Source of the DNA: Candidatus Omnitrophota bacterium
Lineage (GTDB): Bacteria; CAIJMQ01
Assembly: GCA_018812925.1 (NCBI GenBank)
Contig: JAHJCU010000004.1
Span: forward strand, 308,289 to 372,288
Length of the DNA stretch: 64,000 nucleotides
Direction: 5' to 3'
Shown: one piece after another, positions 1 to 64,000 of the stretch
Position numbering within the stretch: position 1 is the first letter of the stretch
Layout of the letters: each line of letters starts with the position of its first letter
Made by a program: the position numbers and the translations under genes
The notes under the pieces: generated by a model
What the model was told of the DNA's origin: nothing
What the model saw: the letters and a program-made list of their open reading frames with translations, nothing else
The model's database searches: none

Positions 1-783
1 AGGTCGGGTTTAAGATTTTTCGAACAGGCACACATAAAAGATATTCTTTCATACATGAGAATTATAGAAAATAAAAAAGACCAAATTCCCTGGATGCGAT
101 TACTAAAACACATACCCAAAATCGGCGAAGTAACGGCAGATAAAATATACAATCAGATGGCCAATAGCTCACACCCGTTTGACCTAACCGCTGCAAAGAT
201 AGGAATATCCAAAATCGCGGAAGGCGAGCTCAACCGTTTAATCCAATTGCTGAAAAAACTCGACAACGAAAAAATGCACACGGAACCGTCTTCAATAATA
301 CAAACTATATTAAAAGACATTTATACCGCATATCTGGAAACAACTTATACCGATTGGAGTAGAAGATTGGAAGACATTCAACAACTTGCGCGATTTGCAA
401 AAACATATTCATCCTGCGCATCATTCGTGTCAGAACTGGCTTTAATGGGAGGGATAAGAGCCGAGGACATGTTCGAGTTAAAAGCCGAAGAAAAAGGTCT
501 GATACTTTCGACGGTTCATCAAGCAAAGGGTTTGGAGTGGAAAGTGGTTTTTATCATGTCGCTGGTAGAAGGATATTTCCCCTCTTATAAAGCGCAAAAC
601 GCAGAAGAAAGAGAAGAAGAAAAAAGGCTCTTTTATGTCGCTTTGACAAGAGCCAAAGACCAACTTTATCTTACCTATCCTGTCGTTTCCATGAGAAGCA
701 ATTCGCCTTGGTCTCAAAACAGTCCTTCTTCATTCTTAAGCGAAATAGACGAAGGAGCATATGAAGAATGGAGCCTGAAATAA
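1..783 (+). CDS. uvrD: UvrD/PcrA-family DNA helicase, C-terminal part (5' truncated by window)
   Basis: The reading frame is open from base 1, so only about the last 260 residues of a superfamily 1A 3'-5' helicase are present. The first codons read RSGLRFFEQAHIKD, typical of the 2A/2B domain region. Motif V is visible as STVHQAKGLEW (about nt 508-540) and motif VI as LFYVALTRAKDQL (about nt 631-670), the arginine-finger helix. These motifs belong to UvrD, PcrA and Rep helicases, which act in excision repair, mismatch repair or replication restart. The family member cannot be told from this fragment. The stop overlaps the downstream protease gene by 16 nt, suggesting co-translation. Confidence 0.93.
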   Translation, partial: RSGLRFFEQAHIKDILSYMRIIENKKDQIPWMRLLKHIPKIGEVTADKIYNQMANSSHPFDLTAAKIGISKIAEGELNRLIQLLKKLDNEKMHTEPSSIIQTILKDIYTAYLETTYTDWSRRLEDIQQLARFAKTYSSCASFVSELALMGGIRAEDMFELKAEEKGLILSTVHQAKGLEWKVVFIMSLVEGYFPSYKAQNAEEREEEKRLFYVALTRAKDQLYLTYPVVSMRSNSPWSQNSPSSFLSEIDEGAYEEWSLK

Positions 784-1892
784 AGCATCGCGAAAACATA
801 AAAGATTTTGATATGCAAACAGACAAGCTTTCTTTTGCAATAAATAAGCATTTTGCAAACGTTAAATTTATATTCCGCAAAGGACAATTCCGTTTTGAAT
901 TTAGCCATTTACTTAACGATTTCGACGCCGTCAGAAAAGATTTTGAGACGGAAAATGTGTATCCTTTTTTAAGAAAAGAAAAAGAAAAAAATATTTGCAT
1001 ATTGGCCAAAATCCCGCAAATAAAACCCGTAAAAAACAACCTTCTTATCTTTCTTTTTTTTCTGACTTTTCTTACCACAACTATGGCGGGATACTATTTT
1101 TCTTACGGTTTGGTTGAAGCAGGATATCTGAAAAACATCTGGGTTGGAGCTTTATCTTTCTCCTTAGGGCTTCTGTTAGTTTTAGGAAGTCACGAATTAG
1201 GACACAAAATCATATCAATCAAAAATAATGTTCCTGCTAATGGGCCATACTTCATACCTGTGCCTCCGTTTATTCTTCCTCTGGGGACATTGGGAGCGAT
1301 TATAAAAATCCGTTCGCCTATGCCTGATAAAAATTCACAAATTCGCCTCGGTATAGCAGGTCCTATTACGGGAATTTTCTTCAGCATAATCGTGCTTGCT
1401 ATAGGTCTTAAACTTTCATTTATTGCAACACCTGCCTTATCAGGAGAAAGTATTCAATTTGGTGAATCAATACTTTTGAGATTTTTACAGAGTATAATAT
1501 TAAAAGTTCCGGAAGGTTCAAGTCTTTACCTGCATCCGCTTGCTTTTGCGGGCTGGGTAGGACTATTCATAACTTTCTTAAATTTAATTCCCGTAGGACA
1601 ACTTGACGGGGGACATATAGCAAGAGCGATATTGGGAAGCAAAAATCATCAACGTCTGTCTTTATTTATATGCGGACTTATGTGCGCGGTGGGATTTTTA
1701 GGATTTAGAGGCTATTCTGTTTGGCCCGGATGGCTTATATGGGGACTACTCGGCTTGTTTCTTTCTCGCGGAGGCAACCCCGGCGCTATGAACGAACTAT
1801 CGCCAATAGGCAAACAGGAAAAGATATTAGCTTTAATAGCACTTATTATCTTTATATTAACCTTCATGCCAAATCCGATAAAAATAGGATAG
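768..1892 (+). CDS. Site-2 protease family (M50) membrane metalloprotease
   Basis: A 374-residue polytopic membrane protein. The zinc site HELGH is at residues 142-146 inside a transmembrane helix. The second M50 motif, with an N-L-I-P-x-x-x-L-D-G-G-H pattern, is near residue 275 and provides the third ligand. About 90 residues of soluble domain precede the first membrane helix. This layout matches bacterial site-2 proteases of the EGY1/S2P branch rather than RseP, since no PDZ domain is visible. The ATG at 768 is supported by AAGGAG at 752-757. The gene overlaps the helicase gene by 16 nt. The substrate is unknown. Confidence 0.88.
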   Translation: MEPEIKHRENIKDFDMQTDKLSFAINKHFANVKFIFRKGQFRFEFSHLLNDFDAVRKDFETENVYPFLRKEKEKNICILAKIPQIKPVKNNLLIFLFFLTFLTTTMAGYYFSYGLVEAGYLKNIWVGALSFSLGLLLVLGSHELGHKIISIKNNVPANGPYFIPVPPFILPLGTLGAIIKIRSPMPDKNSQIRLGIAGPITGIFFSIIVLAIGLKLSFIATPALSGESIQFGESILLRFLQSIILKVPEGSSLYLHPLAFAGWVGLFITFLNLIPVGQLDGGHIARAILGSKNHQRLSLFICGLMCAVGFLGFRGYSVWPGWLIWGLLGLFLSRGGNPGAMNELSPIGKQEKILALIALIIFILTFMPNPIKIG

Positions 1893-2437
1893 TAAAAATT
1901 AATGTAAATATCAAAAATTAAAATGCAAAATGACAAATCAAACATTAAATAACCAAACACCAAGATACAATAAGCAATTTCCAATACCCAATTCCTAATT
2001 TCCAATTACCAACTGTCATTGCGAGAAGCGTAGCGACGAAGCAATCTCATTTCTTTTTGTCACTCCTGTCTCTATTTTGTCATTCCCGTGAAAACGGGAA
2101 TCTAAAAAAACACCATCAGGAATTCATTCAATTTGTCATTCCCGTGAAAGTTTACCCGCCAATCTTTTAGGAGGGCGGGAATCCATTCAGTTGTCATTGC
2201 GAGCCCCGATTTATCCTCCGAAGCCTTGGCGAAGGAGGAAGGGGCGTGGCAATCTCTATGGGAGAAGCCCTATATTCTACGTGGTTCAGTAGTTGCCTCT
2301 CCTTTGTCAGAGGAATATAATACTATTAAAAGTAGAAATTCAATTACGCTAATGAAATTGCCGAAAAAAATTAAAAATAAGCAATAATCAAAATAGCCGA
2401 AGCGTTTATTAAGTGGAACAAATTGATTAAATAAACC
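1893..2437. repeat. Intergenic region packed with short repeats, no gene
   Basis: The 545-nt gap holds no credible coding sequence. It starts with a low-complexity stretch of A/C-rich words (about 1900-2015). Copies of interspersed palindromic repeats follow: one at about 2017-2049 beginning TGTCATTGCGAG and ending GCAATCTC, one at about 2078-2104 (CATTCCCGTG...CGGGAATC), one at 2135-2184, and one at about 2192-2255 again beginning TGTCATTGCGAG and ending GGCAATCTC. The mosaic resembles dispersed miniature repeat elements of uncultivated bacteria. It forms the left border of the restriction-modification module. Confidence 0.7.
2135..2184 (+). repeat. Left 50-bp inverted repeat bounding the RM module
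   Basis: The reverse complement of 5740-5789 matches this sequence at 44 of 50 positions by eye. It includes a 21-bp perfect core (2148-2168 against 5756-5776). The two copies face each other across the three-gene RM system. Confidence 0.85.
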
Positions 2438-3667
2438 ATGCAAAAACATAAACCTTTGATTGAAAAATTATTTGCGAAGAATTATCAGCTTATTGATGGG
2501 ACTGATGATGTTTTTGAATTAGATTTGGCTTTATGGGAATATGAGGTTTTATCAAAAGAAGAATTAATAAACAGAAGTGCTTATTTAAAATTAGTTGATG
2601 GAATAGAAACTGCACATTTTAAAACTTGTAATCTTCAAAATCTTGAAGAAGTTCATAAAAACAGCTCATTCAGAACAAAAGTTTTCTTTTTAGATGGTAA
2701 ATATTCTACCGGTTATGCGACACATAGTCTTTTCCCGTATCGTGGTAAATTTCACCCTCAATTAATTAGAGCTCTATTAAACATTCTTGAAATTAAGTCG
2801 GGCAATGTTGTTCTTGATCCGATGGCTGGAAGCGCAACAGTTTCGGTCGAAGCAAATTTACTTGGAATTGATTCAATTTCTGTAGATTTAAGTCCATTTT
2901 GCGGATTAATGGGTAGGGTAAAGACCTTTGCATTAGATTTAGATTTAAAAACGCTTCAATCGATTACCAATGCCCCAAAGGAATTATTGGAAAATTTAAA
3001 ACAAGAAAAAGTACCTGATTATTTTATAAACAACAAAGATGACAAAAAAAGAAGTTATTATGAAACAGTTTTATTGGCATTTTTAGATTCAATGGGTTTC
3101 GCAAGTCGAACCAGTTCTTCAATTGACAAACTTTTCCCGAGAGTATTAGAAAGATATATTTCGACAATAAAATATTTTCAAGAAGCAAGACAAGAACTAG
3201 GTTTAAAAATTGGAAAGAGTAAAATACTACAAGGCAGTGTTTTAAATCTGCCAATAGAGGACAATTCTGTTGACGTTATCATTACATCTCCACCTTATTC
3301 CTTTGCTATTGATTACTTAAAAAACGACCAACCCCAACTTGAATATCTTGGATATGATCTTGAATCTTTAAGAGAAGGAATGATCGGATTGCAAGGACAC
3401 GGTGTGGAAAACAAATTAGAAATTTACTTTGATAAAATGAATATTGCGTTAAAAGAAATGCAGAGGGTTTCAAAGAAAAATGCACCTATAATTATAATTA
3501 TCGGCACAAATAATATTCAGACAAATGGAGTGATACTTGAAACGAAAGTTATTGAACTTGCCGAAAGGCAAAATTTAAAATTTGAACTTGAATTAATAAA
3601 ACCAATAAAAGGGTTACAAAATACTATGAAAAACGAGTCGATATTATTTTTTACAAACCTAAAATAA
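2438..3667 (+). CDS. DNA methyltransferase, SPPY type (first modification gene)
   Basis: A 409-residue amino-methyltransferase. The SAM-binding motif I is DPMAGSATV (residues 127-135) and the catalytic motif IV is SPPY (284-287), so the order is I before IV. An upstream segment with YRGKFHPQLI (about 101-110) resembles the conserved lead-in of this family. SPPY is typical of N4-cytosine methylation, though N6-adenine specificity cannot be excluded. The gene ends 4 nt before the putative endonuclease gene, and all three genes run in one direction. Motif I is slightly degenerate: A replaces the usual F or C and the GxG is GSA. It presumably protects host DNA at one strand of the recognition site. 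Confidence 0.82.
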   Translation: MQKHKPLIEKLFAKNYQLIDGTDDVFELDLALWEYEVLSKEELINRSAYLKLVDGIETAHFKTCNLQNLEEVHKNSSFRTKVFFLDGKYSTGYATHSLFPYRGKFHPQLIRALLNILEIKSGNVVLDPMAGSATVSVEANLLGIDSISVDLSPFCGLMGRVKTFALDLDLKTLQSITNAPKELLENLKQEKVPDYFINNKDDKKRSYYETVLLAFLDSMGFASRTSSSIDKLFPRVLERYISTIKYFQEARQELGLKIGKSKILQGSVLNLPIEDNSVDVIITSPPYSFAIDYLKNDQPQLEYLGYDLESLREGMIGLQGHGVENKLEIYFDKMNIALKEMQRVSKKNAPIIIIIGTNNIQTNGVILETKVIELAERQNLKFELELIKPIKGLQNTMKNESILFFTNLK

Positions 3668-3671
3668 GCCC

Positions 3672-4661
3672 ATGGAAAATAACAAACCAACAACCGAATT
3701 AAAATTTAAAACTGTTGTAGACAAAAACACTTTTTATTTTTTTAATCCAGCATTTGAGGAAAAATATGAAGGTTATCTAAATTCACTAAAAGAAATTCTT
3801 CTTATTCTAAAAAATGAGATTGAAACTAAAGGATTAAAAAAGGAATTTTTTGAAAATTTATTAATAGAAAAAGAAAATGGATTGAGAGCGTTACTCGCAC
3901 TTACTGGATTTTCAAATGAAACCCTTAAAAGATTAACAACAATTATAAGGGTTGTTAATGATCCCGAATTAAGCAAATTAGTTTATAAAGATAAATGGTT
4001 TCAAGATGAGGATGTAAACAATATCAAAGAGTGGTCAGATGTTCAGATCACTAAATTTATTAAAAACAATGAGTTTTTTAGGAAAGGTGTTATAAATATT
4101 TTTTTTGAAGGTTCTACTATCCCATTTTTAATAAAAACCGTTCCTTTGTTTGAGCTAAAAAAATTAAGCATTTCAAAGCTTAAATTTGAATTACCAGAAA
4201 TGATTGATACCCTGATTCGATACAAAGAAAAAGGAAGTTATTCGGGAATGAAAGAAAACAATCCTGAAATTTTGATCGAAGGAATGTTAAATCATCTAAA
4301 CATACCTTTTGAAAAAGGCGACCTTAGCGAACTAATTGATAACGCGCCAGATAATAAACGAACGATGGATTTTATAATACCAAACAAGAAAAATCCCTTA
4401 ATCATTGCCGAAAGTTCATTTTTAGCTACTACTTCATCAGGTCAAGGTGATAAATCAAAAACGGAAATTTCTATTGACTTATTGATTAAATCGCATTATC
4501 CAAAGGCAAAATTTATTGGTTTTGTAGATGGGATTGGCTGGTATGTTAGAAAGGGCGACCTAAAAAGAATGGTAACAGCGTATGAAGACGTTTTTACTTT
4601 TCATAAAGAAGAACTGGAAAGGTTTGAAAAACTCTTAATTGATACTTTTTTAAAAAAATAA
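3672..4661 (+). CDS. Putative type II restriction endonuclease (PD-(D/E)XK-like)
   Basis: A 329-residue protein between two DNA methyltransferase genes, 4 nt after the first and 5 nt before the second. The C-terminal third carries a candidate nuclease core: D233 in TMDFIIP, then a strand ending in E247 (LIIAESSF) and a lysine-rich GQGDKSK segment. This arrangement is loosely like the DpnII/MboI group. The N-terminal 200 residues are charged and helical with no recognisable motif. The endonuclease role rests mostly on position in the cluster. The recognition sequence cannot be read from the protein. Confidence 0.6.
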   Translation: MENNKPTTELKFKTVVDKNTFYFFNPAFEEKYEGYLNSLKEILLILKNEIETKGLKKEFFENLLIEKENGLRALLALTGFSNETLKRLTTIIRVVNDPELSKLVYKDKWFQDEDVNNIKEWSDVQITKFIKNNEFFRKGVINIFFEGSTIPFLIKTVPLFELKKLSISKLKFELPEMIDTLIRYKEKGSYSGMKENNPEILIEGMLNHLNIPFEKGDLSELIDNAPDNKRTMDFIIPNKKNPLIIAESSFLATTSSGQGDKSKTEISIDLLIKSHYPKAKFIGFVDGIGWYVRKGDLKRMVTAYEDVFTFHKEELERFEKLLIDTFLKK

Positions 4662-4666
4662 TCTGT

Positions 4667-5566
4667 ATGATGGAAAAATATCTTAATAAAATTATAAAAG
4701 GCGATTGCTTAAAGGTATTAAAAGAAATACCCGACAATTCAGTTGATATGGCTTTTGCTGATCCGCCCTTTAATTTAAAGAAAAAATATAACCATTATGA
4801 AGATTCAAAAGAAAAGCAGGATTATTTGAACTGGTGTAATGATTGGATGAGTGAAATGGTAAGAATCACAAAAACAACAGGAGCAATTTTAATACATAAT
4901 ATTCCTCGTTGGCTTACTCACTATGCAGAACACTTAAATAAAATTGCTTATTTCAGGCATTGGATTTCTTGGGATTCCGGCGGTGCTCCAATGGGAAAAA
5001 CATTATTGCCTAATCATTACGGAATTTTATACTACACAAAATCTAAACCTCATAATGAGTTTAAATTTAATGATATTAGATATCCGCATCCGCGATGTAG
5101 GACGTGTAATGAATTTTTGAAGGATTACGGTGGGAAAAAAGATCAAGCGCATAGATTTGGTCCACTTCTCTCTGATGTGTGGTCGGATATTCATAGAATT
5201 CGCCATAAAAAAAGAAGAGATGAACACCCCTGCCAACTACCCGTGCCGCTCCTTGAAAGACTAGTTTTAATGACTACCGATGAAGACGATATTGTTCTTG
5301 ACCCTTTTATAGGAACTGGTACGACTGCAGTGGCAGCAAAGCAATTGGGTCGAAATTATATTGGGATAGAACTTGATCCTGATTATGTAAAAATTACTAA
5401 AAAAAATATAAAGGCAGCCAAGAAAACTAAAATAAACGGACATTATGTTTCCGTTTATCTCCGCCACATCAGAACAATGAGGGATAAGGATTTCAAGGCA
5501 ATTTGGAAAAATAAGGATGGCGATTTGAAGTTGCTTGATAAAAAGACGTATAAAATAACAAAATGA
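4667..5566 (+). CDS. DNA adenine methyltransferase, DPPF type (second modification gene)
   Basis: A 299-residue beta-class amino-methyltransferase. Catalytic motif IV is DPPF (32-35) and motif I is DPFIGTGTT (212-220), in the IV-before-I order of this class. The DPPF signature favours N6-adenine methylation. Between them are a Cys pair (C144-R-T-C147) followed by GGKK, and a conserved HRIRHKKRRDEHPCQLP block that probably belongs to target recognition. It starts 5 nt after the endonuclease gene. With the SPPY enzyme upstream, it gives one system two methyltransferases of different chemistry, as in type IIS systems with asymmetric sites. Confidence 0.85.
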   Translation: MMEKYLNKIIKGDCLKVLKEIPDNSVDMAFADPPFNLKKKYNHYEDSKEKQDYLNWCNDWMSEMVRITKTTGAILIHNIPRWLTHYAEHLNKIAYFRHWISWDSGGAPMGKTLLPNHYGILYYTKSKPHNEFKFNDIRYPHPRCRTCNEFLKDYGGKKDQAHRFGPLLSDVWSDIHRIRHKKRRDEHPCQLPVPLLERLVLMTTDEDDIVLDPFIGTGTTAVAAKQLGRNYIGIELDPDYVKITKKNIKAAKKTKINGHYVSVYLRHIRTMRDKDFKAIWKNKDGDLKLLDKKTYKITK

Positions 5567-5889
5567 TTATGAATCATGATATTCAATCATAACTCGATAG
5601 ATCTAAAGAATGACTAATAGAAATAGAAAATGCTTGCAATACTGACCTACGAGCAAAGGATGTAAAAAAATAGGTATACATCCCATTTATAAAACAGCAT
5701 CCACTCTCCCCCCCTCCACAAAAGTAATTTAATATCATTGGATTCCTGCCCTCCCAAAAGATTGGCGGGTAAACTTACGCAAGAATGACAAAAGAGCGGG
5801 GATGACAAGAGAAAGAGCAATGGCAAAATGATAGAATATCAGTAGATATTTTCTGGGAATGGATATTAGACATTTCATCATAAATTAAC
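5567..5889. repeat. Intergenic region with right border repeat of the RM module
   Basis: No gene is visible in this 323-nt gap. It contains the right 50-bp repeat (5740-5789) followed by a short partial copy (about 5795-5810, ending GGGGATGACAAG). The rest is AT-rich sequence with no clear promoter. There is no good Shine-Dalgarno sequence ahead of waaA. Confidence 0.6.
5740..5789 (-). repeat. Right 50-bp inverted repeat bounding the RM module
   Basis: Read on the minus strand it matches 2135-2184 at 44 of 50 bases, with a perfect 21-bp core at 5756-5776. Together the pair encloses about 3.6 kb that contains only the RM genes. Confidence 0.85.
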
Positions 5890-7179
5890 ATGATATATTT
5901 TCTATACAATTTATTATTATTTTTTGCATCTCCTTTTTATATCATAAGAGTTTTATGGAAAAACGGAGGATTTAAGGAGAGATTTGGAATTCTCGCCCTA
6001 AATCGTCCGATGTCACATCGGACTGGTATGAGGCAAGCCCAGAATCAAAATAAAAAAATCATCTGGATCCACGCCGTATCCGTAGGTGAAGTTATAGCTT
6101 CCAAACCTTTAATTTCTCTTATTAATAAAGAACTCCCAAATTATGAGGTAGTGCTTTCTACAATCACAAAAACAGGCAGACAAATGGCAAAAAAACTCAC
6201 AGAGAAAATCTCTTATATATTTTATTTCCCTTTTGATTTTGCCTTCGTAATAAAAAAAGTATTAAGAAAGATTAATCCTTCCTTAATCGTCATTACCGAA
6301 ACCGAAATTTGGCCTAACCTATTAAGATACTCAAAATATTTTAATATTCCCCTTGTCTTAAATAATGGAAAAATCTCTGAAACTTCTTTTTCAAGATATA
6401 AAAAAATCCGACCGCTTATAAAACAGATATTAAATAATATTTCTATCTTCTGCATGCAGACGGAAGAAGATAAAAATAAATTGATTCAATTGGGAATAAG
6501 TCCTGGAAAAATAACCGTTACGGGAAACACCAAGTTCGATTTATTTAATGTCTCTTCAGAAAAAGAACCACCGCTTAAAAATTGGAATATAGAAGGTGTA
6601 TCACCTGTCATAGTTGCGGGAAGCACTCATCCAAAAGAAGAAGAAGCAATACTTGAGGCTTTTAAGGAAATAATCAAAAAATTTTCAGAAGCAATTTTAA
6701 TATTAGTCCCAAGACATCCCGAAAGAACGCCCGAAATAGAAAATTTAATCAAAGAAAAGGGGTATTCGCATATAAGAAGAACCAAGATGAATTCTTCCAA
6801 AGTAAAAGAAAAAATAATTCTCATAGACGTTATCGGGGAATTGTCTAAAATTTATTCAGTCGCAGACATTGTCTTTGTAGGCGGTAGTCTTATTCCAATA
6901 GGCGGACACAATCTTCTTGAACCTGCGTTCTTGTCCAAACCGATTATTACAGGACCGCATACTTTCAAGCAAAAGGATATGGTGGAACTGCTCAAGAAAG
7001 GCAGAGGCTTGATACAGGTAGCAAACGACGAGCAATTAAAAAAGGAATTAATTGACTTATTATCTTCTCCCGATAAGAGAAAAAAATTAGGCGAGAACGC
7101 ATATAATACGGCAATGTCCAATCAAGGAGCTGGAAGAAAAAACTTTGAAGCGATTGAAAAAAATCTGCATAAGTTCTAA
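5890..7179 (+). CDS. waaA: 3-deoxy-D-manno-octulosonic acid (KDO) transferase
   Basis: A 429-residue family 30 glycosyltransferase that adds KDO to lipid IVA at the inner membrane, the first step of LPS core assembly. It has an N-terminal membrane anchor (1-22). The WIHAVSVGEV motif holds the catalytic Glu, and the acceptor loop TETEIWPNLL and a C-terminal GGSLIPIGGHNLLEPA donor site are present. Residues about 38-52 are not typical of the family. They contain a perfect 9-bp palindrome at 6005-6023, so a small repeat appears to have entered the gene in frame. This gene argues for a diderm with LPS. It is followed by argC after 12 nt. Confidence 0.93.
   Translation: MIYFLYNLLLFFASPFYIIRVLWKNGGFKERFGILALNRPMSHRTGMRQAQNQNKKIIWIHAVSVGEVIASKPLISLINKELPNYEVVLSTITKTGRQMAKKLTEKISYIFYFPFDFAFVIKKVLRKINPSLIVITETEIWPNLLRYSKYFNIPLVLNNGKISETSFSRYKKIRPLIKQILNNISIFCMQTEEDKNKLIQLGISPGKITVTGNTKFDLFNVSSEKEPPLKNWNIEGVSPVIVAGSTHPKEEEAILEAFKEIIKKFSEAILILVPRHPERTPEIENLIKEKGYSHIRRTKMNSSKVKEKIILIDVIGELSKIYSVADIVFVGGSLIPIGGHNLLEPAFLSKPIITGPHTFKQKDMVELLKKGRGLIQVANDEQLKKELIDLLSSPDKRKKLGENAYNTAMSNQGAGRKNFEAIEKNLHKF
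6005..6023. repeat. Palindrome inside waaA coding sequence
   Basis: GTCCGATGT and ACATCGGAC form perfect 9-nt arms around a single central base. The site encodes a variable loop (residues about 38-45) absent from typical WaaA proteins. Confidence 0.6.
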
Positions 7180-7191
7180 TATATCGGCATT

Positions 7192-8244
7192 ATGATAAAA
7201 ATAGGAATAGTCGGGGCGACAGGTTATACAGGAGCGGAGCTGGTTAGAATATTAATCAATCATCCGCAAGTAGAGATTACCTCGCTAACGGCAAAGATTG
7301 AGAAGAGCCAACCTTTCTCTGAAATCTTTCCACACTTCAAAGGCATGCTTGCCTCGCCGACAGGCGGGTTTGATATGCAGTGCGAGATTTTTGAGAATGT
7401 GAAACAAGTAGCCGATAAAGTTGATTTGGTATTTCTTGCGGTTCCTCATACTGTAGCTTTAAAACTTGTACTCGAATTTTTAGAAAAAGGGATAAAAGTC
7501 ATAGACCTGTCGGCTGATTACAGATTTGACAGCGCACAAATTTACGAGAAATGGTATGAGATAAAACATACTCATTCCGAGTTACTAAAAGAAAAAGTAT
7601 ACGGTCTGCCGGAACTTTACAGAGAGAAAATTAAAAAAGCGAAGCTTATTGCAAATCCGGGATGTTATCCCACATCCGTAATACTTGGCGCTTACCCGCT
7701 GGTAAAAATGGGGCTCGTTAATGAAGTATTAGTAAATTCTTTATCAGGAGTATCCGGCGCAGGAAGAAGCGCTAACCTATCTTTGATATTTCCCGAAATA
7801 GAAGGAAATGTAAAAGCATATAAAGTTGGAACTCACAGACACCAACCGGAAATGGCGGAACAACTTTCCAAAGCAGCCGGTTCAAATATAAAAGTGACTT
7901 TTGTTCCTCATCTTGTGCCTGTATCAAGAGGAATACTTACCACTATGTATATAAAACTCAATAAGCCAGCTGACAGAAATAAAATATGGGCAAAATATCA
8001 GGAAGCTTATAAAAACGAACCTTTTGTTCAACTACTTCCCGAAGGAGAAAATCCGCAGGTAAAATTGGTAAGAGGAACAAATAACTGCCAGATATCGGTC
8101 AGCGTTAAAGACGATTTGGCAATCGTAATAACAGCAATAGACAACCTCATCAAAGGCGCATCGGGACAAGCAATTCAGAATATGAATTTAATGTATGGGT
8201 GGGATGAAACAGAAGGGCTACTTATCACACCTATTTACCCTTAA
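7192..8244 (+). CDS. argC: N-acetyl-gamma-glutamyl-phosphate reductase
   Basis: A 350-residue NADPH-dependent reductase of arginine biosynthesis. The N-terminal Rossmann motif is GIVGATGYTGAELVRIL. The catalytic cysteine lies in ANPGCYPTSV, and the GVSGAGR and HRHQPEM segments are family hallmarks. A short stretch near residues 54-63 (ASPTGGFDMQ) is longer than in relatives and is encoded by a GC-richer patch (about 7351-7368) with a CGCC/GGCG dyad, possibly another small insertion. The gene sits 12 nt after waaA and 6 nt before leuD, an amino-acid biosynthesis run. No other arg genes are present here. Confidence 0.95.
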   Translation: MIKIGIVGATGYTGAELVRILINHPQVEITSLTAKIEKSQPFSEIFPHFKGMLASPTGGFDMQCEIFENVKQVADKVDLVFLAVPHTVALKLVLEFLEKGIKVIDLSADYRFDSAQIYEKWYEIKHTHSELLKEKVYGLPELYREKIKKAKLIANPGCYPTSVILGAYPLVKMGLVNEVLVNSLSGVSGAGRSANLSLIFPEIEGNVKAYKVGTHRHQPEMAEQLSKAAGSNIKVTFVPHLVPVSRGILTTMYIKLNKPADRNKIWAKYQEAYKNEPFVQLLPEGENPQVKLVRGTNNCQISVSVKDDLAIVITAIDNLIKGASGQAIQNMNLMYGWDETEGLLITPIYP

Positions 8245-8250
8245 AAACAA

Positions 8251-8739
8251 ATGGGAAAAACATATAAATTCGCAGACAATATATCCACAGACCATATTAT
8301 TCCGGGTAAATACTATCATTTAAGAAGCAATCTGCCGGAATTAGCAAAACACGTAATGGAAGATGCTGACCCCGAATTCACTCAAAATATGAAAGAAGGT
8401 GATTTTATTGTTGGGGGAAGAAATTTCGGATGCGGTTCTTCAAGAGAACATGCGCCACTCATTATGAAAATCAGAGGCGTACAAGCTGTTCTTGCTAAAT
8501 CTTTTGCAAGAATATTCTACCGCAACGCAATAAATATCGGACTGCCGGCAATTGAATGCGACACCGATAAAATAAAAGAAGGCGATGAATTGGAACTAGT
8601 TCTGGATAAAGGAATAATTTTAGACAAAACTACAGGGGAAGAAATAACATTCAAAGCGCTATCCCCGTTAATGCAGAAAATCCTAAACGAAGGCGGAGTG
8701 GTAAACTACGTTAGGAAATATAAAGACCTGCCGACCTAA
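8251..8739 (+). CDS. leuD: 3-isopropylmalate dehydratase small subunit (LeuD/HacB type)
   Basis: A 162-residue swivel-domain subunit of the short LeuD type. The [12 protein letters not shown] start and the [14 protein letters not shown] signature (about residues 56-69) are characteristic. It partners with LeuC, which carries the 4Fe-4S cluster, to isomerise 2- and 3-isopropylmalate in leucine synthesis. Homoaconitase small subunits share this fold, so the exact substrate depends on the partner, which is not in this window. It follows argC by 6 nt and is probably co-transcribed with it. Confidence 0.9.
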
Positions 8740-8744
8740 AAAAA

Positions 8745-8763
8745 GACATAAGACATTAGACAT
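8745..8763 (+). repeat. Direct repeat, left of the nucleotidyltransferase pair
   Basis: This 19-nt sequence (GACATAAGACATTAGACAT) recurs at 9783-9801 with one mismatch in the same orientation. It lies in a longer run of AGAC-type words (8742-8820). Confidence 0.7.
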
Positions 8764-8849
8764 TAGACTTGAGACTAAAAAATCCTACCACAGACAATAG
8801 ACCAAAGACTATAGACAGAAAAACAAATATCACAGATTGGGAAAAAGAT

Positions 8850-8876
8850 TCTTGTTTTATGACAAGATTATGGTAT
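8850..8876 (+). promoter_or_regulatory. Possible promoter for the nucleotidyltransferase pair
   Basis: A TTGTTT hexamer is followed, after roughly 16 nt, by TATTAT just upstream of the small ORF at 8895. This is a sequence match only. Confidence 0.3.
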
Positions 8877-8894
8877 TATTAAACACAATAAACT

Positions 8895-9107
8895 ATGAAA
8901 AAATATATTACCGAAGAACGAGAATGGTTAAACTTGAAACCCGCAAAGAGGATATCAGAATCCGGTAAATTATGGAAGTTATACTTATCCTTAGGAGGTA
9001 ACCTTGACCCCGAACCCGATACTCAAAGTCCTTTTAACTTTCCAAAAGTTCGGCATAAAAAGTCTTCTTATAGGCGGACAAGCTTGCATCATCTACGGAG
9101 CCGCTGA
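8895..9107 (+). CDS. Small conserved-looking protein upstream of nucleotidyltransferase
   Basis: A 70-residue, positively charged protein with no known domain. Its first 45 or so residues look like a genuine protein, with EREWLNLKPAKR followed by GKLWKLYLSLGG and PEPDTQSPF. I recall a similar lead peptide preceding nucleotidyltransferase-like genes in other bacteria, but cannot verify this. The 3' part overlaps the next gene by 104 nt in another frame. The downstream Shine-Dalgarno sequence and TTG start lie inside this gene, so translation is probably coupled. It could be a partner or antitoxin of the downstream protein; this is inference. Confidence 0.6.
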   Translation: MKKYITEEREWLNLKPAKRISESGKLWKLYLSLGGNLDPEPDTQSPFNFPKVRHKKSSYRRTSLHHLRSR

Positions 9108-9762
9108 ATTTAGCAGAGATACTGACTTTCTCATCCTTTGCGAAACAAAAAATCTGAATAAAAGCAGGAAAGCTTTGACTGCGCTTAAAGCAAGAAACAT
9201 ATATTTTCCCTCTTTCAAAAAAGAATTTTTAGATAAAGGACATGCCTGCCATTTTAGATGCCACGCTGAACCCGCAAAAGGTTTACGAATTGATCTTATG
9301 TCTAAACTTAGAGGATGTGATAGTTTTGAAAAATTGTGGGAAAGAAGACACACCCTAAAATTACCTAACAATAAAAAAATTGAGGTTATAGGGCTTGAGG
9401 ATTTAGTCCGAAGCAAAAAAACTCAGAGAGATAAAGACTGGTTAATGCTAAACCGATTAGTGGAAAACGATATATTTTTGACCCGCCAACCCTCCTGTGC
9501 CAAAATTGAATGGTGGCTATTAGAGTGTCGCAATGCTGTTCTATTAACTCAATTAGCAAAGAAACATAAAAAATTGGCGGAAAAATGTATTGGAGACAGG
9601 CCTCTTTTGAGAACAGCATTGAAAGCAGGAACTGAAAAGCTCCAAAAAGAATTATCTAAAGAAGAGGAAAGAGAGAGAAGAAATGATAAGGAGTATTGGC
9701 AACCTTTAAGAAGAGAACTTGAAATATTACGACATAAAGGAATAACAGACAATAGAAAATAG
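9004..9762 (+). CDS. Nucleotidyltransferase-like protein (MNT/AbiEii-type fold)
   Basis: A 252-residue protein starting at TTG, supported by AGGAGG at 8993-8998 (spacing 5). The N-terminus shows the minimal nucleotidyltransferase signature: G24-G25, then D39-T-D41 in SRDTDFLIL, followed by a strand containing GLRIDLMS as the candidate third carboxylate. The C-terminal 90 residues are helical and highly charged. Such proteins occur in AbiEii-like and MNT toxin-antitoxin modules and as uncharacterised household genes. The gene is coupled to the small ORF upstream, and direct repeats flank the pair. Function as a toxin is not shown. Confidence 0.7.
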   Translation: MTPNPILKVLLTFQKFGIKSLLIGGQACIIYGAAEFSRDTDFLILCETKNLNKSRKALTALKARNIYFPSFKKEFLDKGHACHFRCHAEPAKGLRIDLMSKLRGCDSFEKLWERRHTLKLPNNKKIEVIGLEDLVRSKKTQRDKDWLMLNRLVENDIFLTRQPSCAKIEWWLLECRNAVLLTQLAKKHKKLAEKCIGDRPLLRTALKAGTEKLQKELSKEEERERRNDKEYWQPLRRELEILRHKGITDNRK

Positions 9763-9782
9763 ACTTGAGACTTTAGAGGACA

Positions 9783-9801
9783 GACATAAGACGTTAGACA
9801 T
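9783..9801 (+). repeat. Direct repeat, right of the nucleotidyltransferase pair
   Basis: It matches 8745-8763 at 18 of 19 positions. It lies in a 9750-9830 run of AGAC-type words similar to that on the other side of the module. Confidence 0.7.
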
Positions 9802-9865
9802 GAGACTTTGGACTAGAGACTAAAAAAGTTTTTAAAAAACTACAGAATTTCTAATGCGGGGTTTG

Positions 9866-10474
9866 CTACTTATATTCTCTCAATTTATTACTCGCGTCTA
9901 TCAATTGTCCTTCTTTACCGCCAATTTCGGTTATATACCACTTGTGGGATTTTTTCTCCAGATAAAAAGGTATCAAAGATGGCTCTGTCCTTTGAGAAGG
10001 TTTTTTATCCGTGAGTCCTCCCATTGTGGATTTTAATCCAAGAAAATCTGCAGGCAAAAATGAGACCTCAACTTCAGCTTTATTATCATTAATTCTTGAT
10101 TGTCCAATTTCGTAATCGCCAAATTCAAAAAGACATAAAACACTGAAAGCCGTCTTCGCATAATTCTCATCTTTAAACAGCATCTTAGGATTTTCAATTC
10201 CCATTTCTTTAAATCTCGCCATCATCTCTTTTTGCTTCTCCGTATCTTCTTCGTCTACATTTTTCCATTCTTTCAACAGATTCTTAACCTTTTCGTTCTC
10301 TTCCTGTTTCCAAATCAGATTACTCACTTTTTCCGCTGATGCCATAAAATTGGATGCCGTCTTCTCGGGAGTTCCCTGAGGACCTTCTCGAGCATTTTTC
10401 ACTGCGGAGGAATACTGAAACCAAATTATTAAAACAATCCCTACAACAATTAAAAGACCTATTAACTTTTTCAT
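9866..10474 (-). CDS. Membrane-anchored hypothetical protein
   Basis: A 202-residue protein with an N-terminal hydrophobic segment (about residues 4-20, GLLIVVGIVLIIWF) acting as a signal anchor. A charged helical stretch rich in K and E follows (60-95), then a beta-rich C-terminal half with the segment HKWYITEIGG. The last part resembles DUF4878-type lipoprotein-like domains, but no lipobox Cys is present. No function is assigned. It is the last gene of a minus-strand run that includes the DUF1844 gene 68 nt upstream. Confidence 0.65.
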   Translation of the reverse strand: MKKLIGLLIVVGIVLIIWFQYSSAVKNAREGPQGTPEKTASNFMASAEKVSNLIWKQEENEKVKNLLKEWKNVDEEDTEKQKEMMARFKEMGIENPKMLFKDENYAKTAFSVLCLFEFGDYEIGQSRINDNKAEVEVSFLPADFLGLKSTMGGLTDKKPSQRTEPSLIPFYLEKKSHKWYITEIGGKEGQLIDASNKLREYK

Positions 10475-10542
10475 GACTTATAACTGATCACTTACACTCA
10501 AAGATTTGAAGGAGATACTTTCAAATCTGGCCTTGGGTGTCC

Positions 10543-10956
10543 CTACGGTACTATAATTCTTCTCTTAGAATTTTTACCGTCGGAGGGTTTCTTTTCTTCG
10601 GTTTTTTTGCCTTCTTCCGCCTTTTTAGTTTCTGTCTTTTGTTCTTTATTCTCTTCTTTATCCTTTGTCTCCGCTTCCGGTTTCTTTTCCTGCCCTTTTT
10701 TTACTTCATCCACATAATTCATCTGCATATTTGCCAAAGCATCAGCAAGAGAGCTTTTTTCTTTTGCGGAAAGGTTTCCTTCAGTTTTTGCTTCTATCAT
10801 TCTTAACAATTCTATTGTAGCTCTTGCGCCCGCCAAATCTTTTTCAACCTTGCCGGTAATAGGGTTCATTATTTTTCCTAATTGAAACATACATGACGAG
10901 TAAAGAGACGAAATAAACTGCATAAAATGAATTTCCATTCTTTCTTTTTCTTCCAT
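10543..10956 (-). CDS. DUF1844 domain protein
   Basis: A 137-residue protein whose first 85 residues match the DUF1844 pattern: a helical FMQFISSLYSS start, then LGKIMNPITGK and ATIELLRMIEAKTEGNLS. The remaining 50 residues are a low-complexity K/E/T tail ending in NSKRRIIVP. The family is widespread and small; its function is unknown. Many relatives end in a similar charged tail. A good Shine-Dalgarno (GGAGGG in the minus sense, about 10965) supports the start. Confidence 0.8.
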   Translation of the reverse strand: MEEKERMEIHFMQFISSLYSSCMFQLGKIMNPITGKVEKDLAGARATIELLRMIEAKTEGNLSAKEKSSLADALANMQMNYVDEVKKGQEKKPEAETKDKEENKEQKTETKKAEEGKKTEEKKPSDGKNSKRRIIVP

Positions 10957-10977
10957 TTTTTATCCCTCCTAACAATT

Positions 10978-10995
10978 AGACTTTAGACTATAGAC
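10978..10995 (+). repeat. Left inverted repeat of four-helix-bundle cassette 1
   Basis: AGACTTTAGACTATAGAC here is the reverse complement of 11369-11386 except for one base (17 of 18). Confidence 0.75.
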
Positions 10996-11002
10996 ATCTG
11001 AC

Positions 11003-11362
11003 TCAAGACTTTTCAATATACCTAATTAATCCTTCGAGAATCTTAGCAGTATTCTCATGCTTTAAGTTAAGTTCTTTAAATTTTTCATGATTAATATATT
11101 CTACATCTTCAGAAAATTTAATGTAATAACTCAACTCTGATAATGAAGACATTGCTATATACAAAAACTGAATATATTCATTTTTATGTCTCCGTACAGA
11201 GCCTTCCACTATGTTAGCTGGAACCGATACTGTCGCTCTTCTCATTTGCGAAATCATTCCCCATATTTCACTTTTAGGAAAATTTTCTGTTGTTTGATAT
11301 ATAGCTAAAGCCAACTCGTTAGACAACTGCCATGCCTTTATCTTCTTATAATCTCTTGTCAT
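11003..11362 (-). CDS. Four-helix-bundle protein of the 23S rRNA-intervening-sequence (S23/bIVP) family
   Basis: A 119-residue all-helical protein. The family hallmarks are visible: KIKAWQLSNELALAIY at the start, then an IWGMISQMRRATVSVPANIVEG helix-turn. These proteins were first found encoded inside intervening sequences of 23S rRNA. Relatives include the Avd accessory protein of diversity-generating retroelements. Here the gene stands alone between inverted repeats (10978-10995 and 11369-11386), and its terminal codons and TGA stop lie within the extended left arm. A second paralogue is at 62846-63208. The molecular function is unknown; nucleic-acid binding is a reasonable guess from the basic surface of the family. 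Confidence 0.85.
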   Translation of the reverse strand: MTRDYKKIKAWQLSNELALAIYQTTENFPKSEIWGMISQMRRATVSVPANIVEGSVRRHKNEYIQFLYIAMSSLSELSYYIKFSEDVEYINHEKFKELNLKHENTAKILEGLIRYIEKS

Positions 11363-11368
11363 TTTTTA

Positions 11369-11386
11369 GTCTATAGTCAAAAGTCT
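11369..11386 (-). repeat. Right inverted repeat of four-helix-bundle cassette 1
   Basis: GTCTATAGTCAAAAGTCT pairs with 10978-10995 (17 of 18). The similar word pattern continues to about 11415, into the end of the PagL-like gene. Confidence 0.75.
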
Positions 11387-11404
11387 AAAGTCCCATGTCT
11401 ATCT

Positions 11405-11941
11405 TCAAAAGTCCCAACATAATCCAACCAAAACTATATGATGATTTACTCCTATATTGGGTAATTCTATCGAAGAATTTGAATAGTGTCTGAAGCGATA
11501 ACCTATATCAAGTTTCAAATCATCATTTAACGGGATATAGGTTCCCACTCCCGTTTGAAAAATAAAATTGTATTGTGTTGCCTGCTCTTCTGTCTTCAGA
11601 CTTGTGTAAAGCAATCCTCCTTCAACTTCCCAATACGGGGAAAAACTCCTGTCTTGCATATATCTTTGCTGCCACAGGATTCCCACTCCCGTTTCCATCT
11701 CCGGCGCCGGTTCAACAATATAAGATGCAAACACACTGCCTCCTATATATCCGCCCGGCTTAACTTCCCACAGGGCTCTTGCTACGACCGGGGTTATAGT
11801 ACAGTTTTCAACTTCTACCGCAAGGTGAGCGTTGCCATATCCCATCATTACTTCAAACTCTCTTGATATAACTTCGGCGCAAACATTATTTAAAATCACA
11901 AAATAAAAAACCAGAACCATAATAACAGATATCTTCTGCAT
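11405..11941 (-). CDS. PagL-like lipid A 3-O-deacylase / acyloxyacyl hydrolase family outer membrane protein
   Basis: A 178-residue protein with a signal peptide (about 1-22, cleaved after CAE or nearby) and alternating beta-barrel strands. The C-terminal RFRHYSNSSIELPNIG segment carries the H-x-S pair (H152, S154) of the PagL active site, and the chain ends in WDF, an outer-membrane terminal signature. The third catalytic Glu of PagL is not obvious. Enzymes of this family remove the 3-O acyl chain of lipid A. The last codons and TGA stop fall within repeat words shared with the adjacent cassette arm, so the natural C-terminus may have been altered. Confidence 0.75.
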   Translation of the reverse strand: MQKISVIMVLVFYFVILNNVCAEVISREFEVMMGYGNAHLAVEVENCTITPVVARALWEVKPGGYIGGSVFASYIVEPAPEMETGVGILWQQRYMQDRSFSPYWEVEGGLLYTSLKTEEQATQYNFIFQTGVGTYIPLNDDLKLDIGYRFRHYSNSSIELPNIGVNHHIVLVGLCWDF

Positions 11942-11990
11942 TACTTTCTCCTATTAAAGTGATTTAATTTTAGTTTTGAGCGTTATTATA

Positions 11991-12809
11991 TCAATAACCA
12001 CCAAATGCCACATCCAGAATCATCATTAACGTAAAGCCCACTATTGTGCCCATAGTAGCCAAATCGCCGTGTCCGCCATGTTGTGACTCAGGAATTAATT
12101 CTTCAATTACAATAAAAAACATTGCTCCGGCAGCAAAGGCTAAAGCATACGGCAATATGGAGTGAGTTAAAATAACTGCTGTTGCTCCAATAACTGCTCC
12201 GATTGGTTCGACTATTCCGGATAATTGTCCATACCAGAAACTTTTGAAACGCGAGAGCCCTTCTCTACGTAGCGGCATGGCAACTGCCATTCCTTCTGGA
12301 ATATCCTGAATCCCTATTCCTATTGTTAAAGCCACTGCAGCCTGCATGGTAATAGACGAAGAATCACCCGCTATAATAGCGCCGAAAGCAACTCCTATAG
12401 CTAATCCTTCGGGAAGATTGTGTAATGCCATAGCAAGAACAAGCAAAGTAGTGCGCTGCCAAGATGTTTTTACGCCTTCGGCTTTCTCAATGGGAGAATC
12501 TAATTGAAGATGAGGTAACACTTTATCCAGAATTCTTAAGAAAATCCCTCCGGCAAGGAAACCAACAGCAGCAGGAAACCAGAAAGGAGTGATATGTCTT
12601 TGAACCGATATTGCTATCGACGGCATAAGCATTGACCAGAAAATAGCAGCAATCATTATACCCGCGGCAAACCCAAGCATTAAATCTAGAAATTTACGGT
12701 TTATATTTTTCGTCAAAAAAATTGTTGAGGCTCCCAATGCAGTCATTGCCCATGTAAAAATTCCTGCTACAAGAGCTTGAAGTATGTGAATTGCGTGAGG
12801 ATTAATCAA
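11991..12809 (-). CDS. ZIP family divalent metal transporter
   Basis: A 272-residue protein with about eight membrane helices. Helix 4 carries HNLPEGLAIG and helix 5 carries DIPEGMAVAMP, the paired metal-binding motifs of ZupT/ZIP transporters, with GIVEPIGAVIG in the next helix. The loop between helices 3 and 4 is short. It should import Zn, Fe or Mn into the cytoplasm. It lies 8 nt after the superoxide reductase gene on the same strand and is the distal gene of an iron/oxygen defence run, so iron or manganese uptake is a likely role. Confidence 0.88.
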   Translation of the reverse strand: MINPHAIHILQALVAGIFTWAMTALGASTIFLTKNINRKFLDLMLGFAAGIMIAAIFWSMLMPSIAISVQRHITPFWFPAAVGFLAGGIFLRILDKVLPHLQLDSPIEKAEGVKTSWQRTTLLVLAMALHNLPEGLAIGVAFGAIIAGDSSSITMQAAVALTIGIGIQDIPEGMAVAMPLRREGLSRFKSFWYGQLSGIVEPIGAVIGATAVILTHSILPYALAFAAGAMFFIVIEELIPESQHGGHGDLATMGTIVGFTLMMILDVAFGGY

Positions 12810-12816
12810 TTGTGCA

Positions 12817-13212
12817 TCACTCCACTTTTAATTCCTTGGAATTTTCCCACAACCCATGAATATTGCAATATGAAGACGCGAATATTGTTCCGGGTTTATT
12901 TGTTTTGAAACTTATCATTCCGGCAGGATGAGTATAAACAGTGCTTGTATTTGGTCCTTGGGAAGATTCTCCGTGAGAACCGAATTGAAGTTTTCCAATC
13001 TGATGTGGGAATGTCTCGTTTTCGGGCAGAAAATAAATATCAATCCAACAAATATGATGTTCGGTAGTATTTGGATGCGGTATCTCTTTGCCTGTTTCTA
13101 TATTGATATTGAAAAAATCTCCTTTTTTTACTTTATCGGGAGCATCAATTACAGGAACATGTTTTTCTTTCTTCCAATCCGCGCTTTGGAACAAATCTTT
13201 TACACTTTTCAT
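12817..13212 (-). CDS. Superoxide reductase, one-iron (neelaredoxin) type
   Basis: A 131-residue protein with the full Fe(His)4Cys centre: H18 in EKHVP, H46 and H52 in the HPNTTEHH segment, and C116 plus H119 in CNIHG. E16 corresponds to the distal Glu and K17 to the catalytic Lys of the family. No N-terminal desulforedoxin domain is present, so it is the 1Fe class. It reduces superoxide to peroxide without making oxygen, a hallmark of anaerobes. A separate desulforedoxin gene (20411-20536) next to a flavin reductase could supply electrons. It is 13 nt downstream of a ferritin-like gene. Confidence 0.92.
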   Translation of the reverse strand: MKSVKDLFQSADWKKEKHVPVIDAPDKVKKGDFFNINIETGKEIPHPNTTEHHICWIDIYFLPENETFPHQIGKLQFGSHGESSQGPNTSTVYTHPAGMISFKTNKPGTIFASSYCNIHGLWENSKELKVE

Positions 13213-13225
13213 TTGAATATCTCCC

Positions 13226-13702
13226 TTAAATCCTCAATCCTTTTTCGGAATTCTTTTTTGCGATATGTTCCACCATATTTATAAGATAGTCTTTCTGTTC
13301 TATTTCTTCCTCCAAAATATTGGCTAAACTTTCGTGATTGCAGGATGTTTTGCCTTTTGAAAAACTTATCAGTTCTTTATAAGCATCAACTGCGCTTTGT
13401 TTGCTTTTTATATTCTGAAACAATATTGATTTAACAGAAAAATCTTTGGGGACTTCATAACTACAGTTGGCTATTTTATGCCAATCTTTCGGAGTAAGAA
13501 CAGGTGTTCCGCCCAATTCTATTATCTTGTCGGCTAATATCCCAGCATGTTTAAGCTCCTCTGTTGCCATTTCTTCCAGTTCTTTGGCGATTTCATCACG
13601 CATATGACCCACCATAACCTTTGCGCCAATCCAAAAACAATAGTAAGAAAGCCATTCATCTGCCAATGCCTGATTAAGTAATTCGATAAGTTTTCTTTCC
13701 AT
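13226..13702 (-). CDS. Ferritin-like protein (bacterioferritin/Dps-like diiron fold)
   Basis: A 158-residue four-helix protein. Diiron-site residues can be placed at E16 in LADEWLSYY, an E-x-x-H pair in EEMATEELKHA, and a C-terminal EEEIEQKDYL helix. The spacing fits bacterioferritin/Dps-like members. A central loop with C104 and C127 is unusual. It probably stores iron or removes peroxide made by the neighbouring superoxide reductase. It lies between that gene and a rubrerythrin-type gene, all closely spaced on the minus strand. Confidence 0.8.
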   Translation of the reverse strand: MERKLIELLNQALADEWLSYYCFWIGAKVMVGHMRDEIAKELEEMATEELKHAGILADKIIELGGTPVLTPKDWHKIANCSYEVPKDFSVKSILFQNIKSKQSAVDAYKELISFSKGKTSCNHESLANILEEEIEQKDYLINMVEHIAKKNSEKGLRI

Positions 13703-13719
13703 ATATCTGACTCCTTATC

Positions 13720-14199
13720 TTATAGGGTGTTTTTAAAATTCGCCAATTTCAAGAAATGTTTTCTCTCTTCCTCCATTATCCTATCTATTATACTTTTCTG
13801 ACTTTCGGGAACAAAGTTTTTAGTTTCCTGATAATACGCTATAGAATCAAGCTCCATCCTCATTGCAAAATCAATAATAGCCACAGCATCCAACTTCTTC
13901 TGTAACTGCTCATCAATTCCTTTTTTAAATATAATGTTGTCGGCATAAGCTCTTAAATAAGAAAAATATTCGGGTGGATATACTTCTTGTGGTTCGTATG
14001 TTTCTATTTCCGAAAGCATTTCTTCAAATATTTCTTTATGTTTTATTTCATCATCGGAAAGCAAAAAGAACAATTCCCTTATTTTTTCGTTATCTTCCAA
14101 CTCGGCAAACTTTTTATAAAATTCCCATCCATTCTCCTCTATTTTAATTGCAAATTGTAAAACCTCGCTTACTCCCATGCTTATGTTTTCAGAACTCAT
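13720..14199 (-). CDS. Rubrerythrin-like ferritin-family protein
   Basis: A 159-residue helical protein with duplicated E...E-x-x-H diiron motifs: EENGWEFYKKF and DDEIKHKEIF in the first half, MELDSIAYYQE and EEERKHFLKL in the second. No rubredoxin domain is attached. Such erythrin-only proteins act as peroxide-detoxifying or iron-sensing diiron proteins. A strong Shine-Dalgarno (AAGGAGG, minus sense, about 14204-14214) precedes the start, which follows a gap of 59 nt from the permease. It is probably the first gene of the small operon that continues into the bacterioferritin-like, superoxide reductase and ZIP genes. Confidence 0.82.
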   Translation of the reverse strand: MSSENISMGVSEVLQFAIKIEENGWEFYKKFAELEDNEKIRELFFLLSDDEIKHKEIFEEMLSEIETYEPQEVYPPEYFSYLRAYADNIIFKKGIDEQLQKKLDAVAIIDFAMRMELDSIAYYQETKNFVPESQKSIIDRIMEEERKHFLKLANFKNTL

Positions 14200-14258
14200 A
14201 TTATTTCGCCTCCTTTTAAAGTTATCAGAATAACTCTAACATATCTTTTTATCTTCTT

Positions 14259-15500
14259 TCAATTCTTATCTACAGAATATCCTGTTTTTTTTATGGAAGA
14301 TTCAATCGCTGATTCCGCAACTTCGCCTTCCACTTCTATTTGTTTTTTCTTTAAACTCACACGGACTTCTTTAACTCCGTCTAATTTTTTGAGTGCTTCT
14401 TCCAGAATTTTCACACAGTGCTGACATGTCATATCAGGAACTTTAAATATTCTGCCTATTCCTTTAATTTCCTTATCGGTTTTTGCGAATAACCCTTTAA
14501 ATATTAAAACAGTCAATATTCCCGCGGATATAACCTTAAGCCAATAAGGCAACATTTTCATATTACCGGAAATAATGGCCATATTATTTCCGGAAATCCG
14601 CCATATATAATCAATAAGAAAGCCGAATATCACGGAAATAAAAACAATGCTGAAAAGATAAATGAAAAGCACTTTTTTCCCGAGTTTGCCACCAACAAAT
14701 GATATAGTCGCAGTATTGGTGGCAGGACCCGCAAAAAGAAAAATCAATCCTGCGCCGGGAGACATGCCTTTTAAAATAAGGCTTGCAGCAATAGGTATGG
14801 AACCCGTTGCACAAACATAAATTGGGATTCCCACAAGAAGCATAATAGGGTAGGCAATTTGCGGCTTTCCCAAATATTTAGATATTATATCCGGCGATAC
14901 CAAGTATCCTATCACTCCGCCGACAACCACTCCGATTATTAACCATTTACCCGTATCTTTAATCAATTCTAAAAAACCGTATCTGAAAATTGATTTTATT
15001 TTTTCACCTAAATTATGAGAATGGAGTGCAGTTATATTACATGTGCTACATATAAAAGTTTTTGGCGGTGAAGATACTGTTTTTTCTTTATCCGTCACGT
15101 TAACCAAAATTCCGGCAAGAATTCCGCCCAAAAAAGATGCAACCGGTTTTATGATGGCAAATAAAGGACCTAGCAGGGAATAAGTTGCAAGTATTGAATC
15201 AACACCGGTTGTAGGAGTAGATATCAGGAAAGAAATTGTAGAACCCTTGCTGGCTCCTTCTTTATTTAAATGCGCGGCAACCGGTATGACTCCGCAGGAA
15301 CAAAGCGGTAAAGGCACTCCAAACAAAGAAGCTTTTATTACGGAAGATAGACTTGCTTTCGAAAAGTGTTTATAAATTTTATCTCTCGGCATAAATACGT
15401 GTAAAATCCCTGCGATAAAAAAACCAAAGAGCAAATACGGCGCCATCTCAATAAGCAAGCCCCATGTTTCTACAACTAATCCTCTTACTATTTCTATCAT
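14259..15500 (-). CDS. SO_0444-type permease with C-terminal heavy-metal-associated domain
   Basis: A 413-residue protein. About eight to ten membrane helices form the ArsP/DUF318 permease core, with a CSCGVIPVAAHL motif near residue 68 and a cytoplasmic loop bearing CSTC (about 151-154). The last 65 residues form an HMA domain with the metal-binding motif MTCQHC. This domain order matches the SO_0444 family, proposed to export Cu, Zn or related metals. The next gene upstream (15521-16261) starts 20 nt before and is probably co-transcribed. Confidence 0.85.
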   Translation of the reverse strand: MIEIVRGLVVETWGLLIEMAPYLLFGFFIAGILHVFMPRDKIYKHFSKASLSSVIKASLFGVPLPLCSCGVIPVAAHLNKEGASKGSTISFLISTPTTGVDSILATYSLLGPLFAIIKPVASFLGGILAGILVNVTDKEKTVSSPPKTFICSTCNITALHSHNLGEKIKSIFRYGFLELIKDTGKWLIIGVVVGGVIGYLVSPDIISKYLGKPQIAYPIMLLVGIPIYVCATGSIPIAASLILKGMSPGAGLIFLFAGPATNTATISFVGGKLGKKVLFIYLFSIVFISVIFGFLIDYIWRISGNNMAIISGNMKMLPYWLKVISAGILTVLIFKGLFAKTDKEIKGIGRIFKVPDMTCQHCVKILEEALKKLDGVKEVRVSLKKKQIEVEGEVAESAIESSIKKTGYSVDKN

Positions 15501-15520
15501 GGCTAATCCTTAAGAATCTG

Positions 15521-16261
15521 TTATTTGATGACTACGTCTGCATCGGAATCAAAAGGGTTTGTTCTTAATGCTAACGAGAAAAGATAGGGATATTTTTTCT
15601 GCAGATGTTTCATATAGTCCAGCCATTCTTCAATCAAAAGAACGTATACTCTTTTTATATCACCTATAAGATGTTCATAATCGGAATCCGGCAGATTTTT
15701 TATATCTTTTCTGTGCGTTAACTCATCAGAAAAATGGAATACAGCCCATAGAAGATTCGTAAAACCTTGATGTTCCAAAAGAATGGGGTTTTCTAATAAA
15801 CGTAGTAAAAAGACTCTTCTATCTTTAAGAAAAGCGAGGAGTTTCTGTAAATCCCCCCTTTTTTTGTCAATTATGTAATCATAGTTTTTAAATTTTTTCT
15901 TAGCATCAAGGAAATCTTTATTCGTCCATTCTTTGCCTATAATAAGATTATTTCTTATTTTGGCCAAATTGCCGTCAAATTCTACTAAGTATTCAAGTAA
16001 CTCAGAACCGACTTCACTGAAAAATGCGCCGATTACCATATTCATCTTTTCCATAATCTGATGCTTTTCCCTTCCAACAAGCACCTTATGAATAATCAAT
16101 GTGACAATCAGAACATCCATAGGAATGAAAGCAATATCTCCCAATAAATAAATAAAAATATGATGAGCATCTTTGAAGATAAGGAAATGCGCAAAATATA
16201 AAACAACGGAAGAAATTATCAATACGATTCCTAAAACAATTTCCCAACTTGGTTTTTTCAT
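15521..16261 (-). CDS. Conserved-looking membrane protein of unknown function
   Basis: A 246-residue protein with two N-terminal membrane helices (about residues 8-29 and 35-60) followed by a long soluble helical domain. I see no catalytic motif. The soluble part contains LLRLLENPILLEHQGFTNLLWAVFHFSDEL-like helices (residues about 150-190). Its place between an exported small protein and a metal permease suggests a role tied to stress or metals, but no function is assigned. The start is preceded by a weak Shine-Dalgarno. Confidence 0.65.
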   Translation of the reverse strand: MKKPSWEIVLGIVLIISSVVLYFAHFLIFKDAHHIFIYLLGDIAFIPMDVLIVTLIIHKVLVGREKHQIMEKMNMVIGAFFSEVGSELLEYLVEFDGNLAKIRNNLIIGKEWTNKDFLDAKKKFKNYDYIIDKKRGDLQKLLAFLKDRRVFLLRLLENPILLEHQGFTNLLWAVFHFSDELTHRKDIKNLPDSDYEHLIGDIKRVYVLLIEEWLDYMKHLQKKYPYLFSLALRTNPFDSDADVVIK

Positions 16262-16277
16262 AAATTACATTACCTTT

Positions 16278-16616
16278 CTAATGTACTATAATTGTTTTCT
16301 TTTGGCTTCCGCTTATATTACAGAAAGCCTCCGCCGTGACAGTGTCCGACATTTTCAAAGAAGGAATATGATATATCGCTTCCTGAGAATTACCTTCTTG
16401 AAGAGAAAAAGTCTGTTCAATTATTTTTTTATCATTTAAAGTAACTTCTACTCTCTTTACATAATGGCTATTGGGATTTGATACAGAGTGAACTATACTT
16501 ACTGCTATATTTTTTTCAGATACGGATACGGTTATATCAACGCTTTTAGGTGCATGAGCAAAGACCGAAGAAACAACAAAAAACATAATAACAAAAGACA
16601 ATATTAAATATTTCAC
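16278..16616 (-). CDS. Exported superoxide-reductase-fold (desulfoferrodoxin-like) protein
   Basis: A 112-residue protein with a clear signal peptide ending in VFA-H (cleavage about residue 20). The mature part resembles the iron domain of superoxide reductase: HSVSNPNSHY (H43, H51), a RVEVTLNDK strand, and a terminal CNISG in place of CNxHG. The usual His ligand after the Cys is Ser102, and the first His could be replaced by mature-terminus H21. It could therefore bind a different or less saturated metal site. It is likely a periplasmic redox or metal protein. A 55-residue membrane protein precedes it in the same direction. Confidence 0.6.
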   Translation of the reverse strand: MKYLILSFVIMFFVVSSVFAHAPKSVDITVSVSEKNIAVSIVHSVSNPNSHYVKRVEVTLNDKKIIEQTFSLQEGNSQEAIYHIPSLKMSDTVTAEAFCNISGSQKKTIIVH

Positions 16617-16641
16617 TTATTCCTCCTTTTCTTTATTAGTT

Positions 16642-16809
16642 TTATCCTATTATAAATAGTTGGATGTGGATTAAAGCAAATAATATAGTAGCAATCCCAC
16701 TTATTTTATGAAGTGTAAAATTTATGCCTGTGATTCCGAGAATAATAGTCGCAACTAATGATATGAAAGCAAGAATTCCTGAATATATTATTAAACGGTA
16801 AGTTGTCAT
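16642..16809 (-). CDS. 55-residue two-helix membrane protein
   Basis: A small open frame reads from ATG at 16809 to TAA at 16642. It encodes about 55 residues with two hydrophobic helices (residues 6-28 and 37-55). Between and within them are two histidines in LHKISGIATILFALIHI, spaced 13 apart on one helix face. This is reminiscent of small haem-b or DUF4405-like membrane proteins. It lies 25 nt upstream of the exported superoxide-reductase-like gene and 10 nt after wrbA, so it belongs to the same run. The identity is uncertain. Confidence 0.5.
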   Translation of the reverse strand: MTTYRLIIYSGILAFISLVATIILGITGINFTLHKISGIATILFALIHIQLFIIG

Positions 16810-16819
16810 TATCTATATT

Positions 16820-17434
16820 TTAGTTTTTGTTCATCTTCTTGGCAATTCGTGTCAATCTCTTACCCAATTCACCTGCAATTTTTAAATCCGTTTCCGTCGG
16901 AGATTGGTCTGCTAAAGGTCCAACTACAGCAGTAGGACCATAAGGAGTTCCTCCTCGCGTGGTTTCTACAAGTTCCTTAACGCTGTAAGGAACACCCATA
17001 ACTATCGCCCCATGGTGTAGAAGTGTAAACATCATTGATATAAGCGTTGTTTCCTGTCCGCCGTGTAACGATGCTGTACAGCAAAAAACGCCCGCGGGTT
17101 TATCAACAAGAGCTCCCTTCATCCATAGTTCGCCTGTCTGGTCGAGGAAATTACGAAGTTAGGAACACATATTACCGAACCTTGTCGGCGACCCCAAAAT
17201 CATTCCGTCAATATTTTCCAATTCATCCAATTTAATTATAGGGATATCTTTCTGGAGTTCTTTTGCCTTTTTTATTTTTTCATCGCCATCGATGACACTT
17301 TGAGGCACTAGTTCGGGAACAGTCCGCAAAACAGATTCTCCGCCTTCGGCCTCTATACCCTCGCGAACAGCTTTCGCCATTTTGTAAGTGTTGCCAAACA
17401 TACTGTAATATAAAACCATGATTTTGGGTTTCAT
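16820..17434 (-). pseudogene. wrbA: WrbA-type NAD(P)H:quinone oxidoreductase interrupted by one in-frame TAA
   Basis: Read through, the frame gives a 204-residue flavodoxin-fold quinone reductase of normal length. The N-terminal FMN loop is YYSMFGNTYKMA, then GSPTRFGNMC, and the second half has FCCTASLHGGQETT and GGTPYGP. A TAA at 17159-17161 falls exactly where the family has a short linker, between GNMCS and LRNFLDQTGELW. The frame is unchanged, so a single C-to-T change (CAA to TAA) explains it. Either the gene is newly inactivated, the base is a sequencing or assembly error, or the halves are made separately. An ATG at 17122 could start the second half. It is adjacent to ldh (13 nt). Confidence 0.85.
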
Positions 17435-17447
17435 AAATATCCCCCTT

Positions 17448-18404
17448 CTACAAGTTCACTGATTCAATAACTTTTTTTATGGCTTCTGCAGAATTTTTGA
17501 AGGATTGTTCTTCTTCTTGGTTTAGTTTAATATCCAAAACTTGTTTTATTCCGGCCTTATTTACAATAGCGGGTAAACTCAAATAAAGGTCTTTTATCCC
17601 CAAATAACCGTTAACCAAAGATGAAACAGGTAAAATCGCATTCTCATCATGAAGTATAGCGCGAGTTATTCTTACCAAAGCCAATCCTATTCCGTGCGAA
17701 GTTTCTCCTTTTTTCTCTATTATTTCATATGCGGATTTTTTGACTTCAAGAAAAATATTACTTAGCATCTCGTAGCTTGAACAGGATTTATACCGACTGC
17801 ACATTGGACAATATTCCTTGAAGAGGATTCCCCCTATCATCGCCCTACTCCATACCGGGAATTCACTGTCTCCGTGTTCACCGAGTATATAAGCATGAAC
17901 ATTATGCGGGTCAATGTTGCAATGTTTAGCTAAGAGAAATCTAAATCTTGCCGTATCTAAAACTGTTCCCGAACCAATTACTTCTTTTGCGGGTTTCGAA
18001 GAAAATTTATATGCGGCATAAGAAAGAACATCCACGGGATTTGAAACCACAAGAAGAATCGCATTGGGACTATTTTTAACAATCTCTGGGATTATTTTCT
18101 TAAAAATTTCCACATTATCTTTCACCAAATCTATGCGCGATTGCCCAATCTTTTGTTTTTTTCCGGCAGTTATAACCACTAAATCGGAATCCTTTGTATC
18201 AGGATAATCTCCCGCTATTATTTCAACAGGGGAAACATACGGAGCAGTATGTGAAAGGTCCAGCATTTCCCCTTCTATTCTTTTTTTGTCAACATCAACA
18301 AGAACAATCTGGCGCGAAAATCCGCTCATAATCAAAGCATAAGCATACCGCAACCCTACATTTCCACAACCGATTATAGATATCTTAGGGCTTAAGTTTT
18401 CCAT
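17448..18404 (-). CDS. ldh: L-lactate dehydrogenase
   Basis: A 318-residue NAD-dependent 2-hydroxyacid dehydrogenase. The dinucleotide motif is GCGNVGLRYA. The active-site loop reads AGKKQKIGQSR, where Gln at the specificity position favours pyruvate/lactate over oxaloacetate/malate. The catalytic His is in GEHGDSEFPVWS. A Cys-rich insert near residue 202 (EYCPMCSRYKSC) is seen in some anaerobe LDHs and might bind metal or form disulfides. It would regenerate NAD during fermentation. It lies upstream of wrbA on the same strand, with a 160-nt AT-rich gap ahead of it that should hold the promoter. Confidence 0.88.
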   Translation of the reverse strand: MENLSPKISIIGCGNVGLRYAYALIMSGFSRQIVLVDVDKKRIEGEMLDLSHTAPYVSPVEIIAGDYPDTKDSDLVVITAGKKQKIGQSRIDLVKDNVEIFKKIIPEIVKNSPNAILLVVSNPVDVLSYAAYKFSSKPAKEVIGSGTVLDTARFRFLLAKHCNIDPHNVHAYILGEHGDSEFPVWSRAMIGGILFKEYCPMCSRYKSCSSYEMLSNIFLEVKKSAYEIIEKKGETSHGIGLALVRITRAILHDENAILPVSSLVNGYLGIKDLYLSLPAIVNKAGIKQVLDIKLNQEEEQSFKNSAEAIKKVIESVNL

Positions 18405-18564
18405 ATTGACCTTACTCCTAATAATTTAGATTTAACTCCTTATAATTCTCCAGATAAAGAATATCTAATTGCTTAATTCTATTCGTTATCTCATATCAGC
18501 AACATAGTATATATAATAATCATCTCTAATACTTATTGTATCTTGCTGTTTGTCTTTGTCATTG

Positions 18565-19872
18565 TTATTTTCCTGTGCATATAGTCTCAATATCTTCTTT
18601 AGGAGTAGATATTGGCCTGACATCATAGTTATCAACCAGAACTTTTAATATTTCATCATTCACCCATGCAGGTATTATAGGACCCACATATATGCTTTTT
18701 ATGCCGAGAGAAAGCAGGCTCCAGAAAATAGCAACAGCTTTCTGTTCCATCCACATCAATACTATCGAAAGTGGGAGTTTATTTATTTCAACTCCGAAAA
18801 GTTCCGAAAGCAGAGATACTACTTCGATGCCAACTATTGCATCGTTACACTGTCCAATATCAATAATTCTCGGAACACCCTCTATATTGCCAAGTTCTAA
18901 ATCATTAATCCTAAACTTCCCGCAGGCAAGAGTTAAAATTATCGTATCCTTTGGAAGAAGTTTGACGAATTCCCTGTAATACTCATTCTTTCTATTCGGA
19001 GAATCACAACCCCCAACCAAGAAGAAACGACGAATTTTTCCGTCTTCTACCAGCTTTTTGATTTTATCTTTAAGAGACACAAAAACGCTGGTAGAGAAAC
19101 CTGTCGTTAAAACCGTCTGAGAGACTACATCTTTTAATCCGGAAAGAGATTTTGCTTTCTCGATAACCGGACTATAATTATTATCTTCTATGTGTTTTAC
19201 GTCAGGAATACCAACAAGACCTGTAGTAAACATTCTATCTTTATAGTCCTCTTTAGGAATAAGAACACAATTAGAGGTTCCAAGAATTGCAGCTTGATGC
19301 TCTGAAAAAAGAGCTCTCTGGTCATACCAAGCTTTTCCCAAATTACCTACAAGATGCTTATACTTTTTCAAACCAGGATACGCATGAGCAGGCAACAATT
19401 CTGAATGAGTATAAACATTTACTCCTTTTCCCTGTGTCTGCTTGAGAAGTTCTTCAAGTACTTTTAAGCTGTGACCGGTTGCGATAATCGCAGGACCCTC
19501 TTTTGTCCCGGTTTTTACTTCGGTCGGTTCCGGTTCCCCATATGTTTCTATGTGCGCTTTTTTTAAAAGCTTCATCATCTTTATATTCATCTTGCCCGAT
19601 TTAACAGCAAATTCAACGAATCTTGCAGGGTCAAAATTAACATTTGTAACCGTAGAGTAAAGAGCATCGCTTAAGAATTTATCCACTTCCGCATCTGCAA
19701 ACCCCAATTCTTGAGCATGATATCTATATGCAGCAAGACCCATTGAGGAAAAAATAAGATTATTCTGCAGACGGGCTACTGTGGGCGCTTTCCCGCAAAC
19801 GCCCGAAACTGTACAGCCTGTACCTTTTGCAGTTTGAGAACATTGATAACAAAACATCTTTGAATCTTCCAT
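18565..19872 (-). CDS. hcp: Hybrid cluster protein (hydroxylamine reductase), short class III type
   Basis: A 435-residue protein, about 100 residues shorter than E. coli Hcp. The N-terminal cluster motif C8-x2-C11-x8-C20-x5-C26 is intact. Downstream ligands of the hybrid 4Fe-2S-2O cluster are visible, for example in [16 protein letters not shown] and LACGKF. The missing length corresponds to the helical bundle deleted in class III enzymes. Hcp reduces hydroxylamine in vitro and NO in vivo, protecting anaerobes from nitrosative stress. AGGAGG lies 7 nt before the ATG. It is 21 nt downstream of rrf2 and almost certainly under its control. Confidence 0.93.
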
Positions 19873-19893
19873 GTGAAATCCTCCTTTTAGATT

Positions 19894-20307
19894 TTATAAT
19901 TTGCTGTCAAACAATAAATTCAATTTGATAGATTCCAGTTCTTTCACGACTATTTTCTCTATCCCCTGCAGTTTTTTTCTAAGAGGACAAACCTTCATGT
20001 TAGGACAAGGTTTCTTTTTAAAAAGACATTCGGTTAATTTAACAGGTCCTTGAAATAATTCTATTAAGCCAATCAATGATACTTTCTTGGCCGCAACAGT
20101 CAACTGAAAACCCCCACCCTTTCCCTTGTATGCTTTCAATATGCCCGCTTTACTTAACTTCTGGAGTATCTTTCTCAAAAACGGTCTTGGGATTTTTAAT
20201 TCATCAACCAATTCTGAAGCAGAAACAATTCTTTCTTTACTATTAAAAATATAAACCAGTGCTCTTACAGCATAATCCGTATCCCGGGTTATAAGTTTTC
20301 CATTCAT
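19894..20307 (-). CDS. Rrf2 family transcriptional regulator
   Basis: A 137-residue winged-helix regulator. The N-terminal DTDYAVRALVYIF and helix-turn-helix IPRPFLRKILQKLSKAGIL match the family. Three cysteines (C94, C101, C107) have spacing typical of Fe-S-binding IscR/NsrR members, so it may sense NO or redox state. It is the first gene of an operon with hcp. A near-perfect palindrome overlaps its promoter (20314-20336), which suggests autoregulation. The predicted transcript start falls at or next to the ATG, so the message may be leaderless. Confidence 0.9.
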   Translation of the reverse strand: MNGKLITRDTDYAVRALVYIFNSKERIVSASELVDELKIPRPFLRKILQKLSKAGILKAYKGKGGGFQLTVAAKKVSLIGLIELFQGPVKLTECLFKKKPCPNMKVCPLRKKLQGIEKIVVKELESIKLNLLFDSKL

Positions 20308-20313
20308 AATATG

Positions 20314-20343
20314 AATGATACCAACTTAGTATCATTTTGTCAA
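20314..20343 (-). promoter_or_regulatory. Promoter with embedded palindromic operator for rrf2-hcp
   Basis: On the minus strand there is TTGACA (20338-20343), a 17-nt spacer and TATCAT (20315-20320). The palindrome AATGATAC-7-GTATCATT (20314-20321 and 20329-20336) fills the spacer and the -10 box. A repressor bound here would block RNA polymerase. Confidence 0.8.
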
Positions 20344-20410
20344 GAGATAAAAATAAAAGTTTGTAAAGAGGATTTAAAGAAGTGTTAGAAACCAAATATG
20401 CAGTTTTTTA

Positions 20411-20536
20411 TCAGCTCTCTATTTTTTTCATCGACTCGCCGCAACAAACAAGCTCGCCGCCACCTACTTCTACAACAACCACAACATTACCGCAAACACT
20501 GCACTGATATTTTTCCCCAACTTTTTCTACTGCCAT
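20411..20536 (-). CDS. Desulforedoxin
   Basis: A 41-residue protein, ATG at 20536 and TGA at 20411. It has the complete desulforedoxin metal site: C12-x2-C15 followed by the adjacent pair C31-C32 in a [13 protein letters not shown]...[10 protein letters not shown] context. Free-standing desulforedoxin forms a dimer with one Fe(Cys)4 per subunit and resembles the N-terminal domain of 2Fe superoxide reductases. Here it is split from the superoxide reductase gene at 12817-13212. It lies 23 nt downstream of an FNR-type flavoprotein, a plausible reductase for it. Confidence 0.9.
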
Positions 20537-20559
20537 GGTAAATATCTCCTTCTCTTGTT

Positions 20560-21270
20560 TTAATACCCCGAAAAATTTTCTATTTTTATTCTGTCTGAAG
20601 TAACAGACAATTTATCTTTAAGGATTCCCTCCAACATTTCCACCATTTTGGGCGGTCCACAAATATAAAAAATTCTTTCCTTAAAATCTTCGATTTCTTC
20701 CCTTATCATTTCGTCATTTATATGACCTATTCTTCCTTCCCATTTTTTAGAAGGATTATCTAATGTATAAATTACGCGCAAATTTTCATTGAGTTTTTGC
20801 ATTTCGGCAAGATCATCTCTAAACGCAATATCTTCTTCTGTTCTATTTCCATAAAGCAAAATTATATCCGTCGGTATTTTTTTATCCGTTACAAATTTAC
20901 ATATGCTCCTTATCGGAGTTATACCTATGCCGCCCGAGACAAAAGCTATTTTGGGATATTCTCCTTCAAAAGTGAATTGACCGAGTGGCATCTTTAACTT
21001 TGCCCAGTCGCCAATTTTTAACTTGCCCAAAGCTTTTGAATAATCGCTATCAGTTATTCTCTTTGTAAATTCAATATAACCCTTTTCCGTAGGAGAATTG
21101 GAAAAGGAAAAATGTTTAGTCTTTTCTTCACCATCAATTTTTATAGTAACAAAGAAAAACTGTCCAGGTTTAAAATTCACACTTTCTTCTGTTTTAAAGC
21201 GAAAACTCTTTACGTCGTGAGTCCTTTGTATTATATCGACTACTTCAGTTTCAAATATAATAGTATCCAT
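20560..21270 (-). CDS. FAD/NAD(P)-binding oxidoreductase of the ferredoxin reductase family
   Basis: A 236-residue flavoprotein. The FAD motif [10 protein letters not shown] (a variant of RxYS) and the NAD-binding [11 protein letters not shown], plus the C-terminal ICGPPKMVE segment, define the FNR superfamily. There is no attached 2Fe-2S domain. With desulforedoxin as the next gene, it could be an NAD(P)H:desulforedoxin or rubredoxin reductase feeding superoxide reductase and rubrerythrin-type peroxidases. That partnership is inferred from context. It lies 11 nt after the VIT-ferritin gene. Confidence 0.85.
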
Positions 21271-21281
21271 ATCTTATTTCA

Positions 21282-22151
21282 TCATACATCTACACCAAAA
21301 AAGATTCTTATAAGGAAACCTATGCCGAATGATAACACTGCTACTCCCAAACTGATAGTTGCCATTTCGGTAAACCTCGCCTTAAACGGGATATCCTGGG
21401 CAACAGATACATAAAAAGTAAACACGGCTATCACCAAAATCGCATTAAAAAGCGTAATAGCGAGAGAAAGGTAATAGTTAGAGAAAATTAAATACGGCAA
21501 TATGAGCAAAAACACGGTGCATACATAAGCTATGCCAGTATAAACTGACGCTTTAACAGGGTTTTTATTGCCCGCTTCCGTTTTGGTCGAAATATACTCC
21601 GACGCCGCCATTGAAAGCGAGGCTGCAATTCCTGTAATCAAACCTATCGCTGCAATCTGGCGCGCATTCTGAAGTGCAAGCGTAAATCCCGCCAAAGCGC
21701 CTGTAAGTTCAACAAGCGCATCGTTTAATCCCAAAACCATTGAACCAACATACTTAAGCCGTTCTTCATTTATAAGACCTATGAGTTTTTTCTCGTGCTC
21801 GTTTTCATCTTTTTCGATGTCTTTTGCATCCGGCACAAACTTAGAAAGTTCTTCATAGGATATTTGAGCTCTTTCTTCCCCTTTTTCCATCAACTTTGTC
21901 CCAAACGTTATACCGAATATCCTTGAAATTAGAGAATACTTCCATATACTTAGTTTACTCGGTTTCAATTCCTCTTTTGTATAACCTTTCCAAATATTAT
22001 AATGCTTTAACTCGTCTTCTGCGATGTGTTTTAAAATTTCTTTGTTTTGTGGTTCTTTTATTGATTCGGAAAGTTTCCGGTATATAAAATATTCCGTAAT
22101 TTCGTTACGCTGAGCGGTTAATATCTTACTTTTTATTTCTTCGGGTAGCAT
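21282..22151 (-). CDS. Ferritin-like domain fused to VIT1/CCC1 membrane transporter
   Basis: A 289-residue fusion. Residues 1-130 form a rubrerythrin-like domain with AQRNEITEYFIY, EDELKHYNIW and a later DENEHEKKLI helix. Residues 135-289 form a five-helix VIT/CCC1 iron or manganese transporter with the hallmark GLNDALVELTGALAGF. This architecture occurs in membrane ferritins such as MbfA, which export iron under iron or peroxide stress. It is upstream of the FNR-type reductase and desulforedoxin genes on the same strand. Confidence 0.9.
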   Translation of the reverse strand: MLPEEIKSKILTAQRNEITEYFIYRKLSESIKEPQNKEILKHIAEDELKHYNIWKGYTKEELKPSKLSIWKYSLISRIFGITFGTKLMEKGEERAQISYEELSKFVPDAKDIEKDENEHEKKLIGLINEERLKYVGSMVLGLNDALVELTGALAGFTLALQNARQIAAIGLITGIAASLSMAASEYISTKTEAGNKNPVKASVYTGIAYVCTVFLLILPYLIFSNYYLSLAITLFNAILVIAVFTFYVSVAQDIPFKARFTEMATISLGVAVLSFGIGFLIRIFFGVDV

Positions 22152-22371
22152 ATCAATTAAAATTCGGTTATCGTAAATACTAAATACGGTTAGCAGTTAT
22201 AGCGCCCTGAGAAATTCCATAGAATTTCAAGAACCAAAGTCCCGGAAATCTTTCCCTTGGAAATGCAAAGCATTTCAAGGACTTTAGTACCCGAAATTTC
22301 TCTGAAATTTCAGGGTGCAAATTTCTCGGGGAAAACCGAACACCGATAACCGAGAAATAAGTTCATAAAAC
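22152..22371. repeat. Palindromic repeat cluster, no gene
   Basis: The 220-nt gap contains nested inverted repeats. Outer arms around 22157-22195 and 22335-22358 share GGTTATCG-type sequence. Inner segments around 22212-22330 carry GAAATTTC and AAAGTCC/GGACTTT arms. The GGGACCAAAGTCCC-like core recurs upstream of the corrinoid gene (about 40170-40185). No coding potential is seen. Confidence 0.6.
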
Positions 22372-22677
22372 TTATTTCTTCATCTTTTCAATCATTTCTT
22401 CCACTTCTTTTGCGCCTTTGGTATAGAATTCTTCTTCATCTGGAGCAAGTTGTTTCAACAACCTCAAGAATTCCCCCGCATGGACGCGTTCTTCATCTGC
22501 TATATCCACCAATACATCCTTAGCCAACTCATCATCTGTCGATTCTGCAAGCTGCATATAAAGTTGGATTGCCTCATACTCCGCAGAAACCAAAAAGCGT
22601 ATTGCTCGAATTAATTCCTCTTTTGTAAGTTTCTGCTCTTTCTTTAATCCTGAAAACGGTGTCCCGAAATCCGGCAT
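22372..22677 (-). CDS. Small ferritin-like protein of the encapsulated-ferritin type
   Basis: A 101-residue protein, half the size of a ferritin. It has two helices carrying E-x-x-x-x-Y (SAEYEAIQLYMQLA) and DEERVHAGEFLRLL, so the diiron site must form between two subunits. This matches the short ferritin domains associated with encapsulin shells, including the domain fused to archaeal encapsulin. No encapsulin shell gene is in this window. The Shine-Dalgarno AAGGAGG in minus sense (about 22682-22690) is strong. The C-terminal tail is charged and lacks an obvious encapsulin-targeting peptide. Confidence 0.75.
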   Translation of the reverse strand: MPDFGTPFSGLKKEQKLTKEELIRAIRFLVSAEYEAIQLYMQLAESTDDELAKDVLVDIADEERVHAGEFLRLLKQLAPDEEEFYTKGAKEVEEMIEKMKK

Positions 22678-22697
22678 AATACACCTCCTTTTTTTTA

Positions 22698-22757
22698 ATC
22701 AGATGACAGAAGTCAGATGTCAGAAATCAGATAATATTTGTTTCTTCTGTCCCCTGT
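22698..22757. repeat. Intergenic hairpin of CAGA/TCTG words
   Basis: CAGATGACAGAAGTCAGATG-type words are followed after a short AT loop by the complementary CTTCTGTCCCCTGTCTTCTG, giving an imperfect hairpin. The same word family occurs inside carB (59370-59454) and, as a single arm, in hisH. Confidence 0.7.
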
Positions 22758-22766
22758 CTTCTGTTT

Positions 22767-23501
22767 TTACTTAAAGACTTCTCCTGTTTCCTTGTACCAA
22801 AATACCAAATCGAGGTGATCCATAGGTATATTAGCACTTACTGAAAATTCTTTCATTTTTCCTTCAATTTCCAAATATTTCTTCTTCGATATGGAAGACA
22901 GGATTTCTTTTATAACTCCAAGCTCTTTTAGATTTCTAAGTATATGCCTGTCGAGAATAGCAATATTTTCACCTAAGCCAATGTTTCTCAAGAAATGGCT
23001 TGCCTCTTTATACCCAATGCCTTTTACCCCGTTAGAGATAAGAATTGCCTCCGACATTTCCGTACGGTCGCCAGATGGCGACCTATCTCTAACGGGGCAA
23101 GTTCCATTAACCAGCCATTCTCTTGCCTCCTGCGTACTTTCAAATTGAGATATTTGCGATTTGATATTAAGTTTTCCATTCTTTATAAACTTTCTCCTTG
23201 CCTCTACTATATACTTTGCTTTATTATTTTTGAACCGCGCTTTATTTATTTTCTTCGCTATTTCTTTGGGAGTTCCTTTAAGTAGCAACTTGTCTTTTTT
23301 AAGAATCTCCACGCATTCCCAGCAGGATTGGGCTTTGGATTGCGGAGTCAATATGCAGAACACCAGTTCAGCAAAAATATCTTCGTCGGTCCCTTCCTTA
23401 AAAAGTCGGTTAAATTCAGACAATCGGGACGTTATATCTTTAGATATATCAGAATATAACCTTTGGATAGTCTTTATTTTTTCTTTCTGAGAATGCATCA
23501 T
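22767..23501 (-). CDS. ogg: 8-oxoguanine DNA glycosylase/lyase, archaeal Ogg2 type, with repeat insertion
   Basis: A 244-residue HhH-GPD protein. The helix-hairpin-helix GIGYKEASHFLRNIG contains the catalytic Lys (K165) and LDRHILRNL the catalytic Asp (D184). It lacks the Fe-S cluster of endonuclease III. Sequence and length fit Ogg2, known mainly from archaea and some bacteria. It would excise 8-oxoguanine, in keeping with the oxidative-stress genes around it. About 24 residues (135-158) just before the HhH are foreign to the family and are encoded by a 71-nt palindromic element (23027-23097). The reading frame survives. Activity is unproven with this insertion. Confidence 0.85.
   Translation of the reverse strand: MMHSQKEKIKTIQRLYSDISKDITSRLSEFNRLFKEGTDEDIFAELVFCILTPQSKAQSCWECVEILKKDKLLLKGTPKEIAKKINKARFKNNKAKYIVEARRKFIKNGKLNIKSQISQFESTQEAREWLVNGTCPVRDRSPSGDRTEMSEAILISNGVKGIGYKEASHFLRNIGLGENIAILDRHILRNLKELGVIKEILSSISKKKYLEIEGKMKEFSVSANIPMDHLDLVFWYKETGEVFK
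23027..23097. repeat. Family A palindromic element inside ogg
   Basis: Perfect 14-nt arms, CCCCGTTAGAGATA at 23027-23040 and its complement at 23084-23097, enclose an inner CGCC/GGCG hairpin near 23069-23080. The CCCCGTTAGAGA arm also occurs in the dapF-dapL and hisH-hisF regions. Confidence 0.85.
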
Positions 23502-23516
23502 AAGATTCGGGTATAT

Positions 23517-23545
23517 TATACAAAACTCCTATTATTTCCTATAAT
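23517..23545 (+). promoter_or_regulatory. Candidate promoter for ligA
   Basis: TATACA (23517-23522), a 17-nt spacer, and consensus TATAAT (23540-23545) lie just upstream of ligA in the short divergent gap from ogg. Confidence 0.55.
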
Positions 23546-23571
23546 ATTGAACTTTTAAAGGAATGCACACT

Positions 23572-25620
23572 ATGGAAATCGCTGAAGCAAAAATAAGAAT
23601 AGAACAACTCAAAAAAAATATAGGGGAACATAACCAGTTATATTATGTAAATAATTCTCCTACTATTTCTGATGAAGGATACGATAAGCTTTTACGAGAA
23701 CTTATAGCTTTAGAGGAAAGGTTCCCACAATTTAAAACTCCTGATTCGCCGACACAAAGAGTAGGAGCACCACCTCAAGAAAAGTTTAAGACCGTCAGAC
23801 ACATTAAGCCAATGCTAAGTCTAGACGGAACAACAAAAGAAGAGGAAGTATCTAGGTTTGATAAAAGAATACGCGAAGGATTGGGAGAAAATAATGTTCA
23901 ATATGTTGCGGAGCCGAAATTCGACGGGGTTTCAATAGAACTTATATACGAAGGCGGGATACTAACCAGAGGGACAACTCGCGGTGACGGTATCAACGGC
24001 GAAGATGTAACGCCTAATGTAAAAACCATAAGAACACTACCCTTAAAACTGGACGATGTTTCTGCCACTATTGCTATCCGCGGAGAAGCAATGATGACTT
24101 TGAAAGATTTTCAGGCACTTAATAAAAGACTGACTGAAATGGATAAACAGGTGTTTGCTAATCCAAGAAATGCTGCATCCGGCGCAGTAAGACAGCTCGA
24201 TTCAACCATTACCGCTGAAAGAAAACTAACATTCTTTGCATATGAAATTACACAGACAGAAACTTTGGAAATAAACACACACCTAGAAGAAATAAAACTG
24301 CTTGAGAAATTAGGATTTAAAGTAGCGCCATATTTTAAACATTGCAAAGATATCAAGGAAGCAATTCAGTTTCATCATGAATTAGAAAAGAAAAGGGAAG
24401 AACTTCCGTTTGAAACAGACGGTGTTGTTATTAAAGTAGATAATCTCGTATCACACGAAAAACTGGGGACAAGAACACGTTCTCCCAAATGGGCTATTGC
24501 ATATAAATTTGAACCAAGAAAAGAAATTACAGATATCCAGGATATTGTTGTTCAGGTTGGAAGAACAGGAAAACTCACACCGGTAGCATTACTAAGACCT
24601 GTGGATTTAAGCGGAGTAACAGTGAGCAGGGCAACTCTGCATAATGAAGGGGAAGTAAAGAGGAAAGATATACGCGTAGGAGATACGGTTAGGATTGAAC
24701 GCGCAGGAGACGTAATCCCCGCAGTTGTGGAAAGAATACCCGCCTGCCTATCGGTTGCGGGCAGGTCGCAAAAAGATGAAAAGAGAAACCAACCGTTTAA
24801 AATGCCCGAAAATTGTCCCGTATGTAATTCTAAAGTAATCAAAGAAATAGATGAGAAAGGCAAAGAAGGCGCATACCATTTCTGTAGCGGAGGAATATCC
24901 TGCCCCACACAACTCAAAAGAGCTATTCAGCATCTTGCATCAAAAGGAGCCTTTGATATAGATGGGCTCGGCGAAAAAATAGTTGATGTTCTCGTAGAAA
25001 AAGATATTATTAAAGATATCTCAGATATATTTAAACTGACAAAAAATGATTTCCTGCCACTTGAAAGATTTGCCGAAAAATCAGCTCAAAATATGGTAAA
25101 TGCCATAGAAGAAGCAAAAAACATCAGTTTAAATCGGTTTATTTACGCGCTCGGTATATCAAATGTCGGAGAACATCTTGCGCAAGTTCTAGCAAAAGAA
25201 TTCAAAAATCTGGATAATCTTATAAATACAAACGCTGATGTGTTAAAATCCATCTTTGAAGTCGGGCCCAAAGTCACAGATAGTATAGTATTGTTTTTCG
25301 GAAATGAAAAAAACAGATATGTAATATCTAAGTTTTTTGACTTTGGGGTTAATATTCAAGAAATAGAGGAAAAGGAAGAAAAAGAACTACCTCTTAAAGG
25401 GAAAACAATAGTTTTTACCGGAGAGCTGGAAGGTTTTACGCGAGACGAAGCAAAAAAACTGGCAGAGAATTTAGGCGCCAGAGTTACATCGAGCATAAGT
25501 AGCAGCACTGATTATGTAGTAGTCGGAGCTAATCCCGGTTTGAAATTTGATGATGCTAAGAAGTTGGGAATAGAGATTTTTTATGAAGAAGAATTTAAGG
25601 AAATGATAAAAGTCCCGTAA
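23572..25620 (+). CDS. ligA: NAD-dependent DNA ligase
   Basis: A protein of about 682 residues that seals nicks in replication and repair. The adenylation domain has the lysine motif EPKFDGVSIEL. The OB fold, a four-Cys zinc finger (CPVC...CSGGISC), helix-hairpin-helix repeats and a C-terminal BRCT domain (KGKTIVFTGELEGF) follow in order. I chose ATG 23572 over the ATG at 23563 because AAAGGA (23557-23562) directly abuts the first but is 9 nt from the second. Residues near 388-396 (PACLSVAGRS) derive from a palindromic repeat (24739-24765) placed in a loop before the zinc finger. Confidence 0.95.
   Translation: MEIAEAKIRIEQLKKNIGEHNQLYYVNNSPTISDEGYDKLLRELIALEERFPQFKTPDSPTQRVGAPPQEKFKTVRHIKPMLSLDGTTKEEEVSRFDKRIREGLGENNVQYVAEPKFDGVSIELIYEGGILTRGTTRGDGINGEDVTPNVKTIRTLPLKLDDVSATIAIRGEAMMTLKDFQALNKRLTEMDKQVFANPRNAASGAVRQLDSTITAERKLTFFAYEITQTETLEINTHLEEIKLLEKLGFKVAPYFKHCKDIKEAIQFHHELEKKREELPFETDGVVIKVDNLVSHEKLGTRTRSPKWAIAYKFEPRKEITDIQDIVVQVGRTGKLTPVALLRPVDLSGVTVSRATLHNEGEVKRKDIRVGDTVRIERAGDVIPAVVERIPACLSVAGRSQKDEKRNQPFKMPENCPVCNSKVIKEIDEKGKEGAYHFCSGGISCPTQLKRAIQHLASKGAFDIDGLGEKIVDVLVEKDIIKDISDIFKLTKNDFLPLERFAEKSAQNMVNAIEEAKNISLNRFIYALGISNVGEHLAQVLAKEFKNLDNLINTNADVLKSIFEVGPKVTDSIVLFFGNEKNRYVISKFFDFGVNIQEIEEKEEKELPLKGKTIVFTGELEGFTRDEAKKLAENLGARVTSSISSSTDYVVVGANPGLKFDDAKKLGIEIFYEEEFKEMIKVP
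24739..24765. repeat. Family C palindrome inside ligA
   Basis: CCCGCCTGCC and GCGGGCAGG face each other across a short loop. The same element occurs in rseC (39845-39871) and between dapF and dapL (53879-53908). Confidence 0.75.
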
Positions 25621-25629
25621 CGGGTAACT

Positions 25630-25691
25630 CGTAAATAGTAATCTGTAATTTTTTAAAATTACCATTTACCAATTACTAATTACTGATTACG
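25630..25691. repeat. Intergenic hairpin between ligA and lepB
   Basis: The 21-nt arms 25630-25650 and 25671-25691 are reverse complements at 17 of 21 positions and consist of AATTACTA-type words. No T-run follows, so it is not a classical terminator. Confidence 0.7.
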
Positions 25692-25709
25692 AAAAAAGAA
25701 AAAACTAAA

Positions 25710-26429
25710 ATGACGAAACATATAATTAAAGAATGGGTTCAATCCATATTAATAGCATTTATCGTTGCCATGTTCATCCGGACTTTTTTCATACAGCCAT
25801 ATAATATCCCTTCCGGCTCAATGCTGCCGACATTAAAGATAGGCGACCATCCTTTAGTCAATAAACTAATTTACAAAATCAGAGAACCCCAACGCGGAGA
25901 TGTAATAGTTTTTTTATATCCTGTCATAGAACACGGGTGCGTGCAATGTAGTTACAAACATAAATTCTTGGGATTGTTTAATAGATATGAATACTGCTCT
26001 ATTTACGAATATCGCGAAGATTACGATAAAGTTAAATATGGACTTGTCCCTTTCGCACAATTACCGGACGATTGGACCTGCCCTGCATGCGGAGCAGATA
26101 AAAGTAGCTTTAAAAAATTGCCCCGAAAGCCTTTTATAAAAAGGTTAATCGGACTGCCCGGAGAAACCATCAAAATAGCTAACGGTAAAATTTATATTAA
26201 CGGTAAAGCACTGGAAGAACCGTTGAGTATAACGCAAAGACATTATGTGTCCGCAAAAAATTTCGGGACGGAAGAAATAAAAATTCCTCTTGATAGTTAT
26301 TTCGCTCTCGGTGATAATACAAGTAATTCAAAAGACAGCCGTTATTGGGGTTTTGTTCCAAAAGAAAATTTAATAGGGAAAGCCACATATATTTATTGGC
26401 CTATTCACAGAATAAGAAAAATACATTAG
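25710..26429 (+). CDS. lepB: Signal peptidase I with inserted rubredoxin-like domain
   Basis: A 239-residue S26 signal peptidase. Features are an N-terminal membrane helix (about 11-28), catalytic S37 in PSGSMLPTL, catalytic K144 in FIKRLIGLPGE, and the GDNTSNSKDSRYWG box at 201-214. Between residues 72 and 141, where ordinary enzymes have only a short loop, lie about 70 extra residues. They include C77-V-Q-C80, C96 and a stretch LPDDWTCPACGADKSSF (118-134) that reads like the second half of rubredoxin. The second Cys of the first rubredoxin knuckle is Tyr99, so CVQC may complete the site. The insert would lie on the extracytoplasmic face. A metal-binding regulatory or structural role is possible. 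Confidence 0.85.
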   Translation: MTKHIIKEWVQSILIAFIVAMFIRTFFIQPYNIPSGSMLPTLKIGDHPLVNKLIYKIREPQRGDVIVFLYPVIEHGCVQCSYKHKFLGLFNRYEYCSIYEYREDYDKVKYGLVPFAQLPDDWTCPACGADKSSFKKLPRKPFIKRLIGLPGETIKIANGKIYINGKALEEPLSITQRHYVSAKNFGTEEIKIPLDSYFALGDNTSNSKDSRYWGFVPKENLIGKATYIYWPIHRIRKIH

Positions 26430-26442
26430 GAGGAGAAAATAT

Positions 26443-27090
26443 ATGGAAAACACAGGCGTAATGGGTTCATATTTAAAAGCAAGATATTCGGTATTTAAAT
26501 GGCGAGCCGAACTGGCAATTGCCCAAAAAATCGTTTTGGCGCTTTGCATGGCGGGATTAACGGGTATTTTAGCTCAAACAAGAGTTTATTTACCCTGGAC
26601 ACCTATTCCGATTACGGGACAAACATTTGCAGTACTAATGGCAGGAGTACTTCTCGGCAAAAACTGGGGAGGAATAAGCCAGGCAATATATGTGGTGCTG
26701 GGCGTTGCCGGAATACCCTGGTTTGCAGGCGCAAGTGGTGGTTATGGCGCACTGATAGGCCCAAGCGGCGGATACCTAATAGGATTTATATTTGCGGCGT
26801 TATTTGTGGGACATTTTACAGATAAATATGTAAAAGCAAGGAACTTCTGGTCTTTGTTACTTATTATGTCATTTGCTAATTTTGCGCTTATTTACATCCC
26901 CGGATTACTACAATTAGGCATCTGGTTCAGATTAACAAAAGGTACCTTTCCAACTCTTTGGCAGTTACTTTTGATGGGAGCAACTCCATTTATAGCAGGC
27001 GGCATAATAAAAGTTTTTGCAGCCGCAACATTAGCTCAAAGTATTACTCCTAAAAAAGCTTTTAACAATGAAATAGATGCCCAAAGATGA
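26443..27090 (+). CDS. bioY: Biotin transporter BioY (S component)
   Basis: A 215-residue membrane protein with six helices. The TPIPITGQTFAVLMAG segment and the glycine-rich GGYGALIGPSGGYLIGF motif are diagnostic of BioY. It binds biotin and works alone or with the energy-coupling proteins EcfA and EcfT, which are not in this window. A strong Shine-Dalgarno (AGGAGG, about 26429-26434) precedes the ATG. It lies 13 nt after lepB and overlaps the DUF1284 gene by 4 nt. Confidence 0.93.
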   Translation: MENTGVMGSYLKARYSVFKWRAELAIAQKIVLALCMAGLTGILAQTRVYLPWTPIPITGQTFAVLMAGVLLGKNWGGISQAIYVVLGVAGIPWFAGASGGYGALIGPSGGYLIGFIFAALFVGHFTDKYVKARNFWSLLLIMSFANFALIYIPGLLQLGIWFRLTKGTFPTLWQLLLMGATPFIAGGIIKVFAAATLAQSITPKKAFNNEIDAQR

Positions 27091-27503
27091 TGAGTATTAT
27101 TGATACTATCCAGATTAGAGCACATCATCTTTTATGTATACAGGGTTTTCAGGGACACGGATATAGCGCAGATTTTGTGTCTAATATGACTCAGGTCATC
27201 AAAGATTTAAAATATCATAACAGGGAGATAGAAATAACTTCCGAATGCGACGTTATATGCCGAAACTGCCCCTACAACAAAAAAGAAGTATGCATAAAGA
27301 ATTCCGATTCGGCTGTAAAACTTAATGAAATGGATACAAAAGTTCTGAGAAAGTTGGGACTTAAAAAGGGCATAAAAGTAAAATTTGAAGATGCTTTATC
27401 TCTTATAAAAAAAATGTTTAAAAAACCGGACATACAAGACATTTGCAAAGATTGCAGTTGGAACGACAAATGTCTTTTGGTTAGCTCTTATGAAAATTTA
27501 TAA
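27087..27503 (+). CDS. DUF1284 cysteine-rich protein
   Basis: A 138-residue protein of the DUF1284 family, recognised from RAHHLLCIQGFQGHGYS and the following SADFVSNM. It carries conserved histidines and cysteines (HHLLC, CDVICRNCPYNKKEVC, CKDCSWNDKC) able to bind a metal or Fe-S cluster. The biochemical role is unknown. Its start overlaps bioY by 4 nt (ATGA type) and its end overlaps cysS by 14 nt, so translation is tightly coupled. Confidence 0.85.
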   Translation: MMSIIDTIQIRAHHLLCIQGFQGHGYSADFVSNMTQVIKDLKYHNREIEITSECDVICRNCPYNKKEVCIKNSDSAVKLNEMDTKVLRKLGLKKGIKVKFEDALSLIKKMFKKPDIQDICKDCSWNDKCLLVSSYENL

Positions 27504-28890
27504 TACGCTTTCAAGAAAAAAAGAAACTTTCAAACCTATAGAAAAAGATTTCGTAAGTCTTTATACCTGCGGGCCCACAGTTTACAACTATGCTCATATC
27601 GGCAATCTAAGAACTTATGTTTTCGAAGACATCTTTAAGAGAACCCTATTATCTAATGGCTATAAAGTAAAACACGTAATGAATATTACCGATGTCGGGC
27701 ATCTTACTTCCGATGAAGACGAAGGCGAAGACAAAATGGATGTTGCAGTAGCACGCGAGAAAAAAACTCCGGAAGAAATTGCCGATTTTTATGCTGACGC
27801 ATTTAAAGAAGATATTTCCAAACTAAACATTTTACAGCCGGATATCTGGTGTAAAGCCACGGAACACATTGCTGATATGATTAAATTAGTCGAAAGAATA
27901 GAAAAAAACGGTTATTCCTATGTTGGCAAAAACGGGAATGTTTATTTTGATACAAGCAAATTCGCCAATTACGGCAATTTTGCAAAACTTGATTTAGATA
28001 ATCTACAGTCAGGAGCAAGAATAGAAATAGACGAAGATAAGAAACATCCACGGGATTTTGTCCTTTGGTTTTTAACAAAGGGTTCAAAATTCAAAGGACA
28101 CATCTTGAAATGGAATTCGCCCTGGGGAGAAGGATGGCCCGGCTGGCACATAGAATGTTCCGCGATGTCTATAAAATATCTTGGTGAAAACTTTGATATT
28201 CATTGCGGAGGCGTAGACCATATTTCCATTCATCATACAAACGAAATTGCGCAAGCAGAAGCGGCAACCGGAAAGAAATGGGTAAATTACTGGCTTCACG
28301 GCGAGTTCTTAATTATGAAACAGGGAAAAATGGCTAAATCTGTGGGGAATTTTGTAACACTTAAAAGTTTAACCGACAAAAATTATGACCCTTTGGCTTT
28401 TAGATATATGTGCCTAAATACGCATTACCGGAAAAAATTAAATTTTGACTGGGAAGGATTAGACAGCGCGCGAAATGCTTTATCAACCTTGAGAGAAAAT
28501 ATAAGAATTCTTAAAGAAACCGATGGCTTGAAAACAGCACAAGAGAAAATAGAAGATTACAGGAGTAAATTCCTTGATGCAATAAATGATGATTTAAATA
28601 TGCCGCGAGCATTAGAAGTTGTATGGAAACTTATACGAGAAGAAGAACATATAAACAATCAAAAAAAATACGAAATTCTACTTGAATTCGATAAAATTCT
28701 AGGATTGGATTTAGGAAGAATAGAAACCTCAAGTAAAATCCCCAAAGAAATAGATGCACTAATAAAGAAACGCGAAGAATACAGAAAGAAAAAAGATTGG
28801 GAGAAAGCAGACGAAGTAAGAGAGGAAATCAGAAAGAAAGGTTATATTATTGAAGACGCTCCGGAAGGAATCAGAGTAAAACCCATTTAG
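27490..28890 (+). CDS. cysS: Cysteinyl-tRNA synthetase
   Basis: A 466-residue class I synthetase that charges tRNA-Cys. The zinc ligand C27 is in TCGPTVYNYAHIGN, which also holds the HIGN (HIGH) box at 36-39. WHIECSAMS and the CGGVDHISIHH segment contribute further zinc ligands. The KMSKS loop reads KMAKSVGN. The C-terminal helical anticodon-binding domain is complete. It overlaps the DUF1284 gene by 14 nt. Confidence 0.97.
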   Translation: MKIYNTLSRKKETFKPIEKDFVSLYTCGPTVYNYAHIGNLRTYVFEDIFKRTLLSNGYKVKHVMNITDVGHLTSDEDEGEDKMDVAVAREKKTPEEIADFYADAFKEDISKLNILQPDIWCKATEHIADMIKLVERIEKNGYSYVGKNGNVYFDTSKFANYGNFAKLDLDNLQSGARIEIDEDKKHPRDFVLWFLTKGSKFKGHILKWNSPWGEGWPGWHIECSAMSIKYLGENFDIHCGGVDHISIHHTNEIAQAEAATGKKWVNYWLHGEFLIMKQGKMAKSVGNFVTLKSLTDKNYDPLAFRYMCLNTHYRKKLNFDWEGLDSARNALSTLRENIRILKETDGLKTAQEKIEDYRSKFLDAINDDLNMPRALEVVWKLIREEEHINNQKKYEILLEFDKILGLDLGRIETSSKIPKEIDALIKKREEYRKKKDWEKADEVREEIRKKGYIIEDAPEGIRVKPI

Positions 28891-28927
28891 CAATTAATCC
28901 TTTGGCTTATCTATCCCATTAATATTT

Positions 28928-29782
28928 ATGAATAAAATACTTAAACAGCACATTACCCTGATAGGAGTTTTATTTGTTGGATTTCTTGGACTTCTTGACC
29001 ACTTGACGGGGTATGAGATGTCGTTTTCAATTTTTTATTTATTGCCTATTATCGGTGTTTCATGGTTTCACAGAACATCCCGCGCAGTAATAATATCAAT
29101 ATTAAGTACATTAACATGGTTAATTGCAGATGTAACTTCAGGGAATCGTTATTCTAATTTTATTATACCTTTGTGGAACGCTATTATGCGATTAGGGTTC
29201 TTTTTTATAATAACTTTTTTTGTAGCAAATATTAAAGATTTATTAGAGAAAGAACATTTGTCAGCAAGAATAGATTTTCTAACCGAAGTAAATAATAGTA
29301 GAGCTTTTTATGAATTAGCAAAAACAGAAATAAATAGAGTTAGTAGATTTCCAAGTCCATTTACAATTGCTTATATAGACATAGATAATTTTAAAAAGGT
29401 GAATGATATCCTAGGGCATAACAGTGGTGACGAGCTCTTACATTCATTGGCTAACAACCTAAAGAATAATACCCGTTCAATTGATATAATCGGAAGGCTC
29501 GGCGGTGACGAATTTGCTGTTTTCATGCCGGAAACCAACGAAGAACAAGCCAAGACAGCTATTAATAAAATCCATAAATATCTTTCGGAAGCTGTACAAT
29601 CTAATAAATGGCCGATATCTTTTAGTATCGGTGTTATCACCTGTTTTAGAGCATGCAAATTAGAAGAACTGATAAAGGAAGCGGATAATTTAATGTATTC
29701 AGTAAAAAAGGACGGTAAAAACGGAATCAAATACAAAATTCAAAACACATCGGCAACAATGCCTAACAGTAAACAGACTTAG
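28928..29782 (+). CDS. Membrane-bound diguanylate cyclase
   Basis: A 284-residue protein. Four hydrophobic helices (about 8-27, 32-47, 52-68, 82-101) anchor a short coiled linker and a GGDEF domain. The active-site GGDEF is intact at 192-196. An RxxD inhibitory site (R183-S-I-D186) lies exactly five residues upstream, so product feedback is expected. It makes c-di-GMP. Possible targets in this window are the PNAG synthase (pgaCD) and the MshEN-domain protein at 51669-52697. Its membrane domain senses an unknown signal. Confidence 0.93.
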   Translation: MNKILKQHITLIGVLFVGFLGLLDHLTGYEMSFSIFYLLPIIGVSWFHRTSRAVIISILSTLTWLIADVTSGNRYSNFIIPLWNAIMRLGFFFIITFFVANIKDLLEKEHLSARIDFLTEVNNSRAFYELAKTEINRVSRFPSPFTIAYIDIDNFKKVNDILGHNSGDELLHSLANNLKNNTRSIDIIGRLGGDEFAVFMPETNEEQAKTAINKIHKYLSEAVQSNKWPISFSIGVITCFRACKLEELIKEADNLMYSVKKDGKNGIKYKIQNTSATMPNSKQT

Positions 29783-29827
29783 TAATTACAAATCATTTTT
29801 CAACTGATAAAGAAATTACAACAGTGG

Positions 29828-29850
29828 TATAATCCAATTTCCAAAGGAGG
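29828..29850 (+). promoter_or_regulatory. TATAAT box and strong RBS ahead of the DUF4321 gene
   Basis: A consensus TATAAT at 29828-29833 is followed by AAAGGAGG (about 29843-29850). The -35 region is weak. Confidence 0.4.
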
Positions 29851-29858
29851 ATAAATAT

Positions 29859-30131
29859 ATGAACGGACAAGGCGCGAATAAAGGTGTTCTGTTTTTCCTT
29901 GTAATAATTATTCTCGGAGCCATTTTAGGAGGCGTTCTCGGGGAAATTCTGGGTTTAATAGTTACAGGAGGAATATTAAACAGAATATTGGTAACAGGAA
30001 TATCTCTTTCCCTAAGCCCCGCAACTTTGGATTTGGCAGTCTTAAGTTTTACATTCGGAGTAGGCATGAAACTCAATCTGCTTTCAGTATTTGGAATTGC
30101 GGGAGCTATGTGGTTATTTTATAAAATGTAA
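29859..30131 (+). CDS. DUF4321 small membrane protein
   Basis: A 90-residue protein with two or three hydrophobic helices. The GGVLGEILGLIVTGG segment and the terminal TFGVGMKLNLLSVFGIAGA match DUF4321, a family of unknown function found in many bacteria, often near cell-envelope genes. A strong Shine-Dalgarno precedes the start. It stands alone between the GGDEF gene and nfnA. Confidence 0.75.
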   Translation: MNGQGANKGVLFFLVIIILGAILGGVLGEILGLIVTGGILNRILVTGISLSLSPATLDLAVLSFTFGVGMKLNLLSVFGIAGAMWLFYKM

Positions 30132-30136
30132 TTTCT

Positions 30137-30157
30137 ATCCCAATGTAATGTCGGGAC
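30137..30157. repeat. Short palindrome near the end of the DUF4321 gene
   Basis: TCCCAATGTAATGTCGGGA is an imperfect copy of the perfect hairpin TCCCGACGTAACGTCGGGA found at the apex of the candidate 6S RNA (about 37237-37255). Confidence 0.5.
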
Positions 30158-30184
30158 AATATTAACCTCTATCAACTAAAAATT

Positions 30185-31009
30185 ATGAAGCTAAACGAAA
30201 TAGTAAATAAAAAAGAATTGGCTCCCAGTGTCAAACTTTTTGATATATACGCGCCTAATATAGCAAAGAAATGCCTGCCCGGTAACTTCATAATATTGAT
30301 GGTATCCGAATACGGGGAAAGAATCCCTCTTACAATAAATGACTGTGATAGAGCGAAGGGAACGATAAGAATCATCGTTCAGGAAATAGGCAGAACAACA
30401 CAAGAACTTGGCAAAATGAAAGTGGGAGAAATCATCCCCAATCTGATGGGTCCGCTCGGTCATGCCTCCCATATAGAAAAATTCGGTAAAGTGGTATGCA
30501 TAGGAGGCGGAGTGGGAACCGCAGTAATGTATCCCATTGCAAAAGCACTAAAAGAAAAAGGAAACGAAGTTATCACGATTATAGGCGCAAAAACAAAAGA
30601 GCTTGTAATCCTTGAAGAAGAGATGAAAAAAATCAGCTCTTCCGTCCACATTACCACTGACGACGGAAGTTACGGAAAGAAAGGTTTTGTAACCGATGCC
30701 TTGAACGAAATTCTCTCGGCACAAAAGATAGACAGAGTATTTGCAATCGGTCCGCTTATAATGATGAAGATAATAAGCGAAATAACAAAACAGTATTCAA
30801 TTCCCACAATCGTCAGTTTAAATCCCATAATGATAGACGGAACGGGAATGTGCGGCGGTTGTCGTGTAAGCGTGGGCAATGAAACAAAATTCGCCTGTGT
30901 TGACGGCCCGGAATTCGATGCGCACAAAGTCAATTTTGATGAACTACTGCATAGAAATAATAGATTTGCCGAAGAAGAACAACATTCGTGCAAACTCCAA
31001 GAAAAATGA
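30185..31009 (+). CDS. nfnA: Sulfide dehydrogenase/NfnA-type FAD and 2Fe-2S subunit
   Basis: A 274-residue FNR-superfamily flavoprotein. The NAD-binding GGGVGTAVMYPIAKAL is followed near the C-terminus by a 2Fe-2S motif with DGTGMCGGCRVSV and FACVDGPEFD. This arrangement is that of the small subunit of NADH-dependent ferredoxin:NADP oxidoreductase (NfnA) and of sulfide dehydrogenase SudB. It forms a heterodimer with the next gene product. It would exchange electrons among NADH, NADPH and ferredoxin by flavin-based bifurcation. Its TGA overlaps the ATG at 31006. Confidence 0.88.
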   Translation: MKLNEIVNKKELAPSVKLFDIYAPNIAKKCLPGNFIILMVSEYGERIPLTINDCDRAKGTIRIIVQEIGRTTQELGKMKVGEIIPNLMGPLGHASHIEKFGKVVCIGGGVGTAVMYPIAKALKEKGNEVITIIGAKTKELVILEEEMKKISSSVHITTDDGSYGKKGFVTDALNEILSAQKIDRVFAIGPLIMMKIISEITKQYSIPTIVSLNPIMIDGTGMCGGCRVSVGNETKFACVDGPEFDAHKVNFDELLHRNNRFAEEEQHSCKLQEK

Positions 31010-32382
31010 GAAAAAGACCTGTAGAAGAAAGAATAAAAGATTTTGAAGAAGTTGCTTTGGGTTTTAGCAAAGAAGAAGCAATAGCCGAAGCAACCAGATG
31101 TCTGCAATGTAAAAAACCTCTTTGTATAAATGGCTGCCCAGTCCAGATAAATATTCCTAAATTCATAAAAGAAATTGCCGAAGAAAAATTTAGTAATGCG
31201 ATCAAAACATTAAAAGAAACTAACAGCCTGCCGGGAATCTGCGGGAGAGTGTGTCCGCAGGAAACACAATGCGAAATGTTCTGTATCTTGGGCAAAAAAG
31301 GCAAACCCATAGATATCGGAACACTTGAGAGGTTTGCATCAGATTGGGAAATTAAATTAGACCAAAGACCAAAAGCCAAAAGCCAAGAGCCAAGAGCCAA
31401 GAACCAAGAGCAAGTTAAGTTGGCGGTGGTCGGTTCAGGTCCTGCAGGACTTACTTGCGCGGGCGAACTTGCAAAGATGGGTTATGATGTAACGATATTC
31501 GAAAGCTTGCATAAAGCAGGCGGTGTATTAAGATACGGCATACCTGAATTCCGTATGCCCCGTGATATTCTCGACAGCGAAATCCAATATGTAAAAGATT
31601 TGGGAGTCCAAATAAGATGCGATGTCTTAATAGGAAAAACATTTTCCATAGACGAACTTTTTGAAGCAGGATATAAAGCGATATTCATCGCAAGCGGCGC
31701 CGGATTACCGCAGTTTTTGAATATAGAAGGTGAAAATGCCAACGGCGTTTATTCCGCAAACGAATTTCTCACCCGCGCCAACCTGATGAAAGCCTATGAT
31801 AAACAATATCATACTCCTATAAAAATCGGGAAAAAAGTCGGCGTGATAGGCGGCGGTAATGTTGCAATGGATTCAGCACGTGTCGCTTTAAGATTAGGCG
31901 CTGAAGAAGTTTATCTGGTTTACAGGCGTTCTGAACAAGAAATGCCTGCAAGAGAAGAAGAAAGGGAGAACGCCAAAGAAGAGGGAATACAATTTAAAAT
32001 TCTAACGCAACCGGTCAGAATAAAAACAGATGACAAGGGATGGGTGAAAGAAATTGAGTGCCTGCAGATGCAACTCGGCGAGCCCGATGAATCCGGCAGA
32101 AGAAGACCTGTCCCGATAAAAGATTCCAATTTTTCTATTCCTTTGGATACTATTGTTATCGCAATAGGACAAAATCCAAACCCTCTTATCCCATCATCCA
32201 CTCCAAATCTAAAAACCGGCAAGAAAGGGACAATAGAAGCAAATGAAGCGGGAGCAACATCTATTGAAGGAGTATTTGCAGGCGGCGATATTGTAACCGG
32301 CGCCGCAACGGTCATAGAAGCAATGGGCGCAGGAAGAAAAGCCGCAAAGGCAATGGATGAGTACATCAAAAACAAGTTATAA
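31006..32382 (+). CDS. nfnB: NADPH-dependent glutamate synthase small-chain-like subunit (NfnB/GltA)
   Basis: About 458 residues. N-terminal cysteines form two 4Fe-4S sites (CLQCKKPLCINGCPV and CGRVCPQETQCEMFC), followed by FAD motif GSGPAGLTCAG and NADPH motif GGGNVAMD. The ATG at 31006 overlaps the nfnA stop (ATGA) and is preferred to a GTG at 30988. Around residues 122-136 (KAKSQEPRAKNQEQ) sits a low-complexity insert encoded by CCAAAAG/CCAAGAG words (31363-31412), likely one arm of a genome repeat. With nfnA it forms a bifurcating transhydrogenase, or a sulfide dehydrogenase. Confidence 0.88.
   Translation: MRKRPVEERIKDFEEVALGFSKEEAIAEATRCLQCKKPLCINGCPVQINIPKFIKEIAEEKFSNAIKTLKETNSLPGICGRVCPQETQCEMFCILGKKGKPIDIGTLERFASDWEIKLDQRPKAKSQEPRAKNQEQVKLAVVGSGPAGLTCAGELAKMGYDVTIFESLHKAGGVLRYGIPEFRMPRDILDSEIQYVKDLGVQIRCDVLIGKTFSIDELFEAGYKAIFIASGAGLPQFLNIEGENANGVYSANEFLTRANLMKAYDKQYHTPIKIGKKVGVIGGGNVAMDSARVALRLGAEEVYLVYRRSEQEMPAREEERENAKEEGIQFKILTQPVRIKTDDKGWVKEIECLQMQLGEPDESGRRRPVPIKDSNFSIPLDTIVIAIGQNPNPLIPSSTPNLKTGKKGTIEANEAGATSIEGVFAGGDIVTGAATVIEAMGAGRKAAKAMDEYIKNKL
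31363..31412. repeat. Low-complexity CCAAAAG-type words inside nfnB
   Basis: The reading frame runs through repeated AGCCAAAAGCCAAGAGCCA words, unlike the flanking codons. Similar CCAAGATACA words occur at about 1963 and 40887. No complementary arm is nearby. Confidence 0.5.
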
Positions 32383-32426
32383 GTTGTAAGTGGTAAGTTA
32401 AAGACTAAAACAAAAAATTGATGCTA

Positions 32427-32446
32427 GATACTAGATTCTCGATGCT
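32427..32446 (+). repeat. Left inverted repeat of the HEPN cassette
   Basis: GATACTAGATTCTCGATGCT pairs with 33352-33371 at 19 of 20 positions. Confidence 0.85.
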
Positions 32447-32556
32447 AGTAGAAACAAAGAAAAATAATGGTCGCATCTTGTATTAACATATTTGTGTAGA
32501 CCATGCTCTTTTTTGATTCATTTATCGGTTTCAAGAAAGGCATGCTGGGGTAATAT

Positions 32557-33360
32557 ATGACACGAATATTAAGGGACGAGGATGTAGAAAAAATTGAACA
32601 GAATTTAATATTGCTAAAAAGTCGTTACACAAAGCTTGTTTTTAAGATTTTCAATATACAAAATGTCTTTAAAAATGAAAAGTCTAAAGAATATTTAATT
32701 CATGGCGTTGTACGTCGATTAGATGTTATTGAACGTTGCGTTGAGAATATTTATTCTATATTTCCTCTGAGGAGAGAAAAATTATTAAGTAGAGACGAGT
32801 TAAAGGATGTCGATATAAACCTGCATGCTTTTTTTATAAATATTTTTGGACTTTTAGATAACATAGCTTGGGTAGTTGTGTATGAAAAGAACAAATCAGT
32901 AACGATTGATAAACGAACTGTTGGTTTATATAAAAAGGAAACACAAGAGTGTTTAGATGATGATTTTAAGAAATATTTAAATTCAGACATAATGAAAAAA
33001 TGGCACGATGAATATTTAAGAAATTATCGTAATGCATTATCTCATCGAATCCCACTCTATGTGCATCCTAAAAAGCTGACACAAAAACAAAAAGAACAAG
33101 AAGAAGTTATTGGCGAAAAAATAGTAGAGGCAATGAAAAACCAAGACACTGATGAAATGGATACCTTACAAAGAGAGATGGATGGTATCGGAGAACCATC
33201 TCCTTCTTTTGTGCATTCATTATCAGAAACAGGTAACAAATTTGTAATATTACATGCTCAAGTAATCACTGATTTTGGAACAGTAGAAGAAATTATCAAA
33301 AAATTTTGCGAATCATTTGAAGTAGTTAATCCGACAAAGAATTTTTCAACGAGCATCTAG
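32557..33360 (+). CDS. HEPN-like protein of unknown function
   Basis: A 267-residue, mostly helical protein. Residues 155-163 read RNYRNALSH, giving an R158-x4-H163 motif typical of HEPN RNases and of Abi-like defence proteins. The segment FGLLDNIAWVVV earlier resembles the conserved helix of HEPN-like families. The 200-240 region is acidic and may be disordered. The stop codon TAG lies inside the right inverted repeat (33352-33371). No partner gene lies inside the repeats, so if it is a toxin its antitoxin is missing or external. RNase activity is an inference from one motif. Confidence 0.6.
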   Translation: MTRILRDEDVEKIEQNLILLKSRYTKLVFKIFNIQNVFKNEKSKEYLIHGVVRRLDVIERCVENIYSIFPLRREKLLSRDELKDVDINLHAFFINIFGLLDNIAWVVVYEKNKSVTIDKRTVGLYKKETQECLDDDFKKYLNSDIMKKWHDEYLRNYRNALSHRIPLYVHPKKLTQKQKEQEEVIGEKIVEAMKNQDTDEMDTLQREMDGIGEPSPSFVHSLSETGNKFVILHAQVITDFGTVEEIIKKFCESFEVVNPTKNFSTSI

Positions 33361-33371
33361 AATCTAGTATC
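33352..33371 (-). repeat. Right inverted repeat of the HEPN cassette
   Basis: AGCATCTAGAATCTAGTATC is the complement of 32427-32446 with one mismatch. It contains the TAG stop of the HEPN gene. Confidence 0.85.
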
Positions 33372-33430
33372 CAGAATCTAAAACTTTTCCCTTTTTCCCC
33401 TGTCTGTTATATAATAAATCTTTGAAACAT

Positions 33431-33516
33431 GCGGACGTGGCGGAATTGGTATACGCGTATGGCTTAGGACCATATCCCTTCGTGGGTTGAGAGTTCAAGT
33501 CTCTCCGTCCGCACCA
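33431..33516 (+). tRNA. tRNA-Leu (anticodon TAG)
   Basis: The acceptor stem GCGGACG pairs with CGTCCGC. The anticodon loop CTTAGGA gives TAG, reading CTA/CTN leucine codons. A long class II variable arm and the TTCAAGT T-loop are present. The 3' ACCA is encoded. Confidence 0.96.
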
Positions 33517-33530
33517 CAATCAGGGATTTG

Positions 33531-33634
33531 ACCCCGTTGAAGATTTAAAAAGATGCGGGATATTTGTTAACCACACAAGCAATTATTACTCTATATAGTA
33601 CTTAATAGGTCGTTTGTTAAATCTTTTACGGGGT
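33531..33634. repeat. Family A-like inverted repeat between the two tRNAs
   Basis: Arms at 33531-33548 (ACCCCGTTGAAGATTTAA) and 33617-33634 are complementary at 16 of 18 positions around a 68-nt loop. The ACCCCGTT end is shared with the elements in ogg and near dapL. Confidence 0.75.
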
Positions 33635-33719
33635 TGACAGTTTAGGGTTTATGGTTTATAGTTGTCGTTTCCAAATCGCATACAATAGACCATACACTAT
33701 AGATTATTGGTTGGTTTTT

Positions 33720-33791
33720 GCGGGTGTAGCTCAGTGGTAGAGCATCACGTTGCCAACGTGAGGGTCACGAGTCCGAATCTCGTCGCCCGCT
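33720..33791 (+). tRNA. tRNA-Gly (anticodon GCC)
   Basis: The acceptor GCGGGTG pairs with CGCCCGC (one G-T). The anticodon stem TCACG/CGTGA holds TTGCCAA, giving GCC. The discriminator is T, as in bacterial tRNA-Gly. CCA is not encoded, unlike the tRNA-Leu just upstream. Confidence 0.95.
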
Positions 33792-33793
33792 CT

Positions 33794-33871
33794 GATTATC
33801 ACAAAGGGATATCTGCGTGATAATCACCCCGAGAGTATCCCGAAGGTTTTCGGGATGGCTTACGACGGGGT
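33794..33871. repeat. Two adjacent hairpins downstream of tRNA-Gly
   Basis: GATTATCAC (33794-33802) pairs with GTGATAATC (33817-33825). It is followed by ACCCCG...CGGGGT arms (33826-33871) around ATCCCGAA/TTCGGGAT. No T-run is present. The remaining 160 nt before tig contains a weak ACAGAT/ATCTGT dyad at about 33956-33980. Confidence 0.65.
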
Positions 33872-34033
33872 CTTGCGAAAGATAGCAATCTACGCTGAAA
33901 CACGCAGGAACAGAACGGAGACACAATAGAAGTACATAGTAGACAGACAACAGAATACAGATATTTTTTAATCTGTGTAATCTTCTTTTGAAATCTGAGT
34001 AATCATATATTTGAGTGAAACGAGAATAACAAA

Positions 34034-35272
34034 ATGCAAATAGAAGTTAAAGATTTAAAAGATAATAAAAAATCGTTATCTATTGAAATCCCCAAGGAAG
34101 AAGTAGATAAGAAGCTGGCGAAAACATATGCGACGGTTTTAACCAGCGCCGCTATCCCTGGGTTTAGGAAGGGAAAAGCTTCTTTAAAAATATTAAAGCT
34201 TTATTATGGCAAGGATATTAAAAAACAGGTTGCTGAAGAACTTGTGGACGAATATTATCAGAAAGCGATTGGTGAGAAAGATTTGAAGGTGGCTCCTTCA
34301 CCGGAAATTAAGGAAGTAGAAGTGGAAGAAGGCAAACCTTTGAAGTTTGAAGCTATAGTCGAGACATTTGCCAAATTCAATATAGGAGAATATAAGGGGA
34401 TAGAGATTGAAAGAGAAAAATCAGAAGTTTCTAAGGACGATATTGAAGCCGTACTTGAGAGAAGACGCGAAGAACTTGCAGAGCTTATCCCTGTTAATAA
34501 CCGCCCGTCTATAAAGGGGGACCTTTTAACGGCTGATTATCATATAGAAATAGATGGGAAGGTCGCAAAAGAATTAAAAAACCAAAAATTAGTATTAGGC
34601 AAAACTCCCGTTCCCAAAGGATGGGAAAAGGAATTAACCGGAGTCAAGAAAGGTGATGTTAGAGAAATCCGCGAAAAAGCCAAATCGGAAAAATCCAAGG
34701 AAGTATTGTATAAATTTGTTGTCAAGGATGTTCAGGAAAGACGGCTTTTAGCTCTTGATGATGATTTCGCGAAAAAATTGGGCGATTTCGAAAGTTTGGC
34801 TAAGGCAAAAGAAAAGATAAAGGCAGAATTGGAGGAAATGGCTCGTTTTTACGAAGAAGAAAATCTAAGAAGAACTGTCATTGATAAAATCCTTAAAAAT
34901 TCCGATATTGAAGCACCTGCTTCTTTAATTAAAAGGTTTTCCGATTATTACAAGTCAATGAATAAGGATATGAGCGAAGAGGAAAGCAAAAAATTGGCGG
35001 AAGAAAATATTAAGAAAGAACTGATAGTGGACGAAATTGCTAAAAAAGAAAAGATAAAAGCAACTGACGAGGAAATAAGTAGAAGAAAAAGCCAGATTAC
35101 AAGAAAAGAAATTTCGCAGGAAGATATCCGGGAAGACTTGAAAAAAGAAAAAGTTTTAAAATTTCTTATTGACAACGCAAAAATAAAAGATAAAGCAAAA
35201 AAAGCGATTATTACCCCTGAAGAAGAGAATAAACTTTCTTCGGACAAAAAAGGAAGTATCATAATTCCTTAA
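34034..35272 (+). CDS. tig: Trigger factor
   Basis: A 412-residue ribosome-associated chaperone. The ribosome-docking loop GFRKGKAS is at 43-50. A PPIase-like middle domain (about 150-235) and a long charged helical C-terminal domain follow. The PPIase domain lacks several aromatic residues of FKBPs, so prolyl isomerase activity may be weak. It is 9 nt upstream of clpP, a classic pairing for protein folding and quality control. Confidence 0.94.
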   Translation: MQIEVKDLKDNKKSLSIEIPKEEVDKKLAKTYATVLTSAAIPGFRKGKASLKILKLYYGKDIKKQVAEELVDEYYQKAIGEKDLKVAPSPEIKEVEVEEGKPLKFEAIVETFAKFNIGEYKGIEIEREKSEVSKDDIEAVLERRREELAELIPVNNRPSIKGDLLTADYHIEIDGKVAKELKNQKLVLGKTPVPKGWEKELTGVKKGDVREIREKAKSEKSKEVLYKFVVKDVQERRLLALDDDFAKKLGDFESLAKAKEKIKAELEEMARFYEEENLRRTVIDKILKNSDIEAPASLIKRFSDYYKSMNKDMSEEESKKLAEENIKKELIVDEIAKKEKIKATDEEISRRKSQITRKEISQEDIREDLKKEKVLKFLIDNAKIKDKAKKAIITPEEENKLSSDKKGSIIIP

Positions 35273-35281
35273 AAAACTAAA

Positions 35282-35914
35282 ATGGCTTTAATTCCTATAG
35301 TTATAGAACAAACAGGCAGGATGGAAAGAGCGTATGATATCTATTCGCGCCTGTTAAAAGACAGGATAATTATGTTGGGCGTTCCCATAGACGACCATAT
35401 TGCCAATGTGGTGATTGCGCAACTGTTATATTTGGAATCCGAAGACCCAAAAAAAGATATATTTTTATATATAAATTCACCCGGCGGATATGCAACTGCA
35501 GGTTTGGCGATATACGATACTATGCAGTTTATAAAATGCGATGTGTCTACGATATGCGTAGGGCAGGCTTCTTCTGCCGCCGCTTTATTGCTTCTTGCGG
35601 GGATTAAAGGCAAGCGACTGTCTTTGCCGCATAGCAGAATACTCATTCATCAGCCTTCCGGCGCTGTTCAGGGACAAGCCACAGATATCGGAATCCACGC
35701 AAAGGAAATATTAACTCTAAAGGAAAAAATGAACGAACTTATTTCTCAACATACAGGTCAATCATTAGAGAGAGTTCAAAAAGATACGGAAAGAGATTAT
35801 TTTATGAATCCCGAAGAAGCTAAAAAATATGGTATCATAGACGAAATTATTTATTCTAAGAAACCCGCCTCTTCCGGCAAAAAAGATAAGGGCGAAGGAG
35901 TTAATAAAAAATGA
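35282..35914 (+). CDS. clpP: ATP-dependent Clp protease proteolytic subunit
   Basis: A 210-residue serine peptidase. The triad is S98 (GQASSAA), H123 (RILIHQP) and D172 (TERDYFM), matching E. coli positions plus one. The residues after the Ser are AA rather than the common MG. The C-terminus is extended by a lysine-rich tail. No clpX follows; the next gene, rplM, overlaps by 4 nt (ATGA). It partners with ClpX or ClpA from elsewhere. Confidence 0.96.
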
Positions 35915-36375
35915 AAACATTTATACTCAAAAAAGAAGCAGTTGAAAGAAAATGGTATTTAGTAGATGCCAAAGATGAAATACTGGGAAGATTAGCATCA
36001 AGAATAGCCCTTGTTTTGCAAGGCAAGAATAAGCCCTCATATACTCCCAATGTTGATATGAGTGATTTTGTAGTGGTTATAAATGCGGAAAAAATAAAAG
36101 TTACGGGCAAAAAATTGAAAACCAAACAATATGAAAGACATTCAACATATCCGGGCGGTTTAAAAATTGAAAAATTCGAAACATTGCTTAATACAAAGCC
36201 CGCAGAAGTGATAAAGAAAGCAGTTAAAAGAATGTTGCCCGTAAACAAATTAAGAGATAAAAGAATGAAGAAATTGAAAATTTACAAAGGTTCTGAACAT
36301 CCGCATAAAAGTGTAAAAATAGAACCTATAAATCTTACCAAGAAAAGAACTGGTTCGGTTCTTTGTGAGCCCTAA
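35911..36375 (+). CDS. rplM: Ribosomal protein L13
   Basis: A 154-residue large-subunit protein. The motifs [31 protein letters not shown] and [16 protein letters not shown] are intact. It is longer at the C-terminus (to [14 protein letters not shown]) than the typical 142 residues. The last two sense codons and TAA form the left arm of a perfect hairpin (36369-36399), so the tail may be repeat-derived. The start overlaps clpP by 4 nt. rpsI follows, as usual. Confidence 0.96.
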
Positions 36376-36399
36376 ACCGAATTTATTCTGGTTTAGGGC
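36369..36399. other. Perfect 10-bp hairpin spanning the rplM stop codon
   Basis: GCCCTAAACC (36369-36378) and GGTTTAGGGC (36390-36399) are exact complements around an 11-nt loop. The rplM stop TAA is at 36373-36375 within the left arm. No U-tract follows, so it may be an RNA stability or processing element, or a weak attenuator ahead of rpsI, rather than a terminator. Confidence 0.75.
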
Positions 36400-36426
36400 T
36401 TATAAAACATAGGAGAATTTTATTTT

Positions 36427-36816
36427 ATGGAAAATAAAGTTAATACTACAGGAAGAAGAAAAGAAGCGGTTGCAAAAGTTTTCCTTTCCTTGGGAACAGG
36501 CAATATCGTCATAAACGGCAAAAGATTGGATGAATATTTTCCTCTATTGAACCTTCAGGCAAGAGTTCTTGCCCCACTTGAAGTTACCGAAAATCTAAAG
36601 CTATATGATGTAAAAATTAAGGTGCTCGGTGGAGGCATTTCGGGACAAGCCGGTGCAGCTGCGCTTGGTATTGCCCGCGCCCTGGTTGAAACAGACGAAA
36701 AATTTAGAGCTACGCTTAAGAAAAAAGGCTTATTAAAAAGAGATCCTCGAATGGTAGAGAGAAAAAAATATGGCCGAAGAAAAGCTCGTAAAAGCCCCCA
36801 ATACTCCAAACGATAA
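36427..36816 (+). CDS. rpsI: Ribosomal protein S9
   Basis: A 129-residue small-subunit protein. GRRKEAVAKVFL at the start and the basic tail RKKYGRRKARKSPQYSKR, whose final Lys-Arg reaches the P-site tRNA, are canonical. AGGAG lies 8-12 nt upstream of the ATG. The zapA reading frame starts inside its last 47 nt. Confidence 0.97.
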   Translation: MENKVNTTGRRKEAVAKVFLSLGTGNIVINGKRLDEYFPLLNLQARVLAPLEVTENLKLYDVKIKVLGGGISGQAGAAALGIARALVETDEKFRATLKKKGLLKRDPRMVERKKYGRRKARKSPQYSKR

Positions 36817-37090
36817 AGGGGAAATTGTTGTTGTTAGTGTTCTCGGTAATGAAATTAGATTGAGAACACAAGCCGATTCGGATTATATTCATAAGTTAAC
36901 CGAAGATATTGAAAACAGAATAAAACGCTGTATGAGCGATTCGGGCATTATGTCTTCCCTGAAAGCGGTGATTTTAGTATGCCTTGACCTTGCGGACGAA
37001 TTGGAAAAAGAAAAGAAACAGCATTCCAAAAAAGACAAGTCTTGGGAAGAAAGAATAGATAAACTAATCAATAAAATTTCCGCAGTTTAA
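36770..37090 (+). CDS. zapA: Cell division protein ZapA
   Basis: A 106-residue protein. VVVSVLGNEIRLRTQADSDYIHKLTEDIENRI matches the ZapA globular head, and a coiled-coil tail follows (about 75-104). It stabilises FtsZ protofilaments at the division site. The ATG lies 47 nt inside rpsI, and no later in-frame ATG or GTG precedes the conserved core, so the overlap is probably real. A candidate 6S RNA begins about 70 nt after the stop; zapA next to ssrS is a recurring arrangement. Confidence 0.82.
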   Translation: MAEEKLVKAPNTPNDKGEIVVVSVLGNEIRLRTQADSDYIHKLTEDIENRIKRCMSDSGIMSSLKAVILVCLDLADELEKEKKQHSKKDKSWEERIDKLINKISAV

Positions 37091-37126
37091 TCTACCTTAT
37101 ACGCCACAAAAAATTTAGGACAGGGG

Positions 37127-37154
37127 TTTACAATCCAATTTTGCATGTTATAAT
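37127..37154 (+). promoter_or_regulatory. Strong promoter for the candidate 6S RNA
   Basis: TTTACA (37127-37132), a 16-nt spacer and a consensus TATAAT (37149-37154) would start transcription near 37161, exactly at the base of the predicted terminal stem. Confidence 0.7.
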
Positions 37155-37160
37155 AAACCA

Positions 37161-37346
37161 AGGCTCTGGGATATACGTGATGGAATAAATGGAATCTTGA
37201 GCCAAATGGTTAAAAAGGGAATTCTACTTTGGGTAAAGCGTGTACGTCCCGACGTAACGTCGGGAAAACACAAACTATTCAAGAGAATACCCACTTTGTA
37301 AAGCAGCTTTAAGATTCCTGTCCCACACGGTATCTTGGGGCTTTTT
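37161..37346 (+). ncRNA. ssrS: Candidate 6S RNA
   Basis: No protein is encoded here, yet the roughly 185 nt fold on paper into one long rod. The ends pair: 37163-37179 (GCTCTGGGATATACGTG) with 37326-37341 (CACGGTATCTTGGGGC), with G-U pairs and one bulge, followed by TTTTT. Next, GGAATCTTGA (about 37191) pairs with TTTAAGATTCC. Then GGGAATTCT pairs with AGAATACCC around a mismatch. The apex is a perfect 8-bp TCCCGACG hairpin. A strong promoter, length, rod shape with interior openings, and position after zapA all fit 6S RNA, which sequesters the housekeeping RNA polymerase holoenzyme. A covariance search would be decisive. Confidence 0.62.
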
Positions 37347-37367
37347 AATCGGAACCGTGTTCCAATT

Positions 37368-37489
37368 ACCCCGTAGAGTATCGAAAAAATATCGCGAATT
37401 CCCCGTGTCTTGTCGTAGCGAGATAACAATGGAGAGAGAAATTTTGGAGAAAATTCTGGAAATTTTTTCGATGTCTTACGTTGCGGGGT
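37368..37489. repeat. Family A-like inverted repeat upstream of pdxA
   Basis: The block begins ACCCCGTAGAGTATCGAAAAAAT and ends with the near complement ATTTTTTCGATGTCTTACG...CGGGGT. The interior is AT-rich with an ATGGAGAGAG stretch. No gene is seen. The remaining 99 nt before pdxA are AT-rich without clear signals. Confidence 0.65.
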
Positions 37490-37588
37490 GATTCAATTTT
37501 TCATTCCTTTAAATACAATTTCAAAAATCAAATTATAAAGTGTAGAATAGTACACTTAATATCAGTAGTATTAACATGTAAAAAATAT

Positions 37589-38611
37589 ATGCTACCAATT
37601 ATTGGAATAACGATAGGCGACCCTGCCGGAATAGGCGGAGAGATTATCATAAAATCTCTCAAACAAAAAGCCCTACACTCGAAGTATTGTCCCGTTATCA
37701 TTGGTGATTTTTCTTATCTGAAACTCCTCATAAAAAAACTTTCTAGTCCCTTAAAGATAACCAGTATAAATAAAATTAAAAACAGGAAATCCTTACCCAT
37801 TGATGCAATCCCCGTAATTGACCTGAAGAATTTGGAAAATAAAAAAATTAAGTTTGGAATATGTGACGCGAGCTACGGGAAAGCCTCTTACGAATATATA
37901 GCTAAAGCCATAGAATTAGCTTCTTACGGATTTATTGACGTAATTGTTACAGCCCCTATAAACAAAGAAAGTTTTCATAAAGCACATATACCTTATACCG
38001 GACATACGGAAATGTTGGCTGAACTTACAAAAACGAAAAATTTCGCAATGATGCTCGTAGGCGGGTCTCCGACCTCTACGGGTCGTAGAACCGGAGGGAA
38101 ATTAAGAGTCGTATTAGTGACAAGACATATCCCCATTAAAAATGTTTCAAAAAAATTAACTGAAGAAAAAATTTTCACAGCTATAAAACTTGCCCACAAT
38201 GCAGGTAAATATTTTAATATCCCTAAACCAATAATAGGCGTCTGTGGACTTAATCCTCATAGCGGCGAAGGTGGAACTATAGGAGATGAAGAGATTAAAA
38301 TAATTATACCCGCAATCGAGAAATCCAAAAAAACGGGAATAAACGCGATGGGACCATATGCTTCGGATACTATTTTTTATAAAGCCCTAAAAGGAAACTA
38401 TGATTTTGTTGTTGCAATGTTCCACGACCAAGGACTTATACCTTTAAAAACGCTTTATTTTGACGAAGGGGTAAATGTTACTTTGGGACTTCCCTTTATC
38501 CGAACCTCGCCCGACCACGGTACGGCTTATGATATTGCGGGAAAAGGCATCGCAAATCCTAAAAGCATGCAGGAAGCGATAAAATTAGCCATAAAAATGA
38601 GCCGGATTTAA
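37589..38611 (+). CDS. pdxA: 4-hydroxythreonine-4-phosphate dehydrogenase
   Basis: A protein of about 340 residues for the pyridoxal phosphate pathway (DXP-dependent route). GITIGDPAGIGGEI at the N-terminus, TGHTEMLA, LNPHSGEGGTIGDEE and FHDQGLIPLK (metal and substrate residues) are present. The frame is open further upstream, but the family begins at LPIIGITIGDP, so ATG 37589 is preferred; no Shine-Dalgarno is evident. Residues near 160-172 (SPTSTGRRTGG) are extra and coincide with an inverted repeat at 38067-38096. Confidence 0.92.
   Translation: MLPIIGITIGDPAGIGGEIIIKSLKQKALHSKYCPVIIGDFSYLKLLIKKLSSPLKITSINKIKNRKSLPIDAIPVIDLKNLENKKIKFGICDASYGKASYEYIAKAIELASYGFIDVIVTAPINKESFHKAHIPYTGHTEMLAELTKTKNFAMMLVGGSPTSTGRRTGGKLRVVLVTRHIPIKNVSKKLTEEKIFTAIKLAHNAGKYFNIPKPIIGVCGLNPHSGEGGTIGDEEIKIIIPAIEKSKKTGINAMGPYASDTIFYKALKGNYDFVVAMFHDQGLIPLKTLYFDEGVNVTLGLPFIRTSPDHGTAYDIAGKGIANPKSMQEAIKLAIKMSRI
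38067..38096. repeat. Inverted repeat inside pdxA
   Basis: CTCCGACCTCTACG and CGTAGAACCGGAG are imperfect complements. They encode a serine/glycine/arginine-rich stretch not expected in PdxA. Confidence 0.55.
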
Positions 38612-38637
38612 AATAAAATTTACAAATTTAACTTTTA

Positions 38638-39462
38638 TCAGAAAGACTGAATTTTCTCCCTGATTTTCTTAATCATCCAAGGCGGAGTAGATGCGCCGGC
38701 AGTTATTCCGACTTTTTGAAAATTTTTAAACCATTCTTTTTTAAGTTCGTCTTCGTCTTCAACCTGATATGCCCGTTTTTTATTTTTAATACAAAGTTCA
38801 AGCAACTGTCGTGTATTGGCGCTATTATGTCCGCCTATTATTATCATTATATCGACATCCTTTAAAAGTTTTAGCGTAGATGTTTGTCTTTTTCTGGTGG
38901 CATCACAGATGGTATTTATTACTTTAATCTCATTGGAGCGTTTTGATGCTTTTAAAACAACCTGTTGGAAAATATTTTCACTCATTGTGGTTTGAGCTAT
39001 TATTCCGCAGGAACCAATAGATTTGTTTTGTAATTCTGATTTGTCTTTTACCACAATAACATTACCCTGCAAGAACGGTAATATACCTCTAATTTCAGGA
39101 TGTTTCTTGTCCCCGACTATTATTAATTGTTCATACATCCTGCTAAGTTTTATAGCTTCATCTCGGGCTTTTTTTACGAAAGGACAAGTCGCATCAATAA
39201 TTTTTTTTACTCTCGGTTTTATTTTCTTAAGCACTTCAGGAGAAATGCCATGTGAAGGAATAATGACTATTTCATTGTCTATTTTTTTAAAATCGTCTAT
39301 GACTACAATGCCTTTCTTTCCCATTTTTTGCACCATCGGGGGATTATGTATTAAAGCGCCCAGTGTATAAACCTGCCCGTTTTTAGCCGCATCCAAAGCT
39401 ATTTTTACGGCTCTTTTTACGCCGAAACAGAAGCCTGAATTTTTAGCAACAATTATTTTCAT
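38638..39462 (-). CDS. ispH: 4-hydroxy-3-methylbut-2-enyl diphosphate reductase
   Basis: A 274-residue Fe-S enzyme, the last step of the MEP isoprenoid pathway. The three cluster cysteines are C12 (SGFCFGVKRA), the Cys in DATCPFVKKA and the Cys in NTICDATRKRQ. HNPPMV and the catalytic SHGISPEV region are present. The ATG shares one base with the rseC stop (TAATG), so the two are co-translated. Confidence 0.95.
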   Translation of the reverse strand: MKIIVAKNSGFCFGVKRAVKIALDAAKNGQVYTLGALIHNPPMVQKMGKKGIVVIDDFKKIDNEIVIIPSHGISPEVLKKIKPRVKKIIDATCPFVKKARDEAIKLSRMYEQLIIVGDKKHPEIRGILPFLQGNVIVVKDKSELQNKSIGSCGIIAQTTMSENIFQQVVLKASKRSNEIKVINTICDATRKRQTSTLKLLKDVDIMIIIGGHNSANTRQLLELCIKNKKRAYQVEDEDELKKEWFKNFQKVGITAGASTPPWMIKKIREKIQSF

Positions 39463-39950
39463 TATTGTCCCTTATTGATATTTTCGTTATTCCTACCCTC
39501 TACGATAACATTAAGACACTCAGACAATATTTTTGAAATGAACGGTAATGTATCTTTTTTTATCTGATTTAATTTTTTTTCGTATATAAATAACGCGTAG
39601 AAAGTTAAGACAAAAGTTATGCCCCCTGCTATAGCTGAGACAATTTCACTGCGGCTTAGAGCCCATAGGATTAAATATCCGATTAAAAAAGTCATTATCG
39701 GTAAAATAAAAACCAAGAAGCTCAATTTGGAAATCATGCCCTCGGAAATAAATATTTCCACTTCATCCCCAATTTTTGCTCCAATATCATTGTCAACAGT
39801 TAAAGTCCTTTGCCCTTCATCATCAAGCATACAAATTCTGCATTCCCGCCTGCCAAATTTTGGCGGGCAGGTATCGCAATGTTCTGAGGCGCTTAAAAGC
39901 ACTACTGCCCTATTTCCTTCTATCTTTATAACTTTCCCTGTTTCAATCAT
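39462..39950 (-). CDS. rseC: RseC/MucC-like SoxR-reducing system protein
   Basis: A 162-residue protein with a short N-terminal domain containing C25, C28, C37 and C40 and two membrane helices (about 72-95 and 98-125). These features fit RseC, which is linked to the Rnf electron-transport complex and to SoxR reduction. The residues between the cysteine pairs (PPKFGRRE) are encoded by a palindromic repeat (39845-39871) that also appears in ligA and upstream of dapL. The insertion changes the spacing of the likely Fe-S ligands. The gene is upstream of and coupled to ispH, also an Fe-S enzyme. Confidence 0.82.
   Translation of the reverse strand: MIETGKVIKIEGNRAVVLLSASEHCDTCPPKFGRRECRICMLDDEGQRTLTVDNDIGAKIGDEVEIFISEGMISKLSFLVFILPIMTFLIGYLILWALSRSEIVSAIAGGITFVLTFYALFIYEKKLNQIKKDTLPFISKILSECLNVIVEGRNNENINKGQ
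39845..39871. repeat. Family C palindrome inside rseC
   Basis: CCCGCCTGCCAAA and TTTGGCGGGCAGG overlap as an inverted pair. It lies between the codons of the two Cys-x2-Cys pairs. Confidence 0.8.
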
Positions 39951-40039
39951 TTTTATACCGTCATTTTAGGTAAAGTGAGCCAAGTTGGCAAATAAAAACT
40001 CTGAATTCTTCCCAAAGAAAATCTAATAGTGTATTATAT

Positions 40040-40215
40040 ATAATCTAATCGCATATAAATGCGATTAGATTATCCCGCCGAGTGCGGGACTAAAGAAAAC
40101 CACAGCAGAAGAAAAAAGATTCATCCCCCTATTCTGATTTCAAACCCCGAGAAATTCGGGGAATTTCCGGGACCAAAGTCCCTGAAATTGCAGAATGCAA
40201 TTTCTAGGGGGAAAT
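40040..40215. repeat. Row of hairpins upstream of the corrinoid protein gene
   Basis: Four or more hairpins follow one another. A perfect 15-bp stem (40040-40054 with 40059-40073, loop ATAA) is followed by TCCCGC/GCGGGA (about 40073-40089), CCCCGA/TCGGGG (about 40145-40161), GGGAC/GTCCC and ATTGCA/TGCAAT. A TATAAT at 40039-40044 overlaps the first stem. Parts resemble the repeat at 22200-22330. The B12-riboswitch core sequences were looked for and not found. Confidence 0.65.
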
Positions 40216-40239
40216 CAAGGGGGAAAAAGGAAAGTTTAT

Positions 40240-40872
40240 ATGAGCGATTTAAATAAAATAGCAGAGAATGTGATTAGCGGCAAGGCTGAGGAAGTGAAAA
40301 ACTTAGTCCAGCAGGCATTAGATGAAAATATCCTGCCTAAAAAAATACTGGATGAAGGATTGATTGCCGGGATGAATATCGTAGGACAAAAATTTAAGAA
40401 TAACGATTTTTATATTCCCGAGGTGCTTATTGCGGCAAGAGCTATGCATAGCGGAATGGATGTGTTGAAACCAAGTCTTGTGAAATCAGGAGTAAAACCG
40501 ATAGCAAAAATTGCCATCGGCACAGTAAAAGGCGACTTGCACGATATCGGAAAAAATCTTGTTGCAATGATGCTTCAGGGGGCTGGATTTGAAATCAATG
40601 ATTTGGGTATCGATGTCCCCCCGCAGAAATTTGTTGAGGCGGTAAAACAAGGTATTCAAATTATCGGATTAAGCGCCCTTCTTACTACAACAATGCCATC
40701 TATGAAAGAGATAGTTGATACTTTAAAAAAAGAGGGCTTAAGAGATAAGGTTAAAATTATAATTGGAGGAGCGCCCTTAACCCAAGAATATGCCGATGAA
40801 ATAGGAGCTGATGGTTTCGCCCCCGATGCCGCATCTGCCGTAGATAAAGCAAAGGAATTGCTTAAGTTATAA
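40240..40872 (+). CDS. Corrinoid (vitamin B12)-binding methyltransferase protein
   Basis: A protein of about 210 residues. An N-terminal four-helix cap domain (1-85) is followed by a Rossmann B12-binding domain with GDLHDIGKN, where the His replaces the lower axial ligand of cobalamin, then SALLTTTMPSM and GGAPLT. It matches MtbC/MttC-type corrinoid proteins that shuttle methyl groups in one-carbon metabolism. ATG 40240 with AAGGAAAG upstream is preferred over an earlier in-frame ATG that lies in the repeat. No cognate methyltransferase or activating enzyme is adjacent, so the substrate is unknown. Confidence 0.9.
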   Translation: MSDLNKIAENVISGKAEEVKNLVQQALDENILPKKILDEGLIAGMNIVGQKFKNNDFYIPEVLIAARAMHSGMDVLKPSLVKSGVKPIAKIAIGTVKGDLHDIGKNLVAMMLQGAGFEINDLGIDVPPQKFVEAVKQGIQIIGLSALLTTTMPSMKEIVDTLKKEGLRDKVKIIIGGAPLTQEYADEIGADGFAPDAASAVDKAKELLKL

Positions 40873-40886
40873 GATAATCTCAAGTA

Positions 40887-40990
40887 ACCAAGATACAATA
40901 ACCAAATTAGTTTTACAATCAAAATTTCTTAAACTATACGCATCGTTTTCATTAGGCGGTTTTTTGTATCTTGTTTCTTGGTGTTTGTAA
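40887..40990. repeat. Intergenic inverted words between corrinoid gene and tRNA-Arg
   Basis: ACCAAGATAC (about 40887) pairs with GTATCTTG...CTTGGTG (about 40966-40984). The same words are present near 1963 after the site-2 protease gene. Confidence 0.5.
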
Positions 40991-41004
40991 CTTAATTAAG
41001 CGGG

Positions 41005-41078
41005 TGTCCCCAGGAGGAGTCGAACCTCCAACCTACGGATCCGAAGTCCGTCGCTCTATCCAGTTGAGCTATGGGGAC
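41005..41078 (-). tRNA. tRNA-Arg (anticodon TCG)
   Basis: On the minus strand, GTCCCCA pairs with TGGGGAC. The anticodon stem ACGGA/TCCGT holds CTTCGGA, so the anticodon is TCG. The T-loop GGTTCGACTCC is normal. After A73 the genome reads CCC, so the 3' CCA is not encoded. Confidence 0.95.
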
Positions 41079-41123
41079 AAAAATATTACATAAGGTAAAA
41101 TAAAAAGATTTTGAATTTTTAAA

Positions 41124-42197
41124 TTATAACCATTTTTTACGCCTGAAGTAGAGCATCATTAAACCAGCAACGCCAGCCATTATTAACCAAACAAAAGGGT
41201 AGCCCAATTTCCACTGAAGCTCCGGCATAAACCGAAAATTCATTCCATAAACTCCCGCAATAAATGTCAGCGGAATAAATATAGTCGCAATAATTGTGAG
41301 TACTTTCATAACTTCGTTCATTCTATTGCTTATACTCGAAAGATAAATATCAAGCATTCCGGAAAGCATATCCCTAAATGTTTCTACGGAATCAATTACC
41401 TGAATGGTATGGTCGTAAACATCCCTTAAATATATCATTGTGGATTTATATATAAGCTTTGATTCTCCTCTTTGCATATTACTTATTATTTCTCTTAACG
41501 GCCATATAGATTTACGCAGGGATATCATCTCTCTTTTTAAGTTATGAATTTTCTGTGCGGTTTTTGTTGTCGGCTCCAGCATAACCTCATCTTCTAAAGA
41601 CTCGGTTTTTTCACCCAATTTTTCAAGAATAAGAAAATAGCCGTCAGCTATAGCATCTATTAATGAATAGGCAAGATAGTCGGACTTCATTTTTCTTATT
41701 TTACCTTTGCTTGTTCTTATCCTTTCTCTGATTGAGTTAAAAATATCCCCTTCAGCTTCTTGAAAAGAAATCACAAAATTAGAGCCAAAAATAATGCTTA
41801 CTTGTTCTTCTTTTATTTCGCTATTTTCCCCATCCTGATAAAGCATTTTCAAAACTATAAAAATATGGTCTTGGAAATCCTCTATTTTAGGGCGTTGGAA
41901 GGTATTAACAATATCTTCCAAAATTAAAGAATGAAGATTAAAGTGCTCCCCAACTTTTCGCATAAGGTCAAGATTATGTATCCCGTCTATATTTATCCAA
42001 GTTACTGTAGGCTTGTCCCTGTATGGGAAAGCTTCCTCGATAGTTTTTACTTCCTTTTCTTCAAAAGTTTTTTCGTCATAATCAAAAATCGTTATCCTTA
42101 CCTTTGCATCCCTTTCTTCGCCTATGTGTACCAAAGTTCCCGGCGGCAGTCCAACCATTTCAGAGCTTTTTTTAGTAGATTTCCAAAACATTTTCAC
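41124..42197 (-). CDS. corA: Magnesium/cobalt transporter CorA
   Basis: A 357-residue channel protein. A large cytoplasmic N-terminal domain ends in a long stalk helix, followed by two membrane helices near the C-terminus. The selectivity motif YGMNF lies between them, and the tail RRKKWL is basic. It forms a pentameric Mg2+ channel in the inner membrane. It stands alone on the minus strand. The divergent 204-nt gap to gmhA should hold promoters for both genes. Confidence 0.95.
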   Translation of the reverse strand: MKMFWKSTKKSSEMVGLPPGTLVHIGEERDAKVRITIFDYDEKTFEEKEVKTIEEAFPYRDKPTVTWINIDGIHNLDLMRKVGEHFNLHSLILEDIVNTFQRPKIEDFQDHIFIVLKMLYQDGENSEIKEEQVSIIFGSNFVISFQEAEGDIFNSIRERIRTSKGKIRKMKSDYLAYSLIDAIADGYFLILEKLGEKTESLEDEVMLEPTTKTAQKIHNLKREMISLRKSIWPLREIISNMQRGESKLIYKSTMIYLRDVYDHTIQVIDSVETFRDMLSGMLDIYLSSISNRMNEVMKVLTIIATIFIPLTFIAGVYGMNFRFMPELQWKLGYPFVWLIMAGVAGLMMLYFRRKKWL

Positions 42198-42401
42198 CTC
42201 TTTTCGATTATATTTATTACCAATCTTTATATACCTAAAAACTCGCCTTGACTTTATTTATACTAAATCGCAGGCAAGCTGTCAAAGAATGGAATTTGCA
42301 AAAAATGTTTTGGATGACATGCGATAATTTATCGGATGAAGATATATAGAATTTTAGACAGATATGATAAAATTCATCAGTAACACTTTGAAGGAGCTAT
42401 T

Positions 42402-43037
42402 ATGAGCGTCGAAGTTGAAAAATTGTGCAAACGGCATCCTGACCTAATTGCCTGTAAAAAAGATATCGAATCCGCCATAGACACAGTAAAGGAATGTTAT
42501 AAAAACAATAATAAAGTATTAACTTGCGGAAACGGTGGAAGCGCAGCAGATGCGGAACATATAGTAGGCGAATTAATGAAGGGGTCTCGTAAAAAAAGGA
42601 AGGTCTCAAGTGTTTTTTCTGAAAAAATAAAAGGATTTTATCCGCAAGAGTGTAAACAATTATGCGACAATCTCCAAATTCCCCTGCCAGCTATTTCGCT
42701 CACTTCTCATTTATCTTTTACAACAGCTTTTAACAATGATATGAATCCGGAGTTTACTTTTACACAGCAACTTTTTGGGCTTGGGAAAGAAGGAGATGTT
42801 TTAATAGCATTGTCCACTTCCGGAAATGCAAAAAATGTTATCAATGCTTGCAAACTGGCAAAAGTTCTGGGTATAAAAACCATCGCTTTAACAGGAAAAG
42901 ACGGAGGGACACTTAAAGATATATGCGATATTGTTATACGTGTTCCGGAGGAAGAAACATTTCTTGTTCAGGAATACCACCTGCCTATTTACCACGCAAT
43001 ATGTTCTGCAATAGAGAATGAATTTTTCGAGAAATAG
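42402..43037 (+). CDS. gmhA: D-sedoheptulose-7-phosphate isomerase (SIS domain)
   Basis: A 211-residue SIS-domain protein. CGNGGSAADAEHIVGELMKG and STSGNAKNVINA form the sugar-phosphate site. The catalytic Glu and His of GmhA (E in HIVGE and H in QEYHLPIYH) are in place. It makes D-glycero-manno-heptose 7-phosphate, precursor of LPS core heptose. A 35-residue insert after the first motif (about 63-98) is typical of the longer GmhA subgroup. AAGGAG lies before the ATG. It agrees with waaA in indicating an LPS-bearing outer membrane. Confidence 0.92.
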   Translation: MSVEVEKLCKRHPDLIACKKDIESAIDTVKECYKNNNKVLTCGNGGSAADAEHIVGELMKGSRKKRKVSSVFSEKIKGFYPQECKQLCDNLQIPLPAISLTSHLSFTTAFNNDMNPEFTFTQQLFGLGKEGDVLIALSTSGNAKNVINACKLAKVLGIKTIALTGKDGGTLKDICDIVIRVPEEETFLVQEYHLPIYHAICSAIENEFFEK

Positions 43038-43039
43038 TT

Positions 43040-43879
43040 TTACAACTTGGTTTGCATTCCCTCATAAACAGCAAAACATTTTAAAGTGCTCTTTGTTTTT
43101 TTAATTATATTCTCGCAATTTCGAACAATCTTATCCAAATCCTTGTCTGTCCTGTCCTGGTTGTGATGAAATAACCCGAATTTTTTAACCTTAGATGCCA
43201 TAGCTAACTTCAATGCATCTTTATAAATAGAATGTCCCCAGTCTTTCTTTGTTTTATAATCTTTTTCTGTGTATTCAGAGTCATGAATAAGTAAATCAGC
43301 ACCAGAGGAAAATTCCATATAGTCTTTATAATCGAGTCCTCCGGTGTGTTTTAAAGTCAATTCATTGTCAGTCAGGAAAACAAAAACCTTATCGTCCTCT
43401 ATAAACTTATAACCCATCCCCCCGTTTGGATGGCTAAGCGGTATCGAAATAACTTTAACTGAACCAATTTTAAAACTTTTATTATTTGCTTTATGATAAG
43501 AAATTTTAGCTTTAATATCTTTATAATTGACAGGAAAGTACGGGGGAGTCATCGATATTTGCAATAAATCTTCAACAGACTTCTGAGCAAAAGGAGAACC
43601 ATAAATTTTCATATGCGTCTCTTTGCTATATATAGGTTGAAAAAAGGGGAAACCCAATAAATGGTCCCAGTGAGCATGCGTAAATATCATGCTGTAGTTG
43701 TATTTTTTTTCTTTTAGCAGTTTAATCCCTAATTTTCTAATACCTGAGCCCGCATCAATTATGATTATTTCGTCATTCTTGCTCCTTACCTCCATGCAAG
43801 TGGTAGAACCTCCATACTTAATATATTCTTTGCCCGAAACCGGTATTGAGCCCCTTGCCCCCCAACATTTAATAATCAT
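43040..43879 (-). CDS. MBL-fold metallohydrolase (RNase Z/cyclic phosphodiesterase-like)
   Basis: A 279-residue metallo-beta-lactamase-fold protein. The zinc motif THAHWDH is at 67-73, preceded by IDAGSGIRKLG, and SHPNGG and HDSEYTEKDY supply later ligands. This pattern belongs to a family related to RNase Z and class II cyclic-nucleotide phosphodiesterases, and is common in bacteria with response-regulator partners. The substrate is uncertain. It converges with gmhA with a gap of 2 nt. Confidence 0.85.
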   Translation of the reverse strand: MIIKCWGARGSIPVSGKEYIKYGGSTTCMEVRSKNDEIIIIDAGSGIRKLGIKLLKEKKYNYSMIFTHAHWDHLLGFPFFQPIYSKETHMKIYGSPFAQKSVEDLLQISMTPPYFPVNYKDIKAKISYHKANNKSFKIGSVKVISIPLSHPNGGMGYKFIEDDKVFVFLTDNELTLKHTGGLDYKDYMEFSSGADLLIHDSEYTEKDYKTKKDWGHSIYKDALKLAMASKVKKFGLFHHNQDRTDKDLDKIVRNCENIIKKTKSTLKCFAVYEGMQTKL

Positions 43880-44164
43880 TTTTATTTTACCTACATCTTA
43901 ATGAAAATAGTTTAATAATTGAATCGGAAAGCCTTAATGATAACACTACTTGACAAGACCTTCAAGTATATGGTAGCCTTTCTCGTCAATTCTAAATTCC
44001 ACAGAGCTGCAAAGTCTTTGTTTGTTTATTTGATAGTGTGTTTTTGTTTGAATAAAGTTAGAAGTTTTAGTTGTTTGATAAACTTGATAGTACAGTATGT
44101 GCCTCCTTGTGAATACTTCAAATAGTTCCTCTTAGACAAAGTTGTCTTAAGGTTCAATAAAAAT
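43880..44164. promoter_or_regulatory. Upstream region of the pga operon
   Basis: This 285-nt gap holds no convincing gene. A TTGACA at about 43949 lacks a well-spaced -10 box. A short dyad AGACAA/TTGTCT lies at about 44132-44145, just ahead of pgaA, with no Shine-Dalgarno of note. Confidence 0.35.
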
Positions 44165-47100
44165 ATGAAAACATTTATGGAAAACTTTTTAATCATGTCA
44201 AAAAAACATATTGTTTGTGTTATTGTTTTTTGTCTTGCGCTGATATATATTATTTTGTTGTCTCCTGCTTTAATTGCGGAAGAAATAGCAGATATTCATG
44301 CAGATGAAAAACTTGTTTCTCAAGGAACAGATATAACACGAGACAAGGTTCCATTCCCCCCAGGAACCACTCTTCATCAAAAAGCTGTATTTCTTGCCCG
44401 AAACGGAAACTTAGAGGAAGCAATTACATTGATTAATAAGGCCTTGGAAGAAACAAATAATGCTCCCGAGGTTGTCTCAGACTATGCCGTAATTCTTGCA
44501 TGGGCAGGACGATGCCAAGAATCCATTAATATTTACGAAGGACTTCCTGCCGACTACACTCCACCCAACTATATTCTACCGGAAGTTGCAAAGTGCTACA
44601 GAACTGCCAAGGAATACAATAAATCCATTACATTATATAAAGAGTACCTGAAACTTGAGATAAAAGACAAGGAACAGGAAATCACACACAAAGAAGCTAC
44701 GAAAGGCCTAATCTATACTTATCTGGACAACAATCAAATTGATACAGCACGTCAATACGTTGAAGAGCGTATAACTAAAGAACCAAAAAATGAAAACTGG
44801 TTACACAGATTTTTAATAACAGATATTGCAGAAAAGGAAGAAAAACTCATTCATCAGCAATCTGTAATGTACGCAAGGAATGGAGATTTTGAAAAAGCAT
44901 TTACTTTAATCAATGAAGCTTTGGATAAGTCCAACAACGCACCGGAAGTTGTATCCGATTATATAGTTATACTTGCCTGGTCAGGGCAATGTTACGAATC
45001 TATAATGGTTTACGAAAAACTGCCTGAAAATTATATCCCGTCCAATTATATCCTGCCGGAAATTGCAAAATGTTATAGGGTTATTAATGAATATGATAAA
45101 GCTGCCACGCTTTATAAACAGTATCTTGAATTTGAGATAAAAGATGAAGAACAGGAAATTACACATAAAGAAGCCATAAAAGGGCTTATATATAATTATT
45201 TGGATAATAACCAAACCAATTTGGCGCGCCAATATGTTGAAGAACGGATAGATAGAGAGCCGGAAAACAAAGACTGGTTAGAACCGTATTTGATGGAGAT
45301 TGCCCTAAAGGAAGAAAAACTTCTCCATAAGAAAGCCGTAATCTATGCCCAAAATGGAGATTTTAAAAATGCGTTTGCGTTGATTAATGAAGCTTTGCAA
45401 AAATCGGAAAGTTCCCCCGATGTTATTTCGGATCATATAATCATTCTCGCTTGGTCGGGACGATACAATGAAGCCATCAATGCCTACGAAGGACTTCCTG
45501 CGGAATATAATCTGCCCGCTCATGTATTACCCGAAGTTGCAAAATGTTATCGCGTAATCGGAGAATATGACAAAGCCATAGAAATTTATAAACAATATCT
45601 TGCACTTGAGATCAAAGACCAAGACAAAGAAGTAACAAATAAAGAAGCTACGAAAGGGCTGATTTACACTTATTTGGATAGCAATCAGACCGATATAGCA
45701 CGTCAATATATTGAAGAGCGCATAGCTAAAGATACGAAAAATAAAGATTGGTTGAAATTATACCTGATTGACATTCTTCTTCTGCAGGATGAAATAACCG
45801 TGGATGAGGCAGAAATTGTCTATATGGAAATGTTTGAGAAAGATCCTCTTAATATCCATGCCAAGTTGGGGATAAGCAAAATGTTACTCGCAAAAGGGGC
45901 ATATGAGGAAGCGAAAAACTTTGTTTCAGATATTTTGAATAAAGAACCGGATAATATAGAAGCCTTATTCTTAAAAGCAGAACTTCTTGACAGTGAGCGT
46001 GAATATATTGAAGCGTACGAAGTATATGAAAAAATATTGGGAGTATATCCAAATAGTCAACCGGCTCGCAACCTGAAATATAAAGCTCTTATATCGCTGG
46101 GTGCATATAGTCTTGTCGAACAGAAATTGGAAGAATCGGGTGATATGGTTGACCCTGCCATACGCGAAGCGCTATTGGGAAATGAAGCTATGGTTAGGAT
46201 ATGGTGGGGGGAACCGGATATTGCTTTGGAAATTTTAGATAGAAATATGGATCATTCAGAAGAATTTCTCTCCGAAGAATTTCTTTCGAGAACTAAAAAC
46301 GACCGGGTTCTTGCTCTTCAAGAGAAACAAAATATGCAGGAAATAATCAACGAATATGAAAATTTAAAGAATATGAATGAGGAAATCCCGCCATGGACTT
46401 CTAATTCCACAGCCGGGGCTTATCTCTACGTCAGACAACCCGAACAAGCCCTCACTCTTTATGAAGAAACCCTCAGAGAAGGCTGGGATCCTCTATACGG
46501 AGAGACAAGGAGAGGAATATATGCTTCCGAAGTGGAATTGGGAGAATACGAGAAAGCCGGTGCTGTTCTTGAGGAACTTGATGCTGAGATGCCAACCGAA
46601 ATTATACATAGAGGGATTCTGCAAGATAACTGGTGGAAAGAGGAAATTGGATATAACCGTGCTTGGTGGTACCTCTACCAAGATAGATTAGCTGAAAGCC
46701 AGAGGTATCTTGAAAACCTTCTTTATATTGGCCCTGCTAATTTACATACCCGCACTGCTTTGGCGCAAGCCTATTTATGGAGAGGATGGCCAAGAAAGGC
46801 GCTGAAAGAGTTCGAAATAATACAAACAATGAATGCGCCCCTTATAGATGCACAGACCGAGTATACACCTACTGAAGACATTACAAGCAAGGTCGGATAT
46901 TGTTACGCTCTGGATGAAAATGACGAGGGAATTCAAGCGAGGGCTCTGGCAAAAGAACTTCTGCGGAAATATCCCACAAACACACATATTCAACGCCTTA
47001 ACCGCTATTTTGAAGTCCAGGATATGCGCACTTTCACACTTGACGCTTCAGTTGCAAATGAAATACCCGGCGCTCACGAAACATACTGGTCGGTTAAATT

Positions 47101-47884
47101 AGACCAGCCTCTATACCCTTGGCGAAAAATTTTCGCAATGTATGCCTGGCAACAGGCTTTCCAGGGAGATTCCAGAGACGATGTAAGACGCGCTTCTATA
47201 GGAATGGATTGGCGTCTCAATAGAGATTGGTGGTTTATCGCAATGTTATCTCAAGACGAAGAAGACAATAAAGAGCTCGGTCTTTCCGGCGAGGTCACTT
47301 ATAATCCCAGTGATTATTTCTCCTTTAACCTTATGCATGATTCCAAGAGTTTGAGTGTGCCGTTGCAGGCTAAGGCGCTTGGAGTGGAAGCAGAAGAATA
47401 CAGATTTGTAGGTATTTATCGCCAGAGTGAAAGTTTCCTAACCCAGGTCACATCAAACCTCTATCAATTATCCGATGGTAATGAAATCCTCAGTTACGGA
47501 TTAAGATTTGATAAAGCTCTTACCACAAGAGCCTATTGGAAGACACGCGTGGCTTTGGAAGGTTATACGTCAACCAACTCCGAGACGGAGTTAGCGTACT
47601 ATAGTCCGGAAGAGTTTTATTCTATTTACCTGGTTCCGATGGTGGAACACGTATGGTATAGGCGCTACGAAAGCGCAATGGTAGACCGTCTTTATGTTGG
47701 AATCGGGACACAGAAAGAAAAAGATTTCTCCGAAAAAGGCATCTGGTATATTCAGTATGAGCAGGATTATAGGATTTCGGATACACTTGCATTCTTAATC
47801 GGTGTAAACTTTTCCAAGAAAAATTACAGCGGTGAATATACAGATATAACAAGTTTTTATCTCACACTTACTAAGAATTTTTAA
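44165..47884 (+). CDS. pgaA: PNAG outer membrane export protein PgaA with triplicated TPR module
   Basis: A 1239-residue protein. A signal sequence (about 14-39) is followed by a long periplasmic TPR superhelix and a C-terminal beta-barrel (about 985-1239) ending in LTLTKNF. The barrel part aligns with PgaA/HmsH, which exports poly-beta-1,6-N-acetylglucosamine. Residues 71-540 consist of three tandem copies of a unit of about 158 residues, each starting with an H-x-K/Q-A/S-V-x-x-A-x-NG motif, containing ILAW(A/S)G and ending in ARQYxEERI. E. coli PgaA is much shorter (about 800 residues), so the repeat block is an expansion. The true start may be the Met at residue 11. pgaBCD follow directly. 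Confidence 0.88.
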   Translation: MKTFMENFLIMSKKHIVCVIVFCLALIYIILLSPALIAEEIADIHADEKLVSQGTDITRDKVPFPPGTTLHQKAVFLARNGNLEEAITLINKALEETNNAPEVVSDYAVILAWAGRCQESINIYEGLPADYTPPNYILPEVAKCYRTAKEYNKSITLYKEYLKLEIKDKEQEITHKEATKGLIYTYLDNNQIDTARQYVEERITKEPKNENWLHRFLITDIAEKEEKLIHQQSVMYARNGDFEKAFTLINEALDKSNNAPEVVSDYIVILAWSGQCYESIMVYEKLPENYIPSNYILPEIAKCYRVINEYDKAATLYKQYLEFEIKDEEQEITHKEAIKGLIYNYLDNNQTNLARQYVEERIDREPENKDWLEPYLMEIALKEEKLLHKKAVIYAQNGDFKNAFALINEALQKSESSPDVISDHIIILAWSGRYNEAINAYEGLPAEYNLPAHVLPEVAKCYRVIGEYDKAIEIYKQYLALEIKDQDKEVTNKEATKGLIYTYLDSNQTDIARQYIEERIAKDTKNKDWLKLYLIDILLLQDEITVDEAEIVYMEMFEKDPLNIHAKLGISKMLLAKGAYEEAKNFVSDILNKEPDNIEALFLKAELLDSEREYIEAYEVYEKILGVYPNSQPARNLKYKALISLGAYSLVEQKLEESGDMVDPAIREALLGNEAMVRIWWGEPDIALEILDRNMDHSEEFLSEEFLSRTKNDRVLALQEKQNMQEIINEYENLKNMNEEIPPWTSNSTAGAYLYVRQPEQALTLYEETLREGWDPLYGETRRGIYASEVELGEYEKAGAVLEELDAEMPTEIIHRGILQDNWWKEEIGYNRAWWYLYQDRLAESQRYLENLLYIGPANLHTRTALAQAYLWRGWPRKALKEFEIIQTMNAPLIDAQTEYTPTEDITSKVGYCYALDENDEGIQARALAKELLRKYPTNTHIQRLNRYFEVQDMRTFTLDASVANEIPGAHETYWSVKLDQPLYPWRKIFAMYAWQQAFQGDSRDDVRRASIGMDWRLNRDWWFIAMLSQDEEDNKELGLSGEVTYNPSDYFSFNLMHDSKSLSVPLQAKALGVEAEEYRFVGIYRQSESFLTQVTSNLYQLSDGNEILSYGLRFDKALTTRAYWKTRVALEGYTSTNSETELAYYSPEEFYSIYLVPMVEHVWYRRYESAMVDRLYVGIGTQKEKDFSEKGIWYIQYEQDYRISDTLAFLIGVNFSKKNYSGEYTDITSFYLTLTKNF

Positions 47885-47915
47885 TTAATAAAAAAATGAG
47901 GGATATGAAGATATT

Positions 47916-49838
47916 ATGAGAAAAATCATAGGTCTAATTTTCATACTGTGTTTTACCGTATGCGTGTGCAATGCTAGAGAATCTACACAGCCAAATACTT
48001 TTAAAGTGATTATTTATCACGATACTCCCAAAGATGTGAACTTGGATGATTTTGCCGTGGATAGAGTCGCATTCGTACAGCAGATTGAATATCTGCGCGC
48101 CCACGGTTATAACTTTATCAGTTTCGAAGATATCTTAAAGGCAAACAAAGGAGAGATTATTCTGCCCGAAAAAGCGGTTCTTTTAAGGTCCGACGACGCA
48201 TATTTATCTTTTTACGAATTCGTTTATCCCGTTTTGAAATTATACGGTTACCCGAGTTTGCTTGGAGTAGTTACTAACTGGGTAGAGTTGGGACAAACAT
48301 ATACTCAAGCGCCCCTTATGAACTGGGAGCAGCTTCAAGAAGTGGCTAACAGCGGTCTGGTGGAAATTGCCAGCCACAGCCACAATCTTCACAATGATAT
48401 TCCTTCCAATCCCCAGGGCAATACTGCTTGGGCTGCGGTAACACTTGAATATTATCCCGATACGCAAACCTACGAGACCGAAGAACATTACAGGCAAAGG
48501 ATATACGAGGACCTCTTGTTATCAAGGAATATTTTAAGAGAAAAACTCGGTGTAAATGCCAGGGCAATTATCTGGCCTTACGGAGAATATAGTCAGGCCT
48601 CTGTTGAAGAGGCAAAAAAGGCCGGTTTTGAAGCAACATTTGACACTACGGATAAGTTGGCAAGCATAGACAACCTTGATATTGTGCACGGTTCTTTTGT
48701 TATGCGCAATCCTACTATAGAAGAATTCATTGAAAATCTCAAAAGGAATTTTTCTATACCTATGAAGCGCAGAATTATGCAGGCGGATTTGGATTTATTA
48801 TACGATACTGACCCTGTTCAGCAAACACATAATATAGATAAATTCATAGAGCGCGCCTTTAGCATGAAAGTCAATACCGTATATTTACAGGCTTTCTGTG
48901 ATGATGAGGGAGACGGGGCCATTTCTTCGGTTTATTTCCACAACCGCGTGCTTCCTGTGCGAGCCGACCTTTTCAACCATGTTGCAAACCAATTATCAAT
49001 AAGAGGTATTAGAGTTTATGCCTGGATGCCTATGTTGAGTATTGTCTTGCCCGATGAGAAAGAAAATGAGAGGTTAAGAGTTATGCAGTTCCGTGATGGA
49101 GAAATAACCCTATCTGATTCCTGGTATCCGCGTCTTTCACCTTTCAGCGCCGAAGCACGTCAAAAACTTATAATGCTTTATGAGGACCTCTCCGCCGCAA
49201 ATCCACGCCTTGACGGTGTGGTTTTTCAGGATGACGGATATCTTAACGATTTTGAGGATTTCAATCCTGCCGCTTTAGCACAATATTTGGAAATAAGCGG
49301 TGGTGAAGACATCCCATATCAAGAACTTAATGAAGAACAAAAACAGAGATGGACCAAACTAAAGACTGAGACGCTGATTGAACTTACCGAAGAACTTAAA
49401 GAAGCATTTCTTCACTATAATCCTTTTACAAAATCTGTTCGCATACTATATGCACCCGTGCTAACAGAACCGGAAAGTGAAGAGTGGTTTGCGCAAAATT
49501 ATGCCGACAGTTTAAAAGCATACGACTATGTTCTCATTATGGCTTATCCGAAAATGGAAGAGGTCAAGAATTCTACAAAATGGTTACAAAAACTCGTTCA
49601 GAAAGCCAAAGAATATCCTGATGGCATACAAAAAACGATATTCAAAGTCCAAACATATGATTGGAAAAGAAAGAAATGGATTAACTCAAGGATAGTTGAT
49701 AGATGGTTAAGGACTTTGGTCTCATCGGGAGCGCAACATATAGCATATTACCCGGATAATTGTATAGACAATAAACCGGATGAAAAAATCATTCGGTTAA
49801 TGATGTCTAGTGAAGATTTTCCTTTTAAAAGAGAATAA
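47916..49838 (+). CDS. pgaB: Poly-beta-1,6-N-acetylglucosamine N-deacetylase PgaB
   Basis: A 640-residue two-domain periplasmic enzyme with an N-terminal signal peptide (1-20). The deacetylase domain (about 30-280) has the metal Asp pair in LLRSDDAYLSF and two His in ASHSHNLHNDI, followed by NPQGNT, matching PgaB. The C-terminal domain (about 290-640) is the glycoside-hydrolase-like part that binds or cleaves the polymer. E. coli PgaB has SFDDGY where this has RSDDAY, a small change beside the metal ligands. It partially deacetylates PNAG to allow export through PgaA. Gene order and spacing (31 nt after pgaA) are standard. Confidence 0.92.
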   Translation: MRKIIGLIFILCFTVCVCNARESTQPNTFKVIIYHDTPKDVNLDDFAVDRVAFVQQIEYLRAHGYNFISFEDILKANKGEIILPEKAVLLRSDDAYLSFYEFVYPVLKLYGYPSLLGVVTNWVELGQTYTQAPLMNWEQLQEVANSGLVEIASHSHNLHNDIPSNPQGNTAWAAVTLEYYPDTQTYETEEHYRQRIYEDLLLSRNILREKLGVNARAIIWPYGEYSQASVEEAKKAGFEATFDTTDKLASIDNLDIVHGSFVMRNPTIEEFIENLKRNFSIPMKRRIMQADLDLLYDTDPVQQTHNIDKFIERAFSMKVNTVYLQAFCDDEGDGAISSVYFHNRVLPVRADLFNHVANQLSIRGIRVYAWMPMLSIVLPDEKENERLRVMQFRDGEITLSDSWYPRLSPFSAEARQKLIMLYEDLSAANPRLDGVVFQDDGYLNDFEDFNPAALAQYLEISGGEDIPYQELNEEQKQRWTKLKTETLIELTEELKEAFLHYNPFTKSVRILYAPVLTEPESEEWFAQNYADSLKAYDYVLIMAYPKMEEVKNSTKWLQKLVQKAKEYPDGIQKTIFKVQTYDWKRKKWINSRIVDRWLRTLVSSGAQHIAYYPDNCIDNKPDEKIIRLMMSSEDFPFKRE

Positions 49839-49843
49839 ATAAA

Positions 49844-51109
49844 ATGACACACTTTTGGATATTTCTTAACTATTTCGTTTTCCTATATCCGCTTTATATG
49901 AGTTTGAGTTGGATATTAGGAGGGCTCGTTTTCTATTACCGCAGAGAGCGGAAAGAGATAGAATGTCCTCCTCTTAAATCATATCCTTTATTCTCTGTCA
50001 TAGTACCTGCGCATAATGAAGAGGCAGGCATTGCAGATACCGTACGTAATCTTGAAAAAATAGAATATCCTAATTTCGAGGTAATTGTAGTAAATGATGG
50101 CAGTACCGATAAGACTTCTCAAGTTTTAAATAAACTCGCAAAAGAATATCCCAAGTGGCTCAGAGTGATTAACTTAAGCCCTAACGGCGGTAAAGCCAAA
50201 GCTCTCAATATGGGAATACTTGTAAGTAAAGGGGAACTAATTCTAACAATAGATGCCGATTGTTTTATAAACGCCGATGTTCTTAACTGGATGGCATGGC
50301 ATTTTGAAAGTTCTCCAAGAGTCGGAGCTATAACCGGCAACCCACGTATTCTCAACAGAACAACTCTGTTAGCTAAGATTCAGTTGGGAGAATATTCCAG
50401 TATTATAGGTCTTATAAAGAGAACCCAACGCATATTGGGAAAAGTTCTCACAGTTTCAGGAGTTATAGCTGCTTTCAGAAAGAACGCTTTGCAAGATTGC
50501 GGTTTTTTCGATTCCGATACGGTTACAGAAGATATTGATATAACCTGGAAACTACAGAGGAGATTCTGGGATGTAAGATTTGAACCGCGTGCTTTATGCT
50601 GGATACTTACACCTGAAACCATGAAAGGATTATGGAGACAAAGACTCAGATGGTCGCAGGGAGGAATAGAAGTGGTTAGAAAACATGGCGATATATGGAC
50701 CCAGTGGAGGCAAAGACGACTTTGGCCTATTCACTTTGAATATATAATATCCATAGTATGGGCATTTTCTTTGGGTTTTCTAATAGTATCATGGGCAGTA
50801 GCTTCTGCTCTTAGTGCCTTGGGATTCATAGATCTTACTGTAACACAACCTTTTATACCACCTGCGTGGACAGGTTCTATCCTTGCCTTAGTTTGCATGT
50901 TTCAACTTGCAACAAGTTTGCATATAGATTCCCGATACGAAGACAAGTCCTTGATGAAATATTACTTCTGGGTTATTTGGTATCCTTTCTTCTATTGGGG
51001 AATTAATGCGGTAGCTGTATTTGTTTCTGTATTTAAAATTTTGTTAAGAAAAAAAGGAGTTTCTGTAAAATGGCAAAGTCCCGACAGAGGAATTCATACC
51101 CTCCAATAA
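49844..51109 (+). CDS. pgaC: PNAG synthase, processive glycosyltransferase PgaC
   Basis: A 421-residue inner-membrane family 2 glycosyltransferase. It has an N-terminal membrane helix, then VPAHNEEAGI, the metal-binding TIDADC, the acceptor-site TEDIDIT and the processivity motif QRLRWSQGG. Several C-terminal membrane helices follow. It polymerises UDP-GlcNAc into PNAG and, in E. coli, needs PgaD and c-di-GMP for activity. It starts 5 nt after pgaB and overlaps pgaD by 40 nt. Confidence 0.94.
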   Translation: MTHFWIFLNYFVFLYPLYMSLSWILGGLVFYYRRERKEIECPPLKSYPLFSVIVPAHNEEAGIADTVRNLEKIEYPNFEVIVVNDGSTDKTSQVLNKLAKEYPKWLRVINLSPNGGKAKALNMGILVSKGELILTIDADCFINADVLNWMAWHFESSPRVGAITGNPRILNRTTLLAKIQLGEYSSIIGLIKRTQRILGKVLTVSGVIAAFRKNALQDCGFFDSDTVTEDIDITWKLQRRFWDVRFEPRALCWILTPETMKGLWRQRLRWSQGGIEVVRKHGDIWTQWRQRRLWPIHFEYIISIVWAFSLGFLIVSWAVASALSALGFIDLTVTQPFIPPAWTGSILALVCMFQLATSLHIDSRYEDKSLMKYYFWVIWYPFFYWGINAVAVFVSVFKILLRKKGVSVKWQSPDRGIHTLQ

Positions 51110-51537
51110 TAGATAGGCCGGAATTTAAATCTCGGCTCAGACACATATCAGAAGTTGCAATTGCAGCCAGTTTATGGGCTCTGTGGTTATACTGGATATC
51201 GCCTATTTTCACCGTTATATTATGGCTTCTCGGCTTGCAATTTTTCTATCAGAAGGTCATCACTGAATCTCGTTTATGGGACCTGTTAGAAATTCTACAT
51301 AATGGCGGTTTAGCCTTTTTGGTTATCTTCTTGATGCAACTTGTATGGATTAACTATAATTACTTTATTATTTTCAAGAGGAAAGGTGAAAGAAGAGGAA
51401 AACAGCCTGCTTGTAACGACGAAGCAATGGCAATGTTTTTTAAGGTTGAACCGAAACTATTAAAACAAGCTAAGGAATACAATCAAATAGATATTGTTGT
51501 AAAAGGTCAAGAAATTATCATTAATCCCCATCAGTAA
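51070..51537 (+). CDS. pgaD: PNAG biosynthesis protein PgaD
   Basis: A 155-residue protein with two membrane helices (about 28-55 and 76-98) and a soluble tail. The start RNSYPPIIDRPEF and the paired helices resemble PgaD/HmsS, the small subunit that with PgaC forms the c-di-GMP-responsive synthase. The frame begins 40 nt inside pgaC, so the two products should be made together. It completes a full pgaABCD set. The following 131 nt hold no gene. Confidence 0.85.
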   Translation: MAKSRQRNSYPPIIDRPEFKSRLRHISEVAIAASLWALWLYWISPIFTVILWLLGLQFFYQKVITESRLWDLLEILHNGGLAFLVIFLMQLVWINYNYFIIFKRKGERRGKQPACNDEAMAMFFKVEPKLLKQAKEYNQIDIVVKGQEIIINPHQ

Positions 51538-51668
51538 CACTTCGCAAATTCCCAGTATAACCCTTATTTCCCAGAAATTGAGAAAATTATTTTGCCTAAT
51601 GTAACTTTTTAGGTATTTTTAGAGTATTATATATTAGAGATGATAAACAAAATGTTTTGTCTGGATCA

Positions 51669-52697
51669 TCAACTTCGGGGGAAATATTTTTCTATAGCCG
51701 ACTGAATATAACCATCGTAGGCTATAACCAATTCAACTACAAAAGGGGTAAACTTACTTACATGCATCCCTATCAAAGAAACTTGAGGCTGGGAGATGGC
51801 AACTACGAGTATATCGTCTTTTTTCTCTACTGGAATGACGCCCAACTCACGCACCGTTTTTTCCGGGAGAATAGTAGCTATTTCTTGTGGTATATTTAAA
51901 CTTGACAGGTCTACCCAAGATAGGTGAAATTGGCTGGCTAAAGCGACACATATATCAGTGGGAGTTATATGCTTAAGGTCTACTAATATTTGCCCTAACT
52001 TTTTGTCTTTCTGTTCCTTTTGCTTGTTAAGGGCATCTTCCAATTGGTGAGAAGTAATATAACCCGCACCGAGAATAATTTCTCCCAAAGGTTTAATTTT
52101 TGTCTTTTCTATAAGTTTTTGTTCCGTTCTTCTTATTTCATCTTCAATTATATAAAACCCTTCTGATTGCTGGGCAATAGTTTCTTTCTGTCCTCCGTCT
52201 TTCTTTTCTCTTTCCATCCTTTGTTGTTTAAATGATTCATCCACTTCTTCCAGAGTAATGTTTTGTTGGTCTATTAATTTTTTACCCAACAATCTTTTGC
52301 AATTGACATCTTTAACCGCCGCAGCATTTATATAAATACGTTCGCTTTTATCCGCAGGATTTATAGGAACTAAAAAGAAACCCTTTTCTTTGGAATTATA
52401 TTTATTGGTAGAGCCGTCAATTATCTGTCCGTCTTTAAATGTCACTCTCAGCCTATATGGAAGAACGCCTGCATATGTTGACTGGTCTATGGTTTCTTTG
52501 TGCAGAATGTTTCCGTTGCTGTCTTTTTTCTTGAGGAAGATAATCTGTTTGATTAAAGCTGTCTTAATCGGGATGTTGTCTATTTTGCCTTTGTCGTTCT
52601 TGGATTGCAGATAAAACACGGGAAAGTTCATATTGAAACTGAATACTTCCCCTGATTTTTCTTCTCCTGATAAAAACTTAACTATAACGTAGTGCAT
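51669..52697 (-). CDS. MshEN (type II secretion ATPase N-terminal) domain protein
   Basis: A 342-residue soluble protein. Residues about 1-130 contain two copies of a beta-rich module (VIVKFLSGEEKSGEV and RVTFKDGQIIDGST). A helical linker follows, then about 205-320 form a GspE/PilB N-terminal domain: PLGEIILGAGYITSHQLEDAL and KKLGQILVDLKHITPTDIC, ending in the PVEKKDDILVVAISQP strand. The tandem LG-x-x-L motifs are those of MshEN c-di-GMP receptors, although the first Arg is Pro here. There is no ATPase domain. It is convergent with pgaD and could link c-di-GMP to the PNAG system; this is inferred from position. Confidence 0.8.
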   Translation of the reverse strand: MHYVIVKFLSGEEKSGEVFSFNMNFPVFYLQSKNDKGKIDNIPIKTALIKQIIFLKKKDSNGNILHKETIDQSTYAGVLPYRLRVTFKDGQIIDGSTNKYNSKEKGFFLVPINPADKSERIYINAAAVKDVNCKRLLGKKLIDQQNITLEEVDESFKQQRMEREKKDGGQKETIAQQSEGFYIIEDEIRRTEQKLIEKTKIKPLGEIILGAGYITSHQLEDALNKQKEQKDKKLGQILVDLKHITPTDICVALASQFHLSWVDLSSLNIPQEIATILPEKTVRELGVIPVEKKDDILVVAISQPQVSLIGMHVSKFTPFVVELVIAYDGYIQSAIEKYFPRS

Positions 52698-52951
52698 TTA
52701 ACTTGCCTCCTTCTGGTTTGGATAAGCAAGATTCAATTAGACGTCGCAAACATCACAGCCTAAACTTTCCCACTATCTGATATCTTAGCATAGATATATA
52801 TAAATGCAAAATGGAATTTTTCATAAAAATCTTAAATTAAAACGCCGAGCTTTGCTCTTTATTTTTTACCTTTATAAGTGTTAAAATTAACTGCAAAATA
52901 AAATTAGTTTGTATGGCATTATAATAACGGCTAAACTAGGAAATTTCTAAT

Positions 52952-53779
52952 ATGAATAATTTTAGGTTGGAATTTTTAAAAGTATCCGGAACTGGTAACG
53001 ATTTCATTATAGTTATAAATTTACAAGATGAATATAACTATGAATGGTCCAATCTGGCGAAAAATCTATGCAGACGTCACCTGTCTATAGGAGCAGATGG
53101 GCTTGTCGTGCTGGAAAATTCCCTCAAAGCAGATGCCAAAATGAGAATATTTAATTCTGACGGGAGCGAAGCAGAGATGTGCGGTAATGCAGCGCGCTGT
53201 TCTGCGCGGGTTCTTGTGCATAAAAAACTAATTATCCCAGGTGAAGTTAGTCTGGAAACACTCTCCGGAATTATCACGGCACAGGTAAAAGAGGATACAG
53301 TGAAAATAAAAATGACACCACCGCATAGTTTCAAAGAAGAGGTGCATATAAAAATTGATGGCACGGATTATATCGGAAGTTTTATTAATACAGGCGTCCC
53401 TCATGCTGTTTTTTTAACTGACGACATAAATAAAATAGACTTACTTGAAATTGCGCCTAAAATCAGAAATAACGAACAGTTTCAGCCGGAAGGAACAAAT
53501 GTCAACTTTGTGCAAATTTTAGATAATAATTCAATATCCATCCGCACATATGAAAGAGGAGTGGAAGACGAAACCTATGCATGCGGCACAGGCGTCGTTG
53601 CTTCGAGTATCGTAAATTTTTTAAAAGGCAATTTAAAAACAAATAAAATAAAAGTACTTGCAAAAGGCGGAGAATTAACTGTTGCAATAGAAGGAACTCC
53701 TGACAAAATAGAAAATATTTACCTTGAGAGTCCCGTTGAAATAATTTATTCGGCAAAGATTTACCCCGTTAGAGATTAG
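52952..53779 (+). CDS. dapF: Diaminopimelate epimerase
   Basis: A 275-residue cofactor-independent epimerase converting LL- to meso-diaminopimelate for peptidoglycan and lysine. The two active-site cysteines lie in DGSEAEMCGNAARC and YACGTGVVAS. The C-terminal AKIYPVRD and the TAG stop are encoded by a family A repeat arm (53764-53779), so the native end has been replaced. It is paired with dapL, as expected for the LL-DAP aminotransferase route. Confidence 0.95.
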   Translation: MNNFRLEFLKVSGTGNDFIIVINLQDEYNYEWSNLAKNLCRRHLSIGADGLVVLENSLKADAKMRIFNSDGSEAEMCGNAARCSARVLVHKKLIIPGEVSLETLSGIITAQVKEDTVKIKMTPPHSFKEEVHIKIDGTDYIGSFINTGVPHAVFLTDDINKIDLLEIAPKIRNNEQFQPEGTNVNFVQILDNNSISIRTYERGVEDETYACGTGVVASSIVNFLKGNLKTNKIKVLAKGGELTVAIEGTPDKIENIYLESPVEIIYSAKIYPVRD

Positions 53780-53920
53780 TTCAACAGGAAAAGTTTAAGA
53801 TTTTATCAAAGTTTTGAAGATAAAAACAGAAAAAGAGAACCTTATGAGCGTAACAGAAATGTCAAAAGACATTTCTTACCCGCCTGCCAAAACAAAGTGG
53901 CGGGCAGGTCTCTAACGGGG
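53764..53920. repeat. Family A element spanning the dapF stop to upstream of dapL
   Basis: CCCCGTTAGAGA (53764-53775) and TCTCTAACGGGG (53909-53920) are perfect 12-nt inverted arms. A family C palindrome (53879-53908) is nested inside, next to the right arm. The arms match those in ogg (23027-23097). The dapF stop TAG (53777-53779) sits beside the left arm. Confidence 0.85.
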
Positions 53921-53938
53921 TTTAGGAGAAGAAATAAA

Positions 53939-55111
53939 ATGATTGATGTTTCAAAAAAATTAAAAGCACTCGTTGAATACCCTTTTGCAGAACTTGACAG
54001 AAAAAAAGCAGAAGTTTTGAAAAAAGGTGGTGATGTTATATCCCTTGGAATTGGCGACCCCGATTTACCACCGTTTCCAAGTGTAATAGAAAAACTAAAA
54101 GAATCAACATCAACACTCAATGTAAATAAATACCCTTCATATAAAGGCAGCGAAGAATTACGCTACGCTGTTGCAAAATGGTATAAAGACAGATTCGGTG
54201 TAAAACTTGACCATGAAACAGAAGCTCTAATTCTAATAGGCGCAAAAGAAGGCATAGGACATATACCATTGGCTTTTGTTGACCAAGGGGACACTGTATT
54301 AGTACCGGACCCCGGATATCCGGTATATAAAGCGGGCACTATTCTGGCTGGTGGTTCACCTTTAACTATGCCATTGCACGCAGATAATAACTTTCTTCCC
54401 GACCTAAAAAACATTGAAAAAAAATATGGTTCTTCTCTCATAAATTGCAAAATGATGTTCATAAATTATCCCAACAACCCAACCAGCGCCATAGCTGATG
54501 AAAACTTCTTCAAAGAAGTCGTAGATTTTGCCGAGCGACACAATATAATTATCTGCCACGATGCAACTTATTCGGAAATTACCTATGATAACTACAAAGC
54601 ACAAAGCTTTCTGGAAACAGAAGGAGCCAAAAATGTCGGGGTAGAATTCCATTCGCTTTCAAAATCCTGCAATATGACAGGTTGGAGAATTGGATTTGTA
54701 GTGGGCAATAGAGAAGTAATTGCAGGATTGGGGAAAGTAAAAACAAACCTGGATTCAGGTGCGCCAAACCATATGCAGATTGCAGGGATAGAAGCGATAA
54801 ATACAATGCAGGAAAATTTGGGAAGGATTCTTCCAGTATATAAAGAGAGAAGAGACCTATTAGTGAAAGCAATGCAGGAAGCAGGCATCAATATGCAGTC
54901 TCCAAAAGCGACATTCTACCTGTGGATTCCTGTCCCCGCTGGCATGAAGTCTGTAGACTTCTGCGGGAAAGTACTTGAAGAATGCGGCGTTCTGGTAACG
55001 CCCGGCACAGGTTTTGGAGTCGAAGGTGAAGGTTATTTCAGGATAAGCTTAACCACGTCCACCGAACAAATAGAAGAAGCATATAAAAGAATTAAAAATT
55101 TGAAATTGTAA
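53939..55111 (+). CDS. dapL: LL-diaminopimelate aminotransferase
   Basis: A protein of about 390 residues in the class I/II aminotransferase fold. The PLP lysine lies in SLSKSCNMTGWRIGF. The opening KKLKALVEYPFAELDRKKAEV and ISLGIGDPDLPPF are typical of DapL rather than of general aspartate transaminases. It converts tetrahydrodipicolinate to LL-DAP in one step. ATG 53939 with AGGAGAAG just upstream (about 53923-53930) is preferred; an earlier in-frame start lies in the repeat. dapF precedes it. Confidence 0.93.
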   Translation: MIDVSKKLKALVEYPFAELDRKKAEVLKKGGDVISLGIGDPDLPPFPSVIEKLKESTSTLNVNKYPSYKGSEELRYAVAKWYKDRFGVKLDHETEALILIGAKEGIGHIPLAFVDQGDTVLVPDPGYPVYKAGTILAGGSPLTMPLHADNNFLPDLKNIEKKYGSSLINCKMMFINYPNNPTSAIADENFFKEVVDFAERHNIIICHDATYSEITYDNYKAQSFLETEGAKNVGVEFHSLSKSCNMTGWRIGFVVGNREVIAGLGKVKTNLDSGAPNHMQIAGIEAINTMQENLGRILPVYKERRDLLVKAMQEAGINMQSPKATFYLWIPVPAGMKSVDFCGKVLEECGVLVTPGTGFGVEGEGYFRISLTTSTEQIEEAYKRIKNLKL

Positions 55112-55180
55112 AATTGTCGGATTTTAAAAATTTTCTCCACTTTTAAAAAATTTAACTTATTTTTTGCATAATTTTTGTGC

Positions 55181-55245
55181 TATAATTTTGCTTGTTAGTT
55201 TATGGGATTTAACCACGACGCCGTGGAAAGCGCCGTGGTTTTTTT
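55181..55245 (+). terminator. Leader with terminator-type hairpin ahead of gdhA (possible attenuator)
   Basis: AACCACGACG (55211-55220) pairs with CGCCGTGGTT (55231-55240) with one mismatch, followed by a T-run to 55245. A consensus TATAAT at 55181-55186 lies only about 25 nt upstream. If that box is active the hairpin would be in the gdhA leader. A competing smaller stem (CCACG/CGTGG, 55213-55226) overlaps it. It may otherwise be the dapL terminator. Confidence 0.7.
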
Positions 55246-55333
55246 ATTTTGTAATATTAGAAAAAATGGTAAAATCCACAAAGGAGTGATAACGACAAAG
55301 GCGTCCAACAAGTCAAGTAAGGAGGTTAGTAAT

Positions 55334-56671
55334 ATGTCGAAACAAATTGAATCCTTCATGGAGAAGGTTGTCAAAAAAAATCCTGGGGAAACTGAATTTC
55401 ACCAGGCGGTAAAAGAGGTTGCTGAATCTGTAATACCGTTTATTGAAAAGAACCCAAAATATAAAAAAGCTAAGATATTAGAAAGAATAGCAGAACCTGA
55501 GAGGGTAATCATGTTCCGCGTTCCTTGGCTTGATGATAAGGGTGAAGTCCAGATTAATCGCGGGTTCCGTATTGAAATGAATAGCGCTATAGGCCCTTAC
55601 AAAGGAGGTCTGCGTTTGCATCCCACTGTCTACCTAGGACTTCTAAAGTTCTTAGCGTTTGAACAGGTTTTCAAAAACAGCCTGACAACTCTTCCTATGG
55701 GTGGAGGAAAAGGCGGTTCAGATTTTGATCCTAAAGGGAAATCAGACAACGAGGTAATGAAATTCTGTCAGAGCTTCATGACAGAACTATGCAGACATAT
55801 CGGCCCTAATACAGACGTGCCCGCAGGAGATATCGGTGTAGGCGGACGCGAAATAGGTTATATGTTCGGCCAATATAAACGCATACGCAATGAATTTACC
55901 GGCATCCTGACAGGTAAAGGGCTCAACTGGGGCGGTAGCTTAATCAGACCTGAAGCCACAGGTTATGGTTGTGTTTATTTTGTGGAAGCAATGTTAAAGC
56001 ACAAAGGAGATACATTAAAAGGAAAAACTTGCGCAGTATCAGGTTCCGGTAATGTTGCACAATATACAGTAGAGAAAGTAAACCAGTTGGGAGGAAAATG
56101 TGTTACCCTTTCCGACTCAAACGGTACAATTTACGACCCTAAAGGCATAGACGAGAAAAAATTAGCATATGTCATGGAACTTAAAAATGTAAAACGCGGT
56201 CGTATCAAAGAATATGCTAAAAAATACGGATGCAAATATATGGAAGGCAAACGTCCTTGGGGCGTAAAATGCGATGTTGCTTTCCCATCTGCAACACAAA
56301 ATGAAATAAGCAAATCAGATGCACAAGAGCTGGTTAAAAACGGTTGTATGGCTGTGGGAGAAGGCGCAAACATGCCTACAACACCTGAAGCTATAACAGT
56401 CTTTCAGAATGCTAAAATTCTATACGGTCCCGGCAAAGCAGCTAACGCCGGCGGAGTTGCTGTATCGGGGCTGGAAATGTCACAGAACAGCCAAAGGCTT
56501 TCTTGGGAAAGAGCAGACGTTGACAAAAAACTTCAAGGAATCATGATTGCGATACATCGGACATGCGTTAAGTATGGCAAAGAAGGTAAACATGTTGACT
56601 ATGTAAAAGGCGCTAACATCGGCGGATTTGTAAAAGTTGCCGATGCAATGTTAGACCAGGGATTAGTATAA
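55334..56671 (+). CDS. gdhA: NADP-type glutamate dehydrogenase
   Basis: A 445-residue enzyme aminating 2-oxoglutarate. The core motifs are GPYKGGLRLHP, LPMGGGKGGSDFDPKGKSD with the catalytic Lys, DVPAGDIGVGGREIGYM, and GSGNVAQY for NADP. Length and sequence fit the hexameric bacterial GdhA. The ATG at 55334 follows AAGGAGG (about 55319-55325). The frame is open back to 55202 but that part lies in a hairpin region and is not homologous to the family. A terminator follows. Confidence 0.96.
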   Translation: MSKQIESFMEKVVKKNPGETEFHQAVKEVAESVIPFIEKNPKYKKAKILERIAEPERVIMFRVPWLDDKGEVQINRGFRIEMNSAIGPYKGGLRLHPTVYLGLLKFLAFEQVFKNSLTTLPMGGGKGGSDFDPKGKSDNEVMKFCQSFMTELCRHIGPNTDVPAGDIGVGGREIGYMFGQYKRIRNEFTGILTGKGLNWGGSLIRPEATGYGCVYFVEAMLKHKGDTLKGKTCAVSGSGNVAQYTVEKVNQLGGKCVTLSDSNGTIYDPKGIDEKKLAYVMELKNVKRGRIKEYAKKYGCKYMEGKRPWGVKCDVAFPSATQNEISKSDAQELVKNGCMAVGEGANMPTTPEAITVFQNAKILYGPGKAANAGGVAVSGLEMSQNSQRLSWERADVDKKLQGIMIAIHRTCVKYGKEGKHVDYVKGANIGGFVKVADAMLDQGLV

Positions 56672-56695
56672 AACGAAAAGTAAAAAGTTATCATC

Positions 56696-56745
56696 AAAGC
56701 GCCCTTTTTAGCAAGCTTTATTACTGAAGAGGGCGCTTTTTCTAA
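56696..56745 (+). terminator. Rho-independent terminator after gdhA
   Basis: AAAGCGCCCTTTTT and GAGGGCGCTTTTTCT form a G/C-rich stem with a 20-nt loop and a T-run. Confidence 0.85.
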
Positions 56746-56767
56746 AATTACAAAGATTATAAAAATT

Positions 56768-57859
56768 GTGGCAATAAAATCTAAAAAGGCAATCATTGCT
56801 CTTGAAGACGGGAAGGTATGGGAAGGATTACATTTCGGCGCAAAAGGTGAAAGCTATGGTGAAATAGTTTTCAATACCAGCATGGCCGGCTATCAGGAAA
56901 TACTTACCGACCCTTCCTACAAGGGACAGATTGTTGCCATGACTTATCCCCTCATCGGAAATTACGGAATAAACAGCGAAGATGTGGAATCTAGAAAACC
57001 CTTCTTAGCAGGTTTCATAGTAAAAGAATGCAGTCAAATCTCAAGCAATTGGCGCTCGCAAAAAAGTCTGGATGAATATCTTAAAGAAAATAATATTATA
57101 GGCATAGAAGGCATAGATACGCGCGCTCTTACAAAACATATAAGATTGCAGGGAGCAATGAAAGCGGTAATCTCTACAAAAGATTTAGACAACAACTCAT
57201 TAATCAAAAAAGTAAAAGCATCTGAGGGATTGATAGGCAAAGATTTAGTCAAAGAGGTCACCTGTAAAAAATTACAAACTTGGAACAATCAAGGTAAATA
57301 TAAAGTTGTCGTGCTGGATTGCGGAGTTAAATTTAATATCTTAAGAGAATTAGCCAATAACAACTGTAAAGTGATTTTCGTGCCGGCTAAAACCGATGCA
57401 AAAACCATATTGGGTTTGAAACCTGACGGGCTACTGCTTTCAAACGGTCCGGGCGACCCGGAAGGTGTTCCCTATGTTGTGGAAACCGTAAAAGAATTAT
57501 TAGACAAGTTACCAATTTTCGGCATATGTTTCGGGCAACAAATGTTGGGGTTGGCTTTGGGCGGAAAAACATATAAATTAAAATTCGGACATCACGGAGC
57601 AAACCATCCCGTCAAAGATTTAAAAACAGGCAAGATTTACATAACCGCGCAGAATCACGGATTCTGTGTTGATATTAATTCTTTAAACAAAGAAGATATC
57701 GAAATAACACATGTAAACTTGAATGATAATACGTTAGAAGGAATTAAACATAAAAAATTGCCCGTTTTTTCCGTGCAATTTCATCCTGAGGCAGGACCCG
57801 GTCCAAACGACGCAAAATACCTGTTCGGGAAATTTGTAAAAATGATGAAAAACAGTTGA
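56768..57859 (+). CDS. carA: Carbamoyl-phosphate synthase small subunit
   Basis: A 363-residue glutaminase subunit. The N-terminal domain has EDGKVWEGLHFGA and FNTSMAGYQEILTDPSY. The class I amidotransferase domain has SNGPGDP, nucleophile GICFGQQML and the His/Glu pair in QFHPEAGPGP. The start is a GTG at 56768 without a visible Shine-Dalgarno. It supplies ammonia to CarB for pyrimidines and arginine. A hairpin repeat separates it from carB. Confidence 0.95.
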   Translation: MAIKSKKAIIALEDGKVWEGLHFGAKGESYGEIVFNTSMAGYQEILTDPSYKGQIVAMTYPLIGNYGINSEDVESRKPFLAGFIVKECSQISSNWRSQKSLDEYLKENNIIGIEGIDTRALTKHIRLQGAMKAVISTKDLDNNSLIKKVKASEGLIGKDLVKEVTCKKLQTWNNQGKYKVVVLDCGVKFNILRELANNNCKVIFVPAKTDAKTILGLKPDGLLLSNGPGDPEGVPYVVETVKELLDKLPIFGICFGQQMLGLALGGKTYKLKFGHHGANHPVKDLKTGKIYITAQNHGFCVDINSLNKEDIEITHVNLNDNTLEGIKHKKLPVFSVQFHPEAGPGPNDAKYLFGKFVKMMKNS

Positions 57860-57862
57860 TAG

Positions 57863-57932
57863 TCTATGGTTGATAGTTTATAGCAAAAAGTCACTGTGCG
57901 CCATAAACCATACACTACAAACTATAAACCAA
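57863..57932. repeat. Hairpin repeat between carA and carB
   Basis: TATGGTTGATAGTTTATAG pairs with CATAAACCATACACTACAAACTATAAACC-type words across a short loop. Similar words with CCATACACTATAG lie before tRNA-Gly (about 33650-33710). Confidence 0.7.
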
Positions 57933-57939
57933 GTTAAAC

Positions 57940-59661
57940 ATGCCCAAAAGAACGGATATAAAAAAGATATTAATAATCGGTGCAGGTCCTATCGTAATCG
58001 GACAGGCATGCGAATTTGATTATTCGGGAACACAGGCATGTAAAGTTCTCAAAGCCGAAGGATTTCATGTTATCCTGCTAAACAGCAATCCTGCAACGAT
58101 TATGACAGACCCAATAATGGCTGACAAAACATACATCGAGCCAATTACTCCCGAAATAGTTCAAAGAATTATTGAAAAAGAAAGACCTGACGCCATCCTA
58201 CCTACACTCGGCGGACAAACTGCGCTAAATGTTACCGTGCAAGTTGCAGAAATGGGAATATTCGATAAATACAATGTGGAAGTCATAGGCGCAAATATAC
58301 AAGCTATCAAAAAATCCGAAAACAGAGAACTATTCAAAAAGGCAATGCATAAAATAGGATTAGATTTACCCCGAAGCGATAAAGCTCATAACCTAAAAGA
58401 AGCTCTTGAAGTGGCCGAAAAAATCGGATTTCCCGTAATTATCAGGCCCAGTTTTACGCTGGGCGGAACAGGCGGAGCAGTCGCATACAACATAGAAGAA
58501 TTCAAACGGTTAGCTAAGACAGGTCTTGAATCGAGTATGATTAGCCAAATATTAATTGAAGAATCCGTCATCGGATGGAAAGAATTCGAATTGGAAGTTA
58601 TGCGGGACGTAAAAGACAATGTTGTTATTATATGTTCCATAGAAAATTTTGACCCTATGGGTGTTCATACGGGCGATTCGATTACAGTTGCTCCCATACA
58701 AACCTTAACCGACAAAGAATATCAAAAAATGCGTGATGCCTCAATTGCATGCATCAGAGAAATAGGCGTAGAAACGGGCGGCTCCAATATTCAATTCGCG
58801 GTTAATCCCGATAACGGACGAATGGTAGTTATTGAAATGAATCCGAGAGTATCAAGAAGTTCCGCATTAGCTTCCAAGGCAACGGGTTTTCCAATTGCAA
58901 AGATAGCCGCAAAACTTGCCGTTGGATATACGTTGGACGAAATCCCCAATGACATCACAAAAGAAACTCCGGCGTGTTTTGAACCGACTATAGATTATTG
59001 CGTAGTAAAAATTCCGCGCTTCACATTCGAAAAATTCCCTGATGCGGACTCTACTCTAACCGTATCTATGAAATCCGTAGGCGAAGCAATGGCAATCGGC
59101 AGAACATTCAAAGAAGCGCTGCAAAAAGGATTAAGGTCTTTGGAAATAGGAGTAGACGGTCTTACGGATTTAAAATCCGAAGTCTCTGAAAGTAAACTTG
59201 CCGAAAAGTTAAGGACTCCAAACGCCGAGAGAATTTTTTATATAAAATACGCTATTAAAAATGGCATGGATATCAACGATATTTATAAACATACTCAAAT
59301 TGACAGATGGTTTTTACATAACATCCAAGAAATTGTAGAATTGGAAAAACAGATAACAGATTTCAGTCAACAGATGTCGGATAACAGATGCCAGAAAACA
59401 GAGAATAAAAGACAAAAGAATCTGCCATCTGACGTCTGTCCTCTGTCTTCTGAGCTTTTATTAAAAGCTAAACAGTTCGGGTTCAGTGATAAACAGCTTG
59501 CAAGAATACTGAAAACAGAAGAAGAAGTTATTAGAAAGTTGCGCAATAAATTGAACATTAAAGCCGTATATAAACTGGTTGATACCTGCGGAGCAGAATT
59601 CGAAGCTTACACCCCGTATTACTATTCTACCTATGAAAAAGAAAATGAAAGCTGTAACTAA
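57940..59661 (+). CDS. carB: Carbamoyl-phosphate synthase large subunit, N-terminal half only
   Basis: A 573-residue protein, about half of a standard CarB (near 1070). It contains the first ATP-grasp unit ([17 protein letters not shown], then [12 protein letters not shown] and [18 protein letters not shown]) and the oligomerisation domain. It ends at [14 protein letters not shown], exactly where the second synthetase unit normally begins. guaA follows at once and no second half is present. Split carB genes are known (for example in Aquifex and methanogens), so a partner may lie elsewhere. Residues about 477-505 are a repeat-derived insert (59370-59454). Confidence 0.9.
59370..59454. repeat. 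CAGA/TCTG hairpin repeat inside carB
   Basis: AACAGATGTCGGATAACAG-type words pair with GACGTCTGTCCTCTGTCTTC-type words downstream. The frame stays open and encodes about 30 polar residues ([12 protein letters not shown] and flanks) not found in CarB. It is the same family as the intergenic copy at 22698-22757. Confidence 0.8.
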
Positions 59662-61195
59662 GGAATACGTTGCAATTCTGGATTTTGGTTCGCAATACAC
59701 GCAATTAATCGCTCGAAGAGTAAGGGAATGTAAAATCTATTCCGAAATTTTCCCGTATAACGTCTCCCTTAAAAAAATTATCGCGGACAAACCCAAAGCT
59801 ATCATTCTATCCGGCGGGCCGGCAACAGTTACCTCAAGCAAGAGTCCGACTATATCAAAGCAGATATTCGAACTTGGGATTCCCGTATTAGGCATATGCT
59901 ACGGCATGCAGCTTATGGCAAAATTATTTGACGGTAAAGTGAAGCGTTCTCCAAACTGCGAATATGGAAATGCAAAATTAAACATAGCAAAGTCCGACAA
60001 AATCTTTAGCGGACTTAGCAAAAGCTTCACCGTCTGGATGAGCCACGGTTACCATGTGTTAAAAATGCCCAAAGGATTTGAAAAAATAGCCCACACGACA
60101 AATTCTCCGATAGCGGCAATCAGACACAAGGAGCAAAAATTATACGGCGTCCAGTTTCATCCTGAGGTAGTCCATACTCCTCAAGGTTTAAAAATAATAG
60201 ATAATTTCTTAAAGAAAATATGCGGATGTTCTGCCAGCTGGACAATAAGTTCATTTATTAAAAATTCCATAAAAGATATAAGAGAAGAAGTGGGAAACGA
60301 CCGCGTTATTTGCGCTTTAAGCGGCGGAGTAGATTCTTTCGTATTGGCAATTCTTCTGCATAAAGCAATAGGGAAGAGGCTTTCATGTGTTTTTGTTGAT
60401 AACGGCTTATTACGAAAAAATGAAGCGCAACAAATTGTTAAAAAATTTAAACAGCAGTATAAACTAAATCTAATTCATGTCGATGCAAGTAAAAAATTTA
60501 TAAAAGAATTAAAAGGTGTCATTGATCCTGAGAAAAAACGGCGTATTATCGGTAAGGAATTCATAAAAGTATTTGAAGCCGAGGCAAAAAAATCAGGTAA
60601 AATAAAATTTTTGGCGCAAGGAACTCTTTATCCCGATGTAATAGAATCCCACTCCGCATTTGGAGGACCTTCTGCCACAATAAAATCACATCATAATGTC
60701 GGCGGATTGCCCAAGAAAATGAACTTTAAACTTATTGAACCGTTTAGAGCCCTGTTCAAAGACGAAGTAAGAAAAGTCGGGGAAGAGCTAAAACTTCCAG
60801 AAAGCATAATATGGAGGCAACCTTTTCCCGGGCCCGGGTTGGCGGTAAGAATAATAGGAGAAGTAACTCCAGAGCGTCTTAAAATTTTAAGGGAAGCCGA
60901 TGCGCGAATACAGGAAGAGATTAAGAAAGAAGGTCTTTACAAGAAAATTTGGCAATCTTTCGGAGTTCTTCTCCCAGTCAAAACCGTCGGAGTTATGGGT
61001 GACGAGCGAACTTATGAAAATGTTATTACCATAAGAGCAGTTACAAGCCAAGATGGTATGACTGCAGATTGGGTACAATTGCCGTATGAACTTTTGGGCA
61101 GAATTTCTAATAGAATAATTAATGAAGTTAAAGGTGTAAACAGAGTGGTTTATGATATTTCAAGTAAACCGCCGGCAACAATTGAGTGGGAATAG
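59633..61195 (+). CDS. guaA: GMP synthase (glutamine-hydrolysing)
   Basis: About 520 residues. The glutaminase domain has C89 in GICYGMQLM and the His/Glu pair in [12 protein letters not shown]. The PP-loop synthetase has [12 protein letters not shown], and the C-terminal dimerisation domain ends in [11 protein letters not shown]. It converts XMP to GMP. I take ATG 59633 (or 59645), which overlaps the end of carB by 17-29 nt. The frame is open upstream, but that part is out-of-frame carB. Confidence 0.96.
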
Positions 61196-61199
61196 ACAA

Positions 61200-61290
61200 A
61201 GCTGTAAGCTTTAAGCTATAAGTTGTAAGTAAAAAATAAAAGCAGTTAAAGTAGTTGACTTAAAGCTTAAGGCTTAGAGCTTATAGCTAT
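61200..61290. repeat. TAAGCT-word hairpin between guaA and hisH
   Basis: GTAAGCTTTAAGCTATAAG-type words are followed, after an AT-rich loop, by ACTTAAAGCTTAAGGCTTAG and AGCTTATAGC words that are roughly complementary. Relatives flank the four-helix gene downstream (62766-62842 and 63208-63292). Confidence 0.75.
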
Positions 61291-61299
61291 GGTGAAAAA

Positions 61300-61917
61300 A
61301 TGATCACTGTAATTGATTACGGAACGGGAAATTTAAGAAGTGTTAGCAAAGCGCTTGAAACTGTCGGGGCAGAAACAAAAGTTAGCGACAAGCCTGAAGA
61401 TATAGTTTTCGCCAAAGCAATAGTATTGCCAGGCGTTGGCGCTTTTTATAGAGGAATGGAAAACATAAATAAATTAGGGATACTGCCTGCCATTTTAGAG
61501 GCTATCAGAAACAATAAACCTTTTCTAGGAATATGCCTGGGACTGCAATTACTATTTAGCGAAAGCGAAGAACACGGAATTTGCAAAGGTTTGGATATCA
61601 TAAAAGGCAAAGTTAAAAAGTTTGAGCCCAATGTAAAAATTCCGCATATGGGATGGAACCAGCTCAGATATCAGAAAACAGAAGACAGAAGACAGATTTT
61701 TAATGGAATACCGGACAATTCTTACTTCTATTTTGACCATTCTTATTATGTAGAGCCTGAAGACAAAAACACTATTATTGCCACTACCAGGTACGGCAAA
61801 GATTTTGTCTCGGCAGTAAATAAAGATAACATATGGGGTGTTCAATTCCATCCCGAAAAAAGTTCGGATTTAGGCTTAAAAATATTAGAAAACTTTGTTA
61901 AATTAACAAAGGCATAA
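61300..61917 (+). CDS. hisH: Imidazole glycerol phosphate synthase subunit HisH
   Basis: A 205-residue glutaminase feeding ammonia to HisF in histidine synthesis. IDYGTGNLRSV, GICLGLQLLFSESEEH (nucleophile Cys) and VQFHPEKSSDLG are intact. Residues around 125-134 (QKTEDRRQI) include a short insert made of CAGAAGACAGA words, resembling one arm of the repeat in carB. hisF follows after 44 nt. No other his genes are nearby. Confidence 0.94.
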   Translation: MITVIDYGTGNLRSVSKALETVGAETKVSDKPEDIVFAKAIVLPGVGAFYRGMENINKLGILPAILEAIRNNKPFLGICLGLQLLFSESEEHGICKGLDIIKGKVKKFEPNVKIPHMGWNQLRYQKTEDRRQIFNGIPDNSYFYFDHSYYVEPEDKNTIIATTRYGKDFVSAVNKDNIWGVQFHPEKSSDLGLKILENFVKLTKA

Positions 61918-61923
61918 TGTTAG

Positions 61924-61991
61924 CCCCGTTAGAAATATTTTAACGGGGAAAAAGATAACAAATGGAAAAAGAAACTAAATTTCTAACGGGG
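61924..61991. repeat. Family A repeat overlapping the hisF start
   Basis: CCCCGTTAGAAAT (61924-61936) and ATTTCTAACGGGG (61979-61991) are perfect inverted arms. A third arm TTTTAACGGGG lies at about 61938-61948. The right arm is inside hisF and encodes residues 6-10. Confidence 0.8.
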
Positions 61992-62765
61992 TTAGCAAAA
62001 AGAATAATACCCTGTTTAGACGTAAAAGGCGGACGTGTTGTAAAAGGCATTAAGTTCCGTGAACACCGTGACGCCGGCGATCCTGTAGAACTTGCCTTTT
62101 TCTATAATAAAGAGGGTGCTGATGAGCTGGTGTTCTACGACATTACAGCATCCAGTGATGAGCGTTCCATAATGCTTGATGTGGTTCGGCGAACAGCTAA
62201 CCAGCTTTTTATACCCCTTACCGTAGGTGGCGGTCTGCGTACTGTGGATGACATGAACCAAATGCTGAAAGCCGGAGCGGACAAAATATCTATTAATACC
62301 GCAGCAGTAATGAATCCCAAATTGATATCAGAGGGCGCGCAACGCTTCGGCAATCAATGCATAGTGCTTGGAATGGATGCCAAGCGTATCCCCGGTTCAA
62401 ATCCGGTTCGCTGGATTATTCACACTCATACAGGCGCGGACGGCGGGCATTCCGCAGGTCTGGATGCAATAGACTGGGCAAAACAGGCAGTGGAACTGGG
62501 AGCGGGCGAGATTGTGGTAAACAGTATTGATACCGATGGCACTAAAAAGGGATATGATCTGGAGTTGCTACGCGCTATTTCAGACAACGTTTCAGTCCCT
62601 GTAGTTGCCAGCGGCGGAGCAGGTAATTTAGACCATCTTGTGGAAGCCCTGACTAAAGGCAAGGCCGATGCAGTCCTCGCCGCCTCAATCTTTCATTATG
62701 GCGAATATTCAATTAAAGAAGCAAAAGAATATCTTAAGAAAAAAGGAATCGCAGTTAGAACTTAG
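61962..62765 (+). CDS. hisF: Imidazole glycerol phosphate synthase subunit HisF
   Basis: A 267-residue TIM-barrel cyclase. [16 protein letters not shown] holds the first catalytic Asp and [13 protein letters not shown] the second. HisF proteins usually begin at the LAKRIIPC segment, but here the only usable start is ATG 61962. That adds about 10 residues ([10 protein letters not shown]) written partly by the right arm of a family A repeat. Codon use looks more GC-rich than in hisH. It makes the imidazole ring and AICAR, linking histidine to purine synthesis (purF and guaA are neighbours). Confidence 0.94.
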
Positions 62766-62768
62766 TTG

Positions 62769-62786
62769 TAAGCTGTAAGCTATAAG
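62769..62786 (+). repeat. Left inverted repeat of four-helix-bundle cassette 2
   Basis: TAAGCTGTAAGCTATAAG is complementary to 63260-63277 at 17 of 18 positions. It also belongs to a local hairpin (62766-62842). Confidence 0.7.
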
Positions 62787-62845
62787 CTGTAAGTAATAAA
62801 ATTAGTAAACTTAAAGCTTATAGCCTATAGCTTATAACTTTAAAT

Positions 62846-63208
62846 ATGCCGCATACATTTAAAAATATAAAAGTTTGGCAAAAAGCACATGAAATGGTTT
62901 TACAGATATATAAAATTACAGAAGATTTCCCAAGTTCAGAAAAATACGGATTGACATCACAGTTTAGAAGAGCAGCTGTTTCAGTAGCGACTAATATTGT
63001 GGAAGGTTATAAAAAAAAGACTGACAAGGATTTTGCGCATTTTCTTAACCTTGCCGATAGTTCCTTAGAAGAAACTAAATATCATCTTCTTTTAACTCTT
63101 GATTTAAAGTATTTAGACAAAAAATATTACCAGGATTTATCAATACTAGCAGATGAAGTTGGAAGAATGTTATTTGGATTTAGAAGAAGTTTAAAATTTA
63201 AATCTTAA
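62846..63208 (+). CDS. Four-helix-bundle protein of the 23S rRNA-intervening-sequence (S23/bIVP) family, copy 2
   Basis: A 120-residue paralogue of the 11003-11362 protein. KNIKVWQKAHEMVLQIYKIT and YGLTSQFRRAAVSVATNIVEG are the family signatures. The C-terminus FRRSLKFKS is basic. It interrupts a purine/histidine gene run (hisF to purF) and is flanked by inverted TAAGCT-word repeats (62769-62786 and 63260-63277). A direct duplication, AATTAGTAAACTTA, also occurs on both sides (about 62799 and 63249). These features suggest insertion as a unit. Function unknown. Confidence 0.85.
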   Translation: MPHTFKNIKVWQKAHEMVLQIYKITEDFPSSEKYGLTSQFRRAAVSVATNIVEGYKKKTDKDFAHFLNLADSSLEETKYHLLLTLDLKYLDKKYYQDLSILADEVGRMLFGFRRSLKFKS

Positions 63209-63259
63209 AACTTACAGCTTAAAGCTGTTTTTTAAAATAGTAGTAATTTAATTAGTAAA

Positions 63260-63277
63260 CTTATAGCTTAGAGCTTA
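63260..63277 (-). repeat. Right inverted repeat of four-helix-bundle cassette 2
   Basis: CTTATAGCTTAGAGCTTA pairs with 62769-62786 (17 of 18). Further TAAGCT-type words lie at 63208-63228 and to 63292. Confidence 0.7.
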
Positions 63278-63298
63278 AAGCCTAAAGCTTTATTTAAC

Positions 63299-64000
63299 AT
63301 GTGCGGAATATTTGGAATATACGGTCATAAAGATGCATCTCGGCTCACCTATCTGGGGCTTTATGCTCTCCAGCATCGCGGTGAAGAAAGCGCCGGCATA
63401 GTTGCCGCTAACGGTGGCGGCAAAGTAAAATCCCATAATGGTATGGGGCTTGTATCCGATGTCTTCAATGAAAAAACCATAAAATCTCTTCACGGCAATG
63501 TAGCGGTCGGTCATGTCCGTTATTCAACAACCGGTTCAAGCATTTCCAAAAACATACAGCCGTTTCTTGTAGCTCACCGAAAAGGTCATATAGCAATTGC
63601 TCATAACGGCAATCTCGTAAACACCAGGCAATTGCGACGCGGAATGGAATCCAAGGGATCCATATTCCAAACCTCAATGGATTCGGAGCTTGTAGTCCAC
63701 CTAATTGCGAAATCGGATAAAAAAGATAAGGAACACGTTATTATAGATGCCCTATCACAACTTGAAGGCGCTTATTCGATAATTCTAATGCTTAACAATA
63801 CATTAATCGGAGCAAGAGACCCTTACGGATTCAGACCCCTTTGCATAGGCAAACTTGACGGGGCATATGTACTGGCAAGCGAAACCTGTGCATTAGATTT
63901 AATACAGGCAAAATATGTCCGCGATATAGAACCAGGCGAGATTGTATTTATTGACAACAAAGGACTTCGCTCCATTAAACCTTTCCCGCCCCAAACACAC
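63299..64000 (+). CDS. purF: Amidophosphoribosyltransferase, N-terminal part (3' truncated by window)
   Basis: The first 234 codons of PurF, open to the end of the window. MCGIFGIYGHKD places the N-terminal nucleophile at Cys2, after Met removal. ALQHRGEESAGI, GHVRYSTTGSS and AHNGNLVN are the glutaminase motifs, and YSIILMLNNTLIGARDPYGFRPLCIG follows in two stretches. The enzyme starts de novo purine synthesis. The phosphoribosyltransferase domain lies beyond the window. The ATG is set by the required Met-Cys terminus. Confidence 0.96.
   Translation, partial: MCGIFGIYGHKDASRLTYLGLYALQHRGEESAGIVAANGGGKVKSHNGMGLVSDVFNEKTIKSLHGNVAVGHVRYSTTGSSISKNIQPFLVAHRKGHIAIAHNGNLVNTRQLRRGMESKGSIFQTSMDSELVVHLIAKSDKKDKEHVIIDALSQLEGAYSIILMLNNTLIGARDPYGFRPLCIGKLDGAYVLASETCALDLIQAKYVRDIEPGEIVFIDNKGLRSIKPFPPQTH

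Follow-up and report, generated by a model that had tools for sequence, protein, structure and literature searches.

The analyzed window, a stretch of 64,000 nucleotides from a Candidatus Omnitrophota bacterium, contains a group of three genes placed between a site-2 (M50) peptidase gene and kdtA, and bracketed by two 50-bp repeats (50-mers) in inverted orientation (Table 1). In methyltransferase 1, a motif I-like DPMAGS precedes TSPPY. Methyltransferase 2 presents a DPPF motif followed by DPFIGTGTT, is of the beta-class N6-adenine type, and is related to MboIIA (PDB entry 1g60). The C-terminal part of the endonuclease is weakly DpnII-like, its PF04556 match of 22.8 bits lying slightly below the 23-bit cut-off, and no relative of this protein was found by sequence in the PDB. 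The endonuclease gene is linked here to the methyltransferase genes, and the same three-gene linkage was observed in most homologous loci. As judged from their sequences, the enclosed genes form a complete type II RM system with two methyltransferases and one endonuclease. It should act as an ordinary restriction system, in which the endonuclease would cut unmethylated DNA and the two methylases would shield the host site.

Table 1. Features of the M50-kdtA region, in window coordinates.
Feature	Position	Strand	Remarks
Site-2 (M50) peptidase, conserved left neighbour	768..1892	+	Pfam PF02163
DNA without alignable G001 counterpart	1901..5823		BLASTN against G001:C43
REP-like element, second repeat type, GTCATTGCGAG...GCAATCTCA	2013..2048	+	Sequence, pattern; related copy at G000:C4:21652
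REP element GTCATTCCCGTGAAAACGGGAATCT	2079..2103	+	Fits dRS3 pattern ATTCCC(N8)GGGAAT exactly
Left 50-mer	2135..2184	+	REP with enlarged loop
REP-like element GTCATTGCGAG...GGCAATCTC, long loop	2191..2258	+	Sequence, pattern; weak fold
DNA methyltransferase 1	2438..3667	+	409 aa; PF01555; PADLOC MTase_II
Type II restriction endonuclease	3672..4661	+	329 aa; PF04556; REase_II
DNA methyltransferase 2	4667..5566	+	299 aa; PF01555, 170 bits
Right 50-mer	5740..5789	-	REP with enlarged loop; inverted relative to left 50-mer
Right edge, 65-bp intergenic block common to RM-less G001 allele	5824..5888		92% to G001:C43:3166-3231
kdtA (Kdo transferase), conserved right neighbour	5890..7179	+	PF04413; beside M50 in G001 and G003

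The initial annotation had described the 50-mers as inverted copies identical at 44 of 50 positions. This count was confirmed, and the match can even be extended to 48 of 54 positions (2132-2185 versus 5739-5792). It had also described the enclosed content correctly, as the ORFs found between the repeats (2438-5566) are those of the two methyltransferases and the endonuclease, with no recombinase among them. Both 50-mers have kept GTCATTC at one end and GGAATCCA at the opposite end, and both show the ATTCCC...GGGAAT inverted core with a GTC tag and a CC(A) tail, in a degenerate form in the right copy (ATTCTTG...CAGGAAT). Their folds are weak (z of -1.9 and -0.5), owing to the enlarged loop. 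The genome (1.47 Mb) contains only two exact occurrences of the 18-bp core TTTACCCGCCAATCTTTT, one in each 50-mer, and a DNA search of the whole genome with the region returned these two copies only. Since this subtype is limited to 2 copies genome-wide, its abundance cannot account for the facing pair.

The 50-mers have company at the locus. The left spacer harbors about four REP-like elements of two types, and the hairpin of the element at 2079-2103 folds strongly (-7.8 kcal/mol, z -4.8). The strict pattern GTCATTCYYG...RGGAATC was found 5 times in this genome (G000), 50 times in the same-genus genome G001, 78 times in G004 and 32 times in G005, with no occurrence in G002, G003 and G006; the reversed-pattern control gave 0 in all genomes. 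This genome is REP-poor, its 5 strict elements being located at two places, with 3 of them at the RM locus. When one mismatch at most was accepted, the core of the 50-mers gave 5 matches in G001, 4 of which were in elements reading as variants of the 50-mer. REP sites lie between ORFs. In G001 they are clustered, 32 of 49 having a neighbour within 4 kb versus 12.7 expected, and 10 of the 22 adjacent pairs are in opposite orientation. Most of the G001 sites are beside housekeeping genes, such as pdxA, nadE, rpoN, murD, dprA, pheS, pheT and gatB.

Moreover, the closest copy of the left 50-mer is located on contig C81 of G001, with 2 differences, versus 6 between the left 50-mer and its own partner; the right 50-mer shows 4 differences from this same C81 copy. 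By this comparison, the two 50-mers of the window are not specially matched to each other, and we assign them to a dispersed CGTC-type (dRS3-like) REP family of the genus, as members with an enlarged loop. CGTC-type REPs include the dRS3 of Neisseria, and this REP family has been described with frequent pairs in opposite orientation (PMC3733652), with which the pairs of G001 agree; the dRS3 pattern is ATTCCC(N8)GGGAAT (PMC3898611). A literature text search with the repeat sequence returned no paper on this repeat. A viral origin of the core was considered from two matches in viral contigs, which have no flanking palindrome and look coincidental. Another REP copy of this genome (G000:C11:449360-449383, core ATTCCCGCCTACGCGGGAAT) fits the subtype of dRS3 targeted by the Nf1 phage (motif in PMC3898611).

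Two of these genomes provided the locus without RM genes. BLASTN homology with contig C43 of G001 ends at 1900 and restarts at 5824, an interval of 3.9 kb in the window versus about 50 bp in G001. The M50 peptidase is 98% identical (amino acids) to that of G001, where kdtA adjoins it, and the two genes are directly neighbouring and RM-less in both G001 and the same-family genome G003. The bin of G002 is incomplete and misses the M50/kdtA region, so that the same-genus alleles read are those of this genome and G001. The same two conserved genes therefore enclose different contents: the RM system here, about 275 bp with other repeats in G001, and a spacer of about 18 bp in G003. Also, the endonuclease is absent from all of the 59 other genomes searched, which included sampled relatives of the class. 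The initial annotation had proposed to look for an empty site, and had considered its reading refuted if the repeat were so abundant that facing pairs at this distance are expected by chance and no RM-less allele existed. An RM-less locus was indeed found in a same-genus and a same-family genome and the subtype has two copies, even though the empty site is not perfectly clean, as the edges are defined against G001, whose spacer has changed in its own ways. DNA identity to G001 is 96% to the left of the locus and 86% to its right; other regions range from 85% to 97%, and this variable background weakens the step in identity as a proof of recombination. Farther along the window, argC and leuD are adjacent (8244-8251), and G003 has about 5 kb between them; G001 also has part of this G003 DNA following argC, an arrangement suggestive of a deletion in this genome.

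Homologues of the RM system were found in very different hosts. Close relatives of the endonuclease, 90-94% identical, belong to Desulfaltia, Altiarchaeales and several Patescibacteria. We kept 80 relatives from genomes, and flanks were compared among 52 RM loci having both of them, the window included. At the DNA level, the closest loci are homologous only over 2422-5563, i.e., the three genes, and none of the fetched homologous RM loci contains the core of the 50-mer. A repeat borne by the RM system itself is not retained, as these homologues are devoid of the 50-mer. Likewise, we find it highly improbable that the 50-mers belong to the RM unit as, e.g., hairpins for its regulation or terminators on which it depends. 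It is plausible that such palindromic elements are transcribed and function at the RNA level (PMC3733652), but homology with the closest relatives stops short of the repeats, the other loci do without the 50-mer, and the two other clear inverted pairs seen around this RM system are of different sequence. The first one, in a Moranbacteria MAG (L074), is a 115-bp inverted repeat with 98% identity (39-153 / 3737-3849) located near a contig end; the second one, in Chlamydiales (L120), is a 33-bp pair. Besides these, only a weak pair was detected, in L146. The repeats of L074 and L120, which do not read like the 50-mer, may belong to palindromic families of their own hosts. In L074, a gene for an HTH regulator lies upstream of the RM genes. 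In a Desulfamplus MAG (L079), the RM system has a complete pilD-like gene on one side and, on the other, a direct copy of the 3' part of this gene (457 bp, 98% identity; 4122-4578 and 8206-8662). This arrangement looks like an insertion with a long target duplication, a route described for RM systems (PMC3874152). A plasmid origin of the RM system was also considered and not retained, no match to the endonuclease being found in 72,556 plasmid records.

G001 also carries a facing pair of the 50-mer subtype, on contig C38 (L178:2103-9850; copies at 2103+ and 9801-). It brackets an AlwI-like RM island that is unrelated to the RM system of the window, and that is composed of a nucleotidyltransferase/HepT-type toxin-antitoxin pair, a NucS-like protein, a RadC-D12 methylase fusion, the AlwI-like endonuclease, a further methylase and a DUF559 protein. 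No target duplication was found at this pair, and its left copy shows 2 differences from a copy on contig C99 versus 4 from its partner. The island adjoins an isocitrate-dehydrogenase-like gene, next to which G002 has a short spacer; at the same site, this genome carries a different insertion of ~17 kb with helicase and N6 methylase genes (G000:C11, about 555834-572595; L221, L224). Contig C81 of G001 (L180:14-6369) encodes a DNA methylase, a SMODS (CBASS-type) synthase and a SLATT-like protein; five REPs are arrayed after these genes, among them the copy closest to the left 50-mer. Judging by gene content, one and the same site in this genus holds different defence islands depending on the species, and some such sites have REPs. 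The association between REP pairs and defence genes is nevertheless suggestive only, with two cases and most REP sites elsewhere. REPs as specific markers of defence genes are not supported, most of the G001 sites bordering housekeeping genes.

These data bear on the two options left by the initial annotation, namely a mobile cassette moved by a trans-acting enzyme or an insertion between pre-existing repeats. According to the first one, the 50-mers would be the functional ends of a non-autonomous RM cassette, moved in trans by a RAYT or by a dRS3-type recombinase like that proposed for the Neisseria Nf1 phage. The layout invites this reading, with only two copies in the genome, facing each other around exactly one RM system, and with the pair on C38 around a different RM island. 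However, the edges of the insert defined against G001 do not coincide with the repeats (1900/1901 and 5823/5824, versus 2135 and 5789) and lie outside them, by 234 bp on the left and 34 bp on the right. RM units with imperfect terminal inverted repeats have been reported together with short target duplications (Furuta et al. 2010, to the extent summarised in PMC3874152), but neither the window pair, between the outer flanks ...CATTCAATTT and AAAAGAGCGG, nor the C38 pair shows a target duplication, and each pair includes a copy that resembles a non-partner more closely than its own partner. As for the enzyme, an integrase of the Nf1 phage has been proposed to target dRS3, possibly causing gene insertions between dRS3 copies (PMC3898611), and because of this proposal a trans-acting enzyme for the REP pair is conceivable by analogy. 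Against it, no dedicated transposase is known for CGTC REPs (PMC3733652), and no Y1 (RAYT-type) transposase (PF01797) was detected in this genome, which is 92% complete; 4 matches were obtained in G001 and 2 in G002. Finally, the fetched homologous RM loci lack the repeat core and rarely hold any inverted pair in their flanks. We thus regard 50-mers acting as cassette ends as quite unlikely, and this half of the earlier proposal is not upheld. That an insertion took place is supported by the RM-less locus of G001 and G003 and by the absence of the endonuclease from the 59 other genomes. Of the two options, the other half of the proposal, an insertion between or into pre-existing repeats, is the better one.

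Altogether, we consider it probable that the type II RM system was acquired horizontally and sits within an intergenic REP array of the CGTC (dRS3-like) type, at a variable site between M50 and kdtA, and that the 50-mers are separate members of the family rather than the ends of a transposable unit. This reading is based on the RM-less locus in relatives, the dispersed repeats and the insert edges located off the repeats. The RM genes could have entered a REP array already in place, or have come together with a REP array from a REP-rich relative. Entry would have occurred by homologous or illegitimate recombination via flanking DNA or the REP sequence itself, in the style of minimal mobile elements. 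An arrival of the RM system alone, with repeats playing no role and REPs accumulating later in the intergenic DNA newly created to its left and right, is unlikely in our opinion. It would agree with the presence of the family in ordinary intergenic spaces and with the several elements of two types in the left spacer, but the genome is REP-poor and the rare subtype has its two copies here, so that the import of a REP-bearing block fits better than two later local insertions.

Some observations also count against the reading of an RM system inside a REP array. The 50-mer subtype is found only at the RM system in this REP-poor genome, and two independent random placements are therefore unlikely. 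Also, the AlwI-like island of G001 is enclosed by the same facing subtype, and the contig of the C81 copy carries a CBASS-type synthase and a DNA methylase. One may imagine that facing pairs of enlarged-loop dRS3-like REPs are exchange points for defence genes in this genus, where RM cassettes are swapped by recombination or by a trans-acting recombinase recognising the REPs. This would explain why two unrelated RM systems, in two species, lie between facing copies of the same subtype. We hold it to be very unlikely. If it were true, a part in the turnover of defence genes would fall to CGTC-type REPs, for which no mobiliser is known.

RM systems spread widely with no mobility genes in sight, and their entry into chromosomes is understood in part. 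The present family adds to this picture, as it occurs in very different hosts, one of which (Desulfamplus) shows a direct 457-bp duplication of the target gene. Our data also provide a practical lesson: flanking repeats should be checked against the repeat families of the host itself before they are called cassette ends.

Compared with known systems, the elements described here share with CGTC REPs and the dRS3 of Neisseria the GTC-ATTCCCG...CGGGAAT palindrome and a CCA-type tail, as well as an intergenic, clustered distribution in which neighbours often face opposite directions. The 50-mers differ from short-form CGTC REPs and dRS3 by a loop enlarged to about 34 nt, with internal CCGCC/GGCGG pairing, by a weaker fold than that of the short forms, and by a TGTC tag instead of CGTC. 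RAYT-mobilised REPs (REPtron/REPIN) rely on a Y1 tyrosine transposase, whereas this genome has no PF01797 match. As far as the summary in PMC3874152 describes them, the RM units of Furuta et al. (2010) resemble the locus by their RM genes placed between imperfect inverted repeats, with no transposase; here, in contrast, no target duplication is present and the insert edges are off the repeats. In Neisseria, minimal mobile elements are cassettes of whole genes that lie between conserved genes and are taken up through homologous recombination (PMC3898611). The locus is similar to them in its alternative content between two conserved genes and its foreign cargo devoid of recombinase, and differs in that only three alleles were observed and that exchange by homologous recombination is here a putative route. 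The case is thereby largely ordinary, being composed of known kinds: a type II RM system, an array of CGTC-type REPs and a site resembling a minimal mobile element.

Follow-up and report, generated by a model that had tools for sequence, protein, structure and literature searches.

A signal peptidase I gene with a probable rubredoxin-fold insertion between its catalytic serine and lysine

The window analysed here, a stretch of 64,000 nucleotides from contig JAHJCU010000004.1 of a Candidatus Omnitrophota genome assembly, contains a lepB gene (Table 1) whose product matches the profiles PF10502 (residues 7-230, 178 bits, cut-off 22.9) and TIGR02227 (168 bits, cut-off 47) and which is the sole PF10502/S26 gene found in the 1.47-Mb genome (92% complete). 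Like E. coli LepB and other S26A enzymes, the product has a Ser-Lys dyad, boxes B to E and an N-terminal membrane anchor. Ser37 and Lys144 are invariant in an alignment of 21 LepB sequences and, together with Ser207, Asp209 and Arg211, are the aligned counterparts of catalytic or conserved residues of E. coli LepB. Judged from its sequence, the product is a complete signal peptidase I with all boxes intact, which is predicted to cleave signal peptides. It differs from E. coli LepB by about 66 additional residues of rubredoxin fold in the interval between boxes C and D, unlike the extra sequence of the E. coli enzyme itself, which is placed after box D.

Table 1. Features of the lepB gene and its insertion (positions within the window)
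Feature	Position	Strand	Basis or remark
lepB, signal peptidase I (S26A) with rubredoxin-fold insertion	25710..26429	+	239 aa
N-terminal membrane anchor, residues about 7-26	25728..25787	+	model helix 3-26; PF10502 match starts at residue 7
Box B IPSGSML, catalytic Ser37 (E. coli Ser90)	25806..25826	+	LepB alignment
Box C strand GDVIVFLYP, last residue Pro71 (E. coli Pro136)	25896..25922	+	E. coli LepB alignment
Inserted domain, residues 72-137, rubredoxin fold	25923..26120	+	PF00301, hhalign, fold matches, E. coli alignment
First knuckle C77-V-Q-C80, invariant in three species	25938..25949	+	alignments, hhalign
Extension of about 15 residues after the first knuckle	25956..26000	+	alignments; exact borders alignment-dependent
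Second knuckle DDW-x-C124-P-x-C127-G	26067..26093	+	PF00301, alignment, model match
Box D FIKRLIGLPGET, catalytic Lys144 (E. coli Lys145)	26133..26168	+	LepB alignment
Box E GDNTSNSKDSRYWG, Ser207, Asp209, Arg211	26310..26351	+	LepB alignment

Several other features of the window can be recorded alongside this gene. A gene at 21282-22151 (-) encodes a protein that resembles VIT1-family iron/manganese transporters and carries a rubrerythrin-like region at its N terminus; a small ferritin-like gene (22372-22677, -) lies next to it. The gene of an Ogg-type glycosylase (22767-23501, -) contains, in frame, an element of roughly 70 bp with the terminal inverted repeats CCCGTTAGAGAT (23027-23097), which adds about 25-30 residues to the glycosylase. 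The same inverted-repeat pair recurs at 53765-53919 and 61925-61990 (6 matches against 0.19 expected), and the element resembles a small palindromic mobile element. A hairpin, CCTGCC...GGCAGG, lies inside ligA (24743-24765), and the stretch surrounding it is missing from ligA of the related genome G003.

In a pairwise alignment with E. coli LepB, with the E. coli numbering counted from Ser90 and Lys145, residues 72-137 stand in for only two residues, E137-D138, and are flanked by Pro71 and Pro138, the equivalents of E. coli Pro136 and Pro139. The insert occupies the tip of the beta-hairpin that connects box C with box D and whose strands line the substrate pockets S3-S5. The initial annotation had proposed a rubredoxin-like insertion between the serine and lysine halves of a signal peptidase I, and on this point sequence, profiles, conservation and fold comparison agree. 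A scan with the rubredoxin profile PF00301, which that annotation had suggested, gave 31.5 bits (curated cut-off 23) for residues 114-134, a match to the C-terminal half of the model only, and the inserts of the two other species in which the domain occurs (G001 and G003) also score above the cut-off, making three of three. Solved rubredoxins match the insert with E-values down to 8e-9, mainly over the second knuckle, the best being 6rxn from Desulfovibrio. A profile of the three inserts aligned by hhalign to twelve free rubredoxins yields a probability of 99.1% (E 6.6e-19, 52 columns), while a match of the lepB product to PF18073 is insignificant. Since the same insert is present in two other species and its profile matches that of rubredoxins, a chance likeness can be dismissed, and the best reading of the sequence data is that of a genuine rubredoxin-fold domain. 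It is described here as a rubredoxin-fold insertion rather than as a classical rubredoxin because 43 residues separate its knuckles, compared with about 29 in a typical rubredoxin.

The five cysteines of the insert, at positions 77, 80, 96, 124 and 127, had been correctly located from the start; the interpretation given to them has changed. C77, C80, C124 and C127 are invariant in all three insert carriers, while the position of C96 is occupied by Arg in both G001 and G003. When the inserts are aligned with free rubredoxins by MAFFT, C77-V-Q-C80-S-Y falls on the C-x-x-C-G-Y of the first rubredoxin knuckle and is followed by a single gap of 15 residues, and hhalign gives the same alignment, pairing C77/C80 with the first knuckle and C124/C127 with the second. 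Without the 15-residue extension, which includes the motif KFLGLFNRY, invariant in the three species, the knuckle spacing would be about 28 residues. The cysteine pattern of the relatives and both alignments thus describe a rubredoxin in which both knuckles are complete and an extension has been added, instead of a degenerate one. The suggestion that the first knuckle had decayed around C96, with a cysteine lost at Tyr99 and CVQC as its replacement, can therefore be discarded, given that C77/C80 form the canonical knuckle and that C96 is not retained; it is accounted for by the pairwise phmmer alignment, which pairs C96 with the first cysteine of 6rxn. The insert shares with rubredoxins (PF00301, especially the short-loop 6rxn of Desulfovibrio desulfuricans) the two Cys-x2-Cys knuckles, the LPDDW-x-CPxCG core and, as modelled, a beta-sheet linking both of its ends. 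It differs from them in being embedded in an extracytoplasmic protease, in its extension after knuckle 1 and in having Ser or Met for the Gly after the second cysteine, although free rubredoxins lacking this Gly also occur (Lys in L059, Asn in L133). Several sequences from gut Bacteroidales (L062, L063, L065-L067, L069) are fusions of an iron superoxide dismutase-like protein, named from sequence, with a C-terminal rubredoxin.

Structure prediction, run on alignments that omitted the rows of G001 and G003, is consistent with this assignment. A full-length AlphaFold2 model built with 20 LepB relatives shows a confident catalytic fold, with residues 76-113 at a pLDDT of about 30, so that the orientation of the poorly predicted insert is not fixed by the model. 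Even in this model, which contained no rubredoxin rows, the region of the second knuckle fits solved rubredoxins to about 1.5 Å over 23-26 residues. The insert was also modelled alone, because rubredoxin fragments were misplaced when mixed into the full-length LepB alignment. With eleven rubredoxin rows, the mean pLDDT of the insert-only model is 67, strands at residues 73-77 and 134-137 (model residues 4-8 and 65-68) are arranged as in rubredoxin, and the extension appears as extra beta-strands. In Foldseek and VIA-align searches with this model, all of the best matches are rubredoxins or rubredoxin-containing proteins, aligned over both knuckles and the whole model (model residues 1-73), with Z up to 5.4, rubredoxins having been present in the input alignment. 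The insert-only model therefore fits the rubredoxin fold in a way that is consistent with, and not independent of, the sequence assignment, and the Z values are modest.

The insert is known from three sequences, those of this genome (G000), G001 (LepB 93% identical) and G003 (72% identical). A search for the chimeric segment in 386 genomes (of which 330 are at least 90% complete) returned only these three, and no further case was found in the phyla to which G033, G043 and G030 belong, among 385 genomes around G032 (a set that largely repeats the 386) or in viral contigs. Scanning genome contigs with short exact peptides, an approach that diverged chimeras could escape, gave 68 loci, most of them insert-free LepB and the rest rubredoxins. 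A weak match in G129 proved to be a free rubredoxin. The possibility that the insert is a common LepB variant, raised by the initial annotation together with the proposal of a lepB survey, is thus excluded within the surveyed genomes. An assembly or binning artefact can also be dismissed, since the same chimeric gene in the same gene order is found in two other genomes (ligA-lepB-bioY-cysS in G003 and lepB-bioY-DUF1284-cysS in G001, where the contig begins at lepB). The LepB tree unites the six sequences of the host phylum that it includes (100/100) and places them next to Omnitrophota. In the sister family (G004-G006) and in the outgroups the loop is of the usual short kind, and no lepB was detected in G002 (81% complete). 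Given the short loop in sister family and outgroups, the simplest account of these sequences is that the insert was gained once, in the ancestor of family f1. A search of the literature outside subscription journals found no publication joining a signal peptidase with a rubredoxin domain, and the rubredoxin-bearing signal peptidase I is a new form of a known enzyme.

Purifying selection acts on the insert: its dN/dS is about 0.20 for the two closest species, and a comparison with G003, in which synonymous sites approach saturation, yields about 0.17. For the flanking LepB parts these comparisons return values of 0.04-0.11. No part of the protein changes faster than the rubredoxin half, in which the two closest species are 68% identical, compared with 99% in the C-terminal part.

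Of the E. coli LepB residues that shape the substrate pockets, Val132 belongs to S3 and Asp142 to S3, S4 and S5 (PMC2259416). Their equivalents here, Val67 and Pro141, lie one on each side of the insert. The domain would therefore sit upstream in the substrate groove, at its membrane-facing end (P4-P7), where the signal peptide arrives from the membrane. The two ends of a rubredoxin are adjacent in one sheet, which makes the fold insertable into loops. The DsbA and VKOR families, the two disulfide families sought, have no match in the genome, which makes disulfides less likely and free thiolates for metal binding plausible. Together these observations suggest that a working extracytoplasmic signal peptidase I acquired a rubredoxin-fold domain in a single insertion in the family ancestor, that C77, C80, C124 and C127 most likely ligate one Fe or Zn ion, and that the domain, fixed rigidly through its neighbouring termini at the P4-P7 end of the groove, may help to place signal peptides, the membrane surface or a partner. 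We estimate a probability of roughly 0.6 that the Cys4 metal domain, gained once, is a metal-stabilised structural or recognition module by the site of signal-peptide entry, a reading in which metal binding, orientation and the non-redox role are all inferred.

The same location, immediately upstream of the Lys144 strand and beside S3-S5, could also serve a metal or redox switch, in which Fe or labile Zn is oxidised or lost, for example through oxygen, the hairpin carrying Lys144 and the substrate pockets shifts, and signal-peptide cleavage rises or falls. The invariance of all four putative ligands and the missing DsbA and VKOR would suit such a switch. However, mature rubredoxins bind metal tightly, which would rather fit a structural role, and no regulatory partner was identified, so that this reading appears unlikely. 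That the metal or redox state of the inserted rubredoxin controls the activity of signal peptidase I, with general export responding to outside oxygen or metal, seems improbable. Much the same can be said of the idea that the domain is a neutral passenger, inserted by accident into a loop and tolerated through its adjacent ends without a function of its own. Rubredoxins inserted by crystallographers into receptor loops, chimeras that are among the matches, leave the host protein undestroyed, and the faster evolution of the rubredoxin half would agree with a passenger; the insert is nevertheless retained in all three family members with a detected lepB, its dN/dS stays at about 0.2, and both the KFLGLFNRY extension and the four cysteines are invariant. 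Electron transfer at the external side of the membrane, with the peptidase only as an anchor, is very improbable. In its favour, profile searches found no other PF00301 match in this genome or G001, while G003, G004 and G005 have a free rubredoxin. Yet G003 combines a free rubredoxin with the LepB insert, which rules out a simple substitution, the usual rubredoxin partners are cytoplasmic, and the extension alters the surface near the putative metal site.

LapB (YciM) of E. coli, a membrane-anchored regulator of proteolysis, offers the closest functional parallel: its function depends on a rubredoxin-type domain that docks against the TPR repeats, and the shared traits are a docking role at the membrane and a tie to proteolysis (PMC8745692). 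The LapB domain differs in being cytoplasmic, C-terminal and fused to TPR repeats, not placed within a protease. Signal peptidase I is an essential enzyme with a very widely conserved core, and the conserved insertion of a whole redox-type, putatively metal-binding domain beside its substrate groove amounts to a natural domain-insertion experiment. It shows that the hairpin between boxes C and D is able to accommodate a folded domain, and it allows the question whether metal or redox state can tune a general export protease to be tested directly.

Follow-up and report, generated by a model that had tools for sequence, protein, structure and literature searches.

A candidate HEPN-type RNase gene between two halves of a heptamer hairpin at a variable gltD/tRNA-Leu site

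The main result of this analysis is a stand-alone gene, in the genome of a Candidatus Omnitrophota bacterium, for a probable HEPN-fold protein that would act as a metal-independent RNase of the toxin or abortive-infection type. The gene appears to occupy a variable defense-gene site between gltD and a tRNA-Leu gene, and to sit there between the two halves of a resident hairpin made of degenerate heptamers (GATNCTN). It would have spread mainly by homologous recombination across its conserved flanks, once the DNA had been taken up or had arrived on a plasmid or phage, and the hairpin halves would be a docking place or a passenger rather than a proven mobilizing device. We put the probability of this reading as a whole at roughly 0.55. 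The cassette-like anatomy of the locus and the lateral movement of the gene are supported by the data; RNase chemistry, an anti-phage role and the route of spread are what we infer from them, and movement by the arms is unproven.

Anatomy of the locus

Within the window, the whole 64,000-nt stretch of DNA analyzed here, the HEPN-type gene (267 aa) lies at 32557-33360 (+). Its conserved left neighbor is a gltD-like gene at 30988-32382 (+), with Fer4_20 and pyridine nucleotide-disulphide oxidoreductase domains, and its conserved right neighbor is a tRNA-Leu (TAG) at 33431-33516 (+). A preliminary description of this DNA had noticed a 20-bp inverted repeat around the single gene, and both arms are indeed there: GATACTAGATTCTCGATGCT at 32427-32446 (+) and a partner matching at 19 of 20 positions at 33352-33371 (-). 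They are the only matches in the window at up to 3 mismatches, and none is expected by chance. The inverted pair is longer than the 20-mer, extending over 35 nt with 86% complementarity (32420-32454 and 33344-33378), and each arm is a 28-nt array of four degenerate 7-bp units (GATNCTN). The left arm at 32420-32447 (+) reads GATGCTA GATACTA GATTCTC GATGCTA. It is followed by the inner core of a half-element, GTAGAAACAAAGAAAAATAAT, at 32448-32468 (+), a core shared with complete hairpins at other genomic positions, and then by the leader of the gene at 32469-32556 (+), in which a GGGG seven bases 5' of the ATG is, judged by eye, a possible ribosome-binding site. On the right side, the inner core TTTTTCAAC at 33342-33350 (+) falls inside the final codons of the gene, and the right arm, an inverted GATNCTN array at 33351-33378 (-), holds the TAG stop at 33358-33360, as had been described.

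The two arm halves are thus separated by 903 nt. Homologues of the protein are shorter by about seven residues at the C terminus, and the C-terminal tail KNFSTSI is the least confident part of the AlphaFold2 model; hence, the native end of the gene has apparently been lost to the right half-element. Together with its leader, the gene is present in a single copy in the genome. The earlier remark that the locus has no transposase was borne out, since none is linked to it among the neighboring genes. Nor is there a nucleotidyltransferase (MNT) gene beside the HEPN-type gene, whose neighbors are gltD and tRNA-Leu, and a HepT-type toxin-antitoxin pair was ruled out for want of that partner.

Heptamer hairpins in the genome

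The repeat survey sampled approximately 752 kb in stretches, comprising almost all of contig 11 and the greater part of contig 4. GATNCTN arrays have 41 matches genome-wide, against 0 in the reversed control, and arrays of three units number 36 in the 752 kb (control, 0). They are mostly compact hairpins. In each of the 12 complete ones in the sample, a 28-nt arm and its inverted counterpart enclose a loop of 15-38 nt whose core is GTARAAACAA ... TTAAC. The window pair carries both halves of this core (GTAGAAACAAAGAAAAATAAT and TTTTTCAAC), its 903-nt spacing is unique to it, and on either side the next GATNCTN array is about 42-44 kb distant. Given the matching core halves, the 903-nt gap and the lack of any other GATNCTN array within some 40 kb, the pair looks, from its sequence, like a single hairpin that the gene has opened. 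Solo GATNCTN half-elements are also found elsewhere in the genome, so that the two arms are possibly independent halves.

The search for the 20-mer therefore yields a divided answer, because the exact 20-mer is local to this pair, whereas the GATNCTN motif that composes it is genome-wide. A private 20-bp terminal repeat was ruled out, the arms being two halves of a hairpin element common in this genome, and the cassette with dedicated 20-bp ends of its own that the preliminary description had suggested finds no support in that form. Arms found singly throughout the genome, which the same description had named as evidence against itself, are in substance what the survey encountered.

More generally, 7-bp arrays of many different units occur throughout the genome (141 at lag 7 in the 752 kb, versus 2-15 at other lags). 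Over long distances, inverted pairs of the same unit are not enriched over direct pairs, and inversion alone consequently proves little. A single criterion for a gene inside inverted 7-bp arms, applied to 681 ORFs, returned only five enclosed ORFs, among which the HEPN-type gene has the highest score. The remaining four are two PF05635 genes, of the 23S-rRNA-intervening-sequence type, and one amidotransferase-like and one small membrane-protein-like ORF, the last two labels stemming from sequence reading only. The whole genome holds five PF05635 genes; four of them lie in the stretch tested and two of these are in inverted arms, at 62846-63208 (+) and 11003-11362 (-) of the window, both outside rRNA. 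At the site of the former, a genome of the same genus (G001; tig 97% identical) has only a hairpin of another unit. The HEPN-type protein has no Pfam match and hence is not a PF05635 protein.

The arrays differ considerably between these two genomes. For 34 array sites both flanks could be located in G001, where six sites have the same unit, three a weak match, 15 another unit and ten no array at all. Arrays are present in 22% of the intergenic gaps of G001, and the 15 of 25 sites with another unit exceed expectation, in a comparison that leaves gap length uncontrolled. Unrelated 7-bp units at shared intergenic hairpin sites can be seen at 61199-61296, 62767-63290 and 57855-57900 of the window when compared with G001 (C8). 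Heptamers also occur within coding regions. The gltD coding sequence has an in-frame 7-nt array in a linker (window 31359-31411, L053 1650-1729, L054 9366-9415), and its unit differs in three related genomes (AAGAGCC, GACGAGG/CAATCCT and AAAAGTC). A CAGAT-type heptamer hairpin lies inside a coding region at 59348-59402 of the window, and there G001 keeps the same unit.

The protein and the HEPN question

The R-x4-H motif that had been pointed out in the gene reads R158-NALS-H163 (codons 33028-33030 and 33043-33045, +). Both residues are invariant in 67 aligned family members, as are G50, R54, W149, R164 and P166, and family conservation reaches beyond R and H to a stretch HR[IM]PLY[IV]PP. The residue after R158 is N in the window protein and one of N, D and H in each of the 11 sequences inspected, the motif scan of relatives having used the pattern R[DNH]. 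The AlphaFold2 model (pLDDT 94, pTM 0.89) is almost all helical; in it, the R-[NDH]-x3-H motif closes helix 144-163, which ends at H163, and D101, at least 90% conserved, is located in helix 79-110. HEPN proteins have been defined by Rx4-6H at the end of helix 3, by N, D or H directly following R and frequently by an acidic residue in helix 2 (PMC3710099), and the window protein displays all three features.

The HMM search proposed as a check in the preliminary description returned no match to any HEPN family in Pfam or NCBIfam, and neither did the PDB sequence search; across Pfam, NCBIfam, PADLOC, PHROGs and PDB sequences nothing decisive was found. A HEPN_Apea search of the relatives gave no match, and its controls likewise gave none. 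The nearest solved HEPN fold in the VIA list is HepT of the MntA-HepT system, with Z 8.2 and rmsd 3.0 over 117 of 128 residues, in a list where unrelated helical bundles reach Z 9.2, and hhalign of the family against HepT gave no signal. The top matches of Foldseek and VIA (F-BAR, rhodopsins, GPCRs) were regarded as helical-bundle noise. The suggestion of a HEPN-like protein thus stands as likely on motif, conservation and helix placement, whereas neither profile nor fold searches rise above noise; similarly, structure prediction confidently returned an all-helical protein with the motif at a helix end, and fold matches at the level of that noise. On balance, we consider it likely that this is a HEPN protein, and RNase activity to be probable as well.

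Like the RNases of the HEPN superfamily (Anantharaman et al. 2013, PMC3710099), the window protein is all-helical, has Rx4H ending a core helix, a polar residue after R and an acidic residue in the upstream helix; such RNases are also often encoded beside restriction-modification genes. It departs from them in lacking a profile match to any named family, in its 267 aa with extra helices and in the conserved HR[IM]PLY[IV]PP stretch. Unlike MntA-HepT, the window gene has no nucleotidyltransferase antitoxin next to it.

Relatives and their surroundings

Close relatives of the protein are few, with only one in 97 other genomes searched (G003, from another genus). More distant relatives are found on 17 plasmids, mainly rhizobial, on one phage-labeled contig, on 87 genome contigs and on 10 IMG/VR contigs, and some are on contigs deposited as Omnitrophota. 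The nearest full-length relative (L105, 67% identical) is encoded directly after a type I restriction subunit gene, and by ORF reading two others are near an HsdS-like gene (L124) and a few kb from an HsdR-like end (L106). The family gene is mostly stand-alone, with an operon-like upstream neighbor in 12 of 62 cases and a downstream one in 5 of 64, and some of its neighbors match PADLOC models such as REase_I, Dsr2, PD-T4-3, LmuA and AbiGi. The family is widespread and undescribed, without an existing model, and of a kind already known; a role in defense is plausible for it.

The gltD/tRNA-Leu site and lateral movement of the gene

In G003 the sister gene lies directly 3' of gltD and is followed by tRNA-Leu, as in the window; four-point distances place the two proteins as sisters. 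The G003 copy is distributed over two contigs, and foreign sequence forms the end of one of them: the gene enters this sequence at the contig end (L033 1815-2010) and resumes at the start of the other contig (L032 1-3), perhaps as a result of interruption by an insertion.

The divergence of the gene between the two genomes is markedly lower than that of its surroundings. The pS of window versus G003 is 0.38 for the gene, 0.62 for the adjacent gltD and 0.67 for tig (Fisher p 3e-6 for the gene versus gltD and 6e-8 versus tig), and at four-fold sites the gene has 11 of 42 differences, against 95 of 159 in gltD and 42 of 79 in tig. No low-divergence block is found in gltD next to the gene. The gene's GC3 is low (0.20-0.23), which could reduce its synonymous divergence somewhat and is unlikely to account for the difference. 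The gene's dN/dS of 0.29-0.42 argues that the protein is constrained. Synonymous divergence far below that of gltD and tig thus supports a common ancestor of the gene more recent than that of its flanks, and hence lateral transfer into or between the two lineages at the same site; plain vertical inheritance together with gltD was ruled out by the same values. On the 5' side of the G003 gene, the alignment with the window continues into the beginning of the left arm (p 0.003), and at the right arm there is a weak alignment (p 0.09), so that arms now diverged may have accompanied the gene.

The same-genus genome has no empty gltD/tRNA-Leu site, because another gene occupies it. This gene, on the opposite strand, encodes an 894-aa protein with N6_Mtase and Methylase_S domains; it is flanked by inverted arrays of another unit (AGACTNT), and its arm score is above that of the HEPN-type gene. 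In the genomes compared, the interval is accordingly best described as a variable defense-gene site. The word "movable" in the preliminary description is therefore apt for the gene, in view of its lower pS, of the restriction-modification gene at the G001 site and of relatives carried by plasmids and viral contigs or lying next to restriction genes; the arms as its movers are the part left unproven.

Several other differences between the window genome and G001 were observed nearby. A MITE-like element with CCCCGT/ACGGGG ends, at 33531-33634 of the window, is absent from G001, where the empty site is GGGATTTGACAG, and shows an apparent TTGA duplication. A small repeat family with ends ACCCCGNAGAGTATCG ... 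CGATACGGGGT (window 33829-33890 and 37120-37460; L053 6150-6410) has several copies, variable between the two genomes. The window has a 105-nt insertion relative to G001 at 40121-40227, and at 56679-56796 G001 has 14.5 kb of extra sequence.

Discussion

A gene in a heptamer hairpin was not found in the literature searched, in which the nearest arrangements are heptamer direct repeats and IVS elements. The STRR of cyanobacteria are intergenic heptamer direct repeats too, and the arrays described here resemble them in their 7-bp units, intergenic location and pervasiveness in one genome. The same holds for the TAACTGA repeats of Beggiatoaceae, intergenic heptamer direct repeats with one fixed unit and one indirect case (PMC4679880), whereas here many families of degenerate units exist, and pairing as inverted arms is frequent. 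Intervening sequences of 23S rRNA with S23p/PF05635 ORFs (e.g. in Coxiella burnetii) have been described as selfish (PMC4990558), and they share with the window locus one small gene in a hairpin-type site without a transposase of its own, a likeness that the two PF05635 genes in inverted 7-bp arms extend. Nonetheless, the window gene is not PF05635, and it sits in a heptamer hairpin between genes rather than in a helix of rRNA. MITE and REP/BIME elements also combine inverted arms with many dispersed non-coding copies, but the arms here are degenerate 7-mers and target duplication is not proven. Among the features of a MITE or composite transposon, the terminal inverted repeats are present (35 nt, 86%), and further copies of the whole unit are absent from the genome, where arms alone are many. 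The REP-associated Y1 transposase (PF01797) is absent from the genome (~92% complete) in a search with positive controls, and REP/RAYT mobilization was ruled out for that reason.

Three other readings of the locus were weighed. The arms might be the ends by which a recombinase, acting in trans, recognizes and moves a non-autonomous element, in which case the compact hairpins would be its empty or internally deleted, MITE-like forms. The anatomy is compatible with this, since arms, matching inner cores and gene make up one unit, an 8-bp repeat (ACAAAGAA) flanks the inserted stretch on both sides, two of the four PF05635 genes in the tested stretch share the arm anatomy and the G003 flanks may keep diverged arms. 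We nevertheless hold it unlikely, given that the locus lacks a transposase and the genome a Y1 transposase, that the arms are degenerate arrays and not precise ends, that the gene with its leader is single-copy and that long-range inverted pairs are no commoner than direct ones; moreover, the ACAAAGAA repeat lies in element-derived A-rich sequence, aligns partly with the G003 flank and may not be a target duplication. The lack of long-range enrichment speaks for two unrelated half-hairpins of a common repeat that happen to stand beside an accessory gene to which they are irrelevant, as do the pervasiveness of 7-bp arrays and the frequency of half-elements. Such chance flanking is nonetheless improbable, because arms enclose only five of 681 genes, with the HEPN-type gene at the top, because the next GATNCTN arrays are some 42-44 kb off on either side and because the half missing on one side is precisely the one present on the other.

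The remaining alternative concerns the protein, which could be a non-HEPN all-helical protein (e.g. a scaffold or binding protein) in which the role of the conserved R and H would be structural or in ligand binding. Searches by sequence and by fold that stay within noise, and conservation extending to HR[IM]PLY[IV]PP, speak for it, yet it seems doubtful in the light of the invariant R and H, the N, D or H after R, the near-invariant acidic D101 in the upstream helix and a motif placed as defined for HEPN, to which the alignment with HepT chains can be added. The preferred reading remains that of a stand-alone, probable HEPN RNase gene lodged in a hairpin at a variable defense site.

The locus adds to the HEPN superfamily a widespread candidate family without a model, whose members occur on plasmids and viral contigs and next to restriction genes, and which has two invariant residues open to mutation. 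It also provides a chromosomal site at which sister species differ in their defense genes without a visible transposase, and it ties selfish IVS-type genes and a defense-type gene to one class of degenerate 7-bp hairpins with quick turnover. Here we go one step further to suggest, as a speculation that we consider quite unlikely to hold in full, that heptamer hairpins are docking sites: single selfish or defense genes (HEPN-type, IVS/S23p-type and single-chain restriction-modification) would lodge in inverted 7-bp arms, the hairpin unit at a given intergenic site would be replaced from one close species to the next, and one recombination system would drive both processes. If true, this would constitute a new route for the spread of small defense genes.
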